Shown here: positions 1-64,000 of the stretch, piece after piece | Position numbering within the stretch: position 1 is the first letter of the stretch | How the letters are laid out: the number at the start of each line of letters is the position of its first letter | NCBI GenBank assembly: GCA_022496785.1 | Contig: SNAP01000001.1 | Coordinates: 124,001-188,000 of the forward strand | From: Marinilabiliaceae bacterium JC040 | Lineage (GTDB): Bacteria > Bacteroidota > Bacteroidia > Bacteroidales > Marinifilaceae | Direction: 5' to 3' | Length of the DNA: 64,000 bases | The notes under the pieces: generated by a model | What the model saw: only the letters and a program-made list of their open reading frames with translations | What the model was told of the DNA's origin: nothing | The model's database searches: none | Translations under genes and position numbers: made by a program

Positions 1-983
1 GCATACTGAATACGAATCTTAGCAGATTTATTCATACCTTCTTTCATTATAGCTAATTTCTTAGTACGAACTTTATAACGGATATCATTTGTTACTTCCA
101 TTGTTTGTTTAAGACCAAAAGAAGTTAAATATCTATTTGTTGTTCCAGGGAATCCCATAATCATAGCAAAATCACCTTCTTTTACACCTTTAGTAGAAAC
201 AGGTAAATGATGTTTTGGTTTCAATGGAACATTGTTTTTAGAATATGTTGCAGAACTTCCATCAGGAGCAGTATAAATACGGAACATAGAGAAGTCAGCA
301 GTGTGACGTGGCCACATCCAGTTATCTGTATCACCACCGAATTTACCCATTGCTTGAGGAGGAGCACCAACTAAACGAACATCTTTATAAATGTTATAAA
401 CAAATACAAAATATTGGTTTCCATTAAACATAGATTGAACATGAGCAGCATAAGAAGTACCTCTTACAGCTTCAGCAGATAATTTTTTTGAAATCTTTGA
501 AACAGCTTTTGCTCTTTCTACTTCATTCATATTATCATTCACAACAGCTAAAACTTTAGATGTAACATCTTCAATTCTAACTAAGATAGAAGCATAAATA
601 TCATCATTTGCTAACTCTTCAGACTTATTATAAGCCCAAAAACCATCTTTTAAATAATCATGTTCTACTGTTGAATGAGATTGAATAGCACCAAAACCAC
701 AGTGGTGGTTAGTTAAAACTAAACCTTGACCAGAGATTATTTCTCCAGAACAAAAGTGGTGAAATGGTGAATTTGGTTTACTTAAACCAACAATGGCATC
801 TTTTAAACAAGCTTTATTAACATCGTAGATGTCTTCTGCAGAAAGTTTAAAACCCATTTGTTTCATTTTCTCAATGTTTTGCTTCTTTAGCAAAGACAGA
901 ATCCACATTCCTTCATCAGCCTTTACCGTGAATGCTCCAAATGTTAGAACAAAGGCTAGAAGTAGTGATAAGCACTTTTTCAT
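1..983 (-). CDS. S46 family dipeptidyl peptidase (DPP7/DPP11-like), 3' part cut off
   Basis: The N-terminal 327 residues of a periplasmic serine dipeptidyl peptidase that trims dipeptides from the N-terminus of imported oligopeptides, a key step in peptide-fermenting Bacteroidota. The reverse strand opens with a signal peptide (cleavage after about Ala22, VKA-DEG). Two hallmarks of family S46 follow: TNHHCGF at about residues 91-97, holding the catalytic His, and FGGDTDNWMWPRH near 215-227, holding the catalytic Asp region. The catalytic Ser and the specificity residue that separates DPP7 from DPP11 (about residue 650-675) lie beyond the window edge, so substrate preference cannot be read. 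An upstream TATTTTTG (1025-1032, reverse strand) could be its -7 element. It is divergent from rlmN. Confidence 0.95.
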   Translation of the reverse strand, partial: MKKCLSLLLAFVLTFGAFTVKADEGMWILSLLKKQNIEKMKQMGFKLSAEDIYDVNKACLKDAIVGLSKPNSPFHHFCSGEIISGQGLVLTNHHCGFGAIQSHSTVEHDYLKDGFWAYNKSEELANDDIYASILVRIEDVTSKVLAVVNDNMNEVERAKAVSKISKKLSAEAVRGTSYAAHVQSMFNGNQYFVFVYNIYKDVRLVGAPPQAMGKFGGDTDNWMWPRHTADFSMFRIYTAPDGSSATYSKNNVPLKPKHHLPVSTKGVKEGDFAMIMGFPGTTNRYLTSFGLKQTMEVTNDIRYKVRTKKLAIMKEGMNKSAKIRIQY

Positions 984-1109
984 TTTTACTATTTTTAATA
1001 TTAGTTATCTATTTAGAATACCTACAAAAATAAGATAATATTCATATATTCGCCAATCAATTAACGATTTAACATTTTATTAAACTAAATTTGCAGAAAT
1101 TTATAGAGC

Positions 1110-2138
1110 ATGGATATTAAAGAATTAAGTCTACAAGACATTAAAGATTTTCTTACAAATAACAACGAGAAAGCCTTTAGAGCTAAACAAATATATGAAT
1201 GGCTATGGAAAAAGAATGTTAAGTCGTTCGACGAAATGAGTAATCTTTCTCTTAAACTAAGAGAACTTCTGAATGAACACTTTAGCTTAAATCCTATACT
1301 TGTTGAAGATATGCAAGAAAGTAGTGATGGAACAACTAAAATTGCTTTCAAACTTCATGATGGATATTCTGTTGAGGGAGTTTTAATTCCATCAGAGAAA
1401 AGGGCTACTGCATGTATATCTTGCCAAATGGGATGTACACTAGGTTGTAAATTCTGCGCAACAGCAACATTAGGTTTTAAAAGAAGTTTAACTGCTTCTG
1501 AGATTTATGAACAAATCTATTTTATTAAAACACTAGCAGAAGAAAGAGGTTATAATTTCAGTAATATCGTATATATGGGAATGGGTGAACCTATGCTAAA
1601 CTACGATAACATAATGAAGTCAATTGATTTTGTTACTGGAAAAGATGGTTTAGAAATGTCTCCTAAGAGAATAACTGTATCTACAGCTGGTATCGCACCA
1701 ATGATAAAAAAATTAGCTGATGATGACGTTAAATTTAATTTGGCAGTTTCTCTTCACTCTGCAATAAATGAAACTAGAGATAGTATAATGCCAATAAACA
1801 AGAAATATAATCTTGAGGAATTATCAGAAGCTTTAGTTTACTTTGTTAAGAAGACTGGAAGTAGACCTACTTTCGAATATTTATTAATGAGTGGAGTAAA
1901 CGATTCACCTGCAGATGCAAGAGCTTTAGCAGACTACTGTAGAGCTTTCCCAATTAAAATTAATCTAATAGAATACAATCCACACGAAGGAGATCTTTTT
2001 AATAAATCTAAGAAAGAAGATACAGAATATTTCATTAAAATTCTTGAAGGTAGAAATATGGTTGTAAACGTAAGACATTCAAGAGGTAAAGACATAGATG
2101 CTGCATGTGGTCAATTAGCAAATAAGAAAAATAATTAA
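1110..2138 (+). CDS. rlmN: 23S rRNA (adenine-2503-C2)/tRNA (A37) methyltransferase RlmN
   Basis: Radical-SAM enzyme that methylates C2 of A2503 in the ribosomal peptidyl-transferase centre and of A37 in some tRNAs, tuning fidelity. At 342 aa it has the normal family length. The cluster-binding CxxxCxxC is at Cys109, Cys113 and Cys116 (GCTLGCKFC), the SAM-binding GMGEP motif follows (YMGMGEPMLN), and the second catalytic Cys of the methyl-transfer mechanism is present close to the end (AACGQL, Cys333). A TAAATTTG -7 element lies at 1086-1093 just before the start. It stands alone, divergent from the peptidase and upstream of a small periplasmic protein. Confidence 0.97.
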   Translation: MDIKELSLQDIKDFLTNNNEKAFRAKQIYEWLWKKNVKSFDEMSNLSLKLRELLNEHFSLNPILVEDMQESSDGTTKIAFKLHDGYSVEGVLIPSEKRATACISCQMGCTLGCKFCATATLGFKRSLTASEIYEQIYFIKTLAEERGYNFSNIVYMGMGEPMLNYDNIMKSIDFVTGKDGLEMSPKRITVSTAGIAPMIKKLADDDVKFNLAVSLHSAINETRDSIMPINKKYNLEELSEALVYFVKKTGSRPTFEYLLMSGVNDSPADARALADYCRAFPIKINLIEYNPHEGDLFNKSKKEDTEYFIKILEGRNMVVNVRHSRGKDIDAACGQLANKKNN

Positions 2139-2218
2139 TTACATTTTAAACCTTTTTCATTTTCATACGTCATAGTAAATGTAAACCATAAGAATTTAAA
2201 CAAATAAAATAATTTACT

Positions 2219-2755
2219 ATGAAACATTTAAAACGAATTTCAGCTTTCTTACTAGTAGCTAGTTTTTTACTTGTAGGATCTAACGATGTATTTGCACAAA
2301 GAGGTAATAGACAACATAATTGTAACTCATGCGACAATAAACATGAATTAAAACATAAAAAGCACAATAATATGTGTGAAAGAATGTCTACTATTCTTGA
2401 CTTAAATGATGTTCAAAAGAAAAAGATAGAAAATATCTTTAATGGAACAAAAACTAGGGTAGCTCCTATCCGTAAAGAAATGCGTACACAAATCGCTAAA
2501 AAGAGACAACTTAAGAGAATGCAAAATCCAGATAGAGATGCTATCGCTAAAGTTGAAACTAAACTTGTAGAACTTAGAAAAAGCATTGGTATTATAATGG
2601 ATGGTCAAAGAGCTGCCATCAGTAAAGTTCTTACTAAAGAACAAAATATCAAATGGAAAAAAGTTTGTACTCCTAAGAAGAGATTCCATAAAAACGGAAA
2701 ATGCTGTAATAAGAACATGAAAAAGAACAGAAGACAACATAAATGTAATTTATAA
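2219..2755 (+). CDS. Spy/CpxP-like periplasmic protein, Cys/His-rich
   Basis: A 178-aa exported basic helical protein: signal peptide about 1-26 (VFA-QRG), a Cys/His-rich stretch at 30-55 (HNCNSCDNKH), then a helical region with repeated LxxxQ-type turns (DLNDVQKKKIENI and LTKEQNIKW) typical of the Spy/CpxP/LTXXQ group, and a Lys/His/Cys tail (KCCNKNMKK). Known members are periplasmic chaperones or metal/stress-responsive proteins. The Cys and His clusters at both ends suggest metal binding, but that is inference. Monocistronic, ended by a strong hairpin shared with the convergent gene. Function not certain. Confidence 0.75.
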   Translation: MKHLKRISAFLLVASFLLVGSNDVFAQRGNRQHNCNSCDNKHELKHKKHNNMCERMSTILDLNDVQKKKIENIFNGTKTRVAPIRKEMRTQIAKKRQLKRMQNPDRDAIAKVETKLVELRKSIGIIMDGQRAAISKVLTKEQNIKWKKVCTPKKRFHKNGKCCNKNMKKNRRQHKCNL

Positions 2756-2777
2756 TTATTTAGTTTCTTTATATAAC

Positions 2778-2811
2778 AAAAAGGATGCTTTCAATTGAAG
2801 GCATCCTTTTT
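2778..2811. terminator. bidirectional intrinsic terminator
   Basis: A stem of AAAAAGGATGC with GCATCCTTTTT, extendable inward through TTTC/GAAG to an AATT loop. A- and T-tracts on both sides serve the convergent genes ending at 2755 and 2831. Confidence 0.85.
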
Positions 2812-2830
2812 AAATTCTAAGAAAGTATAA

Positions 2831-4768
2831 CTATTTCTTTTTATCACTACTAGAAATATTCTTTGTTATTTCTAAAAGATTAACAAACTTAAATTTTGTC
2901 TTTTGTCTTTTATATATTTTTTTATACAATCTATAATAAGCTTTATATTCTTTAGGTAATATTCTTGCTTTCTTCTCTATATATTCTCTTGTATATACTA
3001 ATACTCCTTTATCGAAAGAAAATCTATCTGAATATTTAAAATACTTATTCTCAATATTTAAAACAGAATCTTTTTTCAAGAATATAAAATCTTTAGGCAC
3101 TTTAATTCGAATACTATCAATATGAGTATAGTCTGTTTTAACCACAGCATCATATTTTCTATGCCTACAACGTACAATCTTTAAAGGTATTCTATTATAG
3201 AAAGGCATTCTTATAGATAATGAATTCTTAGCCTTAGAAAGCTTTACAGAATATTTAACTCTATTCAAAACTCTTGCATCTTTTCCTTCATTTAATAATT
3301 TATAGTCTATACTTTCAATTTTAGAACTTCCATTTGAAATTAAACGCTTATGAAATTTCTTTAGATCCTCTTTACTTTCATCCAATTTATAAATATACGA
3401 TTCTGCTAATAATCCAGAACCTATATCTTTAATATCAAACGATACTTTTCCATCTCTAGAAATTTCAATTTCCGAATTTACTCTATTAACATTATCCTTA
3501 TACGAATACATATGAGTATTAACAATCTTTGCTCCTTCATCTTCAATCATCAAAGCTTTTCTGTTTGAATTTCCAGAACCGATATAGTTAAAAGGTATAT
3601 TTTGACTTGTGTTTTCAAGCCAAATAGTATCTTTTTTCATAGGTACACAAACAATTATATGATTAGTTTGAGAAACTGAAGTAAAATCTGGTTTTCTTAT
3701 CTTTAGCTTACCATTCCCTATTTCGCAATAATATGATTCTATACCTGCATATCTTAGAATTGAAACCATAAAATTAGATAAAGCCTTACAATCTCCATAT
3801 CCTGTTTTTCCTACATCACTAGCTTTCATTGGTTGAAGACCGCCTATCCCTAAAGAAATACAAACATATCTTGTTTTAGATTGAAGATATTTATACAAGA
3901 TTCTTACCTTTTCCCTCTTGTCGCTTATACCTTTAATTAACTTATCAACATCATTTTTTGTTTTTTCATCTAGTTCTCTTCTTCCTTTAATCAATTTATT
4001 CATCCACAATCCCCAATTCTTCCAATTCGACATATTTCCACTATAATCGCTATAAATAAAATCTGTTGGATGAAATTCTACATATGGGAATATTTCAAAA
4101 TAATCTGCATATGGTTCGTACTGGAAACATTTCATATTATTAAGCTCTAGAGAATATATAATCCTATCATCAAGCTCTGATTTAACAATTTCTTTATCAA
4201 TATTCTCTTTAAAATACCTAACTTTTATGTCTTTTGGAATATCTACTTTTAAAGATGATTTTTGTATAGAAACTCTTGAAGAAGAGACTGGTAACCATTT
4301 CACATACGAAAGTAATCCATCACATTCTTCTTCGTATTCATATTCAACAGTATATGGATATGTTGTTGGAGTATAAAAGAAACTTTTATTCCTACCATCA
4401 CCTAAAAGAACATATCCAGCATTATTTGAATAATCTTTAATTTCTCTATTTCTAACTTTTTTAATTAGTTTACCATTAGCGTCGTAATATTTTATATAGT
4501 TGATATCTAAATCTATATCTTTACTATATTGAAGTGAAATATTTGCATAATCATCACCTCTATCATCAAGTATAGTTTTTGCAATATGAACAATAGTCTT
4601 TCCTTCACCTTTAGATATTAATTTAAAGGACAAGGAATAATCTCTTATAACAACACAAGATTTACTAAGTAATGGTTTAGGAATTTCCCGTACTGGATAT
4701 TTTTCTTCTTTAGCTATAGTAATATTAGCAAGTAGCAAGAAGAAAAATACAATTAGACTCTTTCTCAT
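2831..4768 (-). CDS. DUF3857 and transglutaminase-like domain exported protein
   Basis: A 645-aa protein with a signal peptide (1-19, TIA-KEE), an N-terminal DUF3857 beta-rich domain (about 50-230) and a transglutaminase-like core (about 270-390). The core looks catalytically complete: Cys326 in GYGDCKAL, His in NHIIVCVP, and an acidic third residue in WLENTSQ, a usual variant of the triad in this family. The C-terminal third is beta-rich (DUF3858-like). Such proteins are periplasmic and probably cleave or crosslink peptides; no substrate is established. It starts at the very base after the stop of the upstream paralogue (4769-6706), so the two are co-transcribed and translationally coupled. 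Confidence 0.85.
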   Translation of the reverse strand: MRKSLIVFFFLLLANITIAKEEKYPVREIPKPLLSKSCVVIRDYSLSFKLISKGEGKTIVHIAKTILDDRGDDYANISLQYSKDIDLDINYIKYYDANGKLIKKVRNREIKDYSNNAGYVLLGDGRNKSFFYTPTTYPYTVEYEYEEECDGLLSYVKWLPVSSSRVSIQKSSLKVDIPKDIKVRYFKENIDKEIVKSELDDRIIYSLELNNMKCFQYEPYADYFEIFPYVEFHPTDFIYSDYSGNMSNWKNWGLWMNKLIKGRRELDEKTKNDVDKLIKGISDKREKVRILYKYLQSKTRYVCISLGIGGLQPMKASDVGKTGYGDCKALSNFMVSILRYAGIESYYCEIGNGKLKIRKPDFTSVSQTNHIIVCVPMKKDTIWLENTSQNIPFNYIGSGNSNRKALMIEDEGAKIVNTHMYSYKDNVNRVNSEIEISRDGKVSFDIKDIGSGLLAESYIYKLDESKEDLKKFHKRLISNGSSKIESIDYKLLNEGKDARVLNRVKYSVKLSKAKNSLSIRMPFYNRIPLKIVRCRHRKYDAVVKTDYTHIDSIRIKVPKDFIFLKKDSVLNIENKYFKYSDRFSFDKGVLVYTREYIEKKARILPKEYKAYYRLYKKIYKRQKTKFKFVNLLEITKNISSSDKKK

Positions 4769-6706
4769 TTAATTATTTTTTTTCAGTACTATTAATTCTT
4801 TAATCTTTTTCTCTAAAGATTCTTGAATTGCTTTAATTGCTGGATATTCATTTACAAAATATCTAATCTTACCAATTTTAAAGATAAAATTTATCTTAAC
4901 TCCACCTTTTAATTTATTACAAGAATAAGAATACAAAATAGATCTATCTGGCGTACATGTTCCATATTTCTCTGGAACATTTGATAAAGTGTATGTATCT
5001 GGATATTTTAATGTAATAGAATATTGTAGAGTTTTAGGATAATCAAAATCTATAGGATAAATACGTTTTTCAGAAACGAAATCATTTGTATATGAATCTA
5101 ATCCCAAAATAGAATTAAATCTAAATTCATCAGTGTCTTCATCTTCCTCTTCATCTGAATCATAAACAAATTTAAATTTCTCCTGAATTACTCCTGAATT
5201 CTTATCTGTATTTAGAACCTCTAAATCATCAATTTCAAAATTCTCATACTTTTTCTCTAGCTTTTCTTGCCTTGTCTCTTTATCAACATATGATCTTCTA
5301 TACGAAGCAGCATCAAAATGATAATACAAAGAAGTATAATCTCCTTTTAATTCATCATTCTCATTAATTTCTGCATTTACAAATATCATTTTCTTAGACA
5401 TTCGTTTATTCTTAAGTTCAACAAATTGGTGATTCTTTTCAGAAACAACAACAGCATTACCTAAATCGTAATAATCTATCATATCCATACTAGAATATTT
5501 ATCATAAGTATCTAAGTAATAATGTTTTTTCGAAGTCGTTAAACTTGCTATTGTATTATTATACTTATGAAGATCAGGAGTATTATAAAGATTCATTCCA
5601 TTATATCTTGTAGATAATAATACTGGATTACAAACAAAACCAGCAGCTTTATATAATGCTATAAGAATAAGGTTTTTACCTCCAGAATTAGATACTTTAT
5701 CTTTAAGAATCTTTCTAAAAGATTTATCATCACATATTTCAAATTCTTTATTCCAACTAATATTATCTCTAACAAATTCGAATATTTTTTTAACTTTTAC
5801 TTCTTCCGACATATCGTCAGTTATGATTGTTTCAAGAGTTTTTTTGATAATATTTTTGTTAGCATATACTTGACCAAAATTTGAATCCATTCTTAAATTT
5901 CTACATGTAGAATCCCAATCTGGTGAAATTCTTGTTGTTTCACTATACAATCTATATGCTTCCAGAGAAAAATCTAGCTTAGAAATATAATCCTCAGGAC
6001 ACATAAGATTTGGCTCAGGTTTAAAAGCAGAAATATTTTTACCAACAAAAATATATTTATTCTCATAAATTGAAGAACCTGCTAATGAAGAAGATTCACG
6101 TTTAATATCAATTGGTACATATCCTTTTAGATCCTTATGGAAAGTAAAAATATCAGGTATCCTTAAAGTGAATTCAGAATACTTTACAGGATAATATCTT
6201 TGAAAATACCAATCTCTATAAGAATACTTTATTGGCATTCTCAAACAATATTCTATTTCAATTATAGATCCGACTTTCACATCTCGCATAGCGACTTTTC
6301 TTTTAGAAAAATCTTTTATTACATTATCTTTTAGAATTTCATTTTTACGGACTTTAGTCTTTACAATTTTATTACCTACTAAATTATAAGTACAAGCTTT
6401 AAATTTTGTAAAACGTTCTTGATTTTCATCATATGAAATAGAAATATCTCCTAACTTATAAGCATCTTTCTTATATATTTTTATAATTCTATGAACCTTA
6501 TATCTTGTTACAAAACTTCTTCCTGTAATATCAAGTTCAAGACTTCCTTTTTCATAAAGGATCTCTGCACTAGCAGTACTATCAATCTTAGAATACTTAG
6601 CTCTAAGTTCTTCTTTTGTTATTTTGCCGAATCTTCTATTATCACCAAATACCGATGATATAAAAGAACATACAACTAACAGTAAAATAATTCGTCTAAA
6701 TTTCAT
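4769..6706 (-). CDS. DUF3857/transglutaminase-like exported protein, catalytic Cys missing
   Basis: A paralogue of the downstream gene, also 645 aa, with signal peptide (1-21, VFG-DNR), DUF3857 region (about 40-270) and a transglutaminase fold near 290-420. In place of the catalytic Cys the strand reads SNSGGKNLILIAL, where active members have GxCxxxxxL, and the His position reads KYNNTIASL. The fold is therefore present but the triad is lost: probably a binding or scaffold subunit. An acidic run (DSDEEEDEDTDE) sits near residue 520. First gene of a two-gene operon; a TATATTTG -7 element lies upstream on the reverse strand at 6733-6740. Confidence 0.85.
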   Translation of the reverse strand: MKFRRIILLLVVCSFISSVFGDNRRFGKITKEELRAKYSKIDSTASAEILYEKGSLELDITGRSFVTRYKVHRIIKIYKKDAYKLGDISISYDENQERFTKFKACTYNLVGNKIVKTKVRKNEILKDNVIKDFSKRKVAMRDVKVGSIIEIEYCLRMPIKYSYRDWYFQRYYPVKYSEFTLRIPDIFTFHKDLKGYVPIDIKRESSSLAGSSIYENKYIFVGKNISAFKPEPNLMCPEDYISKLDFSLEAYRLYSETTRISPDWDSTCRNLRMDSNFGQVYANKNIIKKTLETIITDDMSEEVKVKKIFEFVRDNISWNKEFEICDDKSFRKILKDKVSNSGGKNLILIALYKAAGFVCNPVLLSTRYNGMNLYNTPDLHKYNNTIASLTTSKKHYYLDTYDKYSSMDMIDYYDLGNAVVVSEKNHQFVELKNKRMSKKMIFVNAEINENDELKGDYTSLYYHFDAASYRRSYVDKETRQEKLEKKYENFEIDDLEVLNTDKNSGVIQEKFKFVYDSDEEEDEDTDEFRFNSILGLDSYTNDFVSEKRIYPIDFDYPKTLQYSITLKYPDTYTLSNVPEKYGTCTPDRSILYSYSCNKLKGGVKINFIFKIGKIRYFVNEYPAIKAIQESLEKKIKELIVLKKNN

Positions 6707-6873
6707 ATATGTATATTTTAGTAATTAGTACACAAATATATTACACAATATAATTAATTCCTAACATTATTTAACATTTAATAATATTTCATCACAACAA
6801 ATATTATAAGATTAAAGAATTATAAATAAGAATGATACTAAACTGAACTTCTTTCTTTTTTGTTCTAAAATTA

Positions 6874-6881
6874 TATCTTTG
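6874..6881 (+). promoter_or_regulatory. putative -7 element of the TonB receptor/chelatase operon
   Basis: TATCTTTG matches the Bacteroidota -7 consensus TAnnTTTG about 75 nt before the receptor gene. The nearest TTTG upstream (6859-6862) is only 11 nt away, so the -33 half is not convincing. No cobalamin riboswitch or other structured leader was recognised in the leader 6882-6954. Confidence 0.4.
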
Positions 6882-6954
6882 GTTTATATATATCATAATT
6901 CTCAGGAATAAGAATTTATGGTAAGAAAAAAGATATACGCAATAACAAATATAC

Positions 6955-8997
6955 ATGAAGCAAATTAAACACATAATTACCATGGTAATTTTATGTGCAT
7001 TGACATATACATCTTATGCACAAAATGATAGTATAGTAAATTCTATCGATCTTAATGAAATTGTAATTACTGGTACAGGAACAAGACACAATTACAAAAG
7101 TGCACCTGTTCAAACTTTAGTAATATCTAAAAAAGATATAAAACAATTTTCAGGAAAGAATATACAAGATATATTATCAAGTTTAAATCCGAGTTTCAAC
7201 TTTAATCAAAGCGATATGGGCTCTGGTATACAATTAGGAGGATTAAAAAACGACTATATCTTAATTCTTGTAGATGGTAAGAGATTAAATGGTGATATTG
7301 GAGGACAAAACGATTTAAGCGCAATTGATATAGAAAGTATAGAAAGAATAGAAATTGTAAAAGGAGCTTCATCTTCTCTTTATGGTTCAGATGCAATAGC
7401 TGGCGTTATAAATATCATAACAAAGAAAGAATCTTTTTTATCAAAACTTGCATCATCCTTTACAAATACTTCTAGAATTGGAATGTACGGAGAATGGAAA
7501 CAATCTAATAGATTGAACATTAAAATAGGTAAATTAAAATCAACAACTCATTACAGTCGCAAACATACAGATGGTTGGTCAAATACTAATAAAGAAAGAA
7601 CTAGAGCTGGAATAGAAAACACAATCACCCAAACTGTTAGTAAGTACACCAATTATAAAATAAAAGAAAGTTTATCATATAGAATAAATAAATCTCTATC
7701 AATACATACGGGAGGATCGATATACAATAAAACAATATATAGAGAATGTGGCCCAACACAATATAGAACATACGACTTAGAATACAAGGCCTATTCTAGT
7801 GAATTAGGAATGGATTTAAAGCTTAGTAATTACAATAAAATTACATTTGAATTAGATTACGATAAAAGAGATTATTTCCATAATCACAATAAATTCACAA
7901 TGGAATCGTACAAAGATGAAAACAATAAATATCTAATTTTTGAAGATGGAGATGATATTAAGCAAAATAGTCAAGAAAGATTTACAGCTCAAACTAAAGG
8001 TATTTTTCACCTAAATGAAAACAACACTTTAAACGTTGGTCTAGAATACATTCATGAATTCTTAAAACCTTATAAATACATATATCATAGCAATTCAGAG
8101 GCATACTTAGCCTCTGCTTATGCTCAAAATGAATGGCAGATAAATAAAGATATTAATATTACTTCTGGACTTCGTTTGAACTATCACAAAGAATTTGGAA
8201 TTCATTTAAACCCAAAAATCTCTGGGATGTATAAAATAGATAAATACGTAATAAGAGCAACCTATTCAAGTGGTTTTAAATCTCCAACACTTAAACAATT
8301 ATATTATAATTACACTAGAGAGGCAATGGGATATACAGAATATCTTAGTAATAGAGATCTTAAACCTCAAACATCAAATTATTTTTCTTTAGGCTGTGAA
8401 TATAATACAAACAAATTCTCAAGTTCATTAACAGGATCAATAAATCTTTTAGATAATGTTATTGAATTATATCAAGTGAAACGTAGCAATTCACAAATAT
8501 TAAGAGGGATACAAAAAGCTAAACAATACAAAAACATATCTGATGCATATAGTAATAACATCGATTTTTTACTAAAATATTCTCCTAACAAAAGATGGTT
8601 GTTTGGAGGTGGTTACAGCTTTATATATGCAAAAGGGAATATTCTAAATAAGGATAATAAACATGAATCAGTTATATTAGATGGAAGTTCTAAACATCAT
8701 GCTAATCTTTTTATCAGATGGAATAAAAAATGGAAAAAACAAAACTTATCTTTAGGATTTTATGGTAATGGGCAATCCAAAAGATATTACAGATACAATG
8801 GGAATACCGACCCATACTGTTTGTTTAAGATAACAGGAACTTATGAATATAAAGGCTTTAAACATGTAAATATTAATATACAATCTGGTATTGATAATAT
8901 TTTAGATTATAAATGCACAAAACCTCATGCTTATAATTATAATACTAAAACACCAGGAAGAACAGTCTTTATAGCTTTAACAATAAAAATTAAATAA
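6955..8997 (+). CDS. TonB-dependent outer-membrane receptor, metal/tetrapyrrole uptake type
   Basis: A 680-aa outer-membrane receptor that imports a ligand with energy from TonB. It has a signal peptide (1-22, SYA-QND), a TonB-box-like start (LNEIVITGTGTRH, 34-46), a plug domain (about 50-150: GKNIQDILSSL, ILVDGKRLNG, IERIEIVKGASSSLYG, GVINIITK) and a beta-barrel from about 170. There is no carboxypeptidase-regulatory or STN extension, so it is of the BtuB/HmuR class, not SusC. It lies 19 nt before a chelatase lipoprotein, which suggests haem, cobalamin, corrinoid or free metal as the ligand. The exact substrate is not readable. Confidence 0.9.
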   Translation: MKQIKHIITMVILCALTYTSYAQNDSIVNSIDLNEIVITGTGTRHNYKSAPVQTLVISKKDIKQFSGKNIQDILSSLNPSFNFNQSDMGSGIQLGGLKNDYILILVDGKRLNGDIGGQNDLSAIDIESIERIEIVKGASSSLYGSDAIAGVINIITKKESFLSKLASSFTNTSRIGMYGEWKQSNRLNIKIGKLKSTTHYSRKHTDGWSNTNKERTRAGIENTITQTVSKYTNYKIKESLSYRINKSLSIHTGGSIYNKTIYRECGPTQYRTYDLEYKAYSSELGMDLKLSNYNKITFELDYDKRDYFHNHNKFTMESYKDENNKYLIFEDGDDIKQNSQERFTAQTKGIFHLNENNTLNVGLEYIHEFLKPYKYIYHSNSEAYLASAYAQNEWQINKDINITSGLRLNYHKEFGIHLNPKISGMYKIDKYVIRATYSSGFKSPTLKQLYYNYTREAMGYTEYLSNRDLKPQTSNYFSLGCEYNTNKFSSSLTGSINLLDNVIELYQVKRSNSQILRGIQKAKQYKNISDAYSNNIDFLLKYSPNKRWLFGGGYSFIYAKGNILNKDNKHESVILDGSSKHHANLFIRWNKKWKKQNLSLGFYGNGQSKRYYRYNGNTDPYCLFKITGTYEYKGFKHVNINIQSGIDNILDYKCTKPHAYNYNTKTPGRTVFIALTIKIK

Positions 8998-9016
8998 CAT
9001 TTTAAATAAAAAGACA

Positions 9017-10075
9017 ATGAAACATTTATTGAACTATGCTTTAATAGCAATTACATTTGCTATTTTCTCTACTAGCATTTCATCTTGTAGCAACGATGAA
9101 GATATCACTCCAAAATTAAGTATTCCAAAAACTATCAATCTAGTCCCTCTAATGACAATAGCAGGAGATCACTCTCACAACGACATGGCTGGAGTTGCAG
9201 AAGAAGGAGATAGTTGGAGAGAACAATTATTAAAAGCAGGATACAAATGTGACATAAAAGATAATTGTTATCAAGTAGGATTAGGAGATTTTGAAGACAT
9301 TCAAGAAATATGGATTAAACACCTAAGAGATGCTATAAAAACTATAGATTCCCCTAAAGCATCAAAATCGACTTCTACAAAACAATATACAAGTAAGGAC
9401 ACAAGATTGAAATTTGCAAAAACAAGCAACACTGCAGTACTACTTGTAACTTTTGGTAGTACAATGGAAGGTCCCCATTCAACATATGCAAAAGAAGTTG
9501 CTGCATTTAGAAAAGCTTTCCCCGGAACCGATGTATTTATGGCTTTCACATCACCACTATGTATCTCAAGATGGTTTACAAAAAAGAATGAATATTACGG
9601 ACAACCATACGAATATTTCGAGGCATTTAAGACTTTAGCTTATGAAAATGTTTACGTACAATCTCTACATGCTACAAAAGGTGTTGAATTTAATGGTGGT
9701 AAAAATAGTGAAGGAACTCTTCATGGTTTAAAAAACTACTACGATTTATTTGTTGGGCAAAACCCAAGTGTTAAAACTTGTCTAGGTTTACCTCTGCTAA
9801 GTAGTGTTGAAGATATAAAAGCTGTTGGTGATTTTATTTATAACGAATACAAGGCAGAAATTCTAAACGGAGCTTCATTAGTATTAATGGGACATGGTAA
9901 CGAAGAAGATGCTGATTCACCAATGAGCACAGCTAATACATATCTTGAAGTTGAGAAATATTTGCAATCAAAAAATTCAGATATATATGTTGGAACTGTT
10001 GATTGTCCAACTGTAAGTTTTGATAGAGTACTTGAGGAATTGAATAAGAAATATGGAGTTGCAAAAAAGAAGTAA
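9017..10075 (+). CDS. CbiK-type chelatase lipoprotein, circularly permuted
   Basis: A 352-aa lipoprotein (signal peptide with lipobox ISSC, Cys24) related to anaerobic sirohydrochlorin cobaltochelatase CbiK, a class II chelatase. The domain order is unusual. Residues 40-110 (NLVPLMTIAGDHSHNDMAG, DSWREQL, VGLGDFEDIQEIW) correspond to the C-terminal segment of canonical CbiK, while residues 138-345 (VLLVTFGSTMEG, AFTSPLCISRW, QSLHATKGVEF, GLPLLSS, LVLMGHGNEED, VGTVDCPT) correspond to its N-terminal portion. A Ser/Thr/Lys linker (111-137) joins them. The equivalents of the metal ligands His145, His207 and Glu89 of Salmonella CbiK are His293, His52 and Glu224, so the active site could still assemble. 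Co-transcribed with the TonB receptor; likely on the periplasmic side of a membrane, handling metal or tetrapyrrole. Confidence 0.88.
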   Translation: MKHLLNYALIAITFAIFSTSISSCSNDEDITPKLSIPKTINLVPLMTIAGDHSHNDMAGVAEEGDSWREQLLKAGYKCDIKDNCYQVGLGDFEDIQEIWIKHLRDAIKTIDSPKASKSTSTKQYTSKDTRLKFAKTSNTAVLLVTFGSTMEGPHSTYAKEVAAFRKAFPGTDVFMAFTSPLCISRWFTKKNEYYGQPYEYFEAFKTLAYENVYVQSLHATKGVEFNGGKNSEGTLHGLKNYYDLFVGQNPSVKTCLGLPLLSSVEDIKAVGDFIYNEYKAEILNGASLVLMGHGNEEDADSPMSTANTYLEVEKYLQSKNSDIYVGTVDCPTVSFDRVLEELNKKYGVAKKK

Positions 10076-10146
10076 TAAATTATCAATTATGTACACTCAT
10101 TCTTAGAAATATCACTAAAAAGACAGATTGTTTATTAGCAAAAATA

Positions 10147-10177
10147 AGAGGTTACCTATCGGTAACCTCTCTTTTTA
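10147..10177 (+). terminator. intrinsic terminator after the chelatase gene
   Basis: A perfect 10-bp stem AGAGGTTACC / GGTAACCTCT with a TATC loop, followed by CTTTTT. It ends the receptor-chelatase operon. The rest of the 305-nt gap to the M6 protease gene shows only AT-rich sequence with a weak TATCTTAG near 10345. Confidence 0.9.
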
Positions 10178-10380
10178 CTATGTTCATCATTCTCAGAGAA
10201 CAATTCATAATAACAAATAAACAATGAAAAAAAAGTATACGTTTCTTATTTTCTTATAGTAAAGATATTAATTAAAATAACTCGCGACAAGGCTAAAATG
10301 TAAAGTTTATATTCTTTTTTGTAGATTTTTCTAATCTAATATAATATCTTAGCTATTAGAATCTTCTAAAAACAACAATA

Positions 10381-12696
10381 ATGAACTTTTTAAAAAGCTA
10401 TATAAAACCTATTTTCATTGTATTTTTTATTATATTTTATTCATCATTGTCAATAGGGCAGAATACAAATAAAACTCCAACATATCCGTATTTAAAAACC
10501 TTTATTCAAAAAGATGGAAGTAAGATAAAACTATTCTACAAAGGAGATAATCATATCAATTGGTTTGAAACAGAAAAAGGGGAAAAAGTATTAATAAACT
10601 CAGATGGTAATTATGTTTATGCAGAATTAGATTCTCAAGGGAAAATGATACCATCAGACAAACTTGTAGAGAAAGATGGTTTTTTTCTTTTCAGACTTTT
10701 TTCCAATGCAGAACCTAAAGGACAAATTGATATCTTTTTTAATAAAGCTCAGATTGAGAAACAAATAAATTACAACAATCCTAAGATATCTAACAAAATA
10801 CGAACTAAAACTATATGTCCTACAAAAGGTAATATTAGAATGCTAACAGTTTTAGTAGAATTCTCAGATCTTCCACACCAATTCTCAAAAGATAAATTTG
10901 AGGATATGATGAATCAACCTGATTATAAATCTAGAGGATCTTTTAAAGATTACTATAGCAAATGTTCTTATGGCAAACTAAACGTTAGTACCGATGTTAT
11001 TGGATGGATAAAAGTTGATAGACCTCAAGCATATTATGGAGGAAACAATGAATATAATTCTGATAGCAATCCTAGAGTACTTCTTCACGATATAATAAAA
11101 CAGATAAAAAAACTAGATATTGACTTTAGTAAATATGACAGTAATAGTGACGGTTTAATAGATGTAATACACATCATTCACTCTGGCTATGGTGAAGAGT
11201 CTGGCGAAGATCCTAACGCAATATGGTCTCATCAAAGGACTTTAAAAGATAAAATACAAGTCAAAGGGAATTACTATGTAAACAACTACTTCACTTCTCC
11301 AGAACTATCTTCATATAAAAGAAATGAAATAACAAGTATAGGGGTAATATGTCACGAATATGGACATGCCTTAGGCTTGATGGACTATTACGATACCGAT
11401 TATAACGAATCAGGTGGTAGAAGCCTTGGACTTAGAAATTGGGATTTAATGGCTAGTGGATTTTGGAACGATAAAGGGAACAGTCCTGCATATACAAATG
11501 CATACTCTAAATATCTTCTTGGATGGATATATTTAAAAGAACTTGGAATGAATCAAGATATTGTTCTAAACAATATAGAAGAAAACGAAGAAGGGTATAT
11601 TATTAGTACAAGAAATAAGTCAGAATTCTTTGTATTAGAAAATAGGCAAAAGATAGGCTTTGACAAAGAACTCCCACATCATGGATTACTAATATACAAG
11701 ATTGATAGATCAGACGACTCATGGAAAGAAAATGAAATAAATATAAATCCAGATGACGAACACTTAAAACTACTACGCTCTCATTCTTTTAGTCAATACG
11801 CACCTTTCCCAGGAGACAATGATGTTACAAAAATTACAGATTACACTAGTCCTAGTAATTTTCTTACAAAGAAGAGAGATTACTCACATAAAGGTCTTAT
11901 TGAAATTAAAGAGTCTAGGAAGATTATCTATGCAAAATACATACATGACGATAGAAAATACAATAAAGTCTCTGTAGAAGTCTCTAATGAAGGCGAACCA
12001 GTTGAAAACGCAGAAGTTTCTATAGTAAGATTACATTTTGGAACGAATCAATCAGCAGAGAGTGTACAAACTGATGAAAATGGAATAGTAAATTTCTCTG
12101 AAATTGGAGATGGTACATATCAAATTGTTGTTAATAACGATAAGTATAACGAATATAAAAAAGAAGTATTTATTTATGGTAACACAACAATAAATGTAGA
12201 ATTAGAAAAAAAAGAACAATTAGATATAAGAATACAAGAAAATGGAGAAAATATAAGTAATGCTCTTATTGAAATTATAACATCCAACAGTAGACAGAAA
12301 CATTATACAAATTCAGATGGTATAGCATACTTTACAAACATGAAAATGGATGAATATATCGTAAAGATTACTAAGAAACATTATATCACAAAAGAAGAAT
12401 ATATTAATTATTCAAAACCTCAAGAAATAATATTTGAAATTGAGAGAAATAAAGATAGCAAAGATGAATTAATATTATATCCTAATCCTTGTCATGGAGA
12501 ATTCACAATTTCATATCCTCTTGAAGGAAGAAAAACCCTAAGAATTTTTGATATTAGTGGACATCTTCTTTTGGAAAACGAAAATCTTGAAGGCAACGAA
12601 AACACTATTAATATCTCTAATATAAGTCCAGGAGTATATATTGTTGTTATTAATTCAAAAAATAATACAGTGAGTAAAAAGCTTATAATCAAATAA
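10381..12696 (+). CDS. secreted M6 family metalloprotease with T9SS sorting domain
   Basis: A 771-aa extracellular zinc endopeptidase related to immune inhibitor A. Domains in order: signal peptide (1-26, SIG-QNT); propeptide (about 30-140); catalytic M6 domain with a calcium-type loop DSNSDGLID (253-261) and zinc site HEYGHALGLMD (His325, His329, Asp335); two carboxypeptidase-regulatory-like beta domains (about 530-690, NAEVSIVRL, NALIEII); and a type A T9SS C-terminal domain (699-771, LYPNPCHGEFTI, NISPGVYIVVI, KKLIIK) that directs secretion and surface attachment. The gene stands alone. It may release peptides for the S46 peptidase type of pathway; substrate unknown. Confidence 0.93.
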   Translation: MNFLKSYIKPIFIVFFIIFYSSLSIGQNTNKTPTYPYLKTFIQKDGSKIKLFYKGDNHINWFETEKGEKVLINSDGNYVYAELDSQGKMIPSDKLVEKDGFFLFRLFSNAEPKGQIDIFFNKAQIEKQINYNNPKISNKIRTKTICPTKGNIRMLTVLVEFSDLPHQFSKDKFEDMMNQPDYKSRGSFKDYYSKCSYGKLNVSTDVIGWIKVDRPQAYYGGNNEYNSDSNPRVLLHDIIKQIKKLDIDFSKYDSNSDGLIDVIHIIHSGYGEESGEDPNAIWSHQRTLKDKIQVKGNYYVNNYFTSPELSSYKRNEITSIGVICHEYGHALGLMDYYDTDYNESGGRSLGLRNWDLMASGFWNDKGNSPAYTNAYSKYLLGWIYLKELGMNQDIVLNNIEENEEGYIISTRNKSEFFVLENRQKIGFDKELPHHGLLIYKIDRSDDSWKENEININPDDEHLKLLRSHSFSQYAPFPGDNDVTKITDYTSPSNFLTKKRDYSHKGLIEIKESRKIIYAKYIHDDRKYNKVSVEVSNEGEPVENAEVSIVRLHFGTNQSAESVQTDENGIVNFSEIGDGTYQIVVNNDKYNEYKKEVFIYGNTTINVELEKKEQLDIRIQENGENISNALIEIITSNSRQKHYTNSDGIAYFTNMKMDEYIVKITKKHYITKEEYINYSKPQEIIFEIERNKDSKDELILYPNPCHGEFTISYPLEGRKTLRIFDISGHLLLENENLEGNENTINISNISPGVYIVVINSKNNTVSKKLIIK

Positions 12697-12742
12697 TAAG
12701 CTCAAAAGAGCAGAAAAACTTCAAAAAAAACTAATACTAATG

Positions 12743-12773
12743 TTTGCAAGTTAAAAGATATTGCATATCTTTG
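12743..12773 (+). promoter_or_regulatory. promoter of tRNA-Lys
   Basis: TTTG (12743-12746), a 19-nt spacer and TATCTTTG (12766-12773) form a textbook Bacteroidota sigma-ABfr promoter. Transcription should start around 12780, about 34 nt before the mature tRNA. Confidence 0.85.
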
Positions 12774-12813
12774 CAACGCAATTGAGAAAAACAATAGCAC
12801 AAAACTAAAGGAT

Positions 12814-12886
12814 GATTCAGTAGCTCAGCTGGTAGAGCACAACACTTTTAATGTTGGGGTCCTGGGTTCGAACCCCAGCTGGATCA
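12814..12886 (+). tRNA. tRNA-Lys (UUU)
   Basis: A 73-nt cloverleaf: acceptor GATTCAG / CTGGATC (one G-U pair), D-arm GCTC...GAGC, anticodon loop CTTTTAA with anticodon UUU, T-arm CTGGG TTCGAAC CCCAG, discriminator A. The CCA end is not encoded (CGA follows), so it is added post-transcriptionally. It has its own promoter and terminator. Confidence 0.98.
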
Positions 12887-12890
12887 CGAA

Positions 12891-12917
12891 AGGCAAACAG
12901 TAATGTTTGCCTTTTTT
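12891..12917 (+). terminator. terminator of tRNA-Lys
   Basis: A stem AGGCAAAC / GTTTGCCT with a short loop (AGTAAT) followed by a T-run, immediately after the tRNA. Confidence 0.9.
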
Positions 12918-12959
12918 GTTATATATATACTTGATAATATTTATTGAAATCACAAAAAA

Positions 12960-13009
12960 TGCACTACAATAGTGCAATTTTATATGATTTTTGCACTATT
13001 ATAGTGCAA
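12960..13009. repeat. two tandem palindromes (operator-like)
   Basis: TGCACTA-CAA-TAGTGCA (12960-12976) and TTGCACTA-TTA-TAGTGCAA (12991-13009) are perfect inverted repeats with the same 6-bp core arm and 3-nt centre. Their centres are 32 bp apart, about three helical turns, as expected for two dimers of one repressor on the same DNA face. They lie between the tRNA-Lys terminator and the 3' end of the XRE gene, so no start codon is obviously controlled by them. Confidence 0.8.
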
Positions 13010-13049
13010 TTTACAGTATTTACATACCTATGATAAAATAGCAAGTATC

Positions 13050-13376
13050 TTATTTATTGAATTCATTTCGCCCTTTCTTTCTATCTCTGTTCTTATTAAT
13101 TGTTTCTAACTCTTCCATACTACTATATCTAGGTTCAGATAATAAATCCTTAATAGAATCTTTATACCCCAAAGCTTTAGCAAGTGCCACATAAGATATA
13201 AGAGAAATTTTGTGAGTTCTTTCAAATTTAGCAATTGTCGGAGTTGGAACTCCACTCATTTGACATAGCGCCTCTCTAGAAAGACCTTTTTCAAGTCTTC
13301 TTTTCTTTAAATTTCTAGCTAAAATAGCTATCAAATCTTCAGGTGTTTCAAGATCGAAAGTGTAAAGTAATTGCAT
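13050..13376 (-). CDS. XRE/HipB-like helix-turn-helix regulator, no partner toxin
   Basis: A 108-aa DNA-binding protein with one HTH_3 domain at about 16-70 (IAILARNLKKRRLEKGLSRE, AKFERTHKISLISYVALAKA), followed by a basic C-terminal tail (KNRDRKKGRNEFNK). Small regulators of this shape usually stand beside a HipA-type kinase toxin in Bacteroidota, but here the downstream side holds only palindromes and a tRNA on the other strand. The likely own operator is a partial palindrome AGATAC-TATT-GTATCT (13414-13429) plus a repeat of its flank near the start codon. It may be a solitary regulator or a remnant of a toxin-antitoxin pair. Confidence 0.8.
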   Translation of the reverse strand: MQLLYTFDLETPEDLIAILARNLKKRRLEKGLSREALCQMSGVPTPTIAKFERTHKISLISYVALAKALGYKDSIKDLLSEPRYSSMEELETINKNRDRKKGRNEFNK

Positions 13377-13379
13377 ATT

Positions 13380-13432
13380 ATTGTATCTAATAAGTCCTAT
13401 TTTTACGTTTTACAGATACTATTGTATCTAAT
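13380..13432. promoter_or_regulatory. putative autoregulatory sites of the XRE gene
   Basis: The 12-mer ATTGTATCTAAT occurs at 13380-13391, just before the XRE start codon, and again at 13421-13432. The second copy is half of the inverted repeat AGATAC-TATT-GTATCT (13414-13429). The arrangement suits binding of the XRE protein to its own promoter; inference only. Confidence 0.5.
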
Positions 13433-13472
13433 TTAAAGATAGCAAATAATAAAGGAAAGAACAAATTTACAC

Positions 13473-13913
13473 CTACCAAACAAGCAAAGACAAAGCATCA
13501 ACAACAAAAATCAAAACGAAGCCCATCTCCGATCGTCTAAAGCATCTATTCACCAATCCAACAAAGAATGCTACAATAGTAAAAAACAGTAAGAATCTAA
13601 CAATTCCTAATCCTGGAAAATGGAAGAATGCAACAATCCAATAGATCAAAATAGGAAATATAATTCCAAACAAACATTTTTGTTGCTGCTTTGATATATC
13701 ATTAAATCTTAAAGTATATGCTAAGGCACCAATTGTTGAAATAATATATATCAACTGACCAGCGTAATCGAATCTTTTCAGAGGACTCAGTATAAGAATA
13801 ATTCCAAGAGCCAAACCAACAGTTATAAGTATGGTTTTAATATTGCCAAATTTAATAGACAATAATACTCCAACAACAGCAGCCATACCAAGTAGTAAAT
13901 TCATCATTCCCAT
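13473..13913 (-). CDS. small integral membrane protein, function unknown
   Basis: A 146-aa, very hydrophobic protein with about five membrane helices: near residues 3-20, 26-45, 52-68, 82-97 and 104-120, with a final hydrophobic stretch at 129-146. There is a short basic loop NRCFRRSE before the last helix and a cytoplasmic-looking NDISKQQQK in the middle. I do not recognise the family. The start could be Met1, Met3 or Met4. It lies downstream of rimM with a 120-nt gap and upstream of the XRE gene with 96 nt, so co-transcription with either is uncertain. Confidence 0.7.
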   Translation of the reverse strand: MGMMNLLLGMAAVVGVLLSIKFGNIKTILITVGLALGIILILSPLKRFDYAGQLIYIISTIGALAYTLRFNDISKQQQKCLFGIIFPILIYWIVAFFHFPGLGIVRFLLFFTIVAFFVGLVNRCFRRSEMGFVLIFVVDALSLLVW

Positions 13914-14033
13914 ATGCTAGTATTTAAATTCTTTTAAGTTGATATCTCTTTACAAGATACAAAAAAAAGAGAACTCACAAGGAATTCTCTTTCTATATCT
14001 TTTAGAATCAGGATCTTTATAATAAATCAATTA

Positions 14034-14552
14034 CTATAAATCTAAAATACCTTCAGGAAGATCAATCACTATCTTATTTGTATCATAATCTAGTTCTACA
14101 AGTCTTTCCTCTATTAAAGGTATCATCACCTCATTAGAATTATACTCTACTGTAAGTACAATATTTCCTGAAAAATCATCAATCCTACTAATAAGACCTA
14201 CTTCACCTTCTTTTTCTCCATATAAAGTGAATCCTTCCAAAATATTAAGACTTAGATTATCTTCTTCCGAGAAAAGAGATTTATCAAGATAGACTTGGCT
14301 TTTAACAAACCTACTAGCTTTCTCCTCAGATTCTATACCATCAAGTTTTATAATATATGTAGAATGGTTTCTTGTCCTAAGACCGTCGGTACTGATGAAA
14401 AAAGGAACCAATCCTCCATCGATATCGATAAAGATTGATTCCTCTTCATATTCTTCAGGAAAATCATTTTCTACAGAAAGAACTAAGTCTCCCTGCAATC
14501 CATGAGTTTTTACAAACTCACCTATAAGAAAACAATCTTCTTTTTTGATCAT
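14034..14552 (-). CDS. rimM: ribosome maturation factor RimM
   Basis: A 172-aa assembly factor that binds uS19 in the 30S head and helps 16S rRNA processing. The N-terminal RimM beta-barrel (about 6-90: LIGEFVKTHGLQGDLVLSV) is followed by a PRC-barrel (about 95-172: LEGFTLYGEKEGEVGLISRI, VMIPLIEERLVELDY, IVIDLPEGILDL). An upstream in-frame ATG at 14654 would overlap rpsP and add a basic sequence made from the rpsP tail in another frame; the start at 14552 (MIKKEDCFLIGEF), 25 nt after the rpsP stop, is clearly the right one. rpsP-rimM is a conserved operon order. Confidence 0.95.
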   Translation of the reverse strand: MIKKEDCFLIGEFVKTHGLQGDLVLSVENDFPEEYEEESIFIDIDGGLVPFFISTDGLRTRNHSTYIIKLDGIESEEKASRFVKSQVYLDKSLFSEEDNLSLNILEGFTLYGEKEGEVGLISRIDDFSGNIVLTVEYNSNEVMIPLIEERLVELDYDTNKIVIDLPEGILDL

Positions 14553-14577
14553 GCAAATTTGAATTTGTAGTCTTAGA

Positions 14578-15111
14578 CTATTCTTCAGTTGCAGTCTCTT
14601 CTGCTGGAGCTTCCTCAGCTGGAGCTTCCTGTGCAGCAGCTTCTGCAGCAGCATCAGCTAATCTTTTTGCAATAGCAGCTTTTCTTTCTTCGTTAACTTT
14701 AACTTCAGCTTCAAATTTAGCTTTTGCTAATTCTTCAGCAGCGTTAGATAATTTAGATTTTTTTGCATCAATTTTAGCTTGTTTTTCTTTCATCCAAGCT
14801 TCGAATTTAGCAACTGCAGCAGCCTCGTCGAAAGCACCTTTTTTAACACCTTCTAATAAGTGTTTTTTCATTAGTACACCTTCGTGAGATAAGATAGCTC
14901 TACAAGTGTCTGTTGGCTGAGCTCCTACTTGTAACCAGTGCAATGCACGTTCAAAGTTAAGATCAATTGTTGCAGGATTAGTCATAGGATTGTATGAACC
15001 AATTCTCTCAATGTTTCTACCATCACGTGGCGCTCTGCTATCTGCTATCACAATGTGATAGAAAGGACGTCTTTTACGTCCGTGTCTAGCTAATCTAATT
15101 TTAGTTGGCAT
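14578..15111 (-). CDS. rpsP: 30S ribosomal protein bS16 with long C-terminal extension
   Basis: A 177-aa ribosomal protein. The canonical bS16 core is about residues 1-80 ([44 protein letters not shown]). Residues about 95-177 form a charged helical extension ending in an Ala/Glu-rich tail ([14 protein letters not shown]) that is absent in E. coli (82 aa) but usual in Bacteroidota. First gene of the rpsP-rimM operon, driven by a clear promoter at 15181-15210 and preceded by a 60-nt leader with a small hairpin. Confidence 0.97.
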
Positions 15112-15140
15112 TGTCTTTTGCTTTTTAAATGTAACTTATT

Positions 15141-15158
15141 GACTACCATCGGGTAGCC
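15141..15158 (-). other. small hairpin in the rpsP leader
   Basis: GACTACC-ATCG-GGTAGCC (one mismatch) lies in the untranslated leader of rpsP, some 30 nt before its start. It might be a translational control site for the ribosomal protein operon. It also resembles a plus-strand terminator stem, but no plus-strand gene leads into it. Confidence 0.35.
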
Positions 15159-15180
15159 TTTTATTTTATTATTTGAGTTG

Positions 15181-15210
15181 CAAATATATAACATTTTTTT
15201 CTAACTCAAA
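15181..15210 (-). promoter_or_regulatory. promoter of rpsP-rimM
   Basis: Read on the reverse strand: TTTG (15210-15207), an 18-nt spacer, TATATTTG (15188-15181). Perfect match to the Bacteroidota consensus; predicted start of transcription near 15174. Confidence 0.85.
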
Positions 15211-15283
15211 TCGTTGTTCTAAAGTTTATGCTATTTTTATTAATTTCAAATAACTATTAATCACCTACTTACTAATCAAAACT

Positions 15284-15973
15284 TTACTTCTTTTTTAGAG
15301 ATGCAAAAGCTAGTATTAAACCAAGAGCTACTCCTAAAAGAGCTGCAAATAATACTTGATATTCAGATGGTAATAAAAATGTTATTGTATGAGCAGGATA
15401 CCAGAAAAATGGTATTGTTTTTTTGAAAACAAAACCCCATTGTATATCCCAATTGATTCCTTTAAATCTTTCTGCAAAATTTATTGGTGTTAAAAATCCA
15501 GAAAGACTACCTCCTGTATGTGTTATATGCGCATCTGTAATTTTATGGAATGTCATCATCACTGGAGCAAAAATTGTATTTAAAAGAACAGAAATACTAA
15601 ATGCCACCATCAATTTTGTAAGAGTAAAACCACCTTTCATTGCAGCAGAAGCTCCTTCAAGTCCCATATATTCAAGAAATTTTGGTGTTCCAATTATAAA
15701 TACCATAAATGCCATTTTAATACAAAGACCTAAAAATCCCCATACCAAAGCACGTGGTATAATTCCAAATCCTTTTCTATTGTAAACACCCTGACTTACT
15801 CTAAGTCCCAATACCTCTCCTAATGTTGCTAAAATTGCAAATTTTATAAAACTCATTATCATTCCGTGAGCTTTATTGAAATTTGAATATGCATCAAATA
15901 CTGTATCCGACAGAAAAAATGGTAGGAAAAAGATTATCAAGCATACTATAAATATTAAGTCATTTCTTTTCAT
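15284..15973 (-). CDS. Mpv17/PMP22-like integral membrane protein
   Basis: A 229-aa membrane protein with about five to six helices, conserved across Bacteroidales. Characteristic stretches are FNKAHGMIMSFIKFAILATL, IIPRALVWGFLG, FAPVMMTFHKITDAHI, KTIPFFWYPAHTITFLLP and a Gly/Leu-rich last helix (LLGVALGLILAFASLKKK). I place it with Mpv17/PMP22-type proteins, whose bacterial role is unknown. An in-frame TTG at 16018 would add 15 residues (MHDSKNY), but the ATG at 15973 (MKRNDLIFIV) places the first helix at the normal distance from the N-terminus and is preferred. Monocistronic. Confidence 0.8.
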   Translation of the reverse strand: MKRNDLIFIVCLIIFFLPFFLSDTVFDAYSNFNKAHGMIMSFIKFAILATLGEVLGLRVSQGVYNRKGFGIIPRALVWGFLGLCIKMAFMVFIIGTPKFLEYMGLEGASAAMKGGFTLTKLMVAFSISVLLNTIFAPVMMTFHKITDAHITHTGGSLSGFLTPINFAERFKGINWDIQWGFVFKKTIPFFWYPAHTITFLLPSEYQVLFAALLGVALGLILAFASLKKK

Positions 15974-16084
15974 AAATATTTGTTTTAATGATGGTTCGTA
16001 ATTTTTTGAATCGTGCAAATATATAAAAATAGATTTTAAATATTTCTTCTACCTAACAAGTAGGTATTTTACACATCAACAGTT

Positions 16085-16184
16085 CATCCTTTGTCCATGC
16101 TTCCTACAAGATAGATTGAAGAAAGCATGGACAAACCATGGACAAAGGATGGACAATCATCGGATTTGATACGAATTTGATACG
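16085..16184. repeat. 11-bp-periodic repeat element with alternative hairpins
   Basis: Three near-identical units CATGGACAAA, CATGGACAAA and GATGGACAAT begin at 16126, 16137 and 16148, an exact 11-bp period. A further pair ATTTGATACG begins at 16164 and 16175, again 11 bp apart. An inverted copy CATCCTTTGTCCAT (16085-16098) pairs perfectly over 14 bp with 16138-16151. An overlapping 13-bp pairing (16090-16102 with 16123-16135) is mutually exclusive with it. It lies between two reverse-strand genes. It looks like a dispersed repeat or regulatory array rather than chance. Confidence 0.75.
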
Positions 16185-16185
16185 T

Positions 16186-16356
16186 CTACTTTACAACTTG
16201 TTCTGTTTGAGTTTGTGGAGTACTAAAGAATTTTGTGAAACCATCACTTATACCATTATATACTCTCTTCCAACTTATCAGCACTAAGATTATTAATATG
16301 CATAGCATTATTAACATTCTTTTTTCATTCTGGTTTAAGTCTTTAATTTTCTTCAT
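16186..16356 (-). CDS. small single-pass membrane protein (56 aa)
   Basis: A short reading frame beginning MKKIKDLNQNEKRMLIMLCI, with one membrane helix at about 14-29 (MLIMLCILIILVLISW) flanked by basic residues, then a hydrophilic tail ending TPQTQTEQVVK. The positive residues before and after the helix leave the orientation open. A TATATTTG -7 element lies on the same strand at 16368-16361, only five bases before the ATG, so either the mRNA is nearly leaderless or translation starts at Met14 or Met17. No family recognised. The repeat element at 16085-16184 lies directly downstream of its stop codon. Confidence 0.55.
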   Translation of the reverse strand: MKKIKDLNQNEKRMLIMLCILIILVLISWKRVYNGISDGFTKFFSTPQTQTEQVVK

Positions 16357-16451
16357 TCTACAAATATAGTAATTCAGGTATTTATTTGGAATACTATCCG
16401 ATTAAAAAGTAAGATGTAAGAATCTTCATTATAAATAATTATAAATACAGA

Positions 16452-16482
16452 TTGTCGAATTTATTGTTAATTATTATATTTG
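16452..16482 (+). promoter_or_regulatory. promoter of the GyrI-like gene
   Basis: TTG (16452-16454), a 20-nt spacer and TATATTTG (16475-16482), 25 nt before the start codon at 16508. Confidence 0.75.
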
Positions 16483-16507
16483 ACGAAACAAACAATATTA
16501 TTAAACC

Positions 16508-17056
16508 ATGAAAATTCTAATTATTACATTATTAACAATTGCTATAATTATAATCTTAGGCTACGCCTACTACGGAGGATTTACAAAAATTTCTCCAAAA
16601 ATAGAAAAATGTGGAGGTGAAAAATTAGCTTATATTCATATGAGCGGAGATTATAAAAACAGTGGGAAATTTTCTAATAAAGTCTACAACAAACTATTAA
16701 ATGAGTACAATATAAAAACTTTTAGAGGCTTTGGACTGTATTATGACAATCCTAAGAAAGTTGAAAAAGAAAAACTCAAATCTGATATTGGTTGTATAAT
16801 CGAAAGTAAAGATACTGCAAAAATCAAATCTATAAATAAAGATCTTAAGATTATGAACTTTCCAAATGAAGAATATATAGTTTGTGAATTTCCTTTCAAA
16901 AGTTCAATTTCTTTTATTATCTCTGTATTGAAAGTATATCCAATTTTAAATAAATACTGTTTAGATAATAATTATTCTGAAGATACTCCAGTAATGGAAA
17001 TATGGGATATTCCAAACAAGAAAATAATATACAGAAAGAAAATTCAGAAAAAATAA
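16508..17056 (+). CDS. membrane-anchored GyrI-like (AraC effector-binding domain) protein
   Basis: A 182-aa protein with an N-terminal membrane anchor (2-24, ILIITLLTIAIIIILGYAYY) followed by a GyrI/SOUL-like small-molecule-binding domain. The recognisable core is GFGLYYDNPKKVEKEKLKSD and the near-terminal VMEIWDIPNKKIIYRKKI. GyrI-like domains bind hydrophobic or cationic compounds; here a domain usually fused to transcription factors is instead tethered to the membrane. No catalytic motif is visible. Monocistronic between its own promoter and a bidirectional terminator. Confidence 0.85.
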   Translation: MKILIITLLTIAIIIILGYAYYGGFTKISPKIEKCGGEKLAYIHMSGDYKNSGKFSNKVYNKLLNEYNIKTFRGFGLYYDNPKKVEKEKLKSDIGCIIESKDTAKIKSINKDLKIMNFPNEEYIVCEFPFKSSISFIISVLKVYPILNKYCLDNNYSEDTPVMEIWDIPNKKIIYRKKIQKK

Positions 17057-17063
17057 AAAACAA

Positions 17064-17100
17064 AGAGGTTGCTTATATTTTAAACAACCTCTAATCTTTT
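17064..17100. terminator. bidirectional terminator
   Basis: A stem AGAGGTTG (17064-17071) / CAACCTCT (17085-17092) flanked by A/T-tracts on both sides, between the convergent GyrI-like and CPBP genes. Confidence 0.8.
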
Positions 17101-17759
17101 TATCTAAAAATAAGAAAATAAAGAGAGGGTAAAAAAATGCAATATAAATTCTTAAATGAATGCATTATAATTGACCATCTTAATCCACATTTAATTCTTA
17201 TTATTCCAAGCATAAATGCAATTAGTATAAAATCTACCAATCTTAAAATATACCTTAAATCGTAATTGTCTAGATTAAATTTAAAATGTGCTAATGCAAA
17301 TAACATACTTGACACAATCAGAAGTATATAGGTGAATTTTTTACCTGTATATCTAGGATTAACTTCTATTTCTTTCATTTTATTTAGAAGCAAATACGAA
17401 ATAGAAAAACTTATTCCTAATAAAGTAAAAGCTACAATATAGCCAGATTTAAAGAAAAATAGATATACAATTATTCCTAATACTGAAGATATCCACAATT
17501 TTATATTCTTTGAATTAATTACTAATATTGAACGAAAAACTAACTCTTCAGCAAGAGGAGAAAACAGTACTATTCCAATTTTAAAATACAAAGGATCTAT
17601 TTTAGGTACTTTTCTAATATTACTAAATTTTATAGGTACTTTAAAATATTCAGGAATTAGATATATTAATAAAAGATCTATTAAAATTGCCAATAAAATG
17701 AAGCTCATTAATAATATCATTTTATCTCTTAAGCTATTCTTTTTACTTATTATGCTCAT
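17100..17759 (-). CDS. CPBP family intramembrane metalloprotease
   Basis: A 219-aa protein with about six to seven membrane helices and the three motifs of the CAAX-protease/bacteriocin-processing (Abi) family: EELVFRS (Glu71, Glu72, Arg76), ALAHFKF with the motif-2 His, and MHSFKN (HxxxN). These are the residues that bind metal and activate water in Rce1-type glutamate proteases. Bacterial members process lipidated or bacteriocin-like peptides or act in signalling; the target here is unknown. Upstream (17760 onward) there is no gene for over 360 nt. Confidence 0.88.
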   Translation of the reverse strand: MSIISKKNSLRDKMILLMSFILLAILIDLLLIYLIPEYFKVPIKFSNIRKVPKIDPLYFKIGIVLFSPLAEELVFRSILVINSKNIKLWISSVLGIIVYLFFFKSGYIVAFTLLGISFSISYLLLNKMKEIEVNPRYTGKKFTYILLIVSSMLFALAHFKFNLDNYDLRYILRLVDFILIAFMLGIIRIKCGLRWSIIMHSFKNLYCIFLPSLYFLIFR

Positions 17760-18057
17760 ACGTTCTATTTAATTAAAATGATATTGTCTTTGACTATGAC
17801 AACTAATATTAATACATAAGAATACAAAAACAGTTCTACACAATTATAAACACTATTTAAAATATACTATCACAATGTTCTATAAAAATTATAAAGCAGC
17901 TGTTTTGACTAATGAATACCCTTTTTAAACACATGAAATGATACATCCATAAGAAAAACCTAATTATCATATTTAACAACAATGAACAGTAGTTCATCAA
18001 GTCAATACATTAAGAAAAATAGATTCCTATTTTGTTTAATAAATTTCCCAAAAAGAT
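17760..18057. other. AT-rich intergenic region, nothing recognised
   Basis: About 300 bases without a plausible reading frame over 15 codons with a family-like sequence. I see no tRNA, riboswitch or repeat. It should contain the promoter of the CPBP gene, but no good TAnnTTTG element was found on the reverse strand. Confidence 0.5.
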
Positions 18058-18086
18058 AAAGGCCACTTCCAAAAGAAGTAGCCTTT
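18058..18086 (-). terminator. terminator of the acetate-CoA ligase gene
   Basis: A stem AAAGGCcACTTC / GAAGTaGCCTTT with one mismatch and a CAAAA loop. On the reverse strand it is followed by ATCTTTTT. Confidence 0.8.
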
Positions 18087-18122
18087 ATTGTTAAGTAGCT
18101 TTAAATTATTTAAAGCAATATT

Positions 18123-20180
18123 TTATTTTTCGATACGGATTCTTGCATCAACAGCAACAACATTATCTTTATTACCCAATAATGGGTTGAAATCCATTTC
18201 AAAGATCTCTGGAGCTGCTTTACAAAGAGCAGAAACTCTTGAAATTGCTTCAGCAAATTTAGCTTCATTCACTGGTTCTTGACCACGAACACCTTGGATT
18301 ATCTTGTACGATTTAAGAGATTTTATCATTTTTCCTGCCTCGTCTTCAGATATAGGAGCTAATCCTGCTTTAACATCTTTAAGTACCTCGATGAAAATTC
18401 CTCCTAAACCACATAGTACCATGTGTCCGAATTTATCTTCTCTTTTAGCACCAATAAATACCTCAGTTCCTGAAAGCTGTTGAGCTAACATCACTGCATA
18501 TGTATCTTTAATTTGCATCATACGTTTGAATTCTGAACGTACTGTTGCTTCGTCGTTTACATTTAGTGTTACACCACCTACATCAGATTTGTGTACTGGA
18601 CCTACAACTTTCATTACTAATGGGAAACCTAATTTCTTAGCCATCTCTACTAGTTCATCTTCGTTGCTAGATACTGCTTCATGAGCTCTTTCAATACCTG
18701 CTGCATCCATCAATGCATGAATACTGTCAGTATCTAAATATCCATTCTCTGCTTTATCAACTACCGCTCTAATTGCTGGTACGTCAACTTCTGGAATTTC
18801 TACATTCTCAGCTTGTGGCTTTTCTGTATGATATATCTTAGCTAATGCTTCACCAAAAATTACTTCGTCTGGGAAGTTAATTCTTCCTTTTGCTATAAAT
18901 TGCTCTATCTCATCTTTTACATTGATTACTGATGGAAGAATTGGATAGATAGGCTTTTTAGCTGTTTTCATCTTTTCGTGTAGAAGATCGTATACATCAT
19001 ATACTTGGAAAAGACCTGGAGAACCAAATATTACTGCCATTCCATCGATATCATCAAAATCGTTGTCCACAGCATCAATAATATCTCCTAATTGTTCTGC
19101 TGTTCCTGTCGCTAAAAAGTCGATTGGGTTTCCTACTGATGAACCTGCAAATAGTTTCTCTAATAAAGCATCTGCTTTAGGACCTTCTATATGTGGTACA
19201 TCTAAACCATTGTTAGATAATGCATCTGTTAACATTACTGCTGGACCTCCTGCATGAGTAATGATAGCTATTCTCTTTCCTTTTAATTCAGGATGCATGA
19301 AAATACAAGCTACTGTTGCTAATTCATCACGTCCTTTACAACGTACAATTCCTGCTTTACGGAATAATGCATCTACTGCTACATCTGAACTTGCTAAAGC
19401 TCCTGTATGAGAAGATGCTGCACGAGAACCTGCTTCTGAACCACCAGATTTAACTGCTGCTATCTTACATCCTTTTCTTATTAATGAAGATGCATGCTTT
19501 AATAGTTTCTCTGGTTTATCGATATTCTCGATATATAGTAATTTTACTTTTGAACTTGTTTCTGGATCGAATGATTCATCAAGATACTCTAGTACTTCCT
19601 CTACTCCCATTTGAGCTGAATTTCCTACTGAATATACTGATGCAAAATTTAATCCTTTTGTAACTCCAGATTCCATAATGAATACAGCAGTTGCTCCAGA
19701 TCCTGAAATGAAATCTACTCCTTTTGGATCAAGACTTGGGATTGGAGTTGTGAATACTCCATTATAATTAGGATTTAATACACCTACACAGTTTGGTCCT
19801 ATTAAACAACCATTTACTGAATTTATTGTATCAACAACTTGTCTTTCTAGTTCTGCTCCTTCTTCGTTCTCTTCTGAGAATCCTGCAGATAAGATGATAA
19901 ATGCTCTTGTCTTTTTCTCTTTTGCTAAGATCTCTACTGTCTTTGGACAAAATTTAGCTGCTATTGCTATTATTGCACAGTCTACTTCTGGTAATGCATT
20001 TATGTCTTTATAAGATTTAACTCCTTGCACTTCATCCATTTTTGGATTTGATACATATAAGTCCCCTTTAAAGTCACCATCAAGAAGATTTTTTAATACT
20101 TTCCCCCCTGGTTTGTGAATATCATCTGAACCACCGACTACTACAATACTCTGTGGATTTAATAATTGTTGATTTATCAT
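18123..20180 (-). CDS. acetate-CoA ligase (ADP-forming), alpha-beta fusion
   Basis: A 685-aa NDP-forming acyl-CoA synthetase that converts acetyl-CoA, ADP and phosphate to acetate, CoA and ATP, conserving energy at the end of fermentation. Domains: CoA-binding Rossmann (about 5-120, SIVVVGGSDD), succinyl-CoA-synthetase-like domains (130-450) with the phosphohistidine His258 in SSHTGAL, then an ATP-grasp subunit (about 475-685: GFPLVMKVVGPVHKSDVGGV, MDFNPLL). The alpha and beta parts, separate in archaeal enzymes, are fused. The acyl substrate may include other short or aryl acids. Monocistronic; a TACTTTTG -7 element lies at 20243-20236 on its strand. Confidence 0.93.
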   Translation of the reverse strand: MINQQLLNPQSIVVVGGSDDIHKPGGKVLKNLLDGDFKGDLYVSNPKMDEVQGVKSYKDINALPEVDCAIIAIAAKFCPKTVEILAKEKKTRAFIILSAGFSEENEEGAELERQVVDTINSVNGCLIGPNCVGVLNPNYNGVFTTPIPSLDPKGVDFISGSGATAVFIMESGVTKGLNFASVYSVGNSAQMGVEEVLEYLDESFDPETSSKVKLLYIENIDKPEKLLKHASSLIRKGCKIAAVKSGGSEAGSRAASSHTGALASSDVAVDALFRKAGIVRCKGRDELATVACIFMHPELKGKRIAIITHAGGPAVMLTDALSNNGLDVPHIEGPKADALLEKLFAGSSVGNPIDFLATGTAEQLGDIIDAVDNDFDDIDGMAVIFGSPGLFQVYDVYDLLHEKMKTAKKPIYPILPSVINVKDEIEQFIAKGRINFPDEVIFGEALAKIYHTEKPQAENVEIPEVDVPAIRAVVDKAENGYLDTDSIHALMDAAGIERAHEAVSSNEDELVEMAKKLGFPLVMKVVGPVHKSDVGGVTLNVNDEATVRSEFKRMMQIKDTYAVMLAQQLSGTEVFIGAKREDKFGHMVLCGLGGIFIEVLKDVKAGLAPISEDEAGKMIKSLKSYKIIQGVRGQEPVNEAKFAEAISRVSALCKAAPEIFEMDFNPLLGNKDNVVAVDARIRIEK

Positions 20181-20341
20181 ATATTGAGTTTTTATTTATT
20201 TTCGGTCTGAAAGTAGAAAAAATAAGAGTCAAAAACAAAAGTATATACTTACTTACAGTTTTTTATAATATTATTTTATCTTCTACTGCTTAAGATATGC
20301 TAGAAAGTTTTTATCTTTAAAATCAATAAATTTGAAATAAT

Positions 20342-21595
20342 ATGAAGATATATAAATTTGGTGGGGCTTCTGTTAAGTCTGCTAACGACATAAAAAATGT
20401 TTCTTCTATACTGAAGAATCTTGAGGGGGATAAAATTGTTGTTATTTCTGCTATTGGAAAAATTACTAATGCCTTAGAGAAATTATGTAGGGCATATTAT
20501 AATAAAGAAAATAATATTGAATTGATTTTTAATGAATCTAAGATTTTTCATTATATAATTGTTAATCAATTATTTGATGATAATGATAAGATTTATAATC
20601 TATTAGATTTATACTTTAATAATCTTTACGAAAAAATACACGAAGAACCATCTCTAATTTATAATTATGAGTATGATAAGATAGTGTCTTATGGTGAGAT
20701 TTTCTCTACTTTAATAGTTTCTGAATATCTAAATAAAATTGGCATCACTAACGAGTGGATTGATATTAGAAAAGTTCTTAAAACTGATGATAAATATAGA
20801 GAAGCAAATATCCTTTGGGATATCTCTTCTGAAATTTGTAAAAAGACTTTTATAAAAGGAAATACATATATATGTCAGGGTTTTATTGCAGCTACTAAGA
20901 CAAATATTACTACTACATTAGGAAGAGAGGGTTCCGACTACACTGGTGCTATTTTAGCTAATATTCTTAACGCTGATAGTTTGTCTATCTTAAAAGATGT
21001 TCCGGGTGTGATGAATGCCGACCCTAAAGATTATAGCGATGCCACCATTATTAGTCATTTATCGTATAAGGAATGTATTGAATTAGCTCATTTTGGTGCT
21101 AAGGTGATTCATCCAAAGACTTTAAAACCTCTAGAAAATAAAAATATTCCTCTTCATGTTAAATCTTTCATAAATCCTAATGAAGAAGGGACTCTTGTTG
21201 ATAGTAGAAATTTACACAATATCTCTAAACCTATTTTTATACATAAAAGAGAACAAGTGCTTGTTACTTTAAGTCCAAGAGATTTCTCTTTTATAGGTGC
21301 TGAGGAACTACGCTCTTTGTTTAGAAATTTTTCTCTAAACAATGTGAAAGTAAATCTTGTAGAGAGCTCTGCTATAAGCTTTTCGATATGTTGCGACTAT
21401 AGAGAAGAGGTGCTTGAGGAACTATTTGACAACCTTAAAAAAGACTATTCTATCTTGTATAATCAAGAGGTTGAATTAATTACTGTTAGGAACTACAATT
21501 CCGAGAGTTTGGAAAGAGTATGCAAGGACAAAGACATACTACTTGAACAAAAAACAAGAACTACTGCTAGATTTATAGTAAACACTAGACAGTAA
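20342..21595 (+). CDS. lysC: aspartate kinase (monofunctional)
   Basis: A 417-aa enzyme phosphorylating L-aspartate, the first step to lysine/diaminopimelate, threonine and methionine. The amino-acid kinase domain has KFGGASV (5-11), GREGSDYTGA (194-203) and ILKDVPGVMNADP; the C-terminal part (about 300-417, ITVRNYN and related) carries the ACT regulatory domains of the feedback-inhibited class. No homoserine dehydrogenase fusion is present, unlike ThrA. It is followed 96 nt later by ileS from a separate promoter. A TATCTTTA near 20311 may be its -7 element. Confidence 0.93.
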   Translation: MKIYKFGGASVKSANDIKNVSSILKNLEGDKIVVISAIGKITNALEKLCRAYYNKENNIELIFNESKIFHYIIVNQLFDDNDKIYNLLDLYFNNLYEKIHEEPSLIYNYEYDKIVSYGEIFSTLIVSEYLNKIGITNEWIDIRKVLKTDDKYREANILWDISSEICKKTFIKGNTYICQGFIAATKTNITTTLGREGSDYTGAILANILNADSLSILKDVPGVMNADPKDYSDATIISHLSYKECIELAHFGAKVIHPKTLKPLENKNIPLHVKSFINPNEEGTLVDSRNLHNISKPIFIHKREQVLVTLSPRDFSFIGAEELRSLFRNFSLNNVKVNLVESSAISFSICCDYREEVLEELFDNLKKDYSILYNQEVELITVRNYNSESLERVCKDKDILLEQKTRTTARFIVNTRQ

Positions 21596-21622
21596 GCAAG
21601 TTGAATATAGAATTTTAACAAA

Positions 21623-21651
21623 TTGTTTGTTGCATATTTTTTCTATATTTG
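21623..21651 (+). promoter_or_regulatory. promoter of ileS
   Basis: TTG (21623-21625), an 18-nt spacer and TATATTTG (21644-21651), 40 nt before the start codon. Confidence 0.65.
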
Positions 21652-21691
21652 TAAACTTTTATCAAAATAATCTACTAAAAGCAATATAAAA

Positions 21692-24600
21692 ATGAGTGAA
21701 AAATTTCCTGTTTACAAATCTTTTGATTTATCAAAAATAAATCAGGATGTGTTAGAAAAGTGGGAGGCTGAAAATACTTTCGAAGAAAGCCTTAAGTCGA
21801 GAGAGAATAATCCATCATTTGTATTTTTTGAAGGTCCTCCTTCTGCAAATGGTATGCCAGGAATTCACCATGTAATGGGACGTACTATTAAGGATATTAT
21901 TTGCCGTTACAAAACATTACAAGGATATAAAGTAGAAAGAAAAGCAGGTTGGGATACTCATGGTCTTCCTGTGGAACTTGGTGTAGAAAAAAAATTAGAA
22001 ATTACTAAAGAAGATATAGGTAAGAAAATTAGTGTTGACGAATATAATGCTGCTTGTAGAGCTGAGGTTATGAAATACACTAAGGAATGGACTGATTTAA
22101 CTCATAAAATGGGTTATTGGGTAAACACTGAAGATCCGTATATTACTTATGACAATAAGTATATCGAAACTCTTTGGTATCTTCTTAAGCAATTATTCAA
22201 TAAAGACTTATTATATAAAGGTTACACAATTCAACCTTACTCTCCTGCTGCTGGTACTGGTTTAAGTACTCACGAACTTAACCAACCTGGTTGTTATAAG
22301 GATGTTAAGGATACTACTTGTGTAGCTCAATTTAGTATTATTAAAGATGAAAAGTCTAGTTTCTTATATAATGAAGAAGATAGTGATCTAGTGTTTATCG
22401 CTTGGACTACTACTCCTTGGACTCTTCCTTCAAATACTGCTTTAGCTGTTGGACCTGGTATTTCTTATGTGAAAGTTCGTTCTTTCAATCCTTATACTGG
22501 TAAACCTGCAACTTATATCTTGGCTAAAGAAAGATTATCTGCTTATTTTAATCCTAAAGCTGCTGAATTGAGCTTAGCTGATTATAATAAGGGTGATAAA
22601 CTTATTCCTTTCGAACTTGTTGAGGAATTTAAAGGTAAAGATTTAGCTGGTATTAAATATGAACAACTGCTTCCTTGGGTTAAACCTGATGGTAAGGCTT
22701 TTGAAGTAATTACTGGTGATTTTGTTACTACAGAAGACGGTACTGGTATTGTTCATATAGCTCCAACTTTCGGTGCTGATGATAATAGAGTAGCTAAGAT
22801 GGCTGATATTGCTGGTCTTATTCTTGTTGATAAGGATGGTAATACTCAACCAATGGTTGATAAAACAGGTCGCTTTTTTAGATTAGAAGATTTAGATAAA
22901 GAATTTATTAACAAGTTTATCGACGAAGAGAAATATTCTGAATGGGCTGGTAGATATGTGAAGAATGCTTACGATAGCGAAGCTAACGACGAGACTCCTA
23001 CTTTAGATGTTGATATCTCTGTGATGTTGAAACTAGAAAATAAAGCTTTTAAAGTAGAGAAACACGTTCATAACTATCCTCACTGTTGGAGAACTGATAA
23101 GCCTATCTTATATTATCCTTTAGATTCTTGGTTTATTAAGACTACCAATGTGAAAGGTAGAATGATGGAACTTAATAATACTATTAATTGGAAACCTAAA
23201 AGTACTGGAGAAGGTCGTTTTGGTAAATGGCTTGAGAACTTAGTAGATTGGAATTTATCTCGTTCTAGATACTGGGGAACTCCTCTTCCTATTTGGGCTT
23301 CTGAAGATAGATCTCAATTGAAATGTATAGGTTCTGTTGAAGAATTAATGGCTGAGATTAATAAATCTGTTGAAGCTGGATTCATGACAGAAAATCCATA
23401 TAAAGAATTTATTGTTGGTGATTTCTCTAAAGAGAATTACGAAAAAATAGATTTACACCGTCCTTATGTTGACAATATTGTTCTTGTTGGTGAGAATGGT
23501 GAAAAACTTCATAGAGAATTAGACCTTATTGATGTATGGTTCGATTCTGGTGCTATGCCTTACGCTCAAGCTCACTATCCTTTCGAAAATAGAGAAGATA
23601 TTGAGAGTGGTAAGAAATTCCCAGCTGACTTTATTGCTGAGGGTGTTGACCAAACTAGAGGTTGGTTCTTTACTCTTCATGCTTTAGGTACTATGTTGTT
23701 CGATTCTGTTGCTTTTAAAAATATTATCTCTAATGGTCTTGTTTTAGATGCTAAGGGTAATAAAATGTCTAAACGTTTGGGTAATGGTATCGATCCTTTC
23801 GGTGCTCTTGAGAAATTTGGTTCAGACCCTGTAAGATGGTATATGGCTACTAATTCTCAACCATGGGATAACCTTAAATTTGATATTAATGGTGTTGAAG
23901 AAACTAGACGTAAGTTCTTCGGTACTCTTTATAATACATATTCTTTCTTTGCTCTTTATGCTAATATCGATGGATTTAAGTATGCAGAAAAAGATATTGA
24001 ATTAAATGATAGACCTGAAATTGATAGATGGATTCTTTCTATCTTAAACTCTCTTGTTCTTGAAGTGAAAGATTCTTTCGAGGCTTTCGAACCTACTAGA
24101 GCAGGTAGAGCAATTCAGAATTTTGTTAGTGAAAACCTTTCTAACTGGTATGTTAGATTATCAAGAAAAAGATATTGGGGTGGTGAATATTCTACAGATA
24201 AGATTTCTGCATACCAAACTCTTTATAAGTGTTTAGAAACTGTTTCTATTCTTATGTCTCCAATAGCTCCTTTTTATTCTGATATGCTATTTAGAGATTT
24301 AAATTCTATTACTAATAGATTTGATGATATCTCAGTACATTTAGCTAAATTCCCAGAAGCTGATTCTTCTCTTATTGATAAAGAATTAGAAGAAAGAATG
24401 GATATGGCTCAGAATATCTCTTCTATGGTTCTTGGTTTAAGAAGAAAAGTGAAGTTAAGAGTTCGTCAACCTCTTAGTAAGATTATGATTCCTATTCTTG
24501 ATGATAGAACAGAGGCTCAAATTGAAGCTGTGAGAAATATTATTCTATCTGAGATTAATGTTAAGGATATTGAATATATTACTGACACTTCAGGTATCTT

Positions 24601-25129
24601 AGTTAAGAGAATTAAGCCTAACTTTAAGACTCTTGGTCCTAAATATGGTAAGCAAATGAAACAAATTGCAGCTGCTATTAATGGATTAGAACAAAATGCT
24701 ATTGTAGAGTTCGAAAAAGATGGCAAATATGAAATTTCTGTAGATGGCGAAAGCTTATCTATCGACCTTTCTGATGTTGAAATTATTTCTGAAGATATAC
24801 CAGGATGGTTAGTTGCTAATGAAGGTAGATTAACTGTTGCTCTTGATATTAATATTAATAAGGAATTAAAAGAAGAGGGTATTGCTAGAGAATTAATTAA
24901 TAGAATTCAGAATACTAGAAAAGAAATAGATTTTGAACTTACTGATAAAATTCATCTTTGCATAGGTAAACATGATGAAATTAATGAGGCTGTTAATAAC
25001 TTTAAAGATTATATTAGTACACAAGTATTAGCTCAAGATTTAAGTTTAGCAGACGATTTAAATGAAGAAAATGCTAAGCAAATTGAGATTGATGATATCG
25101 TAACTTTTATCAAAATTGAAAAAGCTTAA
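21692..25129 (+). CDS. ileS: isoleucyl-tRNA synthetase (long type, GxHH signature)
   Basis: A 1145-aa class I synthetase charging tRNA-Ile. The length fits the eukaryote-like type 2 IleRS rather than the ~930-aa type 1 enzyme. The class I signature normally written HxGH reads GIHH here (residues 57-60, within PPSANGMPGIHH): the first His and the Gly have swapped places. KMSKR is intact (691-695). The editing domain is at about 200-400 (WTTTPWTLPSNTALAVGP, Thr-rich), followed by the anticodon-binding domain. Swapped GxHH type 2 enzymes have been linked to extreme mupirocin resistance. Own promoter and terminator. Confidence 0.97.
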   Translation: MSEKFPVYKSFDLSKINQDVLEKWEAENTFEESLKSRENNPSFVFFEGPPSANGMPGIHHVMGRTIKDIICRYKTLQGYKVERKAGWDTHGLPVELGVEKKLEITKEDIGKKISVDEYNAACRAEVMKYTKEWTDLTHKMGYWVNTEDPYITYDNKYIETLWYLLKQLFNKDLLYKGYTIQPYSPAAGTGLSTHELNQPGCYKDVKDTTCVAQFSIIKDEKSSFLYNEEDSDLVFIAWTTTPWTLPSNTALAVGPGISYVKVRSFNPYTGKPATYILAKERLSAYFNPKAAELSLADYNKGDKLIPFELVEEFKGKDLAGIKYEQLLPWVKPDGKAFEVITGDFVTTEDGTGIVHIAPTFGADDNRVAKMADIAGLILVDKDGNTQPMVDKTGRFFRLEDLDKEFINKFIDEEKYSEWAGRYVKNAYDSEANDETPTLDVDISVMLKLENKAFKVEKHVHNYPHCWRTDKPILYYPLDSWFIKTTNVKGRMMELNNTINWKPKSTGEGRFGKWLENLVDWNLSRSRYWGTPLPIWASEDRSQLKCIGSVEELMAEINKSVEAGFMTENPYKEFIVGDFSKENYEKIDLHRPYVDNIVLVGENGEKLHRELDLIDVWFDSGAMPYAQAHYPFENREDIESGKKFPADFIAEGVDQTRGWFFTLHALGTMLFDSVAFKNIISNGLVLDAKGNKMSKRLGNGIDPFGALEKFGSDPVRWYMATNSQPWDNLKFDINGVEETRRKFFGTLYNTYSFFALYANIDGFKYAEKDIELNDRPEIDRWILSILNSLVLEVKDSFEAFEPTRAGRAIQNFVSENLSNWYVRLSRKRYWGGEYSTDKISAYQTLYKCLETVSILMSPIAPFYSDMLFRDLNSITNRFDDISVHLAKFPEADSSLIDKELEERMDMAQNISSMVLGLRRKVKLRVRQPLSKIMIPILDDRTEAQIEAVRNIILSEINVKDIEYITDTSGILVKRIKPNFKTLGPKYGKQMKQIAAAINGLEQNAIVEFEKDGKYEISVDGESLSIDLSDVEIISEDIPGWLVANEGRLTVALDININKELKEEGIARELINRIQNTRKEIDFELTDKIHLCIGKHDEINEAVNNFKDYISTQVLAQDLSLADDLNEENAKQIEIDDIVTFIKIEKA

Positions 25130-25152
25130 TCGAAATATAAATTTATAAAATG

Positions 25153-25187
25153 AAACCTCCACAATAATTTTTGTGGAGGTTTTTTGT
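25153..25187 (+). terminator. terminator of ileS
   Basis: A perfect 12-bp stem AAACCTCCACAA / TTGTGGAGGTTT with a short loop, followed by TTTTG. Confidence 0.92.
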
Positions 25188-25233
25188 GTGCACTTATTAT
25201 TTTTTTTTGTATTTTCGGTGAAAACTAAACACT

Positions 25234-25617
25234 ATGGCACACAGAATTAGATATTCGGACAAAGAATTGCAGGAATTCAAGGAAATTATCCTGCAAAAGT
25301 TAGAGAAAGCTCGTAAGGACTTTGAAGCCCTTAAAGCTGCAAACACAAGTATGGATGGAAACGATACAGAAGATACTGCGCCAACATTTAAAGTATTAGA
25401 AGAGGGAAATACTCTTTTAACTAAAGAAGAAGCTGGAAGATTAGCTCACAGACAAGCTAAATTTATTTCTCACCTTGAGGCTGCTTTAATTCGTATCGAA
25501 CACAAGACATATGGTATATGTAGAGAGACTGGTAAATTGATTTCTAAAGAAAGATTAAGAGCCGTTCCTCATGCTACATTGTCTATTGACGCTAAAAAGA
25601 ACGAAAAGAAAAAATAA
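25234..25617 (+). CDS. TraR/DksA-family protein without a complete zinc finger
   Basis: A 127-aa protein of the Bacteroidota DksA-like type: a coiled-coil N-terminal half (about 8-45), a helical hairpin (70-95) and a C-terminal finger fold (GICRETGKLISKERLRAVPH). DksA proteins enter the RNA polymerase secondary channel and modulate rRNA and stress promoters with ppGpp. Only one Cys (in GICRE) remains of the four zinc ligands, so the finger must fold without zinc. lspA begins at the base after its stop codon, so the two are translationally coupled, a common arrangement in this phylum. Confidence 0.9.
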   Translation: MAHRIRYSDKELQEFKEIILQKLEKARKDFEALKAANTSMDGNDTEDTAPTFKVLEEGNTLLTKEEAGRLAHRQAKFISHLEAALIRIEHKTYGICRETGKLISKERLRAVPHATLSIDAKKNEKKK

Positions 25618-26226
25618 ATGCAGAAGAAGTATAAAGTTATTTTATTTGTCCTATTCCTAATTGTTCTAGACCAAGCAAGTAAGATTCTTGTTAAAACTAA
25701 TATGACAATTGGAGACGAGTTTAATGTTATTGGAGAGTGGTTTAAAATTCATTTCATAGAAAATAATGGAATGGCTTTTGGAATGGAATTAGGTGGTAAA
25801 TGGGGTAAAATAGCCTTAACTTTATTTAGAGTTGTTGCCGTTATAGGTATTGGCTGGTTTATTGCTAACCTTATTAAAAAGAAAAGCCCTAAAGGTGTTA
25901 TTGTATCTTTTACTTTAATTCTAGCAGGTGCACTAGGAAATATTTTCGATTGCCTGTTTTATGGACTTATTTTTAATGATAGTTACGGAAAAATTGCAGA
26001 TATATTCCCTAGTGATGGAGGTTATGGATCTTTCTTACATGGTAGGGTTGTAGATATGCTTTACTTCCCTCTTGTTGACGGAGTATTTCCATCCTTTATT
26101 CCCTTTGTTGGTGGAGAACATTTTGTGTTCTTTAGACCAATTTTTAACCTGGCAGACTCATATATAACAATAGGAGTGCTCTTATTAATTATTTTCTACC
26201 GAAAAGGATTAAACACAAAGAGTTAA
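25618..26226 (+). CDS. lspA: lipoprotein signal peptidase LspA
   Basis: A 202-aa inner-membrane aspartyl protease that removes the signal peptide from prolipoproteins, several of which are encoded in this window. Conserved blocks: VLDQASK in the first helix (Asp18), ENNGMAFGME, GALGNIFD, and the two catalytic Asp residues in GRVVDMLYFP and FNLADS. About 40 residues longer than the E. coli enzyme because of an insert between helices 3 and 4 (LIFNDSYGKIADIF region), usual in Bacteroidota. Directly coupled to the DksA-like gene. Confidence 0.95.
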   Translation: MQKKYKVILFVLFLIVLDQASKILVKTNMTIGDEFNVIGEWFKIHFIENNGMAFGMELGGKWGKIALTLFRVVAVIGIGWFIANLIKKKSPKGVIVSFTLILAGALGNIFDCLFYGLIFNDSYGKIADIFPSDGGYGSFLHGRVVDMLYFPLVDGVFPSFIPFVGGEHFVFFRPIFNLADSYITIGVLLLIIFYRKGLNTKS

Positions 26227-26294
26227 TATTCAGATAGTTAACATCTTTCAGATGAACAGTATAATATGGGGAGTTTTCAAAAACTTAAAAAAAA

Positions 26295-26327
26295 GTTTGA
26301 ACTTCCCATTTTTATTATTGTACTTTT
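26295..26327 (+). promoter_or_regulatory. promoter of topA
   Basis: TTTG (26295-26298), a 21-nt spacer and TACTTTTG (26320-26327), 43 nt before the topA start at 26371. It lies inside the longer in-frame extension beginning at 26266 and so argues against that earlier start. Confidence 0.8.
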
Positions 26328-26370
26328 GCAATCAAATTTGTATAGAAATACAATCAAAACATATAGAGAA

Positions 26371-28842
26371 ATGATAGAGAATCTAGTCATCGTGGAGTCT
26401 CCTGCGAAAGCAAAGACTATCGAGAAGTTTCTGGGAGAAGGATTTACTGTGAAGTCTAGTTTTGGCCATATCAGAGATCTTGATAAAAAAGACTTTGGTA
26501 TAGATATCGAAAATAATTTCGAACCTAAGTACATAGTCTCAACAGATAAGAAAAACATTGTAAAAGAGCTAAAGAAATTAGCTAAGGAAGCATCTACAGT
26601 ATGGTTAGCATCCGATGAAGACCGCGAAGGAGAAGCCATAGCTTGGCACCTTTACGAAGTATTAAAGCTTGCTAAAAAAGAGACCAAAAGGATAGTATTT
26701 CATGAAATTACTAAAGAAGCAATTCAACATGCAATAGAAAATCCACGTACTATAGATATTAACTTGGTTAATGCTCAACAAGCAAGAAGAATATTAGATA
26801 GATTAGTTGGTTTTGAACTTTCACCTGTATTATGGAGAAAAGTTAAACCATCTTTATCTGCAGGACGAGTTCAGTCTGTTGCTGTTCGATTGATTGCAGA
26901 AAGAGAAAGAGATATTCATTCTTTCAATCCAGAGGAATACTATAGAGTTGTTGCTAATTTCATAATTGAAAATCAAGGTAGAAACTCTATCCTAAAAGCA
27001 GAATTACCATCACGTTTTAAAACAGAAGCAGAGACTTTAAGTTTCTTAGAAGCATGTAAAGATTCAACTTTTTCTGTTAAAAGTATCACCAAAAAACCTA
27101 TGACGAAGCGACCTGCTGCTCCGTTCACTACTTCTACTCTTCAACAAGAAGCAGGTAGAAAATTAGGTTTCTCTGTGGCTCAAACAATGAGTGTTGCTCA
27201 GCATCTTTATGAAGCTGGTAAGATTACTTATATGAGAACTGACTCGGTGAACTTATCTAAATTGGCTATTAATACTGCTAAAAAGACTATAATAGAAGAA
27301 TTAGGTGAAGAATATAGTAAGGTAAGAAATTACAGTACTAAAAGTAAGGGAGCACAAGAAGCTCATGAGGCTATTCGACCTACTTATATGGATATTAGAT
27401 CGGCAGGAGAAAACGATCAAGAAAAGAAATTATATCAATTAATTTGGAAAAGAACTTTAGCTTCTCAAATGGCTGATGCTAAATTGGAGAAGACTACTAT
27501 TAGTATTGGTATTAGTGGTAGTGAAAAGACTTTCCAAGCTAGTGGTGAACATATTACATTCGATGGATTTTTAAGAGTATATCTTGAATCTAAGGATGAT
27601 GAACAAGAAGAAGACAGTGGTTCTAATCTTCCTGTAATGCATGAAGAAGATATTTTGGATATGAAAGAAATTGTTTCTACTCAACAATTCACAAATCATC
27701 CTCCAAGATATACCGAGGCAAGCCTTGTTAAGAAAATGGAAGAATTAGGTATTGGACGTCCTTCTACTTATGCTCCTACAATTACAACAATACAAAACAG
27801 AGGATACGTTCTTAAAGAATCTAGAGACGGTCACCCTCGTGAGTATAAAGTAATGAATCTTTCAGAAGGTGAGATTAAAACTGAACAAAAAACACAAATT
27901 ACAGGTACCGAGAAGAAGAAACTATTCCCAACAGATATAGGTCTTATTGTTACAGATTTCTTAAATGAGAATTTTGACAATATTATGGACTATAATTTTA
28001 CTGCAAGTGCAGAAGATATGTTCGACCATATTGCCTCTGGAGAGAAAAAATGGCAAGAGACTATTGCTGAATTTTATCACCCATTCCACAAGAATGTTGA
28101 AGATACTATTGAGAATTCAGAACGTAAATCGGGTGAAAGACTTATTGGAGTAGATCCTAAATCGGGCAAGAATATAATTGTTCGTTTAGGTAGATTTGGA
28201 CCTATAGCTCAGATTGGTACTCAAGATGATGAAGAGAAACCTGTGTTTGCTGGACTAAAAAAAGAGCAAAGTATAGAGACTATTACTCTTGAAGAATGCC
28301 TTGAACTATTCAAATTTCCTCGTCAATTAGGTACTTATGAAGAGAAAACAGTGACTATTGGTATAGGTAGATTCGGTCCTTATGTTAGACACAACAATAA
28401 ATTTGTATCTATTAAAAAGGATTTAGACGATCCTTCGAGTATTGATCTTGAAAGAGCAATCGAACTGATAGAAGCTAAGAGAGAAGCTGATAGAAATAAG
28501 ATTATCAAGATTTTTGAGAATGATGAAGAAATGCAAATTCTTAATGGTAGATGGGGACCATATGTTGCATATGAGAAGAAGAATGTTAGAATCCCTAAAG
28601 ATGTAGATGCTAGCAGTTTAACTTACGAAGAATGTCTTGAAATGGTGAAAAATGCACCAGAAAAAAAGACTGGAGGTAGAAAAACCACTACTAAAAAGAA
28701 AACAACAAGTAAGAAGACTAGTACAAGTAAAAAGAAGACTACTACTACTAAGAAAAAGGCTACGACAGGTACAAAGAAAAAGACAACAAGCAAGAAAACT
28801 ACTGGTACAAAAACTAGTAGTAAAGCAAAAAAAGAAGACTAA
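26371..28842 (+). CDS. topA: DNA topoisomerase I
   Basis: An 823-aa type IA topoisomerase relaxing negative supercoils. TOPRIM domain at the N-terminus (MIENLVIVESPAKAKTI, ASDEDREGEAIAW), catalytic Tyr287 in ITYMRTDS, then two or three C-terminal Topo_C repeats (IIVRLGRFGPIAQIG, VTIGIGRFGPYVRH, EMQILNGRWGPYVAYE) without the zinc fingers of E. coli TopA. The last about 55 residues are almost only Lys, Thr, Ser and Gly (KKTGGRKTTTKKKTTSKK), a histone-H1-like DNA-binding tail. Start chosen at 26371 because homologues begin with this sequence and the promoter sits just upstream of it. Confidence 0.96.
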   Translation: MIENLVIVESPAKAKTIEKFLGEGFTVKSSFGHIRDLDKKDFGIDIENNFEPKYIVSTDKKNIVKELKKLAKEASTVWLASDEDREGEAIAWHLYEVLKLAKKETKRIVFHEITKEAIQHAIENPRTIDINLVNAQQARRILDRLVGFELSPVLWRKVKPSLSAGRVQSVAVRLIAERERDIHSFNPEEYYRVVANFIIENQGRNSILKAELPSRFKTEAETLSFLEACKDSTFSVKSITKKPMTKRPAAPFTTSTLQQEAGRKLGFSVAQTMSVAQHLYEAGKITYMRTDSVNLSKLAINTAKKTIIEELGEEYSKVRNYSTKSKGAQEAHEAIRPTYMDIRSAGENDQEKKLYQLIWKRTLASQMADAKLEKTTISIGISGSEKTFQASGEHITFDGFLRVYLESKDDEQEEDSGSNLPVMHEEDILDMKEIVSTQQFTNHPPRYTEASLVKKMEELGIGRPSTYAPTITTIQNRGYVLKESRDGHPREYKVMNLSEGEIKTEQKTQITGTEKKKLFPTDIGLIVTDFLNENFDNIMDYNFTASAEDMFDHIASGEKKWQETIAEFYHPFHKNVEDTIENSERKSGERLIGVDPKSGKNIIVRLGRFGPIAQIGTQDDEEKPVFAGLKKEQSIETITLEECLELFKFPRQLGTYEEKTVTIGIGRFGPYVRHNNKFVSIKKDLDDPSSIDLERAIELIEAKREADRNKIIKIFENDEEMQILNGRWGPYVAYEKKNVRIPKDVDASSLTYEECLEMVKNAPEKKTGGRKTTTKKKTTSKKTSTSKKKTTTTKKKATTGTKKKTTSKKTTGTKTSSKAKKED

Positions 28843-28876
28843 TGCTTATTGATAACATTTAAAAACACTTTTTAAT

Positions 28877-28907
28877 ATTGCATTAACTACATGGTTTTTG
28901 TATATTC
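28877..28907 (+). promoter_or_regulatory. putative ppiD promoter
   Basis: TTG (28877-28879), a 20-nt spacer and TATATTCG (28900-28907, one mismatch to TAnnTTTG), 40 nt before the start codon. Confidence 0.45.
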
Positions 28908-28947
28908 GTAACCTAAACAACTAGAAATATTAAACAATAATTATAAG

Positions 28948-31074
28948 ATGGCAACTTTACAAAAAATTAGAAACAAAGGGGTTCTTATTGCAACGGTAAT
29001 TGGACTTGCTCTTTTTGCGTTCTTAGCAGGAGATGCTATAAAGAATGCTGGCGCATTGTTCGGGAAGTCAAAGAACGAAATTGGAGTAATTGCAGATGAA
29101 TCTATCTCAATTAGAGATTTTCAGAAGAAAGTAAAACATAACCAAGACTTAGCTCAAATGATGTCTGGCCAATCTTCTTTATCTTCAGAACAAATGGATA
29201 AGATAAGAGAACAAACTTGGCAACAATTAATTCAGGAAATCGTTATGAATAACGAATATAATGAATTAGGAATTGAAGTTGGGTCTGAAGAGTTATTTGA
29301 ATTAGTTCAAGGTGATAACTTATCTCCTATTATAACTCAAATGTTTAGAGGACAAGATGGAAGTGTTGATAAAACAAAGATCCTTCAAATTCTTAAACAA
29401 TTAGTAGCTGCTCCTGATGGAACACCTCAAAAAAGATATTGGTTAAATATTGAAAACCAAATTAAAGCAAGTAAGAAAGCAGAAAAATATAACCAACTTG
29501 TTCTTGGTCTTTTGAATATAACAAAAGCTAGAGCTAAGCATATGTTAGATTTATCTTCTAAGAAAGTTGATTTCAGCTATGTAGTTAAGAAATATTCAAG
29601 CATTTCTGATAATGATGTAAAAGTTTCTGATTCTGAAATTCAAAAATATTACGATTCTCATAAGTATCTTTTCGAACAAAACGAATCAAGAAAAATTGAG
29701 TATGTTGCTTTCGATATTGAGCCTTCTGAAGAAGATTTCGCTACTGTAAAGAAAAACATCAACGATATTAAAAAAGAATTTACTGCTGTGGATAAAAACA
29801 AAGAGTATGTAAATTTAAATTCAGATGTTAAATTTATTCCTTCTTACGTAAAAGCTAATCAAATTAAAAATGACGATTTAGCTAAATTCGTAAAAGGTGG
29901 TAAAGTAAACGATATTTACGGTCCTTATATGGAAGGAAATACTTATAAAGTTGCTAAAATAAATAAAATAAGTTCTATGCCTGACTCTGTAAAGGTTAGA
30001 CATATTGTTATTGCTCCTGTTAGAAATGATCTTAAAGCTACACAAGCTAAAGCTGATAGCATTTTGAAACTTATCAACAAAGGTGCTGACTTTGCTAAAT
30101 TAGCTAAAAAGTTTTCTGTTGATAAACAATCTGCTGTTAACGGTGGTGATTTAGGTTGGATTGATGTAAATAGAACAGGTAACGAATTTATTAATAAAAT
30201 ATTCTTTGCTAAAAAAGGTTCTACTTTTACAGAAACTAGTCAAAATGGAGTACACATTATTCAAGTTACTAAACAACTACATATTTCTAAGAAATATCAA
30301 TTAGCAACTGTTGTAAGAACTGTTGATGCAAGTCAAAAAACTTATAACAATATCTATGCTAATGCAGTTAAATTTGCTCAAGATGTTAAAGATGATGCAT
30401 CATTCAATGCAACTGTTGAGAAATATAAAGTGACTAAAAGAATTGCTCAAAACATAAATAAAAATGCTAAAGGTGTTTCTGGTATTAAAAATGCTAGAGA
30501 ATTAGTTAAAAATATTTATAAAACTGAGGAAGCTAATTCTGTTGTTACTGATAAAGATGGTAATTCAATTTTCGAATTAAACGATAAATATATAATTGCT
30601 GTTGTTACTGAAATAAATGAAAAAGGAACATCTCCTATTAATAAAGTATCTTCTTCTATTAAGAGACAACTTATTAATAAGAAAAAAGGAGAAATGCTTG
30701 CTAAAAAAATGTCTAAAGAAATTTCAAATAGCAAGAGTATCCTTTCTGTAGCACAAAAAGAAGGTGTTGAAGTAAAAGAAGCTAATGGTATTAGTTTCCA
30801 ATCTTTCCAAGTAGGAGGAGCAGGAATTGAACCTAAACTTATTGCTACAGCAACTACTATTGCTAAAGGTAAAATTTCAAAACCTATCATCGGTAATCAA
30901 GGTGTTTATGTTTTAGTTGTTAATAATACTACTAATACTAAAGCTGACAAGAAAGCTGTAGAACAAATGAAAGCTCAAATGCAAAACATGTTTAACTACA
31001 GAGCAAGATATCAAACTGCTGGTAGTTTAATTGAAAATGCAAATATCGAAGATATGAGATATAAATTCTATTAA
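28948..31074 (+). CDS. ppiD: PpiD-like periplasmic peptidyl-prolyl isomerase/chaperone
   Basis: A 708-aa inner-membrane-anchored folding factor facing the periplasm. One N-terminal transmembrane helix (about 11-32, GVLIATVIGLALFAFLAG), a SurA/PpiD N-terminal chaperone domain (about 40-200), a parvulin domain at about 348-450 (VKVRHIVIAP, GADFAKLAKKFSVD, NGGDLGWID, GVHIIQVTK) and a long helical C-terminal region. It probably assists outer-membrane and secreted proteins on exit from the Sec channel. Monocistronic with a strong terminator. Confidence 0.93.
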   Translation: MATLQKIRNKGVLIATVIGLALFAFLAGDAIKNAGALFGKSKNEIGVIADESISIRDFQKKVKHNQDLAQMMSGQSSLSSEQMDKIREQTWQQLIQEIVMNNEYNELGIEVGSEELFELVQGDNLSPIITQMFRGQDGSVDKTKILQILKQLVAAPDGTPQKRYWLNIENQIKASKKAEKYNQLVLGLLNITKARAKHMLDLSSKKVDFSYVVKKYSSISDNDVKVSDSEIQKYYDSHKYLFEQNESRKIEYVAFDIEPSEEDFATVKKNINDIKKEFTAVDKNKEYVNLNSDVKFIPSYVKANQIKNDDLAKFVKGGKVNDIYGPYMEGNTYKVAKINKISSMPDSVKVRHIVIAPVRNDLKATQAKADSILKLINKGADFAKLAKKFSVDKQSAVNGGDLGWIDVNRTGNEFINKIFFAKKGSTFTETSQNGVHIIQVTKQLHISKKYQLATVVRTVDASQKTYNNIYANAVKFAQDVKDDASFNATVEKYKVTKRIAQNINKNAKGVSGIKNARELVKNIYKTEEANSVVTDKDGNSIFELNDKYIIAVVTEINEKGTSPINKVSSSIKRQLINKKKGEMLAKKMSKEISNSKSILSVAQKEGVEVKEANGISFQSFQVGGAGIEPKLIATATTIAKGKISKPIIGNQGVYVLVVNNTTNTKADKKAVEQMKAQMQNMFNYRARYQTAGSLIENANIEDMRYKFY

Positions 31075-31126
31075 TAGAATTATCTGAACCTTAAGAGATT
31101 TATTATCTCTTATTGGTATAAAATAT

Positions 31127-31160
31127 AAAAAAGAGTGAATCATACGATTCACTCTTTTTT
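31127..31160 (+). terminator. terminator of ppiD
   Basis: A perfect 15-bp stem AAAAAAGAGTGAATC / GATTCACTCTTTTTT with a four-base loop. The remaining 260 nt to the next gene hold no further recognisable feature. Confidence 0.93.
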
Positions 31161-31419
31161 CGTGATTATAATATTGAATTAACAATATTATGAATTAATA
31201 TATTAGATGTTAGTGTTATTGCTCTGCAAGATATAACATTTTTGTTAATTAATCTTTACTTTGTGTATTTTTTGTAGTTTTTATTATTTATTTAACAACT
31301 TTCTAAGTCAATTGTGAGATTTTAATAAATAAATAAGATTTTATTGTGAAGAATCTTTTGAATAAAAATATTACATTTCGACTCGAAATAATAAACTATA
31401 AATAAAGTAAAACAAAAAG

Positions 31420-32568
31420 ATGAAAAACAAATCAAAGAATCTCTACCTTATTATTGGGCTATATTTACTTTCAATGAGTACAATATTTCTTTCTTGTATA
31501 CGTGAAGAGGCTTTAAATACAGAAGCTGATATAGTATCAATAAAAATTCCTAAGGATTTATTAAAAAGGACTCCCATTATTGAGGATACTCAAATAATCT
31601 GCAATATGGATGTAAATGCAGATTTAACTAGTTTAGCTCCTGAGTTTACAATTACTGAGGGAGCATCAATAATGCCTAAAAGTGGAACAAAATTAGATTT
31701 TACTAATCCACAAATTTATACAGTTACATCGCAAGACGGTAAATGGCAGAAAAAATACACTATAAAATGTATTAAAACAGAAACTGCTAATAATTTTCAT
31801 TTCAATTTCTTTAAAGAGGGCGTAATGGATGAAAATAATCCAGACAACAAATTTCACATTATCTATGAAAAGATAGATGCAACAAACACTCTTGATTGGT
31901 CTAGTGGTAATAAAGGTTATTCTATTCTTGCAAGTGGAAAAGCTCCAGAAGAGTACCCAACTTCATTTAGTGAGAATGGTTATAAAGGAGGATGTGCAAA
32001 ACTTGTAACTAGAAGTACAGGACCTTTAGGAGCTATGTTTGGTTCTCCAATGGCTGCAGGTAATATCTTTACAGGTAAATTTAAATTAAATATCGCAAAT
32101 GCTTTAAAATCCACTTTATTTGGAATTGAATATAAACATGAACCTCTTAAATTGACTGGTTATTATAAATACAAGTCTGGAAAAGAATATAAACAATTCA
32201 CAGATAGTGATGGAAATAAAATTTCAGGAGGAAAAGTTCTTGATATAAAAGACGAGTGTTCAATATATGCTGTATTTTTTGAAATAACAGATGGTGTAGA
32301 ACATCTAGATGGTGAAAACATTTTAACACATAAGAATATTATTTCAATAGCAAAATTAGAGAATTCAGTAGAAAGTGATGATTGGAAGAAATTTGATATA
32401 GATTTTAAACTAAAAGAAGGAAAATCTATTGATTCAGAGAAATTGAAAAATGGCAAATACAATATTGCTATAGTATTCTCTTCTAGTAAAGATGGTGATA
32501 AGTTTAATGGTGCGGTGGGAAGTACATTGTACATTGATGAAGTTCAATTAATTTCAAAAAAACAGTAA
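31420..32568 (+). CDS. PCMD-domain lipoprotein
   Basis: A 382-aa lipoprotein (lipobox FLSC, Cys26) with an N-terminal Ig-like beta domain (about 37-125, VSIKIP...YTVTSQDGKWQKKYTI) and a C-terminal PCMD (putative carbohydrate metabolism domain) beta-sandwich (about 130-380: NFHFNFFKEG, GCAKLVTRSTG, AAGNIFTGKF, GSTLYIDEVQL). Such proteins are surface or periplasmic and presumed to bind glycans; none is well characterised. The stop overlaps the start of the next gene by one base (TAATG), so this is a coupled lipoprotein-barrel pair. Confidence 0.85.
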   Translation: MKNKSKNLYLIIGLYLLSMSTIFLSCIREEALNTEADIVSIKIPKDLLKRTPIIEDTQIICNMDVNADLTSLAPEFTITEGASIMPKSGTKLDFTNPQIYTVTSQDGKWQKKYTIKCIKTETANNFHFNFFKEGVMDENNPDNKFHIIYEKIDATNTLDWSSGNKGYSILASGKAPEEYPTSFSENGYKGGCAKLVTRSTGPLGAMFGSPMAAGNIFTGKFKLNIANALKSTLFGIEYKHEPLKLTGYYKYKSGKEYKQFTDSDGNKISGGKVLDIKDECSIYAVFFEITDGVEHLDGENILTHKNIISIAKLENSVESDDWKKFDIDFKLKEGKSIDSEKLKNGKYNIAIVFSSSKDGDKFNGAVGSTLYIDEVQLISKKQ

Positions 32569-33344
32569 TGAGAAAAATAATAATATTAGCATGCTTGTTA
32601 GGAATAATATCATTTTCTACTCAAGCACAAAATGATAGAAACAATACAATAAATAAAGCTCTTGAAAAGGGTTGGACAATAGAGGTAAAAGCAGGATTAT
32701 CTAGTGGAGGCTTCTCTCCTATTCCTCTTCCAAGAGAAATTAGAAGTATAAGAAGTTATTCACCAGGATTTAATGCTCTTTTAGAATGTCAAATTACTAA
32801 ATGGATAGGAAGCAAAGCTAAATGGGGTATTTCTTCAGGATTGATTATTGAAAATAAAGGTATGGAAACTAAGGCTAGAGTAAAAAGCTATCATACTGAA
32901 ATTATCAATGGTAAAGATAAAGTTAGCGGATTTTGGACTGGTAATGTAAAGACAAATATTGATGCTACGTATATTACTATTCCTTTAAAAGCAAATTATA
33001 AACTTACAGATCGTTTTAAAATTAGCTTTGGGCCTTATTTCTCATATCTTCTTGATGGAACTTTTGATGGAGAAGTATCTAATGGTTATTTAAGAGTTAA
33101 GAATCCTACTGGCCAGAAGTTGTCTTTTGAAAATGGTAAATCGGCAAAATATGATTTCTCTAATGATATGAGAGAGTTTATGTATGGAGCTTTACTTGGA
33201 TGTTCTTGGCAATCATTTAAACATCTTTCAGTATTCTCACAATTATCGTGGGGATATCAAAGTATTTTTCCAAATGATTTTAAAACTATTAGCTTTAAAA
33301 TGTATCCAATATATTTAGCTTTTGGTCTTTCATACAATTTCTAG
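32568..33344 (+). CDS. outer-membrane beta-barrel protein (PorT-like fold)
   Basis: A 258-aa outer-membrane protein with a signal peptide (1-20, TQA-QND) and alternating beta strands ending in the aromatic-terminated LAFGLSYNF typical for BAM-assembled barrels. The internal pattern (GLSSGGFS, GFNALLECQIT, ISSGLIIENKGMET, YITIPLKANYKL, ISFGPYFSYLLDG) is that of the PorT-family barrels of about eight strands. It is translationally coupled to the PCMD lipoprotein, suggesting the two form a complex at the outer membrane. No specific substrate can be assigned. Confidence 0.85.
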   Translation: MRKIIILACLLGIISFSTQAQNDRNNTINKALEKGWTIEVKAGLSSGGFSPIPLPREIRSIRSYSPGFNALLECQITKWIGSKAKWGISSGLIIENKGMETKARVKSYHTEIINGKDKVSGFWTGNVKTNIDATYITIPLKANYKLTDRFKISFGPYFSYLLDGTFDGEVSNGYLRVKNPTGQKLSFENGKSAKYDFSNDMREFMYGALLGCSWQSFKHLSVFSQLSWGYQSIFPNDFKTISFKMYPIYLAFGLSYNF

Positions 33345-33365
33345 AATAAATAAAGATATTATTAT

Positions 33366-33402
33366 AAAGGGTCAGTTTTCAGTTTTGGAGACTGACCTTT
33401 TT
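33366..33402 (+). terminator. terminator of the PCMD/barrel operon
   Basis: A stem AAAGG-GTCAGT / ACTGACCTTT with a single bulged G, followed by TTTTTG. Confidence 0.8.
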
Positions 33403-33533
33403 GATTTTCTGTTCTAATAATATAGGTGTTTAAAAAGAGAAAAACACTAATATCTCTTTATAGCTCAAATATGAGAATATATAATTAACTATAGATTAGC
33501 AATATAGAAGATTCACTCTAAAATATATCCCAT

Positions 33534-33567
33534 AAAAAAAGGTTAAATCAAAAAGATTTAACCTTAA
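33534..33567 (-). terminator. terminator of tRNA-Leu
   Basis: A stem GGTTAAATC / GATTTAACC (33541-33549 with 33555-33563) followed on the reverse strand by a run of seven T residues. Confidence 0.88.
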
Positions 33568-33572
33568 TTCAG

Positions 33573-33654
33573 TACCCAGAGCCGGGATCGAACCGGCACG
33601 GGTTGCCCCACTGGTGTTTGAGACCAGCGCGTCTACCAATTCCGCCATCTGGGC
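33573..33654 (-). tRNA. tRNA-Leu (CAA)
   Basis: An 82-nt class II tRNA: acceptor GCCCAGA / TCTGGGT, D-arm GGCGGAATTGGTAGACGC, anticodon loop CTCAAAC with anticodon CAA, a long variable arm (TGGGGCAACCCGT) and T-arm GCCGG TTCGATC CCGGC. The CCA end is not encoded. It has its own promoter and terminator on the reverse strand. Confidence 0.98.
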
Positions 33655-33666
33655 TTGATACGGGTG

Positions 33667-33697
33667 CAAATTTAAGTCTTTTATATGGAAAGTCAAA
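33667..33697 (-). promoter_or_regulatory. promoter of tRNA-Leu
   Basis: On the reverse strand TTTG (33697-33694), a 19-nt spacer and TAAATTTG (33674-33667): a full consensus match ending 13 nt before the tRNA. Confidence 0.85.
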
Positions 33698-33715
33698 ATT
33701 TAGTTCAGTATTTTC

Positions 33716-33746
33716 TTTGTAATAAATATAATCTAGCTTAGTTTTG
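33716..33746 (+). promoter_or_regulatory. promoter of the GT9 gene
   Basis: TTTG (33716-33719), a 19-nt spacer and TAGTTTTG (33739-33746), 21 nt before the ATG at 33768. The alternative TTG start at 33744 lies inside this -7 element and is thereby excluded. Confidence 0.82.
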
Positions 33747-33767
33747 CTGAAAAGAGAATATAAAACA

Positions 33768-34793
33768 ATGAAGAATAAGAATATAGCTAAGAAATTTCTA
33801 ATCATACGTTTAAGTTCTATTGGTGATATTATTCAATGTATGCCAACAGTAGATGCAATAAAGAATAAATATCCAAATTCTGAGATACATTGGATAGCCA
33901 GAAAAGACATGTCTTCTTTTCTTGCAATGGATAAAAGAATAGATAAGATATGGGGATTTGATAGAAAAGAAGGTTTTAGTGGACTTATAAAACTTGGAAA
34001 AGAATTAAAGAAAGAAAATTTTGATTTTATCTATGATGCACATAGCAATATACGTTCAAATATTCTTAGATTAATCTTATTACCATTTTATAAAAAGATT
34101 TTTGGATTGAATCCTAAATTCACTCTTAGAAGTAAAGAACGCTTTAAAAGGATATTATTATTTAAATTTGGCATTAATAAATTCCAATGGCCATTTAAAG
34201 GTAGAGAATCTTATCTCTCTCCTCTTAAGAAATGGGGTTTTAAAGATTTCTCTTTACACTACGATGATTGGTATTTTCCAGATGATTATAATAAGAAATT
34301 CTCTGATATTCTTTCAGAAGATAGGCTAATAACTTTAGTTCCATCTGCAAATTGGGAAATGAAAAGATGGCCAGTATCTCATTGGAAGAAACTTATAGAA
34401 ATTCTACCAGAATATAAGTTCCTTATTCTTGCAGGACCAACAGATGATTTTTGTAAAGACATTGAAGCATTAGCACCATCAAGAGTTAACAATCTAGCAG
34501 GTAGAACTTCTTTATTAGAGTCTTGCTATATAGTATCAAAATCTAATATAGTAGTTTCAGCAGATACAGGATTTATGCACGCAGCAGATCTTTTTAAGAC
34601 AAAATGTTTTGCTTTAATTGGGCCAACAGCATTTGGTTTTCCTTCTGGAGAGAGCGTTAAGGTTGTTTCTAAGAATATGCCTTGTAGTCCTTGCACTAAA
34701 GATGGTAGAGGGAAATGTAAACAAAATGTTTGGCAAAAATGTATGGTTGATATTAAACCAGAAGATATTGCTAAAGAAATTCTATCTATATAA
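33768..34793 (+). CDS. glycosyltransferase family 9 (heptosyltransferase-like)
   Basis: A 341-aa GT-B enzyme of the ADP-heptose:LPS heptosyltransferase family, acting at the cytoplasmic face in lipopolysaccharide core or related glycan synthesis. N-terminal FLIIRLSSIGDIIQCMP and EIHWIARK are typical; the nucleotide-binding half has LVPSANWEMKRWP, FLILAGPTDDF, VVSADTGFMHAADL and ALIGPTAFGFPSG. A Cys-rich segment before the end (CSPCTKDGRGKCKQ) is common in this family. Start set at the ATG at 33768 rather than the TTG 24 nt earlier, because of the promoter. Stands alone. Confidence 0.92.
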   Translation: MKNKNIAKKFLIIRLSSIGDIIQCMPTVDAIKNKYPNSEIHWIARKDMSSFLAMDKRIDKIWGFDRKEGFSGLIKLGKELKKENFDFIYDAHSNIRSNILRLILLPFYKKIFGLNPKFTLRSKERFKRILLFKFGINKFQWPFKGRESYLSPLKKWGFKDFSLHYDDWYFPDDYNKKFSDILSEDRLITLVPSANWEMKRWPVSHWKKLIEILPEYKFLILAGPTDDFCKDIEALAPSRVNNLAGRTSLLESCYIVSKSNIVVSADTGFMHAADLFKTKCFALIGPTAFGFPSGESVKVVSKNMPCSPCTKDGRGKCKQNVWQKCMVDIKPEDIAKEILSI

Positions 34794-34952
34794 CTAAAAA
34801 TCAAAAACTTAAACAACACAACAAACCACAAACGAATAAATGTATTAAATTAAGTTTATTAGACTTTCAATTTATTAGTATTTATGACTTGCATATAAGA
34901 ATTATTGATTATAAATTTAGAACAAGAAAAAAACACATAAAAACCATATAAA

Positions 34953-36260
34953 ATGTTAAAACCAGTAAAGGCTGTTTCGTTTGAAGAAGCTGTACAGTCT
35001 ATAAGAACAAATGACAGAATTCACATTCATTCTGTAGCTTGTGCACCTCAGGGACTTATACAAGCAATGTGTGAAAGAGGAAGACGTAAAGAGTTTGAAA
35101 ATGTAAGAATTCAACACTTACATACAGAGGGAGAAGCTCCTTATGCTAATCCTGAATTTGAAGGAATATTTCAACTAGAATCATTCTTCGTAGGAGGAAA
35201 TGTTAGAAAAAATACTCAAGCAGGATATGCTAAATATATCCCTGTAAATTTAAATGAAACTCAAAAGTTAATTAGAGACGGTTACCTTCCTGTTGATGTT
35301 GTATTAATTCAAGTTAGTACTCCAGATAAACATGGATTCGTTTCTTTAGGAACTTCTGTTGATTGTACTTTAGCTGCAATTGAAAATGCAAGAACAGTTA
35401 TTGCTGTTATAAATCCTAACGTACCAAGAGCTTGGGGTGATGCTATGATTAGCATGGATAAAATTGATATCTTCTGTGAAGATAATACTCCTCTTATTGA
35501 AGCAAAACCTGCTCAACTTACAGATATTGATATTGCTATAGGTAAGAATTGTGCAAACTTAATTGAAGATGGTGCTACTATCCAAATGGGTATTGGTGCA
35601 ATTCCTAATGCAGTTTTAGCTCAATTAGGAAACCATAAAAACTTAGGTATACATACAGAAATGTTTGCTGATGGTGTTCTTCCTTTATATTATAAAGGAG
35701 TTATTAACAATGCTAATAAACCAATGGATACAGGTAAGATTGTTTCTACTTTCTTAATGGGTTCTAAAGAGGTTTACGATTTTATTGATGATAACCCTGC
35801 TGTTGCTATGATGGATGTTGGTTATACTAATAATCCTACTATTATTGCTCAACTTCCTAAAATGACTGCTATTAATTCAGCAATATCTATAGATATTACT
35901 GGACAAGTAAATTCAGATTCAATAGGTTGTAAGTTCTACAGTGGTTGCGGTGGACAACTTGACTTTATTAGAGGAGCTGCTCAATCAAAAGGTGGAAAAC
36001 CTATAATTGCTATGCCTTCTGTAACTGGTAAAGGTTTAAGTAAAATTACTCCTACTCTTTTAAATGGAGCTGGTGTTGTTACTACTCGTTCAGATATCCA
36101 CTATTTTGTAACAGAATATGGTGCTGTAGATTTATATGGTAAAACAATGCAAGACAGAGCAAAAGCTATTATTTCTATTGCTCATCCAGAACATAGAGAA
36201 GAACTTGATAAAGCTGCTTTCGAGCGTTTTGGTTCTCACTATCATTTTGTAAAAAAATAA
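34953..36260 (+). CDS. acetyl-CoA hydrolase/4-hydroxybutyrate CoA-transferase family protein
   Basis: A 435-aa class I CoA-transferase family enzyme. The N-terminal domain has VSFEEAVQSIRTNDRIHIHS; the C-terminal domain has the nucleotide/CoA loop QMGIGAIPNAVL and the catalytic Glu236 in GIHTEMFADG, which forms a glutamyl-CoA thioester. Plausible reactions are exchange of CoA between acetate and butyrate, propionate or 4-hydroxybutyrate, or acetyl-CoA hydrolysis; sequence alone does not decide. With the ADP-forming acetate-CoA ligase of this window it fits short-chain-acid fermentation. Monocistronic, ended by a strong hairpin. Confidence 0.9.
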   Translation: MLKPVKAVSFEEAVQSIRTNDRIHIHSVACAPQGLIQAMCERGRRKEFENVRIQHLHTEGEAPYANPEFEGIFQLESFFVGGNVRKNTQAGYAKYIPVNLNETQKLIRDGYLPVDVVLIQVSTPDKHGFVSLGTSVDCTLAAIENARTVIAVINPNVPRAWGDAMISMDKIDIFCEDNTPLIEAKPAQLTDIDIAIGKNCANLIEDGATIQMGIGAIPNAVLAQLGNHKNLGIHTEMFADGVLPLYYKGVINNANKPMDTGKIVSTFLMGSKEVYDFIDDNPAVAMMDVGYTNNPTIIAQLPKMTAINSAISIDITGQVNSDSIGCKFYSGCGGQLDFIRGAAQSKGGKPIIAMPSVTGKGLSKITPTLLNGAGVVTTRSDIHYFVTEYGAVDLYGKTMQDRAKAIISIAHPEHREELDKAAFERFGSHYHFVKK

Positions 36261-36276
36261 TTTTTCAAAATATATT

Positions 36277-36313
36277 AAAAAGAGTCTATCATTATTGATA
36301 GACTCTTTTTTTA
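36277..36313 (+). terminator. terminator of the CoA-transferase gene
   Basis: A perfect 14-bp stem AAAAAGAGTCTATC / GATAGACTCTTTTT with loop ATTATT and a T-tail. Confidence 0.93.
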
Positions 36314-36366
36314 TATCTAATTTTTATTAAAAGAATATGTATCTTTGATTAATAAAGATTTACTAT

Positions 36367-37716
36367 ATGGAATGGAATAAACTTATATCAGCTAAAAGAT
36401 TTGGACTAGAAACTAGAAAATATCTAGATGAAAATCATATAAGATCACAATTTCAAAGAGATTATGATAGATTAATTTTTTCTTCACCCTTTAGAAGATT
36501 ACAAAATAAGACTCAAGTTTTCCCTCTACCAGGAAAGATCTTTGTACATAATAGATTAACCCACAGTCTTGAAGTTGCAAGTGTTGGACGTTCTCTTGGA
36601 CGAATGATTGCAAGTAAAATTTCAAAAGAAGAAGGAAAAGATGTTGGTGATTTATTAAATGAAATAGATAGTATTGTTGCTTCTGCATGTTTAGCCCACG
36701 ATTTAGGGAATCCTCCTTTTGGACATTCAGGAGAAGAAGCTATTTCGAGTTTCTTTAGAGATGGAAAGGGACAATATATTAAAGAATATGTGAGTAAAGA
36801 GCAATGGCAAGATTTTACTAATTTTGAAGGGAATGCAAATGCTTTTAGACTGCTTACACATAGCTTTAAAGGTAGGAGATTTGGTGGATTTGCTATGACG
36901 TATTCTACTCTAGCATCTATAGTAAAATATCCCTTTGATTCTTTAAATTCACCTAAAGGCAAAAAATATGGTTTCTTCCAATCAGAGATTGAATATTATA
37001 AAAAAATAGCAGAGGAATTAGGTATTAAATGTCTAGACGAAAAAAATAATATATATGCAAGACATCCTTTAGTATATTTAGTTGAAGCTGCAGATGATAT
37101 ATGTTACCAAATAACAGATATTGAAGATGCTTTTAAATTAAAGATTATAAGCAAACAAGAGACTTTAGATTTATTATACAGATTCTTTGACCCAGAAAAT
37201 GATAAAGACAAAGAGTCTTTGGATACTATTCATGACACTTTTTCCTACGTTACAGACAAAAACGAACAAATTGCTTATCTAAGAGCCAGTATCATTAGTA
37301 AGTTGACATATGAATGCGCAGAAGCTTTTTGGATAAATAGAGAAGAAATAATGAATGGAACATTTAAATCAACATTAATAAATAGCATAAGTCAGAATTC
37401 TGTTGAAGCCTATAAAGCTTGTTCAAAACGTGCCTTTAGTCAAATTTACAATGCTAAAATAGTTGTTGATATACAGATTGCAGGATTTAAGATTATAGGA
37501 ACCCTATTAGAAGAATTTACAAATGCCATTCTAAATCCAGATAAGTTTTATTCAAAATATATTCTTTCACTTATTCCTGAACAATTTAATATTGATCAAG
37601 AAGATATCTACAGCCAGATACAATCAATAATTGATCATGTTTCTGGCATGACAGATTCTTATGCTTTAGATCTTTATAGAACTATAAAAGGAATACATGT
37701 TCCTGATATAAACTAA
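36367..37716 (+). CDS. dgt: deoxyguanosinetriphosphate triphosphohydrolase (dGTPase)
   Basis: A 449-aa HD-domain enzyme hydrolysing dGTP (and often other dNTPs) to the nucleoside and triphosphate, controlling dNTP pools. The N-terminal FRRLQNKTQVFPL and HNRLTHSLEVASVGRSLG, followed by the metal-binding ACLAHDLGNPPFGHSGE, are diagnostic; YLVEAADDICYQITDIEDA holds the second metal Asp. A TATCTTTG -7 element at 36340-36347 precedes the start by 20 nt. Its stop codon overlaps the stop of the convergent DUF4834 gene by four bases. Confidence 0.95.
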   Translation: MEWNKLISAKRFGLETRKYLDENHIRSQFQRDYDRLIFSSPFRRLQNKTQVFPLPGKIFVHNRLTHSLEVASVGRSLGRMIASKISKEEGKDVGDLLNEIDSIVASACLAHDLGNPPFGHSGEEAISSFFRDGKGQYIKEYVSKEQWQDFTNFEGNANAFRLLTHSFKGRRFGGFAMTYSTLASIVKYPFDSLNSPKGKKYGFFQSEIEYYKKIAEELGIKCLDEKNNIYARHPLVYLVEAADDICYQITDIEDAFKLKIISKQETLDLLYRFFDPENDKDKESLDTIHDTFSYVTDKNEQIAYLRASIISKLTYECAEAFWINREEIMNGTFKSTLINSISQNSVEAYKACSKRAFSQIYNAKIVVDIQIAGFKIIGTLLEEFTNAILNPDKFYSKYILSLIPEQFNIDQEDIYSQIQSIIDHVSGMTDSYALDLYRTIKGIHVPDIN

Positions 37717-37955
37717 TCAACTTCTTCATATTCTACATACTCTCCTACATCTTTATGATTTTTCTTAGATGTATGAGAGTCTTTGTTATTAATATGTACT
37801 TCTCCCTCTGTTCTTGTATTTTCAGTTCTTTGATTATACTGCCCTTGCATTTTCTCAAATTTTCTTTTAATAAGCCATGGTAATACAAATCTTACTAAGA
37901 TACGAGAACCATAAACAATAATTAGAACAATTAATATAAAATTTAATATAACCAT
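37713..37955 (-). CDS. DUF4834 small membrane protein
   Basis: An 80-aa protein with one N-terminal membrane helix (about 2-25, ILNFILIVLIIVYGSRILVR), a basic juxtamembrane stretch (KRKFEKMQ), and a hydrophilic tail ending with VGEYVEYEEVD. The end is the conserved signature of DUF4834 (GDYVDYEE). Found throughout Bacteroidota, function unknown. It overlaps the dgt stop by four bases head-on. A small inverted repeat ACAGTA-CAAA-TACTGT lies upstream at 37988-38003. Confidence 0.8.
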   Translation of the reverse strand: MVILNFILIVLIIVYGSRILVRFVLPWLIKRKFEKMQGQYNQRTENTRTEGEVHINNKDSHTSKKNHKDVGEYVEYEEVD

Positions 37956-37987
37956 TTTCTATTTCTTTTTGTTATTACTATATATCT

Positions 37988-38003
37988 ACAGTACAAATAC
38001 TGT
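37988..38003. repeat. short inverted repeat upstream of the DUF4834 gene
   Basis: ACAGTA-CAAA-TACTGT, a perfect 6-bp dyad with a four-base centre, 33 nt before the DUF4834 start. It could be a regulator site; a dyad this short may also occur by chance. Confidence 0.35.
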
Positions 38004-38012
38004 ACCAATGTA

Positions 38013-38057
38013 TAAAAAAAAAGAGGAATAGCTATAAAAATATAGTTAATCCTCTCT
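38013..38057 (-). terminator. terminator of the envelope operon
   Basis: A 15-bp stem with one mismatch, AGAGGAATAGCTATA / TATAGTTAATCCTCT, followed on the reverse strand by a run of nine T residues. Confidence 0.85.
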
Positions 38058-38077
38058 TAAATATCTAATAAAGTGTA

Positions 38078-39430
38078 TTATATCACAATATTAACTCCCA
38101 TTCTAAAATTCATTGTTCTAGTAGATGTAAAGTTTGTTGCAATAATATTATCTGTTACCATAAACAGTTGCAGACCTATTATCTTAGCTGTAAAACCTAG
38201 ACCAATATTTGCATATGAATTATTTACAATTGAATAAGAAACTGTACCACTTAATTTCTTCTCAGTAAAGAAATTTCCAGAGAAAGTTAAAGATGAAAAG
38301 ATATCTCCACCGAAGAATAAAGTTCTACTTAAGACACCAGCCGTCATCCAATTATTAACTTTATATTCTCCACCTACGTATAATTTGGCTGGTAAAGCTT
38401 GACGATAAGACTCTTTCTTTCTTTTAAGTTTAAATTCTTCTTTTAAGTCATCTTTCAAATCTTCAAAAGCATCAACTTTACTATCATTAATTTTATCTGA
38501 AAAGTCAATTCCTTTCCAAAGATAATCTGCATTCATATATACATTGTGAGTATTTGACCAATTTATATATCCTAAATCTACAATACTTGCATATATAGTC
38601 CAATCTTCATCTATACTGTATTGAGCTCCTAAATCAATACCAAAGCCCATATTATTAGATCCTAGGAAAGTAGATGCTCCTCCATTATCATCAAAATCCA
38701 TATCATCAAATTCAAAGTCGTTAGGATCTCCAGAAAACTTCACAGGACCTGAAATCTTTGCATTTAAATCAGCATTAACTCTTGCTGACATTCCATCACC
38801 AGCAACGTCTAAGTGCATATTTGATTGAGATAAATCCATTCCTCCAATTCCCATTATCACTTTAACCTTTGCTCCTACAATAAAATTAGAAATTGAATCT
38901 ACTAATCTTGAATAGCCTAGTGCTATTTCATTATATGCTAAACCGCTTGCATGTAATTTTCCTAAATCTACATCTTTTCCTCTATAAGCGTAAGATCCTT
39001 TATTGAAAAATCCAACAAGTTCTTTTCCTAATCCAAATGTAGTTGTAAACTTGTTATTTACTTCAAAAGAAATAACAGATTTACCAACTCTAAAACCAAA
39101 AGCAATTAGAGAGATATTAGAATTTAAGTTAATTCTAGTTTTATCTGTCATTGTATTATAAAGATTGTTAATATCAATCTTTACATTTTTTATATCACTC
39201 CCTCGCTTAACTAATACATCTGAAAGAGCAAAAGAGTTATTGTTATAGCCAAAACTAAAAGAAGATAATCCAGGGAATCCTATCCATAATTTAGCATCAG
39301 GATTAACAGCAGGATTAATTGTATTCATCTTAGGATTATGTTTCAAGAAAAATAGAGTATTATCTAATTCCTGAGCCATTATAGTTAAAGATGAAAATAG
39401 TATTATAAGTGTATATAGTATTTTTCGCAT
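38078..39430 (-). CDS. DUF5723 outer-membrane barrel protein
   Basis: A 450-aa predicted outer-membrane protein: signal peptide (1-19, IMA-QEL), then FFLKHNPKMNTINPAVNPDA, the conserved start of the DUF5723 family, and many amphipathic strands of an FadL/PorV-like barrel (GFGIDLGAQYSIDEDWTIYA, LYVGGEYKVNNWMTAGVLSR, NFRMGVNIVI at the end). An acidic, intrinsically flexible insert (DPNDFEFDDMDFDDNGG) sits near 225-245 and a charged loop near 310-335. Last gene of a three-gene operon, 17 nt after the lipoprotein gene. Role unknown; the context suggests an envelope complex. Confidence 0.85.
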   Translation of the reverse strand: MRKILYTLIILFSSLTIMAQELDNTLFFLKHNPKMNTINPAVNPDAKLWIGFPGLSSFSFGYNNNSFALSDVLVKRGSDIKNVKIDINNLYNTMTDKTRINLNSNISLIAFGFRVGKSVISFEVNNKFTTTFGLGKELVGFFNKGSYAYRGKDVDLGKLHASGLAYNEIALGYSRLVDSISNFIVGAKVKVIMGIGGMDLSQSNMHLDVAGDGMSARVNADLNAKISGPVKFSGDPNDFEFDDMDFDDNGGASTFLGSNNMGFGIDLGAQYSIDEDWTIYASIVDLGYINWSNTHNVYMNADYLWKGIDFSDKINDSKVDAFEDLKDDLKEEFKLKRKKESYRQALPAKLYVGGEYKVNNWMTAGVLSRTLFFGGDIFSSLTFSGNFFTEKKLSGTVSYSIVNNSYANIGLGFTAKIIGLQLFMVTDNIIATNFTSTRTMNFRMGVNIVI

Positions 39431-39447
39431 TGTGTTAATCTTTTAAA

Positions 39448-41151
39448 TTAAAAATTAATAGAAGTATCTAATTTTGCATGTACACCAATAGTTAAATCGA
39501 ATATAGCATCACTTGTAAATGTTGCTCTGTATGAATCTTCTCCATTCTTTCCGAATCCTACAGCCATATCAAAATCAATCATTTCAATCTTATCAAGGAC
39601 ATTAAGAACATCTTGACTTAATTCTATTTCTTGAATATCGTATTCATCAGCACTAATAACCAATCCATCATCATTTGTTCTAGGAACAAAAACACATTTT
39701 TGATCTTCCATTCTAGCTAATTCAACACCATTCTTATCTTTAAATATCATTGTTTTGAAAGTAACTCCAACAGGCCATTCATTTTTAGCTTTAAAAACAA
39801 TTGCTGCCTTTTGAATTTTCTTTCTCATATCTTCATCTATACCAAAATCTACATCATCTGCAGTGTAGTTATAAACTATTTCTTTACATGAAATATCAAA
39901 AGGGATTTTGATTATAGCATCAACAGACATTTCAGCATCTTTTCTCCAAAAATTAAACTCTCCAGCACTTAGATCTGGACGTTTAATTGGATTCAAACTT
40001 ACGGTCCCTGCATATTTCATGTTATCCATTGGGAAATTAGACATGAAATCTACAATGTTTGAATTCTCTTTACTGTATATAATCGATTGTTGGTAATTAA
40101 TTGGATTTGTTATTCCACTAACGTATACAGGTGAATTTATAACATTATCATCTATATTTTCTGGCTTCAAATTCAAATCTACATCAGGTAAACTTTCGTG
40201 GTGAGCTGTTAATTGTAAATCTGCCCTTAAAGAAATTCCAAGATTTTTACTCTTATATCTTAAACCAACAACTGGATCTCCAAATTTTAAATTTCCTTTT
40301 ATATTCTCCTTTGTAAATTCACCTAAATCAAGATCTAAAACTCCAGGTGTAAAAGTTATTTGTTTTTTACCAAAATCTCCTTTTACCTCTTTTATATCGA
40401 TATCTTTTACAGACATATTAACTGCTATATCTGGTAAAGAACTATAATTTGTAGTAGAACTTATATTTATAATTTGCAAACTTACATACGCAGTAATTTC
40501 ATTGTTTTTTAATTCATTACTAGATAATTTAATACTCTCTTCAGGATTTAATTTCGGTTTTGAATCATTATAATTAACATTTTTACCAATATCAAAAACA
40601 AAAGGTTTAATTATATCATCTTTAAAAGAAACTGTAATCATATAATCAAAAGGCATAGGATTTACAGATAAAGCTAAATTAAAACTAGCTATAAATTCAG
40701 ATATAGTTACATCTGATTCTCCCAAATCTAAATTGAACTTAGTTTCAATAGGACCAATTTTTCTATAACTATCAGGTAAATACGTTCCTGTAGGCAATGC
40801 CTTTATAGCATCAGGAATAGGAATATTAATTACTCCAGAATTAGCTATATCAATACTATTATTCAATGGAATCATATTATCCATATTAATACTACCAATA
40901 TTCTCTTCTATTTTTTCAATATATAATCTTTTAAGACCAGCATCCTCTACCTTAATCTTAACTTCATCTCCAATATTGTTTTCAACTAAATCTTTAAAAG
41001 ATATCTTAGCATACCCAATTGGAGATATCATATCTGGTTTCCAGATAATATTATCTGTATCAATCTTGTCTCCATCCAATAAATCTTCATCATAACAAGA
41101 AAATAAAATTAGAGGTAATAGTACAAGAATAAATAAACGAATTTTTTTCAT
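39448..41151 (-). CDS. large beta-rich lipoprotein, function unknown
   Basis: A 567-aa lipoprotein (lipobox LFSC, Cys19) with no family that I recognise firmly. The mature protein begins YDEDLLDGDKIDTDN and consists of alternating strand-like stretches throughout with no catalytic motif. Asp/Asn/Ile-rich composition and frequent NxPD turns suggest repeated beta-sandwich modules, similar to other lipoproteins encoded before DUF5723 barrels. It sits between an inner-membrane-anchored protein (gap 38 nt) and the barrel (gap 17 nt), so all three are probably made together. Confidence 0.75.
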   Translation of the reverse strand: MKKIRLFILVLLPLILFSCYDEDLLDGDKIDTDNIIWKPDMISPIGYAKISFKDLVENNIGDEVKIKVEDAGLKRLYIEKIEENIGSINMDNMIPLNNSIDIANSGVINIPIPDAIKALPTGTYLPDSYRKIGPIETKFNLDLGESDVTISEFIASFNLALSVNPMPFDYMITVSFKDDIIKPFVFDIGKNVNYNDSKPKLNPEESIKLSSNELKNNEITAYVSLQIINISSTTNYSSLPDIAVNMSVKDIDIKEVKGDFGKKQITFTPGVLDLDLGEFTKENIKGNLKFGDPVVGLRYKSKNLGISLRADLQLTAHHESLPDVDLNLKPENIDDNVINSPVYVSGITNPINYQQSIIYSKENSNIVDFMSNFPMDNMKYAGTVSLNPIKRPDLSAGEFNFWRKDAEMSVDAIIKIPFDISCKEIVYNYTADDVDFGIDEDMRKKIQKAAIVFKAKNEWPVGVTFKTMIFKDKNGVELARMEDQKCVFVPRTNDDGLVISADEYDIQEIELSQDVLNVLDKIEMIDFDMAVGFGKNGEDSYRATFTSDAIFDLTIGVHAKLDTSINF

Positions 41152-41189
41152 AAAAATTAATGTTAGTTAATAATCTTAGCTAAATATTA

Positions 41190-43922
41190 TTATTTGACTT
41201 TGTATTTATATAAACCTTGAGAATTTGAACCTACAAACATAAAGAAACCTGATTGTTTCTCTGGTAGGAATGTAATTGTAAAATCTGTATAACCTTCAAC
41301 TGGAAATCCATAATAATCCTTACCTCTTTTATCTATAAGATAAATTTGATTTGTATTTTTATCACAGATTCCAAGCAATCTTTTATTATAACTGAAGTGA
41401 TATATATTTAAAGATGAAGCTACATTACCTTTAAATGTCTTTTTAAATAATTTCTTTTGATCTGAATAAACTACAAGTTTATTACTATCTGCATAGATAT
41501 AGTCATTTTTTCCATCACAATTAATATCATTAATTAATAATTTATGCTTTTTCGATATATTCTTTGGATGAAGAATTTTAGTTTTATTTCCAGAGAAATC
41601 TATTTTATATATACTACCATCTGTACTTGAAATAAGTAAATATGGACTCTTACCTTTTACCAAAAAGATATCATTACCAGAAGTCTTTACATAAGGACAA
41701 GTAGAACGTTTTGCTCCTTTTCTATTTAGGATATATAATCTATTCCTATCTGTAAATATTATATAATCTTTTTTACCTATTCGATAATGATTTATCTTTG
41801 AATTTATAGTGTTTTCTGCCCTATTAAATAACCACCCTTTTACTTTTTTAGCATTGGTATCATATACGTATATTTTTTTATTCACTGTAGGTATAAAGAA
41901 TCTATAATCTCTGTTTCTTTCATAATCGAAAACCGACACTCCTTCATTAGATGGAGAACTCAATTTAATTGGAAAGTTTCCTACAGAATTTCCATTTCTA
42001 TCAACAACGTATATCTTATTTTTGGTCGAAAATACATACTGCAATTTATTATTCTTATACATATCTATTTGTTCGACTTCAGAATTAATTCTTTCACTTA
42101 AAGCTACTTTCCATAATATTCTACCCAATGAGTTTATTAGGTAAATATTATTATCTGTGTCTTGTAAAAAAATCTCTGAATATCCTGTAATATGATTCTT
42201 AACTACAACAGGCTTAATAGCTACATTTGAAGATAAGCCTGTTTCCCACAATGTTGAAGGTTTTTTCAACTCTTCCTTACTATAAAGAGATACAAGATTA
42301 TTATAAACCATTCCGTTTGCAGATGACATTTGAAGACATAGTGTATGAAAATGAGATAAATCTTCTTTATTTTTATTTAAAACGCTACTATTTTCTGTAT
42401 TAAATAAATTTCTTAATACATTAAAAGAGCTGTAAACATCAATATAGTATAGGAAATTAGACTTTGAAGACAATTTATCAGATATCTTTATATATCTTTC
42501 ATTATCCTCTATCGATTTATTCAATATTGATGATTTTAAATATTGTAATAGAACTCTCTTAGAATATGCAAATATCAAATTATTCTTATATACCATACAG
42601 TATTTTGAAGGAGCCTTATAAAACATTGCTCCCATAAGTTTATATGGAATATAATCAACGTCTAATTTATAAACGTCCATTTTTGCTTGATTGTCTAGCC
42701 TAATTTTAGATTTATAAGCACTAATATTTTTTTTAAGGGATTTTGCCCTCTTTAGTACTATATTCTCAATAATATCTTTAGTCTTTTCTGTTCCAATCGT
42801 TTTAAAGATACTTATCTTATTTTTATTAATGTTGTGAGTATTAGAATTTAAAGACAGACACGCAGCTTCTCCAGCAAAGAATGAATAAAATAAATCTTCA
42901 AACTTACATTTATATTTTCTATCTATTGAATATAAACCTCTTCTATATGAATTTAAACATCCAGCTCCTAATCTATATTTAATCATATCTTTCTTGTATC
43001 GTTTAGAATCACTTAAAGATATCATTTGAAAATATTTAACACTACTAGGAATAGAATTTATTAATTCTGATTTCTGCGGTTCTTGATTAGAGAGAACATC
43101 AATATATGAAAAAGTATTATTTAAAGAACTTGAGAATCCATTAAAAACAATAGATTCTTTATCAAGATATACATCAAGACCTAACCAAGCTCCAAAAGTT
43201 GAAATATTGTTGAATATCCTATTTAAAGATGAATTACCTACAATAGTTAATATATCAGATAATTTAGTAAAATTCATATATACGTTCATATCTGAATTCT
43301 CTTCCATGGTATTGTATATCTTTTGAAAAGATTTCAAACTAAGAATATTAGACTTAGAATTAAATTGTTTTATAGCATCTTCAATAAAGATTATTGATTT
43401 ACTTGCTAATATCACACCATTTAAAGCACAAACATATGTTTTAATTTCATTAAACTTGTATATATATATTTTTTCTCCTCCATAAGACTTATAAGTTTTC
43501 TTTGAATTGCTAAAATATCTATCTACTACTCCAAGTAAGTCTTTTTCATCAGAACTATTAAAAATTTGAAAAGCATAAAGAATATCTATCCTCTTCTTAC
43601 TTACTTTTCGAGTAGCAACAATCATCTTTCTATCTAAATCAGCTCCCTCTTTACTACACAATTTACTTAATTCTATATTTTTACCTCTAAAATCAGACAT
43701 AAATGACATATTCAAAACATCATTTAACATCTTATTATCTGAATTTGAAGCTATTTCAATATCTGACAAAGAATTAATATTCAATATAACCTCCGAATTT
43801 ATAGGTATCACTGATAGAATATTTAATTCATATTTTTTTTGATTCCCTAAAAATATAAAGCCAATACAAACAAGAATTACTAATAAAATTGTAGATAACA
43901 GATATTTTATGTTTTTATTCAT
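41190..43922 (-). CDS. membrane-anchored protein with C-terminal beta-propeller, function unknown
   Basis: A 910-aa protein with one N-terminal membrane helix (about 8-27, LLSTILLVILVCIGFIFLG), a large middle region (about 40-590) that starts like DUF3352-type domains (IPINSEVILNINSL), and a C-terminal region (about 600-910) with repeated blade-like units (NNIYLINSLGRILWKVAL, KIYVVDRNGNSVGNFPIKL, RLYILNRKGAK, SIYKIDFSG, QIYLIDKRGKDYYGFPVEG). A calcium-type DINCDGKND loop lies near residue 800. No enzyme motif seen. First gene of the operon; TATCTTTG lies upstream on its strand at 43954-43947. Confidence 0.75.
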   Translation of the reverse strand: MNKNIKYLLSTILLVILVCIGFIFLGNQKKYELNILSVIPINSEVILNINSLSDIEIASNSDNKMLNDVLNMSFMSDFRGKNIELSKLCSKEGADLDRKMIVATRKVSKKRIDILYAFQIFNSSDEKDLLGVVDRYFSNSKKTYKSYGGEKIYIYKFNEIKTYVCALNGVILASKSIIFIEDAIKQFNSKSNILSLKSFQKIYNTMEENSDMNVYMNFTKLSDILTIVGNSSLNRIFNNISTFGAWLGLDVYLDKESIVFNGFSSSLNNTFSYIDVLSNQEPQKSELINSIPSSVKYFQMISLSDSKRYKKDMIKYRLGAGCLNSYRRGLYSIDRKYKCKFEDLFYSFFAGEAACLSLNSNTHNINKNKISIFKTIGTEKTKDIIENIVLKRAKSLKKNISAYKSKIRLDNQAKMDVYKLDVDYIPYKLMGAMFYKAPSKYCMVYKNNLIFAYSKRVLLQYLKSSILNKSIEDNERYIKISDKLSSKSNFLYYIDVYSSFNVLRNLFNTENSSVLNKNKEDLSHFHTLCLQMSSANGMVYNNLVSLYSKEELKKPSTLWETGLSSNVAIKPVVVKNHITGYSEIFLQDTDNNIYLINSLGRILWKVALSERINSEVEQIDMYKNNKLQYVFSTKNKIYVVDRNGNSVGNFPIKLSSPSNEGVSVFDYERNRDYRFFIPTVNKKIYVYDTNAKKVKGWLFNRAENTINSKINHYRIGKKDYIIFTDRNRLYILNRKGAKRSTCPYVKTSGNDIFLVKGKSPYLLISSTDGSIYKIDFSGNKTKILHPKNISKKHKLLINDINCDGKNDYIYADSNKLVVYSDQKKLFKKTFKGNVASSLNIYHFSYNKRLLGICDKNTNQIYLIDKRGKDYYGFPVEGYTDFTITFLPEKQSGFFMFVGSNSQGLYKYKVK

Positions 43923-44030
43923 AAGAAGTAAATTTCAATATTTTGCCAAAGATAGTTATTTCATATAAGTACATACTTATCTCAATCTACAAAAAATATC
44001 TATATCTTTAAAAAAAATATGACATTTAAA

Positions 44031-44038
44031 TACATTTG
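44031..44038 (+). promoter_or_regulatory. putative -7 element of hydE
   Basis: TACATTTG matches TAnnTTTG and lies 23 nt before the start codon; no good TTTG is found at the -33 distance. Confidence 0.45.
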
Positions 44039-44061
44039 TATAATTGTAAAAACTAGATAAT

Positions 44062-45147
44062 ATGATTCATAGCATTCTTAAAAAGGAAACTCTTAGTAAA
44101 GAAGATTTAATATATCTACTCTCATGTTCTAAAGATGAAGAGAAAATTCTTTTTGACTACTCTGAAAAAATAAGAATTAATACTATTGGCAGAAATGTCT
44201 ATTTAAGAGGATTAATAGAATTCTCTAATATATGTACTAAAGATTGTCTATACTGTGGAATTCGTAAATCGAATACTACAATTGAAAGATTTCAAGTTTT
44301 AAAAGAAGAGATTGTAGAAGCTGCAGAATTTGCTTATAAGAAAGGATACGGCTCTATAGTTCTTCAAAGTGGTGAACGTTGTGATGAATTATTCATAGAT
44401 ACAATTGATGATATTCTTAAGAAAATAAAAAAGATTAGTAATAATGAACTTGGAATAACTCTATCTCTTGGAGAGCAAAATAAAGAAACATACCAAAGAT
44501 GGTTTAATAGTGGAGCTCATCGATATCTTCTACGTATTGAAGCTGCAGATGAAAATTTATATAATAAGATTCATCCTAATGATGAAAATCATCTATACTC
44601 AAGAAGATATGAATGCCTTAAATATTTACAAGATATTGGATATCAAACAGGGACTGGAGTTATGATAGGACACCCTTTTCAAACGATTGAAGATCTAGCA
44701 GATAATTTATTATTCTTCAAGAAGTTTGATATTGATATGGTAGGAATGGGACCGTATGTAGAACATCAAGATACTCCATTATATAAATATAAAGATACCC
44801 TTATATCACAAAAAGAAAGATTAAACTTATCATTGAGAATGATTGCCTGTCTTAGAATATTAATGCCCGATATTAATATTGCAGCCGCAACAGCCCTTCA
44901 AGCTATAGATCCATTGGGAAGAGAAAAAGCTGTACAAATTGGAGCAAATGTGATTATGCCAAATATCACACCAACATATAAACGTAAACTTTATAATCTG
45001 TACGAAAACAAGCCAGGAGGTGATGAAGGTAAAGAGGAAATTCACCAACTTCTGATAGAAAGATTAAAGCAAATAGATTACTGCGTTCCTAATGACCTTT
45101 GGGGCGATTCTAAACATTATTTCGAAAGAATAAAAAAAGGAGATTGA
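44062..45147 (+). CDS. hydE: [FeFe]-hydrogenase H-cluster radical-SAM maturase HydE
   Basis: A 361-aa radical-SAM enzyme that helps build the 2Fe subcluster of [FeFe]-hydrogenase, probably acting on an Fe-cysteine-CO-CN synthon. The cluster motif is Cys58, Cys62, Cys65 (CTKDCLYCG), preceded by VYLRGLIEFSNI; later blocks GSIVLQSGE, GITLSLGEQ, TGTGVMIGHP, IEAADENLYNKIHP and DMVGMGPYVEHQDTP are those of HydE rather than BioB or PylB. HydF, HydG and the hydrogenase itself are not in the window. Presence implies hydrogen metabolism. Confidence 0.93.
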   Translation: MIHSILKKETLSKEDLIYLLSCSKDEEKILFDYSEKIRINTIGRNVYLRGLIEFSNICTKDCLYCGIRKSNTTIERFQVLKEEIVEAAEFAYKKGYGSIVLQSGERCDELFIDTIDDILKKIKKISNNELGITLSLGEQNKETYQRWFNSGAHRYLLRIEAADENLYNKIHPNDENHLYSRRYECLKYLQDIGYQTGTGVMIGHPFQTIEDLADNLLFFKKFDIDMVGMGPYVEHQDTPLYKYKDTLISQKERLNLSLRMIACLRILMPDINIAAATALQAIDPLGREKAVQIGANVIMPNITPTYKRKLYNLYENKPGGDEGKEEIHQLLIERLKQIDYCVPNDLWGDSKHYFERIKKGD

Positions 45148-45164
45148 TAATTCAATCTCCTTTT
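45135..45164. terminator. bidirectional terminator between hydE and glmS
   Basis: A perfect 13-bp stem AAAAGGAGATTGA / TCAATCTCCTTTT with loop TAAT. The left arm overlaps the last codons of hydE. A- and T-tracts allow use in both directions. Confidence 0.88.
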
Positions 45165-45180
45165 ATATATTTTAAATATT

Positions 45181-47016
45181 CTATTCTACGGTTACCGATT
45201 TAGCTAGATTTCTAGGCATATCAACATTACAACCTCTCATAACTGCAATATGATACGAAATCAACTGCCAAGGTATAACTGTTAATAATGGAGCTAAACT
45301 TTCATGAATTGAAGGAATCTCAATAACTCTTTCAGCTATTTCTGAAACTAAATTATCACCTTCCGTTACAAGAGCTATCACATGCCCTTTTCGAGCAGCA
45401 ACTTCTCTTATATTTGAAACTACCTTTTCATAGTATACATCTTGAGTTGCTATGAAAAATACTGGCATATTTTCATCAATAAGGGCAATTGGTCCATGCT
45501 TCATTTCTGCTGCAGGATAACCTTCTGCATGTATATAAGAAATCTCTTTCAACTTAAGAGCACCTTCTAAAGCAACTGGATACTGATATCCTCTTCCTAA
45601 ATAAATTGCATTAGATACATCTTTATATTCTTTTGCCAATTCTTTTATTTGCTCTTCTTTATCTAAGATTGCTTTTACTTTTTCAGGTAAACTTTGAAGA
45701 TCAACAATTAATTCTTGGTACAATTCTGAAGATAATGTTCCTTTCTTAAATCCAACTAATAAAGACATCATAGCCAAAACTGTCACTTGAGCTGTAAAAG
45801 CTTTAGTAGAAGCAACTCCTATTTCTGGACCAGCATGAGTATATACTCCTGAATCTGTTTCTCTAGGTATTGAAGATCCAACTACATTACAAATTCCTAA
45901 TACTGTTGCTCCCTTCTCCTTAGCCATCTTTATAGCTGCCAGTGTATCCGCTGTTTCACCACTTTGACTAATAGCAAGAACTATATCATCATCATTAATA
46001 ACAGGATTTCTATATCTAAACTCAGATGCGTATTCTACTTCTACAGGAATTCTAGCAAATTCTTCAAACATATATTCACCAACAAGACCTGCATGCCATG
46101 AAGTTCCACATCCTATTATCAAAATTCTTTTAGCTTTAACAAACTGTGGAATAACAGAACTAATTCCTCCAAGAGTTATTTCTTTTCCATCTATAGCAAC
46201 ACGACCTCTTAGAGTATCATGAATAGATGAAACTTGCTCAAATATTTCTTTAAGCATGAAATGGTCATAACCTCCTTTTTCAATCTTTTCAATATCTAAA
46301 TCGATCTTCTTAATTTCAGGAAGTACAACTTCATTTTCTATTGTTTTAAGAGTAAATTCTTCATCTCCTATAATAGCCATCTGTCTATCATTCAAATAAA
46401 CTATATTATCAGTATATTCTACTATTGGAGTTGCATCCGAAGCTACAAAGAATTCTTTATCACCTAAACCAACAACTAAAGGGCTACCATTTCTGGCAAC
46501 AATCATTCTATCTGGTTCTTCATTGCTTATTACAACAATACCATAAGCTCCAACAATTTTCTTTAAAGCTATTCTTACTGCTTCTTCTAAAGAAACTTTT
46601 GCTGTTTTATATACGTATTCGATAAGATTTACTAATACTTCAGTATCTGTATCGCTATAAAACTTATATCCGTATACTTCAAGGTGAGTTTTAATAGAGG
46701 CATAATTCTCTATAATACCATTATGTACTAGAGTTATTAAACCACTATTAGATACATGAGGATGTGCATTATCATTTGTTGGAGAACCATGAGTGGCCCA
46801 ACGTGTATGTCCTATTCCTATATTACCTGATTTATCTTTATCTGAAATACTTTGTTCAAGATCTTGAACTCTTCCAATACTTTTATGAACTTCTACTTTA
46901 TCTTGAATAAGGGCTATCCCTGCTGAATCATACCCTCTATATTCAAGTCTTTTTAGGCCTTTTATAATTACAGGATATGCATCACGATATCCCAAATAGC
47001 CAACGATTCCACACAT
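45181..47016 (-). CDS. glmS: glutamine-fructose-6-phosphate aminotransferase (isomerizing)
   Basis: A 611-aa enzyme making glucosamine-6-phosphate, the entry to peptidoglycan and lipid A sugars. The N-terminal class II glutaminase begins with the nucleophile Cys (MCGIVGYLGY; RYRGYDSAGIA, GHTRWATHG); two SIS sugar-isomerase domains follow (about 285-611: GCGTSWHAGLVGEYMFE, LAISQSGETADTLAA, EGYPAAEMKHGPIAL), ending with AKSVTVE as usual. Length is standard. It is the last gene of an operon with a DUF4270 lipoprotein (11 nt upstream) and a glycogen-synthase-like gene. Confidence 0.98.
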   Translation of the reverse strand: MCGIVGYLGYRDAYPVIIKGLKRLEYRGYDSAGIALIQDKVEVHKSIGRVQDLEQSISDKDKSGNIGIGHTRWATHGSPTNDNAHPHVSNSGLITLVHNGIIENYASIKTHLEVYGYKFYSDTDTEVLVNLIEYVYKTAKVSLEEAVRIALKKIVGAYGIVVISNEEPDRMIVARNGSPLVVGLGDKEFFVASDATPIVEYTDNIVYLNDRQMAIIGDEEFTLKTIENEVVLPEIKKIDLDIEKIEKGGYDHFMLKEIFEQVSSIHDTLRGRVAIDGKEITLGGISSVIPQFVKAKRILIIGCGTSWHAGLVGEYMFEEFARIPVEVEYASEFRYRNPVINDDDIVLAISQSGETADTLAAIKMAKEKGATVLGICNVVGSSIPRETDSGVYTHAGPEIGVASTKAFTAQVTVLAMMSLLVGFKKGTLSSELYQELIVDLQSLPEKVKAILDKEEQIKELAKEYKDVSNAIYLGRGYQYPVALEGALKLKEISYIHAEGYPAAEMKHGPIALIDENMPVFFIATQDVYYEKVVSNIREVAARKGHVIALVTEGDNLVSEIAERVIEIPSIHESLAPLLTVIPWQLISYHIAVMRGCNVDMPRNLAKSVTVE

Positions 47017-47027
47017 AAGCTGTTAGT

Positions 47028-48416
47028 TTATAATTTTGTGTATGTTACTTTTAGATTTATATTTTTTCCATCTAGCATTACACGTGATGGAGATATTCTT
47101 CTATTATCTGGAACCAACATTAGTCCCTTAGACAAATCTATTTTATATAACTCCTGAAAATCGTCTTTTTTATATCTTATTACTTGTTGAATCAAACGTG
47201 CTATATTGAAACGATATACCATATTTTTTTCATCAAGTTCCCCATCAAAGAAACTTTTACTTGTCAAATAATCAATCAAAGGCACTATTTCATTCTTTGT
47301 ATTATATCCCAATAAAACCATATGTATAGGAATATGTGAAAGTCTCACATCTACTCCATCAGGATATACTACTGGAATTTCTATCTGTGCTTTGTTTATA
47401 ATATTTGTTGATTGTTTCTCATTTTCTTTACTAAAATACAAACTATTTAGATAGTCTTCAGGAAATTTTAAGATTGCTTTTAATCCTCCACCACCTTCAA
47501 CATATAGTTTCTCACTAGATTGATTTGTAATAGCATCTTTTACGGTAGCAGTATGAACATGATTAAATTTATTGATAATCATTGAATTTGAATTCACCAT
47601 AAAAGGAGAGAATAAAGTATCTTGCTTTCCTTCACTATTAGTTTGTCTATAATGAACTGTTAAAATTGATGCATTTGCATACAAAGCAAACAATCCATCT
47701 ACGTCATCTGCTGATTCCTCAGAAGAAATCACCAAACCAAAGAATTTCTTTAAAAAAGCTTTCTGACTAGTATAATCTGTCTCATTTCCACTTAAAAGAT
47801 ATTTTCCATACTCATTAGTTAATTTTATTCTTGCATAACCTTTATAAGTAAAAGTTTTATTTTTTGATTTATCAGAATATCTCATTCTATATGAAATAGT
47901 ATCAAGTTTTCTTAAATCAATTATAGATTCACCTACAGCATCTGCTTTATCATAGAATGAATCATCTAATTCGGAAGATCTTTTTATATTAGAAATATCT
48001 TTTTTTAAAGAAAAGATTTTAATCTTTCTATTTAATTTACCCTTTTCATAAGTTAAAGAATCATATAGTGAAGATTTTAATTTGACTTTAAAATCAAAGC
48101 AAACAGAATCAATTGTAACTTTATCTACATCTTTAACAAATACATTATTAGGGATTCTTAATTGAGAAAAACAAGAAGCATACGACTCACCAAAATTTAC
48201 ATCTTTTAATTCACCAATAAAACCAGTTAAGACATTATTCGTATTCGATGTTTCATCAGTTTCTGTAACGCCAGTTAATTTTCTAGGACTATCAACAACA
48301 ATAGTTGAAGCATCATCTTTCAATATATCTTTCGCGATTTCTGAATTGTTATCTTTACAAGAAAATAAAGATATAACAATTACTACAGCCAGCAGTAATA
48401 CTCCTTTTTTCATCAA
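47028..48416 (-). CDS. DUF4270 lipoprotein
   Basis: A 462-aa lipoprotein (lipobox LFSC, Cys20) of the DUF4270 family, found in Bacteroidota between a glycogen-synthase-like gene and glmS. Beta-rich sequence with typical segments (TGFIGELKDVNFG, ASILTVHYRQTNSEGKQDTL, LSHIPIHMVLLGYN, MYRFNIARLIQQVIR, SRVMLDGKNINLKVTY). The function is unknown; an extracytoplasmic structural or adhesin-like role is possible. Spaced 13 nt after the upstream gene and 11 nt before glmS, so all three are one operon. Confidence 0.85.
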   Translation of the reverse strand: MMKKGVLLLAVVIVISLFSCKDNNSEIAKDILKDDASTIVVDSPRKLTGVTETDETSNTNNVLTGFIGELKDVNFGESYASCFSQLRIPNNVFVKDVDKVTIDSVCFDFKVKLKSSLYDSLTYEKGKLNRKIKIFSLKKDISNIKRSSELDDSFYDKADAVGESIIDLRKLDTISYRMRYSDKSKNKTFTYKGYARIKLTNEYGKYLLSGNETDYTSQKAFLKKFFGLVISSEESADDVDGLFALYANASILTVHYRQTNSEGKQDTLFSPFMVNSNSMIINKFNHVHTATVKDAITNQSSEKLYVEGGGGLKAILKFPEDYLNSLYFSKENEKQSTNIINKAQIEIPVVYPDGVDVRLSHIPIHMVLLGYNTKNEIVPLIDYLTSKSFFDGELDEKNMVYRFNIARLIQQVIRYKKDDFQELYKIDLSKGLMLVPDNRRISPSRVMLDGKNINLKVTYTKL

Positions 48417-48429
48417 TTTTCACTTTAGT

Positions 48430-49242
48430 TTATTCTCCAACAACCTCGTCAAAGAAATTATTATAAGCTACCTCATATCCATCTTCTTTTTCAACATAAT
48501 CTAAAGATTTCTTTCCTTCTGAAGTAACATACTCTTTTATTTTATCATTTACATCTTTATGACCGTAAATAACACCATCAGAATAATCTATTGCCGTCTT
48601 AACAACATTGAAGAATGTTGGATTCTCAAGATCTTTTACATCTTCTTCTGTCACACCATCAAATAAAGATTTCTCTTTAAAATTCTTATTCAATTCTCCT
48701 TCAAACAAATCATTATTTACAGAATAAATAACTTTTGAATTTTCAAACAAAGGATCATCTTTATAAGCTTTCTTCAAGTATAAAGGAACTAAACATGATA
48801 ACCATCCTTGACAAACAATCAAATCTGGAGACCATCTAAGCTTCTTCACAGTCTCAAAGACTCCACGAGCAAAGAAAATAGCTCTTTCATCATTATCTTC
48901 AAAAAACTTTCCTTCTGAATCATGAAGGATTGATTTTCTATGAAAATAATCATCATTATCAATAAAATAAACTTGCATTCTGGCTGCTTGGATTGAAGCA
49001 ACTTTTATGATTAATGGATGATCTGTATCATCAATAATCAAATTCATTCCAGAAAGCCTTATTACTTCATGCAATTGATTACGTCTTTCATTTATACAGC
49101 CAAATCTTGGCATGAAAGTTCTTATTTCTTTACCTTTTTCTTGAATTAATTGTGGCAAATATCTTCCTACTTTTGACATCTCATTTTCTGGAAGATAAGG
49201 CATTATTTCCTGCGAAATAAATAAAACTCTGGTCTTTTCCAT
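48430..49242 (-). CDS. glycogen/starch synthase-like protein, GT5 N-terminal half only
   Basis: A 270-aa protein matching only the N-terminal catalytic half of GT5 glycogen synthase: VLFISQEIMPYLPENEMSKV replaces the ADP-glucose-binding start (KxGGL becomes EMSKV), followed by PDLIVCQGWLSCLVPLYLKK and VIYSVNND. The C-terminal nucleotide-sugar half of the GT-B fold is absent and the usual Lys-x-Gly-Gly motif is not intact, so activity is doubtful; it may be a regulatory or binding protein. Short versions of this size occur widely in Bacteroidales in this operon position. It has a consensus promoter. Confidence 0.85.
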   Translation of the reverse strand: MEKTRVLFISQEIMPYLPENEMSKVGRYLPQLIQEKGKEIRTFMPRFGCINERRNQLHEVIRLSGMNLIIDDTDHPLIIKVASIQAARMQVYFIDNDDYFHRKSILHDSEGKFFEDNDERAIFFARGVFETVKKLRWSPDLIVCQGWLSCLVPLYLKKAYKDDPLFENSKVIYSVNNDLFEGELNKNFKEKSLFDGVTEEDVKDLENPTFFNVVKTAIDYSDGVIYGHKDVNDKIKEYVTSEGKKSLDYVEKEDGYEVAYNNFFDEVVGE

Positions 49243-49271
49243 GATATTCTACATTTCTTCTTTAAGTTTCA

Positions 49272-49302
49272 CAAAGATAATCATTTATAACATCTTTTCA
49301 AA
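49272..49302 (-). promoter_or_regulatory. promoter of the GT5-like/DUF4270/glmS operon
   Basis: On the reverse strand TTTG (49302-49299), a 19-nt spacer and TATCTTTG (49279-49272), 29 nt before the start codon. Confidence 0.82.
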
Positions 49303-49381
49303 ATCTCATTATTATGTCCCTTTTGATACGCAAATAAGGTTTAAAATATTTTTTATAAATTTATAGAAACATCAATATAAC

Positions 49382-49747
49382 ATGGCAATACACAATACAA
49401 TAGGTAAAAGAGGTGAAGAAATTGCAAAAGAATATCTATCTAAACATAAGTATATCATTTTAGAAACAAACTGGAGATTTCATAGAAATGAAATTGATAT
49501 TATAGCTAAAGAAGGAGAAGAACTTATAATTGTAGAAGTAAAGACAAGAACAGACGATAATTTTCAATTAGCACATGAGGCTATCACTCAAAAAAAAATC
49601 AGAGCAATTATAAGAACTGCAAATGCTTATATAAAGTACAAGAACTTAGATTGTAACACTCGATTCGATTTAATTTCAATAATAAAACAAGGAAATAAAT
49701 GTAAACTTGAACACATAAAAGATGCATTTTCTGCAATTCATTCATGA
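49382..49747 (+). CDS. YraN family (UPF0102) nuclease-fold protein
   Basis: A 121-aa protein with the restriction-endonuclease-like core of the YraN family: GKRGEEIAKEYL (helix 1), NWRFHRNEIDIIAKE (catalytic Asp), IIVEVKTRTDD (the ExK catalytic pair) and ITQKKIRAIIRTANAYI. It is likely a Holliday-junction-resolvase-like nuclease, though the biological role in bacteria is not settled. First gene of a plus-strand group; 57 nt before the OsmC-like gene. Confidence 0.93.
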   Translation: MAIHNTIGKRGEEIAKEYLSKHKYIILETNWRFHRNEIDIIAKEGEELIIVEVKTRTDDNFQLAHEAITQKKIRAIIRTANAYIKYKNLDCNTRFDLISIIKQGNKCKLEHIKDAFSAIHS

Positions 49748-49804
49748 TTTTATATATATTTGAATAGACAATAATTTATTAACACACATAAAAAACAAAG
49801 TCTC

Positions 49805-50215
49805 ATGACAAAAATTAAAGCTACTTACCTTGGTGATTTAAGAGTAGAATGTCTTCATGAACAATCTGGCTCTAAAATAATCACAGATGCGCCATTAGAC
49901 AACAAAGGAAAGGGAGAAGCTTTCTCTCCTACCGATTTATGTGCAACAGCCCTAGGTTCTTGCATGCTAACTATCGCTGGTATTTATTGTAAAGAAAATA
50001 ACATCGATATTACTGGTACAACAATTGAAATTGGTAAAGAAATGAGTGCAAATCCTAGAAGGATTGGACAAATAGATATTATCTTCAATATGCCAGATAG
50101 AGTGTACACAAAAAAAGAAATGAAAGTAATTGAAAAAGCTGCTATCTCTTGTCCAGTACACGCCACATTACATCCCGATGTTAAATTGAACTTCACTTTT
50201 AATTGGAAAGAATAA
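49805..50215 (+). CDS. OsmC family peroxiredoxin-like protein
   Basis: A 136-aa protein of the OsmC/Ohr superfamily with the two redox Cys in ALGSCMLTIAG (about 56) and SCPVHATL (about 117), and the conserved glycine-rich start of the domain (PLDNKGKGEAFSPTDLCATA). OsmC-like enzymes reduce organic or hydroperoxides using dithiol reductants. It ends three bases before the next start codon, so it is co-transcribed with the SDR gene. Confidence 0.9.
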   Translation: MTKIKATYLGDLRVECLHEQSGSKIITDAPLDNKGKGEAFSPTDLCATALGSCMLTIAGIYCKENNIDITGTTIEIGKEMSANPRRIGQIDIIFNMPDRVYTKKEMKVIEKAAISCPVHATLHPDVKLNFTFNWKE

Positions 50216-50218
50216 AAT

Positions 50219-51226
50219 ATGATTCTTGTAACAGGAGGAACAGGGCTTGTAGGTTCACACCTTTTATATGAACTTACAAGCTCTTGTAATATAAAGATTA
50301 AAGCTACTAAAAGAAAAACAAGTTCTCTTGATAATCTTATCAATGTTTTCAAACAATACACGAAAGATTATCAACCTCTATTGGACAAAATTCAATGGGT
50401 TAATGCTGATCTTCAAGACCTTTCATCTCTAGAAAGTTTATTTATTAACATTAAAACACTCTATCATTGTGCCGCTCTAGTTTCATTTAATCCTGAAGAC
50501 AAACAGACTATCTACAAAACTAATATGCTAGGCACTCAAAAACTTGTTGACATATGTATAAACAAGAAAATCAGATTGTGTTTTGTAAGTTCTATTGGGA
50601 GTCTTGGAAACTACCATAAACAACCTATATGCGAAAAAGATGAATTTGAAGCTAATAAACCTCATTCAATTTACTCGTGGAGCAAATATAAATCAGAACA
50701 AATTGTTTGGGAAGGAATAAAAAATGGATTAGATGCTATAATTGTAAATCCTTCTATAATCTTAGGATTTGGACACTGGAATTCTGGCAGTTCATTACTA
50801 TTCAGACAAGTAGCTGACGGTTTAAAATTCTATACAAAAGGAACAAGTGGATATGTAGATGTAAGAGATGTTGCAAAAGCAATGCACCAACTTACCATTT
50901 CCGACATAAAATCAGAACGATTTATTTTAAATGCTGAAAATTTATCATACAAATCACTATTTAGGTTAATAGCTAAGCATTTAAACAAACCAAAACCATA
51001 TATCTACGCTTCTCCCATTCTAACAGGAATCGCATGGAGAATACTATATCTTATCTCTAAAATAAGTAAAAAGAAACCAAATTTGACTAAGGAGACTGCT
51101 AGAAGTGCACACAATAAGTCATTTTACAATGGCAATAAAATATGCAATTTTCTAGATACTTTTGAATACAGAGAAATAGAAACTACAATCAAAGAAACTT
51201 GCGAAGCATTTAAAACTCAAAAATAG
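50219..51226 (+). CDS. NAD(P)-dependent epimerase/dehydratase (extended SDR)
   Basis: A 335-aa extended short-chain dehydrogenase: MILVTGGTGLVGSHLLYEL is the Rossmann TGxxGxxG motif; the catalytic pair is in YSWSKYKSEQ (YxxxK), and the substrate-binding side has IIVNPSIILGFG and TSGYVDVRDVAKAM. The family includes dihydroflavonol-reductase-like enzymes and sugar or sterol dehydrogenases; the substrate is unknown. The C-terminal region (about 255-330) contains a hydrophobic helix (YASPILTGIAWRILYLIS) that may contact a membrane. Co-transcribed with the OsmC-like gene, gap three bases. Confidence 0.9.
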   Translation: MILVTGGTGLVGSHLLYELTSSCNIKIKATKRKTSSLDNLINVFKQYTKDYQPLLDKIQWVNADLQDLSSLESLFINIKTLYHCAALVSFNPEDKQTIYKTNMLGTQKLVDICINKKIRLCFVSSIGSLGNYHKQPICEKDEFEANKPHSIYSWSKYKSEQIVWEGIKNGLDAIIVNPSIILGFGHWNSGSSLLFRQVADGLKFYTKGTSGYVDVRDVAKAMHQLTISDIKSERFILNAENLSYKSLFRLIAKHLNKPKPYIYASPILTGIAWRILYLISKISKKKPNLTKETARSAHNKSFYNGNKICNFLDTFEYREIETTIKETCEAFKTQK

Positions 51227-51264
51227 TGAAAACCCTTATAAGTAGTATTTTAAAAAAAAATACC

Positions 51265-51272
51265 TATTTTTG
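51265..51272 (+). promoter_or_regulatory. putative -7 element of prfA
   Basis: TATTTTTG matches TAnnTTTG, 27 nt before the start codon; no clear -33 TTTG. Confidence 0.4.
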
Positions 51273-51298
51273 CCACTAAATAAATAATTCATAGCAAG

Positions 51299-52384
51299 AT
51301 GAGTCACAACATACTATTAGATAAGCTTGAAACTGTATACATTCGCTTCAAAGAAGTTAGTCAGCTAATAACTGACCCTGCTGTAATGGAAGACATGAAA
51401 AGATACGTCAAGCTAAATAAAGAATACAAAGATTTAGAGAAAGTTGTTAACGCTGCAGACAAATATAAAGATGCAGTTTCTAATCTTGAAGAATCTAAAG
51501 AAATTTTAGCAAACGAGAAAGACGAAGAGATGCGTGAAATGGCTAAAATGGAATTAGAAGAACTTGAAGAAACTCTTCCTGAATTAGAACAAGAGATTAA
51601 ATTCCTTCTTGTTCCTGCTGATCCTGAAGACTCTAAAAATGCAATTCTTGAAATTAGAGCCGGTACAGGTGGAGATGAAGCTTCTCTATTTGCTGGAGAT
51701 CTATTCAGAATGTACACTAAATACTGCGAATCTAAAGGCTGGAAGATATCTATTACTAATGAAAGTGAAGGTACTTCTGGTGGATATAAAGAAATCGTTG
51801 CAAATATTACAGGTGAAAACGTTTATGGTACTTTAAAATATGAATCAGGTGTACATCGTGTACAACGTGTTCCTTCTACTGAAACTCAAGGTAGAGTTCA
51901 CACTTCTGCTGCTTCTGTTGCTATTCTTCCTGAAGCCGAAGAATTTGATATTACCTTAAATCCTGCTGATATTAGAAAAGATACTTATTGTTCTTCTGGT
52001 CCTGGTGGACAGTCTGTAAACACAACTTACTCTGCTGTTCGTTTAACACACGTTCCTTCTGGAATTGTTGTTACATGCCAAGATCAAAAATCACAAATTA
52101 AGAATCTTGCTAAAGCAATGACAGAACTTCGTTCTCGTATATACGCTATCGAGCATCAAAAATATCTAGATGAAATTGCAGGTAAACGTAAAACTATGGT
52201 TTCTACTGGTGACCGTTCTGCTAAAATTAGAACATATAACTTCCCACAAGGAAGAGTTACCGATCATAGAATAAACCTTACGATGTATAATCTAGCTGCT
52301 ATTATGGATGGAGATATTCAAGAAATTATCTCTAAACTACAGTTTGAAGAAAATACTGAAAGACTTAAAGAAAGTGGACTTTAA
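51299..52384 (+). CDS. prfA: peptide chain release factor 1
   Basis: A 361-aa class I release factor reading UAA and UAG. The GGQ catalytic loop is in [16 protein letters not shown] and the stop-codon-recognition tripeptide (PAT in E. coli) reads PST within [17 protein letters not shown], which marks it as RF1 and not RF2. The N-terminal helical domain is about 1-110. Full length. Followed by a terminator and then pyrF, a pairing often seen in Bacteroidales. Confidence 0.97.
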
Positions 52385-52390
52385 TATATT

Positions 52391-52417
52391 AAAGGAGATT
52401 TGTTAATCTCCTTTTTT
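52391..52417 (+). terminator. terminator of prfA
   Basis: A 10-bp stem AAAGGAGATT / AATCTCCTTT with loop TGTT and a T-run; it separates prfA from pyrF although their gap is only 61 nt. Confidence 0.88.
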
Positions 52418-52445
52418 TATATCTAATAACTAAAATTTTAAAAAC

Positions 52446-53279
52446 ATGAATTACAACAGCCTTTTTGAACAAATTAAAAAGAAGAAATCTTTCCTTTGCG
52501 TTGGACTTGATACCGACATCGAGAAAATTCCTGAGCATTTAAAGAAAGAGGAAGATCCTATTTTTGCTTTTAATAAAGAAATTGTTGATGCTACTCAAGA
52601 GTATGCTATATCGTATAAACCTAATATTGCTTTCTATGAAAGTATGGGTACTGATGGATGGATTTCTCTTGAAAAGACTGTTAAATATATTAAAGAAAAT
52701 TACCCTGAGATATTTGTTATTGCTGATGCAAAAAGAGGTGATATTGGTAATACATCAAGAATGTACGCTAAGGCTTTCTTAGAAACATTAAATTTCGATT
52801 CTATTACTGTTGCTCCATATATGGGAGAAGATTCTGTATCTCCTTTCCTTGAATACAATAATAAATGGGTTATTCTTCTTGCCTTAACTTCTAATAAAGG
52901 TGCCTTCGATTTACAATTCTTTAAGAGTGAAGAAGAAAACAAACATCTATACGAAAAAGTTCTAGAAAAATCTCAAGATTGGGGGGATCAAAATAATATG
53001 ATGTATGTTGTTGGGGCTACAAAAGCAGAAATGCTAACTAATATTAGAGAGATAGTTCCTAATCATTTTCTATTAGTTCCTGGAGTTGGTGCTCAAGGTG
53101 GTTCTCTTGAAGAAGTTGCTAAATATGGAATGAATAAACATTGCGGATTAATTGTTAATTCTTCTAGAGGTATCATTTATGCTTCTAAAGGTGAAGATTT
53201 TGCTGAAGCCGCTAAAAATGAAGCTAAAAAGCTTAAAGATAATATGGAAAAACTGCTTATAGAATATAAAGTTCTTTAA
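52446..53279 (+). CDS. pyrF: orotidine 5'-phosphate decarboxylase (type 2)
   Basis: A 277-aa enzyme of the last step of UMP synthesis. The catalytic loop [11 protein letters not shown], the N-terminal [15 protein letters not shown] and the C-terminal [15 protein letters not shown] are those of the longer type 2 (Mycobacterium/Myxococcus-like) OMP decarboxylases, which fits the length. Monocistronic, with a long terminator hairpin. Confidence 0.96.
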
Positions 53280-53306
53280 TCTAATTTCCTTTAATAATAT
53301 ACCATA

Positions 53307-53349
53307 AAGAGGGTCTTTATCTACTAATATTTAAGATAAAGACCCTCTT
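53307..53349 (+). terminator. terminator of pyrF
   Basis: A 16-bp stem AAGAGGGTCTTTATCT / AGATAAAGACCCTCTT with an 11-base loop; the arms are perfectly complementary. Confidence 0.88.
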
Positions 53350-53439
53350 AATTTATAATTAGCTCTTTTCATCTTATAAATCAGAATTTTACTTAAAAAA
53401 AATCGTAACTAAAATGTAACATTTTCGAGTATAAAGGTT

Positions 53440-53469
53440 TTTGTAAATAAATTGATAATCGTACTTTTG
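53440..53469 (+). promoter_or_regulatory. promoter of the Na/Pi cotransporter gene
   Basis: TTTG (53440-53443), an 18-nt spacer and TACTTTTG (53462-53469). The predicted transcription start, near 53476, falls after the TTG at 53472 and supports the ATG at 53517 as the start of translation. Confidence 0.8.
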
Positions 53470-53516
53470 TCTTGAAAACAATTAGTCGATTTATCGAATT
53501 ATTAAAAACAATTACT

Positions 53517-55211
53517 ATGGAATATGGGTTTGCCGATTTCTTAAAACTTCTTGGTTCTTTGGGACTTTTCCTTTACGGAATGAAGTTAATGAGTGAGGCA
53601 TTACAAAAAGTTGCAGGCGATAAAATGAGAAATATTTTATCAGCTATGACCTCTAACAGAGTTAAAGGTGTTTTTACTGGTATCCTTATCACCGCATTAA
53701 TTCAATCATCTTCAGCTACCACTGTTATGGTTGTAAGTTTTGTTAATGCTGGTCTACTTTCTCTTGTAGAATCTATAGGTGTTATAATGGGTGCTAATAT
53801 TGGAACAACAGTCACTGCGTGGCTTATTTCAATTCTTGGATTTAAAGTTAGTATGGCAAAATTGGCTTTACCTATAATAGGTTTCTCATTGCCTTTCCTA
53901 TTTTCTAGTAAAAGATCAAAAAAATCTTGGGGTGAACTTATAATGGGATTTGCTCTTCTATTTATTGGGTTACAATTTCTTAAAGAATCAATGCCTGATA
54001 TTAAGAATAATCCTGAAATTCTAAATTTCCTTGGACATTATACCGATCTTGGATATCTTTCGTACTTTATATTCTTAGCTATTGGTTCGGTATTAACAAT
54101 CTTAATACAATCCTCTTCAGCAACAATGGCTCTAACGCTTATTATGTGTGCCAATGGGCTTATTTCTTTCGAAATGGCTGCTGCTATGGTACTTGGTGAA
54201 AATATAGGAACAACAATAACAGCAAACCTTGCTGCAATGATTGCTAACAATTCTGCTAAAAGAGCAGCTAGAGCTCATTTAATATTCAATGTATTTGGAG
54301 TAATGTGGGTGCTTGCTATTTTCCCTTTCTTTATTCATCTAATTTCTATAGTAACTGAAAGAGTGGGAGAAGGTAATCCTTTAGTAGCTACTGCTGCCGT
54401 ACCTGTTGCTCTATCTATTTTCCATACTACTTTTAACATCTTAAATGTTGTTATAATGATATGGTTTGCTCCTTTCATTGCTAAAGTAGTAACAAAATTA
54501 GTTCCAAATAAAGAAGAAGAAGATAACAGTTTTAAACTTCAACATATTAATATTGGACTTTTATCAACTCCAGATGCATCTATATTTCAAGCTAAACAAG
54601 AATTAATGCACTACGCTCAAAATGTTTCAGACATGTTTACTTTAGCTACTGCAATGATAGATATGAACAAAAAAGACTTTGATAAATCACTTGAGAAACT
54701 TAATAAATTAGAAGATCTAAGTGATGATGTTGAAGTTGAAATAGCTAATTATTTCACTAAAGTTTCTGAAACTAAACTATCAACTACTAACTCTAAAAGA
54801 GTAAGAGCTGGATTTAAAATGGTTTCTGATCTTGAAAGTCTTGCTGATTCTGCATACAATGTTGGTAAAATCCTAAACAGACAATTTGAACAAAAAGCAA
54901 TGCTTTCTGAAAGACAGAAAAAAAGATTATCTGAGATGTGTTCTCTTGTTCAATATGCTCTTGATGAAATGTGTAGAAACATAAAACTTAACCACGAAGA
55001 CATTAATATTAAAAAAGCTCACAGCCTTGAAAGCGATGTTAATGAATTTAGAGCCACTCTTCGACAAGAAAATATTGGTAATGTGGTCTATGAAAAAGCT
55101 TACGACTATGCAACAGGTGTAATATATACCGACGCGTTTGAAGAATGCGAAAAAGTAGCCGATTTTGCTATCAACGTTTCTGAAGCTATAGACGAAATTA
55201 AAGAATCGTAA
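53517..55211 (+). CDS. Na+/phosphate cotransporter family protein with PhoU-like domain
   Basis: A 564-aa inner-membrane transporter of the NptA/PNaS family. Two inverted repeats each carry the QSSS signature (ALIQSSSATTVMVVSFV and ILIQSSSATMALTLIM), with GANIGTTVTAW and GENIGTTITAN after them. The cytoplasmic C-terminal third (about 355-564) is helical and PhoU-like. An in-frame TTG at 53472 would add 15 residues, but the promoter lies immediately before it; start taken as the ATG at 53517 (MEYGFADFLK). Imports phosphate, or, as some homologues, another anion. Confidence 0.92.
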   Translation: MEYGFADFLKLLGSLGLFLYGMKLMSEALQKVAGDKMRNILSAMTSNRVKGVFTGILITALIQSSSATTVMVVSFVNAGLLSLVESIGVIMGANIGTTVTAWLISILGFKVSMAKLALPIIGFSLPFLFSSKRSKKSWGELIMGFALLFIGLQFLKESMPDIKNNPEILNFLGHYTDLGYLSYFIFLAIGSVLTILIQSSSATMALTLIMCANGLISFEMAAAMVLGENIGTTITANLAAMIANNSAKRAARAHLIFNVFGVMWVLAIFPFFIHLISIVTERVGEGNPLVATAAVPVALSIFHTTFNILNVVIMIWFAPFIAKVVTKLVPNKEEEDNSFKLQHINIGLLSTPDASIFQAKQELMHYAQNVSDMFTLATAMIDMNKKDFDKSLEKLNKLEDLSDDVEVEIANYFTKVSETKLSTTNSKRVRAGFKMVSDLESLADSAYNVGKILNRQFEQKAMLSERQKKRLSEMCSLVQYALDEMCRNIKLNHEDINIKKAHSLESDVNEFRATLRQENIGNVVYEKAYDYATGVIYTDAFEECEKVADFAINVSEAIDEIKES

Positions 55212-55232
55212 TTTACTACAATAAATTATTAT

Positions 55233-55272
55233 AAACACCCATGATTATATATACTCATGGGTGTTTTCTTTT
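55233..55272 (+). terminator. terminator of the cotransporter gene
   Basis: A perfect 12-bp stem AAACACCCATGA / TCATGGGTGTTT with a short loop and a T-rich tail. Confidence 0.9.
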
Positions 55273-55300
55273 TCATTACTACTTAATTACAATATTTTAT

Positions 55301-55308
55301 TACTTTTG
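55301..55308 (+). promoter_or_regulatory. putative -7 element of glyS
   Basis: TACTTTTG matches TAnnTTTG, 46 nt before the glyS start; a matching -33 TTTG is not evident. Confidence 0.45.
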
Positions 55309-55354
55309 CACGTACAACAATTAAGACAATTATTAGATAATAAATCATAAAAAG

Positions 55355-56905
55355 ATGGCACAAGAAGATATTTTTAAAAAACTAGTAGCTCACTGTAAAG
55401 AGTATGGTTATGTTTTTCCTTCATCTGAAATATATGACGGTTTAGGAGCTGTTTACGACTATGGACAGATGGGAGTTGAATTAAAAAACAACATCAAAAA
55501 ATATTGGTGGAATTCTATGGTTCTACTTCATGAAAATGTTGTTGGAATTGATTCTGCTATCTTTATGCACCCTAAAGTTTGGAAAGCTTCAGGACACGTT
55601 GATGCTTTTAGTGATCCTTTAATTGACAATAAAGATTCTAAAAAAAGATATAGAGCAGATGTTCTTATCGAAGATTTTATTCTAAAAATTGAGGGTAAAA
55701 TTGAGAAAGAAGTAAAAAAAGCTAGTAAGAAATTTGGTGATTCTTTTAATAAAGAAGAATTTATTAGCACTAATAAAAGAGTCCTTTCATATAATGAGAA
55801 AATTCAAATTATTACTGATAGATTCTCTAAAGCTCTTAACGATGAAGATTTTGATGATGTTAGAAATATCATTATTGAAAACAATATATGTTGCCCTATT
55901 TCTGGTACTTGTAACTGGACTGATGTTAGACAATTCAATTTAATGTTCTCTACTGAAATGGGATCTACAGCTGATGGTGCTAACACTATTTATTTACGTC
56001 CTGAAACTGCTCAAGGTATTTTTGTTAACTACCTTAATGTTCAAAAAACAGGTAGAATGAAACTTCCTTTTGGTATTGCTCAAATTGGTAAAGCTTTCAG
56101 AAACGAGATTGTTGCTCGTCAATTTATCTTTAGAATGCGCGAATTTGAACAAATGGAAATGCAATTCTTTGTTAAACCAGGAACTGAAATGGATTTCTTT
56201 AATAAGTGGAAACAAACTCGTATGAACTGGCATCAAGCTCTTGGTTTCGGTGAAGATAATTATAGATTCCACGACCATGAAAAATTAGCTCATTACGCTA
56301 ATGCTGCTACAGATATTGAATACAGATTCCCATTCGGTTTTAAAGAAGTTGAAGGTATTCATTCAAGAACTGATTTCGACCTTTCTCAACATCAAGAATT
56401 CTCTGGTAAGAAAATACAATATTTCGATCCAGAAAGAAACGAATCTTACGTTCCTTATGTTGTTGAAACTTCAATTGGTGTAGACAGAATGTTCCTACAA
56501 ATTATGTCAGCTGCATATTGTGAAGAAGATCTTACTAAAGAAGGTGGTAAAAAAGATTCTAGAGTAGTTCTTAAGCTTCCTGCTGCACTTGCTCCTGTTA
56601 AGCTAGCTGTTATGCCTCTTACTAAAAAAGATGGACTTCCTGAAAAAGCTAGAGAAATTATCAACAATCTTAAATTCGATTTCAATTGTCAGTATGATGA
56701 AAAAGATTCTATTGGTAAAAGATATAGAAGACAAGATGCTATCGGTACTCCTTACTGTGTAACTATCGACCACGAAACTCTTGAAGATAATACTGTAACT
56801 ATACGTAACAGAGATACTATGGAACAAGAGAGAGTTGCTATTGATAAACTATATGAGATATTAAAAGAAAATACTGATTTAAAATCTTTACTTCTTAAAG
56901 TATAA
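55355..56905 (+). CDS. glyS: glycyl-tRNA synthetase (dimeric alpha2 type)
   Basis: A 516-aa class II synthetase of the homodimeric type found in Bacteroidota, archaea and eukaryotes, not the alpha2-beta2 GlyQS enzyme. Motif 1 region GAVYDYGQMGVELKNNIK, HPKVWKASGHVDAFSDPL, the motif 2 loop GIAQIGKAFRNEI with RQFIFRMREFEQMEMQFF, and motif 3 in SIGVDRMFLQI are clear. The anticodon-binding domain (about 400-516) starts with LAPVKLAVMPL. Length is normal. Ended by a bidirectional terminator. Confidence 0.97.
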   Translation: MAQEDIFKKLVAHCKEYGYVFPSSEIYDGLGAVYDYGQMGVELKNNIKKYWWNSMVLLHENVVGIDSAIFMHPKVWKASGHVDAFSDPLIDNKDSKKRYRADVLIEDFILKIEGKIEKEVKKASKKFGDSFNKEEFISTNKRVLSYNEKIQIITDRFSKALNDEDFDDVRNIIIENNICCPISGTCNWTDVRQFNLMFSTEMGSTADGANTIYLRPETAQGIFVNYLNVQKTGRMKLPFGIAQIGKAFRNEIVARQFIFRMREFEQMEMQFFVKPGTEMDFFNKWKQTRMNWHQALGFGEDNYRFHDHEKLAHYANAATDIEYRFPFGFKEVEGIHSRTDFDLSQHQEFSGKKIQYFDPERNESYVPYVVETSIGVDRMFLQIMSAAYCEEDLTKEGGKKDSRVVLKLPAALAPVKLAVMPLTKKDGLPEKAREIINNLKFDFNCQYDEKDSIGKRYRRQDAIGTPYCVTIDHETLEDNTVTIRNRDTMEQERVAIDKLYEILKENTDLKSLLLKV

Positions 56906-56928
56906 TTACAATACATTTAAATATAAAT

Positions 56929-56961
56929 AAAAGCCATCTTTATATAATAAAGATGGCTTTT
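56929..56961. terminator. bidirectional terminator after glyS
   Basis: A 14-bp stem AAAAGCCATCTTTA / TAAAGATGGCTTTT with loop TATAA. The symmetry suits the convergent small gene ending at 56963 as well. Confidence 0.9.
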
Positions 56962-56962
56962 A

Positions 56963-57124
56963 CTATTTCGTCATATTTGCTAATAAGAATGCGAAAAATA
57001 ATATTCCTATAAGATTTACTATAACAAAGAAATTATCATTCTTTATCTTAGCTAGAAACCCTCCAATCTTCGACGAACAAGGGCAGTAATGAATCTGGTG
57101 TTCTAATTTCTTAATAAGCTTCAT
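56963..57124 (-). CDS. small membrane protein with a CxC motif (53 aa)
   Basis: A short reading frame on the reverse strand: MKLIKKLEHQIHYCPCSSKI, then a linker, then one C-terminal membrane helix (about 32-49, FFVIVNLIGILFFAFLLA) and a basic end (NMTK). The basic N-terminus with CPC and His12 could bind metal or be lipid-modified after the helix inserts as a tail anchor. A TATATTTG -7 element lies about 30 nt upstream on the same strand, and the bidirectional terminator lies right after its stop codon, both supporting a real gene. No family recognised. Confidence 0.6.
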   Translation of the reverse strand: MKLIKKLEHQIHYCPCSSKIGGFLAKIKNDNFFVIVNLIGILFFAFLLANMTK

Positions 57125-57283
57125 TATTAATATTATATTAGTTTAACGAAAGCAAATATATACATTTATTTTTCATAAAAGAATATATTTTTGTAGAAAA
57201 ATATTATTTAAAAATAGTTTAAATAATTTGTAACTTATTTGCAATTATAAATACTAATAGTATAAAAACTAAAAAGAAATAAA

Positions 57284-57787
57284 TTGAATAAAGAACATAA
57301 ATTTAACCAACTCGTAAAAGAGAATGAGGAAAGGATAAAAAGAATTTGTAAATATTATTCTAATAATTCATCAGCTCAAGAAGATATGTTTCAAGAAATT
57401 CTTATAAATATCTGGAAAAGCCTAGATACTTTCGAAGGACGATCTTCTATTAATACATGGATATATAGAATTGCTGTTAATACATCCCTAACATTTACAA
57501 GTAAAACATACAAAAGAATGGATCTTATCATTTCTAAAGAAACAAACTTTATAAATGAGTTCTATAGTATAGAAGACGATCATCCTAATGACGTTTTACT
57601 AGATCAATTACAAATAGAATTGAATCAACTCTCTGTAATTGATAAAGCCTTAATTAGTCTCGTTCTCGAAAATCAATCAATTAAAGAAATTGCAAATATT
57701 ATTGGTATTACAGAATCAAATGTAAAAACCAAAATTCATAGAATTAAAAGAAATTTAAAAGATAAACTATATAATTATGGAAATTAA
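57284..57787 (+). CDS. ECF-type sigma-70 family RNA polymerase sigma factor
   Basis: A 167-aa alternative sigma factor with region 2 (about 20-80: QEDMFQEILINIWKSLDTFE, SSINTWIYRIAVNTSLTF) and region 4 (about 110-160: LSVIDKALISLVLENQSIKE, IGITESNVKTKIHRIKRNLK). The only credible start is TTG (57284); the sequence after it (NKEHKFNQLVKENEERI) aligns with the usual N-terminus of the family, and no ATG occurs until region 2. Its 3' end overlaps a membrane-protein gene by 11 bases, the usual layout of a sigma/anti-sigma pair. Confidence 0.92.
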   Translation: MNKEHKFNQLVKENEERIKRICKYYSNNSSAQEDMFQEILINIWKSLDTFEGRSSINTWIYRIAVNTSLTFTSKTYKRMDLIISKETNFINEFYSIEDDHPNDVLLDQLQIELNQLSVIDKALISLVLENQSIKEIANIIGITESNVKTKIHRIKRNLKDKLYNYGN

Positions 57788-58259
57788 TACATTCATTAGC
57801 AAAATAAAAAAAGAAGATAGAAAATTCTTAAATCAATTAAGATTTGTACAAATTATATGTTTTATATTTGCATTTATTCATATTATTAAAACTATTCGCT
57901 ATTTCTCTATTGATCCATCAACAATTTATATTAATAGTATAGATACTTTAATATTTTTAAGTCTTGGAATAATATCAATAAAAATTTACAATAATTACAA
58001 TAAAATTAACTATTCGTTAAGTACAAAAGACCTATTAATAGATATCATCAAACGTTATAATGTTGATTATTTAAAATTATCAATAATATTCTCTGCCTTT
58101 ATTGCTTATAATATCTTTAAAATATATGATTCTGGGAATTTCATAAGTATCATATCACCAATTGTCTTTTCTATTCTTTTCATTCTCATAATTATATCTA
58201 AATACAAAAAAATCAGAAATAATGCCAAGCAATTGCTTAAAGAACTAAATGCAGATTAA
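57777..58259 (+). CDS. membrane protein, putative partner of the ECF sigma factor
   Basis: A 160-aa protein with a charged cytoplasmic N-terminus (MEINTFISKIKKEDRKFLNQ) and about four membrane helices: near 24-40, 56-69, 95-112 and 122-142, then a basic tail (KYKKIRNNAKQLLKELN). It overlaps the sigma gene by 11 bases. Position and topology suggest an anti-sigma or sensory partner, but there is no recognisable anti-sigma (ASD/zinc) domain, so this remains inference. Confidence 0.7.
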   Translation: MEINTFISKIKKEDRKFLNQLRFVQIICFIFAFIHIIKTIRYFSIDPSTIYINSIDTLIFLSLGIISIKIYNNYNKINYSLSTKDLLIDIIKRYNVDYLKLSIIFSAFIAYNIFKIYDSGNFISIISPIVFSILFILIIISKYKKIRNNAKQLLKELNAD

Positions 58260-58271
58260 TACAATAAGTAA

Positions 58272-58314
58272 TAGTGAATTTTAGAAAGACAATATACCTT
58301 CTATAAATTCACTA
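58272..58314 (+). terminator. hairpin after the sigma/membrane operon
   Basis: An inverted repeat TAGTGAATTTtAGAA / TTCTAtAAATTCACTA with one unpaired base and a 12-base loop. The tail is only moderately T-rich, so termination is likely but not certain. Confidence 0.6.
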
Positions 58315-58340
58315 TTTACTATATTTGTACAAAAAGATAG

Positions 58341-59609
58341 ATGGAAAAGAAAAAGGTTATAATAATTACTTACTACTGGCCACCAGCAGGAGGTCCTGGA
58401 GTACAGCGTTGGCTTAAATTCTCAAAATTTCTTCCAGATAGTAATATTGAACCTATAATAATATGTCCAAAAGAAGATAAAGCAGAATATCCAATAAGAG
58501 ACAAATCACTTATCAATGATATTAGCTCAGAAACTAGAGTCTTCCCTACTGAAAACAAAAGCCTATATGGATTATATAAAAAGCTTACTAAAGCTAAAAC
58601 AGCTCCTTATAGTGGTTTTGCTAACGAATCTAATCCATCATTCAAACAAAAAATTGCACGCTTTATAAGAGGCAATTTCTTTCTTCCTGATTCTAGAAAA
58701 TCATGGAACAAATATGCATTTAAAAAAGCTTGTGAATTAATTGAGAAAGAAAATATAAAAACAGTAATTACAACAAGTCCACCCCACTCTTCTCAATTAA
58801 TAGGACTGGAATTAAAGAAAAAATATAATAACATACATTGGATTGCCGACTTAAGAGATCCGTGGACAGATATATACTATTACAATAATTTCTATCCAAC
58901 CAAACTAGCAAAATACATAGATACACAATTTGAAAAGCAAGTACTTATAAAATCTGATATTGTTATATCTGTAAGTGAATATATTAAAAAGCAATTCATA
59001 CTAAAATCTTCTAAAATTAATAAAGAGAAGGTGATTGTAATTCCAAATGGATACGATGAAGATGACTTCCATTTTGAAAATAAAAAAAAGAATGAGTGTT
59101 TTACAATTAGTTATACAGGTACACTAGCTAGTAATTACGATATATCTACATTTATTAAAGTACTTAAAGGGATCAATTTCAAGTATAAATTACAATTTGT
59201 AGGTAAGATTGATGAGAAAATTAAGAAAATTCTAATTAAAGAATTAGGTGATAATGTTAGTTTTAAAAACTTTGTACCCCATTCTGAATCTATAAATTAT
59301 CTAATAAATTCAGATTTATTACTTCTTGTAATTCCTGTTCAGAAGGATAATGAAGGTATTTTAACTGGTAAACTATTTGAATACATTGGTTCAAATATCC
59401 CTATAATATGCCTAGGACCAACACATGGAGATGCGGCAAAAATCATTAAAGATGCAAAAGCTGGAGAAACATTTGAATACAATAATTTTAAAGATATTTC
59501 TGAATACATAAATATACTTGAACAAAAGGAGCATACAGAAGAAAATACAAATAGAAAACTATATTCTAGAAAAAACTTAAGTCTCGATCTTTCTAAATAT
59601 ATTCAATAA
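58341..59609 (+). CDS. glycosyltransferase family 4-like protein
   Basis: A 422-aa GT-B glycosyltransferase for a surface polysaccharide. N-terminal IITYYWPPAGGPGVQRWLKF is typical of Bacteroidota GT4 enzymes; VITTSPPHSSQLIGLELKK and WIADLRDPWTD complete the acceptor domain; the donor domain has VIVIPNGYDEDDF, ISYTGTLASNYD and the NDP-sugar ExxxxE-like EGILTGKLFEYIG. A TATATTTG -7 element (58320-58327) leaves only a very short leader. It is followed eight bases later by the C5-epimerase gene. Confidence 0.9.
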   Translation: MEKKKVIIITYYWPPAGGPGVQRWLKFSKFLPDSNIEPIIICPKEDKAEYPIRDKSLINDISSETRVFPTENKSLYGLYKKLTKAKTAPYSGFANESNPSFKQKIARFIRGNFFLPDSRKSWNKYAFKKACELIEKENIKTVITTSPPHSSQLIGLELKKKYNNIHWIADLRDPWTDIYYYNNFYPTKLAKYIDTQFEKQVLIKSDIVISVSEYIKKQFILKSSKINKEKVIVIPNGYDEDDFHFENKKKNECFTISYTGTLASNYDISTFIKVLKGINFKYKLQFVGKIDEKIKKILIKELGDNVSFKNFVPHSESINYLINSDLLLLVIPVQKDNEGILTGKLFEYIGSNIPIICLGPTHGDAAKIIKDAKAGETFEYNNFKDISEYINILEQKEHTEENTNRKLYSRKNLSLDLSKYIQ

Positions 59610-59616
59610 TTAAACT

Positions 59617-60630
59617 ATGAAAGCAAAGAAGATTCTATTCATGTTAAAGAAACTAATTCGTGATTTCAATACAAATAAAGATATCACAATAGCCGAGAAT
59701 ATTAAATCTCAATCTTTAAATCATTACTATATAAAATTTGATACTGACACTAGTAAACTGAATAGATTAATCACATCTTTCGACAAAAATGGAATACCTT
59801 TAAACACTACATATATCGACGTTAAAGAAAAAAAACTCCACTACTATCCTATCAGTATAGGACAATATGCTCTTGCCATCTTTAATTCTTATATCGACAA
59901 GAATAGAATGGAAGATAAAGAACAATTTCTTAAGATTGCTGATTGGTTTATGGATAATAAAATTGATAGTGACTATCTAGGAACTTATTGGTTAACTCAT
60001 GTAGATAAACCAGAATATAATGTCTTCACTCCTTGGAAATCTGCCTTTACTCAATCAAGAGCTCTTTCTGTTCTTATGAGAGCTTGGCAAATTACAGGTG
60101 ACAATAAGTATTTCGAAACTTGTATAAAATCTCTTAAAATATTTACTATACCTGTTGAAGCTGGTGGTGTTAGTTCTTACTTTACTGTTGATAAAAGAAT
60201 AGAACTTCCCATTTTTGAAGAATATACTGCAGAAAAAGCAACAAGAGTACTCGATGGTCATATATTCTCTCTTTTTGGAATTCATGAATTTATTAGAGCA
60301 AATGGGAACTCTCATAAAGAAAGTTATATACTTGCTTCAAATATCTTTCAACAAGGTATTAACGCTCTTATCCATATATTACCAAAATACGATATGGGAT
60401 ATTGGGTAAAATTTAATCTTTGCGAAATTGAATCATACCCTAAGAACGATCCTTGTACAATAGGCTACCTACGCCTTATTGTTAAACAATTAGAAATTCT
60501 TTATCTAATAACTAACGAAAAGACATTCTTAAATTATAGTAAAAAGTTTAAAAGATACGATAATACTAAGAATGTCATTAGAATGTATTTTGAGAAATTT
60601 AATGCTTTAAGAAAACTAAATAGATTATAA
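59617..60630 (+). CDS. D-glucuronyl C5-epimerase family protein
   Basis: A 337-aa protein with the C-terminal domain of glucuronyl C5-epimerases: YPISIGQYALAIFNSYID, FTPWKSAFTQSRALSVLMRA, PVEAGGVSSYF, FEEYTAEKATRVLDGHIFSLFGIHEF. The eukaryotic enzyme converts glucuronate to iduronate in heparan; bacterial versions in glycan loci do the same or bind uronic acids. No signal peptide, so it acts in the cytoplasm, on a lipid-linked or nucleotide intermediate. Directly downstream of GT4. Its stop codon overlaps head-on with the convergent lipoprotein gene by six bases. Confidence 0.85.
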   Translation: MKAKKILFMLKKLIRDFNTNKDITIAENIKSQSLNHYYIKFDTDTSKLNRLITSFDKNGIPLNTTYIDVKEKKLHYYPISIGQYALAIFNSYIDKNRMEDKEQFLKIADWFMDNKIDSDYLGTYWLTHVDKPEYNVFTPWKSAFTQSRALSVLMRAWQITGDNKYFETCIKSLKIFTIPVEAGGVSSYFTVDKRIELPIFEEYTAEKATRVLDGHIFSLFGIHEFIRANGNSHKESYILASNIFQQGINALIHILPKYDMGYWVKFNLCEIESYPKNDPCTIGYLRLIVKQLEILYLITNEKTFLNYSKKFKRYDNTKNVIRMYFEKFNALRKLNRL

Positions 60631-61455
60631 ACAGAATGACAAACCAATATGGTAAGTATCTTCTACTTTATTGTCCTGCATAATAAAGTCATCATTTACT
60701 ACTCTTGCAAAACTAGGAGCAACTACTCCCTTAATAAAGAACAAACTCACTCGCTTATATTTTAAAGAACAATATGTCATATTTGATAATTCTATCAACC
60801 TATTCATACGATAGCCAAAACTTGTTCCTAAGACAAATTCAAAATCATTTGTAAATTTATAAGCTATCTCTGAATATGGATAAATAGTAAAGTTTGTTGC
60901 ATTATTCATAAAATTAAGACTAGGTTTTATTACTTTATGATCGTCATTCTCATCTATATCATTTAAATGATATAAATCGTCTTTCAAATCGTCAAAAGGA
61001 CCTAATTCCATACTCCATGCCAACTGAACTCCTGCAACTCTCCAATTAAATTTACTAGAAAAAGGAATATTAAATGCTATCTTTCCTCTAAGTCCTCCAC
61101 CATAATAATTATAATCTCCATTTAAAGATTCAAACTTATCTTTTAAATTTCTTACTTTATATTCTCCTCCATATAAAAAAGCTCCATAAGAATAATTCAT
61201 ATACTTTAAACTTCCTCCTCTATGGAAAGATAGTTCTCCACTCATATTCTCTTCTCCTTCATAATACTTCACATCCTTATTATATTTTGCAGATATATAA
61301 GATTTGTGATTACCTCCATCTTTTGAATAAAATGGTGTTTCCATATACGAAAACTTACCTCCATTTAAACCTTGATCGTAATAAGTCTTACAAGAACTTA
61401 AAATACTCATGCTCAAAAGCACAGACATGAGAATAATTAATTGATTTTGTTTCAT
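60625..61455 (-). CDS. lipoprotein with barrel-like strands, function unknown
   Basis: A 276-aa protein with a lipobox (LSSC, Cys22) and a beta-strand pattern rich in Tyr, Gly and Asp (GGLRGKIAFNIPFSSKFNWR, VAGVQLAWSMELG, FEFVLGTSFGYRMNRLIEL, TYHIGLSFCL at the end). It resembles an outer-membrane barrel with an N-terminal lipid. No family recognised. It lies on the opposite strand inside the glycan locus; a TATATTTG element is at 61482-61475 on its strand. Confidence 0.7.
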   Translation of the reverse strand: MKQNQLIILMSVLLSMSILSSCKTYYDQGLNGGKFSYMETPFYSKDGGNHKSYISAKYNKDVKYYEGEENMSGELSFHRGGSLKYMNYSYGAFLYGGEYKVRNLKDKFESLNGDYNYYGGGLRGKIAFNIPFSSKFNWRVAGVQLAWSMELGPFDDLKDDLYHLNDIDENDDHKVIKPSLNFMNNATNFTIYPYSEIAYKFTNDFEFVLGTSFGYRMNRLIELSNMTYCSLKYKRVSLFFIKGVVAPSFARVVNDDFIMQDNKVEDTYHIGLSFCL

Positions 61456-61520
61456 AATAATTGATTTTATAATTCAAATATAAGAAATATATATCATTTT
61501 ATATATTGGTAAATAATAGG

Positions 61521-61528
61521 TATATTTG
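61521..61528 (+). promoter_or_regulatory. putative -7 element of the 139-aa secreted protein gene
   Basis: TATATTTG, 22 nt before the start codon at 61551. The only nearby TTG (61506-61508) is too close for a -33 element. Confidence 0.4.
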
Positions 61529-61550
61529 AAATCAATTAAATATTATAATC

Positions 61551-61970
61551 ATGAAGAAACTTTTAATAGTTTTACTCATTTTAGTCGTAGAAATATCATA
61601 TGCACAAACAAATAGTAAAGAAGATATTACTAATAATAAAAGTGAGAAATTTTCTAAGAAACTAAGAAGTATTACAAATATTGAGAATATTTCATTATCG
61701 AAGAAATTGATTATTCATAAGATATACATACCAAAATCTAATCCAAGGTCGATTGTATTTATTGATAAAAAATCAAATAGAAATAATAATAACAATTCAT
61801 ATCTTTCAAATAGAATGAAAAGATTGGCTGGATATTATAAAGATCCTAATTCAAATACTAAGACTTATAAAGAACCTTCTAGACTTTCAAAAGCAATTAA
61901 TTCTGCAATTTATGGTGATCCTATTACGTCAAGTATATATTTAGTAGGATGGCTATTAGATTCAGAATAA
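61551..61970 (+). CDS. small exported protein, function unknown
   Basis: A 139-aa protein with a signal peptide (about 1-18, SYA-QTN) and a basic, Ser/Asn/Lys-rich mature part with an Asn run (NRNNNNNSYL) near residue 77-86. Towards the end there are hydrophobic patches (SKAINSAIYGDP, SSIYLVGWLLDSE) that could form a short helix. No family recognised and no enzyme motif. It precedes asnB by 31 nt, but asnB has its own -7 element, so they are probably separately transcribed. Confidence 0.65.
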   Translation: MKKLLIVLLILVVEISYAQTNSKEDITNNKSEKFSKKLRSITNIENISLSKKLIIHKIYIPKSNPRSIVFIDKKSNRNNNNNSYLSNRMKRLAGYYKDPNSNTKTYKEPSRLSKAINSAIYGDPITSSIYLVGWLLDSE

Positions 61971-61989
61971 AAATACTAGCATTTATTAC

Positions 61990-61997
61990 TATATTTG
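61990..61997 (+). promoter_or_regulatory. -7 element directly before the asnB start
   Basis: TATATTTG ends only four bases before the asnB ATG (62002), which would place the transcription start at or within the start codon (leaderless mRNA). No TTTG is found at the -33 distance, so this may be fortuitous. Confidence 0.35.
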
Positions 61998-62001
61998 TTT
62001 C

Positions 62002-63918
62002 ATGTGTGGAATTGTAGGAATATATCAAAACAGTATTAATAACGAATCTCTCGTAGATAGGATGCTTAATATAATTGAGCATAGAGGTCCAGATGAAAAA
62101 TCTATTTTTCAATATGGTAAGTTTACTATTGGTCATAGAAGGTTATCTATCATAGATTTACAAACAGGAAGTCAGCCTATATTCAATGAAGATAAATCTG
62201 TTTGCGTAATTCTAAATGGAGAAATATATAATTACAAATCTATTCGTAAGGAACTTGAAGATAAAGGACATCTTTTCTATACAAATACAGATACAGAAAT
62301 TCTTGTCCATCTATATGAAGAATACAAATACGATTTTATTAACAAACTAAATGGAATCTTTGCTTTTGCAATATTAGATATGAATGACAATTCATTAATG
62401 TTAGCAAGAGATCATTTTGGGGTTAAACCTCTTCATTACTACAATAAAAACAATACGTTTATTTTTGGATCAGAACAAAAATCTATTCTATTACACCCTA
62501 GTGTTAATAAAGAAATAAATATACACGCTCTACACTCTCATCTTAACCTTAGATATACTCAATCTGAACAAACTCTGTTCAACGGCATACATCGGTTAGC
62601 TCCTGCTCATTATGCTATATACAAGAACAATAATCTTAGTATTCATAGATATTGGGAACTTAAACCAACAATAGATAATAATATTAGAGAAGATGAAGCA
62701 AAAGAAAAACTAAACTATCTATTAAAACAATCTATTAAAAGACAATTAGTTAGTGATGTTCCTGTTGGTGTATATTTATCTGGAGGATTAGATTCATCTG
62801 CTATAGTTCAAAAGATGCATGAGCTAGGTGTTGAGAATATAAATACTTTCACCCTTGGATTTAACGAACCAACTGATGAATTTGGAGATGCTAAACGAAT
62901 AGCTGACTATTTTGGAACTAATCATAGAACTCAAACTCTTTCTATGAATCCTCTTGAAATTCTTCCAAAAGTTATATGGCATGCTGAAGAACCTAAAATA
63001 AACCTTATACAAGGATTTAAAATGTCCTCTTTTGTTAAACCCTATGCTTCTGTTGTTCTTGGTGGACTTGGTGGAGACGAGCTTTTTGCTGGATACGATA
63101 TTCACAAATTTATTTATCCATTCAATTCTCTTCACTCTCACATTCCATACTGGTTACAGAAAGTTATGAGATTAAAATCTGATATACTATATAAAATACA
63201 AAATGCCTCTAATACTCTACGTTTCGATGAATACAGAAGAGGTATGCAAATGCTTCTTTCTATAGGTAATATTGAAAAATTCTACCTAATAATGAGAAAC
63301 ACGTGGGATTATGATAAAGGAGCATACAAGAATATTTATTCTAAAGATTTTATAAACAAGAATAGTATATACAACGAAAAAACATATAAAGAATTTGAAA
63401 ATCTCTTTACTAAAAAGAATACTAAAGATGCCCTTCAAGATGTATTAAAAGCTGAGTTTCAATCTAAGATGCTCAACGACTATCTTCTTACAAATGATAG
63501 AATGTCTATGGCACATTCTGTAGAAGAAAGAGTCCCTTTTCTAGATAGAGATTTAGTAGATTTTGCATTTTCTTTACCTTCTAAACTCAAAATAAAGAAT
63601 AATACCACTAAATATCTCTTTAGAAAAGCTATGGAAGATAAACTTCCACCTAAAATAATAAGTAAAAAGAAATGGGGATTTACTGTCAACCCATATCTTC
63701 AATTCAAGAAAGATTTAAAAGAAGTAGCAGAAAGAGAATTAACACCTGAGTTTGTAAAACAACAAGGAATTTTCAATTATAAATACATAAAGAAAATTCT
63801 AGATTATCCTCCACATCCAAAATTAAGATGGCACTATAATTATATATGGATTGCTGTTGGTTTAGCTATGTGGCAGAAAATGTTCATTGACAGTAATGAC
63901 TTTTCAAAACATATATAA
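62002..63918 (+). CDS. asnB: asparagine synthase (glutamine-hydrolysing), glycan-locus type
   Basis: A 638-aa amidotransferase. The glutaminase domain begins with the obligatory Cys2 (MCGIVGIYQN), then IEHRGPDEKS, GHRRLSIIDL and LNGEIYNY; the ATP-pyrophosphatase domain has VPVGVYLSGGLDSSAI (P-loop) and LGGLGGDELFAGYD. The C-terminal segment (KWGFTVNPYL, YIWIAVGLAMWQKMF) is the standard end for this family. Full length. In polysaccharide loci such homologues amidate uronic acids (e.g. glucuronamide) rather than aspartate; the C5-epimerase nearby makes that plausible. Cys2 fixes the start codon. Confidence 0.93.
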   Translation: MCGIVGIYQNSINNESLVDRMLNIIEHRGPDEKSIFQYGKFTIGHRRLSIIDLQTGSQPIFNEDKSVCVILNGEIYNYKSIRKELEDKGHLFYTNTDTEILVHLYEEYKYDFINKLNGIFAFAILDMNDNSLMLARDHFGVKPLHYYNKNNTFIFGSEQKSILLHPSVNKEINIHALHSHLNLRYTQSEQTLFNGIHRLAPAHYAIYKNNNLSIHRYWELKPTIDNNIREDEAKEKLNYLLKQSIKRQLVSDVPVGVYLSGGLDSSAIVQKMHELGVENINTFTLGFNEPTDEFGDAKRIADYFGTNHRTQTLSMNPLEILPKVIWHAEEPKINLIQGFKMSSFVKPYASVVLGGLGGDELFAGYDIHKFIYPFNSLHSHIPYWLQKVMRLKSDILYKIQNASNTLRFDEYRRGMQMLLSIGNIEKFYLIMRNTWDYDKGAYKNIYSKDFINKNSIYNEKTYKEFENLFTKKNTKDALQDVLKAEFQSKMLNDYLLTNDRMSMAHSVEERVPFLDRDLVDFAFSLPSKLKIKNNTTKYLFRKAMEDKLPPKIISKKKWGFTVNPYLQFKKDLKEVAERELTPEFVKQQGIFNYKYIKKILDYPPHPKLRWHYNYIWIAVGLAMWQKMFIDSNDFSKHI

Positions 63919-63937
63919 TTCAAATAATTAAGAATAA

Positions 63938-64000
63938 ATGAAATACTCTATTATAATTGCTGTTTATAATCGATTAGACGAAGTTAAAGAACTACTTTCA
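63938..64000 (+). CDS. glycosyltransferase family 2, N-terminal fragment (runs off the window)
   Basis: The window ends inside this gene: only the first 21 residues are visible (MKYSIIIAVYNRLDEVKELL, then Ser). The pattern hydrophobic-strand plus VYNR is the classic start of GT-A family 2 glycosyltransferases. It begins 19 nt after asnB and is presumably part of the same glycan operon. Confidence 0.8.
   Translation, partial: MKYSIIIAVYNRLDEVKELLS

Follow-up and report, generated by a model that had tools for sequence, protein, structure and literature searches.

A circularly permuted CbiK-family lipoprotein encoded behind a TonB-dependent receptor in Marinilabiliaceae bacterium JC040

The CbiK family consists of class II, ATP-independent tetrapyrrole chelatases, which insert metals into ring-shaped pigments. 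Salmonella CbiK, a sirohydrochlorin cobaltochelatase, is cytoplasmic. For CbiKP of Desulfovibrio vulgaris, whose His96 we take to be the heme ligand, we know of no lipid anchor or TonB partner, and to our knowledge the collinear receptor-linked CbiK-like lipoproteins of Bacteroidales have not been the subject of a study. The PDB title of CbiKP (2xvx, 2xvz) describes it as periplasmic. FetB/IhtB of Porphyromonas gingivalis (9b86) is a CbiK-family lipoprotein of the Iht system, encoded directly behind a TonB receptor. The iht operon has been discussed in connection with heme or iron. According to the accessible parts of PMC10913741, IhtB is believed to remove iron from heme on behalf of IhtA, and binding protein, permease, and ATPase genes (IhtC-E) belong to the operon. 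In the B12 uptake system of Bacteroides, BtuB and BtuG combine a TonB receptor with a lipoprotein of the same locus, and BtuG is described as binding B12 and not as acting as a chelatase (PMC6143338, accessible parts).

The gene studied here lies at 9017..10075 (+) of the window, by which we mean the whole 64,000-nucleotide stretch analysed. It is an intact open reading frame of 352 amino acids with the stop at 10073-10075, and the chain runs in the order signal peptide, segment B, linker, segment A. The signal peptide and lipobox (9017..9088, +; SISS-Cys24), followed by an acidic S-N-D-E-D stretch, were read by eye; comparable acidic stretches also follow the cysteine in several collinear relatives. 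Segment B (residues 39-110; 9131..9346, +) is the canonical C-terminal unit, here placed first, and contains PLMTIAGDHSHNDMAG, DSW, and GLGD. A linker (residues 111-137; 9347..9427, +) then joins the old C-terminus to the old N-terminus and leads into segment A (residues 138-346; 9428..10054, +), the canonical N-terminal three quarters, which was delimited by profile and structure-relative matches. A sequence-only reading of the window had put the moved unit directly after the lipobox; the unit does come first behind a lipoprotein signal, and the lipobox cysteine is now placed at Cys24. The linker that it proposed at residues 111-137 is supported by weak or absent alignment to relatives and by lower confidence in the structure model (pLDDT 57 for block 111-120 and 74 for block 121-130).

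A search against solved structures gave three matches, all in two pieces with the order swapped. FetB (9b86; whole-sequence E 1.4e-34) aligned residues 134-343 of the window protein with its own 26-217 and residues 39-104 with 223-288. CbiKP (2xvx) aligned 135-344 with 6-198 and 38-108 with 202-266, and Salmonella CbiK (1qgo) aligned 140-299 with 4-151 and 40-108 with 195-257. The Pfam CbiK family (PF06180) scored 143.3 bits against a curated cut-off of 26.2, split into two stretches: profile positions 2-195 corresponded to residues 140-345, and the C-terminal unit was matched at residues 38-109. As no single collinear CbiK match was obtained, we class the protein as a permuted variant and not as an ordinary CbiK member. 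The C-terminal positions 193-258 of the NCBIfam CbiK equivalog model (NF047852) likewise matched residues 38-109, with a whole score of 100.8 bits that lies below the equivalog cut-off of 400, a value also missed by five collinear relatives (79-206 bits).

The same order was seen when a family profile was compared with the mature window protein while the chain start was shifted by every third residue. The profile was built from 76 relatives of a set of 82 proteins (73 collinear with both segments and three with segment B only), the window protein, L092-L095, and L098 being left out. The native order gave 171 bits and the best rotation, with the chain start near residue 112, gave 258 bits; for five collinear relatives used as controls, the native ends were the best chain start to within 0.4 bit. 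A separate significant match for each half, together with this rise on rotation, places the permutation beyond chance. These results support the view that the CbiK fold is truly circularly permuted here and is preceded by a lipoprotein signal. The swapped segment order claimed by the sequence-only reading is thereby upheld, and a collinear alignment of the natural order, which would have spoken against it, was not found, the collinear profile fitting the native order worse than the rotated one.

The metal-site residues are kept. By hand counting on the 1qgo alignment, CbiK His207 corresponds to His52 (9170..9172, +), Glu89 to Glu224 (9686..9688, +), and His145 to His293 (9893..9895, +), so the three residues that had been proposed from the sequence as kept all align. 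Salmonella CbiK shares the fold and these equivalents with the window protein, and differs from it in its canonical order and in the equivalog score that the window protein does not reach. CbiKP, a class II chelatase outside the cytoplasm, as the window protein would be, aligns in both metal histidines and the glutamate; it has the canonical order, and the position counted as its His96 is Asn226 in the window protein.

The fold was modelled with AlphaFold2. Two input alignments were rejected, the first because MAFFT put segment A fragments on the N-terminus of the query and the second because it split the segment B fragments. The alignment used (query, 25 A fragments, and 12 B fragments) was picked from 120 random row subsets because its A fragments and its B fragments lay on their own halves. 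This selection fixes the half for each fragment, so the model is not an independent test of the half assignment; the packing of the halves is tested, since the query is the only row that contains both. The permuted protein gave a mean pLDDT of 86.5 and a pTM of 0.84 with both halves in one domain, similar to a collinear relative of 360 amino acids (L050) modelled as a control (pLDDT 87.6, pTM 0.85). If segment A alone (about 210 of 352 residues) had been placed, we estimate a pTM near 0.6, which indicates that segment B was placed as well.

The main strands and helices follow in the same succession in the permuted model, read from residue 138 round to 110, and in the control. The permuted model is without the short E312-315 and H251-256 of L050, has a short H80-83 and two short linker strands in addition, and splits H129-146 of L050 into H223-226 and H238-248. 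Sequential superposition of the permuted model on 9b86 covered 192 of 261 residues (Z 17.5, rmsd 1.9, TMt 0.66), with 138-348 on 9-201, and stopped after segment A; the uncovered part of 9b86 is the moved unit. The L050 model covered 261 of 261 (Z 32.8, rmsd 2.1, TMt 0.89). The moved unit had been described as beta-alpha-beta-alpha. A moved unit it is, although in the model it consists of one strand and helices (E39-44, H51-57, H67-73, H80-83, and H93-110). The model puts residues 39-110 in one domain with segment A, so that the failure of residues 40-110 to pack, which would have spoken against the permutation, did not appear in it. Both halves are predicted to assemble into a single two-domain chelatase of the ordinary kind, its cleft restored.

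The permuted order was searched for in nine overlapping genome sets: 59 relatives, the genus (1), family (56), order (393), class (395), and phylum (395), and the families of three further genomes, G142 (38), G423 (101), and G114 (221, covered at least for the matches listed). Among the matches listed, a single match through both halves was given by the window's genome only, which is the sole genome of its genus in the search set. The first set of loci comprised 82 distinct proteins including the window protein; 73 of them had both segments, all in the order A-B, and the other eight had one segment only or were truncated or odd (L065, L092-L095, L098, L100, and L101). The loci from the G423 and G114 families added 22 open reading frames, again all A-B, so that a search for homologues with the swapped order, as had been suggested, returned one genome, against 95 of 95 collinear among the relatives in which both segments were found. 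Matches outside the extracted loci in the family and order sets and in the families of G142, G423, and G114, inspected by eye, were A-B wherever both parts of one gene were listed.

The same genome has a second CbiK on contig C99 (L113 8249-9106, -), which is collinear and carries a Sec-type signal by eye. A PF06180 search of this genome gave no CbiK besides these two, though cbi genes are present at C87. A horizontal origin was considered and set aside: tblastn against plasmids gave distant CbiK only (six records, best E 5e-10), and a scan of genome contigs gave one relative (L034), which is collinear.

In a 74-row tree, the rotated window protein fell inside a 27-row clade with SH-aLRT 100. 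Segment A alone gave the same clade (SH-aLRT 99), and segment B alone did not resolve its position. After FetB and a further eight relatives were included (85 rows), it fell in a 35-row clade (SH-aLRT 100) made up mostly of receptor-linked lipoproteins, together with signal-less CbiK-type proteins of family f88. P. gingivalis FetB (L138, L139) and L140 formed their own group outside this clade, in what is a quick tree with long branches. A FetB-type label for the window protein had been based on the tree without FetB, and was dropped once the added FetB grouped elsewhere. On these trees, the window protein belongs to a mostly TonB-receptor-linked lipoprotein clade beside FetB/IhtB and is not FetB proper. 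Its branch is long (1.1 and 1.27 in the 74-row and 85-row trees), and the nearest row by path in the 85-row tree is L117 of genome G1221. As a side observation, signal-less CbiK-type genes at L105 6038-7964 (-) and L106 7136-9116 (+) lie beside a membrane-protein reading frame with MHIMEGYLP or similar, which is presumably CbiM-like.

The receptor gene (6955..8997, +; Pfam Plug and barrel) lies 19 bp upstream of the lipoprotein gene. Its product matches the receptors of 29 receptor-lipoprotein loci (6 + 23) with phmmer scores of 438-611 bits, and in all 29 the receptor directly precedes a collinear CbiK-like lipoprotein. The best-scoring receptor (L141, 611 bits) belongs to the same locus as L117, as would be expected if receptor and lipoprotein descended together. 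The collinear Bacteroidales lipoproteins L117/L141, L075/L104, and L050/L107 resemble the window protein in clade, lipobox, and upstream receptor, and differ in their canonical order and in having a riboswitch upstream. FetB/IhtB shares with it the place directly behind a TonB receptor, the fold segments, the metal-site motifs, and the lipobox with signal peptide; its order is canonical and its clade another. No binding protein, permease, or ATPase genes adjoin the window pair, unlike the iht operon. The downstream neighbour is an M6 metalloprotease gene with a type IX secretion sorting domain (10381-12696, +), and the upstream neighbours are two abutting 645-aa DUF3857/transglutaminase-like genes (2831-6706, -). 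A bidirectional terminator-like hairpin follows the lipoprotein gene at 10147..10170 (+), with a 10-pair stem and then a T run, identified by consensus match only.

The intergenic stretch upstream of the receptor (6707..6954, +) contains no detectable cobalamin riboswitch: RF00174 gave no match at the window locus at gathering and none up to E 10, and Rfam gave no family there at gathering and one chance snoRNA row up to E 10. The RNase P and tRNA matches of the RNA searches were unrelated. Among the pair loci, RF00174 lies upstream of the receptor in 18 of 29. The first search covered eight of 14 neighbourhood loci: L113, L116, and six that contain the pair. Outside it were L109, L111, L114, and L115, each with the pair, and L105 and L106, which lack it. 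RF00174 preceded the receptor or its operon in all six pair loci covered, heading a longer gene row in L110. The second covered 26 loci, 23 of them with the pair (all but L150, L151, and L153), and found RF00174 within about 220 nt upstream of the receptor in 12, overlapping the start of an over-long open reading frame in L141. The 11 pairs without upstream RF00174 were L144, L145, L146, L148, L149, L152, L154, L155, L156, L159, and L162. Of these, L146 has its sole riboswitch downstream, L159 and L162 are cut at the region start, and L148, L149, L152, and L154-L156 sit behind genes whose first residues suggest cobalamin biosynthesis.

The P. gingivalis iht operon, recognised by its FetB sequence, is L138, where a riboswitch (2547-2786, +) is followed by TonB (2984-5257) and FetB (5286-6167) genes; L139 and L140 are arranged likewise. 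The cobalamin riboswitch of the iht operon (L138, L139) is a further difference from the window locus. Two papers searched for a pairing of an iht-type operon with this riboswitch contained no mention of iht. The riboswitches suggest corrinoids, instead of or besides heme or iron, in the relatives' loci, and this tie, seen in many relatives, is absent at the window locus. The window's own genome does have a cobalamin riboswitch, at C87 beside cbi genes. This cobalamin cluster (L116, C87:40000-58000) also contains TonB receptor-like genes, a DUF5074 protein, binding proteins, CbiA, a CbiJ-CbiD fusion, and a CbiG-methylase fusion.

Our main reading, to which we give a probability of about three in four, is that of a permuted CbiK-family, receptor-linked lipoprotein that acts on the metal of a bound tetrapyrrole. 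The protein would be lipid-anchored at the outer membrane and would work with the TonB receptor as BtuG does with BtuB, a pair that is by analogy a plausible model for this one. It would bind a metal tetrapyrrole, and a divalent metal may be inserted, removed, or exchanged at His52, His293, and Glu224 before uptake. Most likely the protein would serve the receptor as a metal-tetrapyrrole chelatase or binder. Since the anchor now comes before segment B, the lipid would be 15 residues away from the strand that runs to His52 and would no longer adjoin the N-terminal domain.

The binder without enzyme activity is the strongest competing explanation, although we hold it at clearly less than even odds. 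Here the permuted protein would hold a metal tetrapyrrole (heme, a corrinoid, or a precursor) for the TonB receptor in the manner of a hemophore or BtuG. The receptor directly upstream, the deposition of FetB 9b86 as 'heme-binding protein', and the precedent of the BtuG lipoprotein beside BtuB (PMC6143338, accessible parts) all fit this, whereas the retention of all three CbiK metal-site residues favours an enzyme. According to the accessible parts of a review (PMC13402209), P. gingivalis FetB inserts manganese into protoporphyrin, which also speaks for catalysis; as FetB lies outside the clade of the window protein, its activity transfers weakly.

A bolder form of the chelatase reading, which we regard as doubtful, makes the permutation itself functional. 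The lipid of collinear relatives is continued by the N-terminal domain, that of the window protein by the C-terminal unit. In Salmonella CbiK, His207 of this unit is reported to shift by about 5.5 angstrom on ligand binding (PMC4063343, accessible parts). Attachment might then act directly on the metal-binding arm and turn the cleft to the receptor for hand-over, the pair having been reassigned to another metal tetrapyrrole. With neither a B12 riboswitch nor adjoining transporter genes, the locus would on this proposal be a receptor-chelatase machine for another tetrapyrrole.

As to its origin, the permutation most likely arose within the receptor-lipoprotein locus, where the partner of a conserved pair was permuted in place. 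The conserved position behind the TonB receptor, the clade placement, and the L117/L141 match argue for a gene permuted where it stands. The simplest route would be duplication in tandem, after which the first A and the last B were lost. Tandem collinear CbiK-like genes were found at L110 6998-9162 (-, G114), L111 7237-9068 (+, G387), and L136 1375-3536 (+, G1358), with a TonB receptor before them in L110 and L111, and such pairs are a possible stage on the way to permutation. In G334 (L109 7690-7881, -), a broken C-terminal piece of CbiK with segment B only lies upstream of an intact CbiK gene; no such fragment was seen in the matching gap of L115. Tandem copies and this fragment show that the family has the raw material for such a route. 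At the window locus, the 305 bp after the gene, inspected by eye in six frames, showed nothing CbiK-like that could be left from a lost copy. A tblastn search of the window with the protein returned the protein itself as the only significant match, and the repeats at the junctions are short.

An unlikely origin is a chimera, in which segment B of another CbiK paralogue was set before a truncated gene of the window's clade. Against the genome's own C99 CbiK, segment B is 52% identical and segment A only 29%, and the tree of B alone, as noted, does not place it. However, B is generally the better conserved part in the listed relatives, and its best pairwise scores are with f88 rows (193, 184), then with L010 of its own family (178), C99 reaching 169; segment A likewise scores best with f88 rows.

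Improbable too is a domain-swapped oligomer, in which the permutation forces a dimer and segment B completes the fold of another molecule: the flexible linker would permit the swap, but the monomer model is highly confident in the position of both halves (pTM 0.84). An assembly chimera or decaying gene is scarcely credible, for although the draft genome has 117 contigs and 2.29% contamination, the order occurs once, and the branch is long, about 133 kb separate the gene from the nearer end of its 534-kb contig, the reading frame is uninterrupted between signal peptide and stop, the receptor, spacing, and terminator-like hairpin are intact, and the active-site residues are kept.

The permuted in-place chelatase proposed here is new in the order of its chain, not in its location, and is a single-genome variant of a known family in a known type of locus. 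The sequence-only reading had suggested that a chelatase tethered outside the cytoplasm would be a new architecture; this does not stand, since that location is known from IhtB/FetB (PMC10913741, accessible parts; 9b86) and from periplasmic CbiKP. No report of a class II chelatase that is circularly permuted in nature was found in the accessible parts of the open-licence literature. With a cobalamin riboswitch before many such loci, the iht operon included, a corrinoid or cobalt role becomes directly testable. With the window protein itself, the dependence of the chelatase fold on the starting point of the chain can be tested in a natural protein, as can the role of the lipid anchor in receptor-linked CbiK-like proteins.
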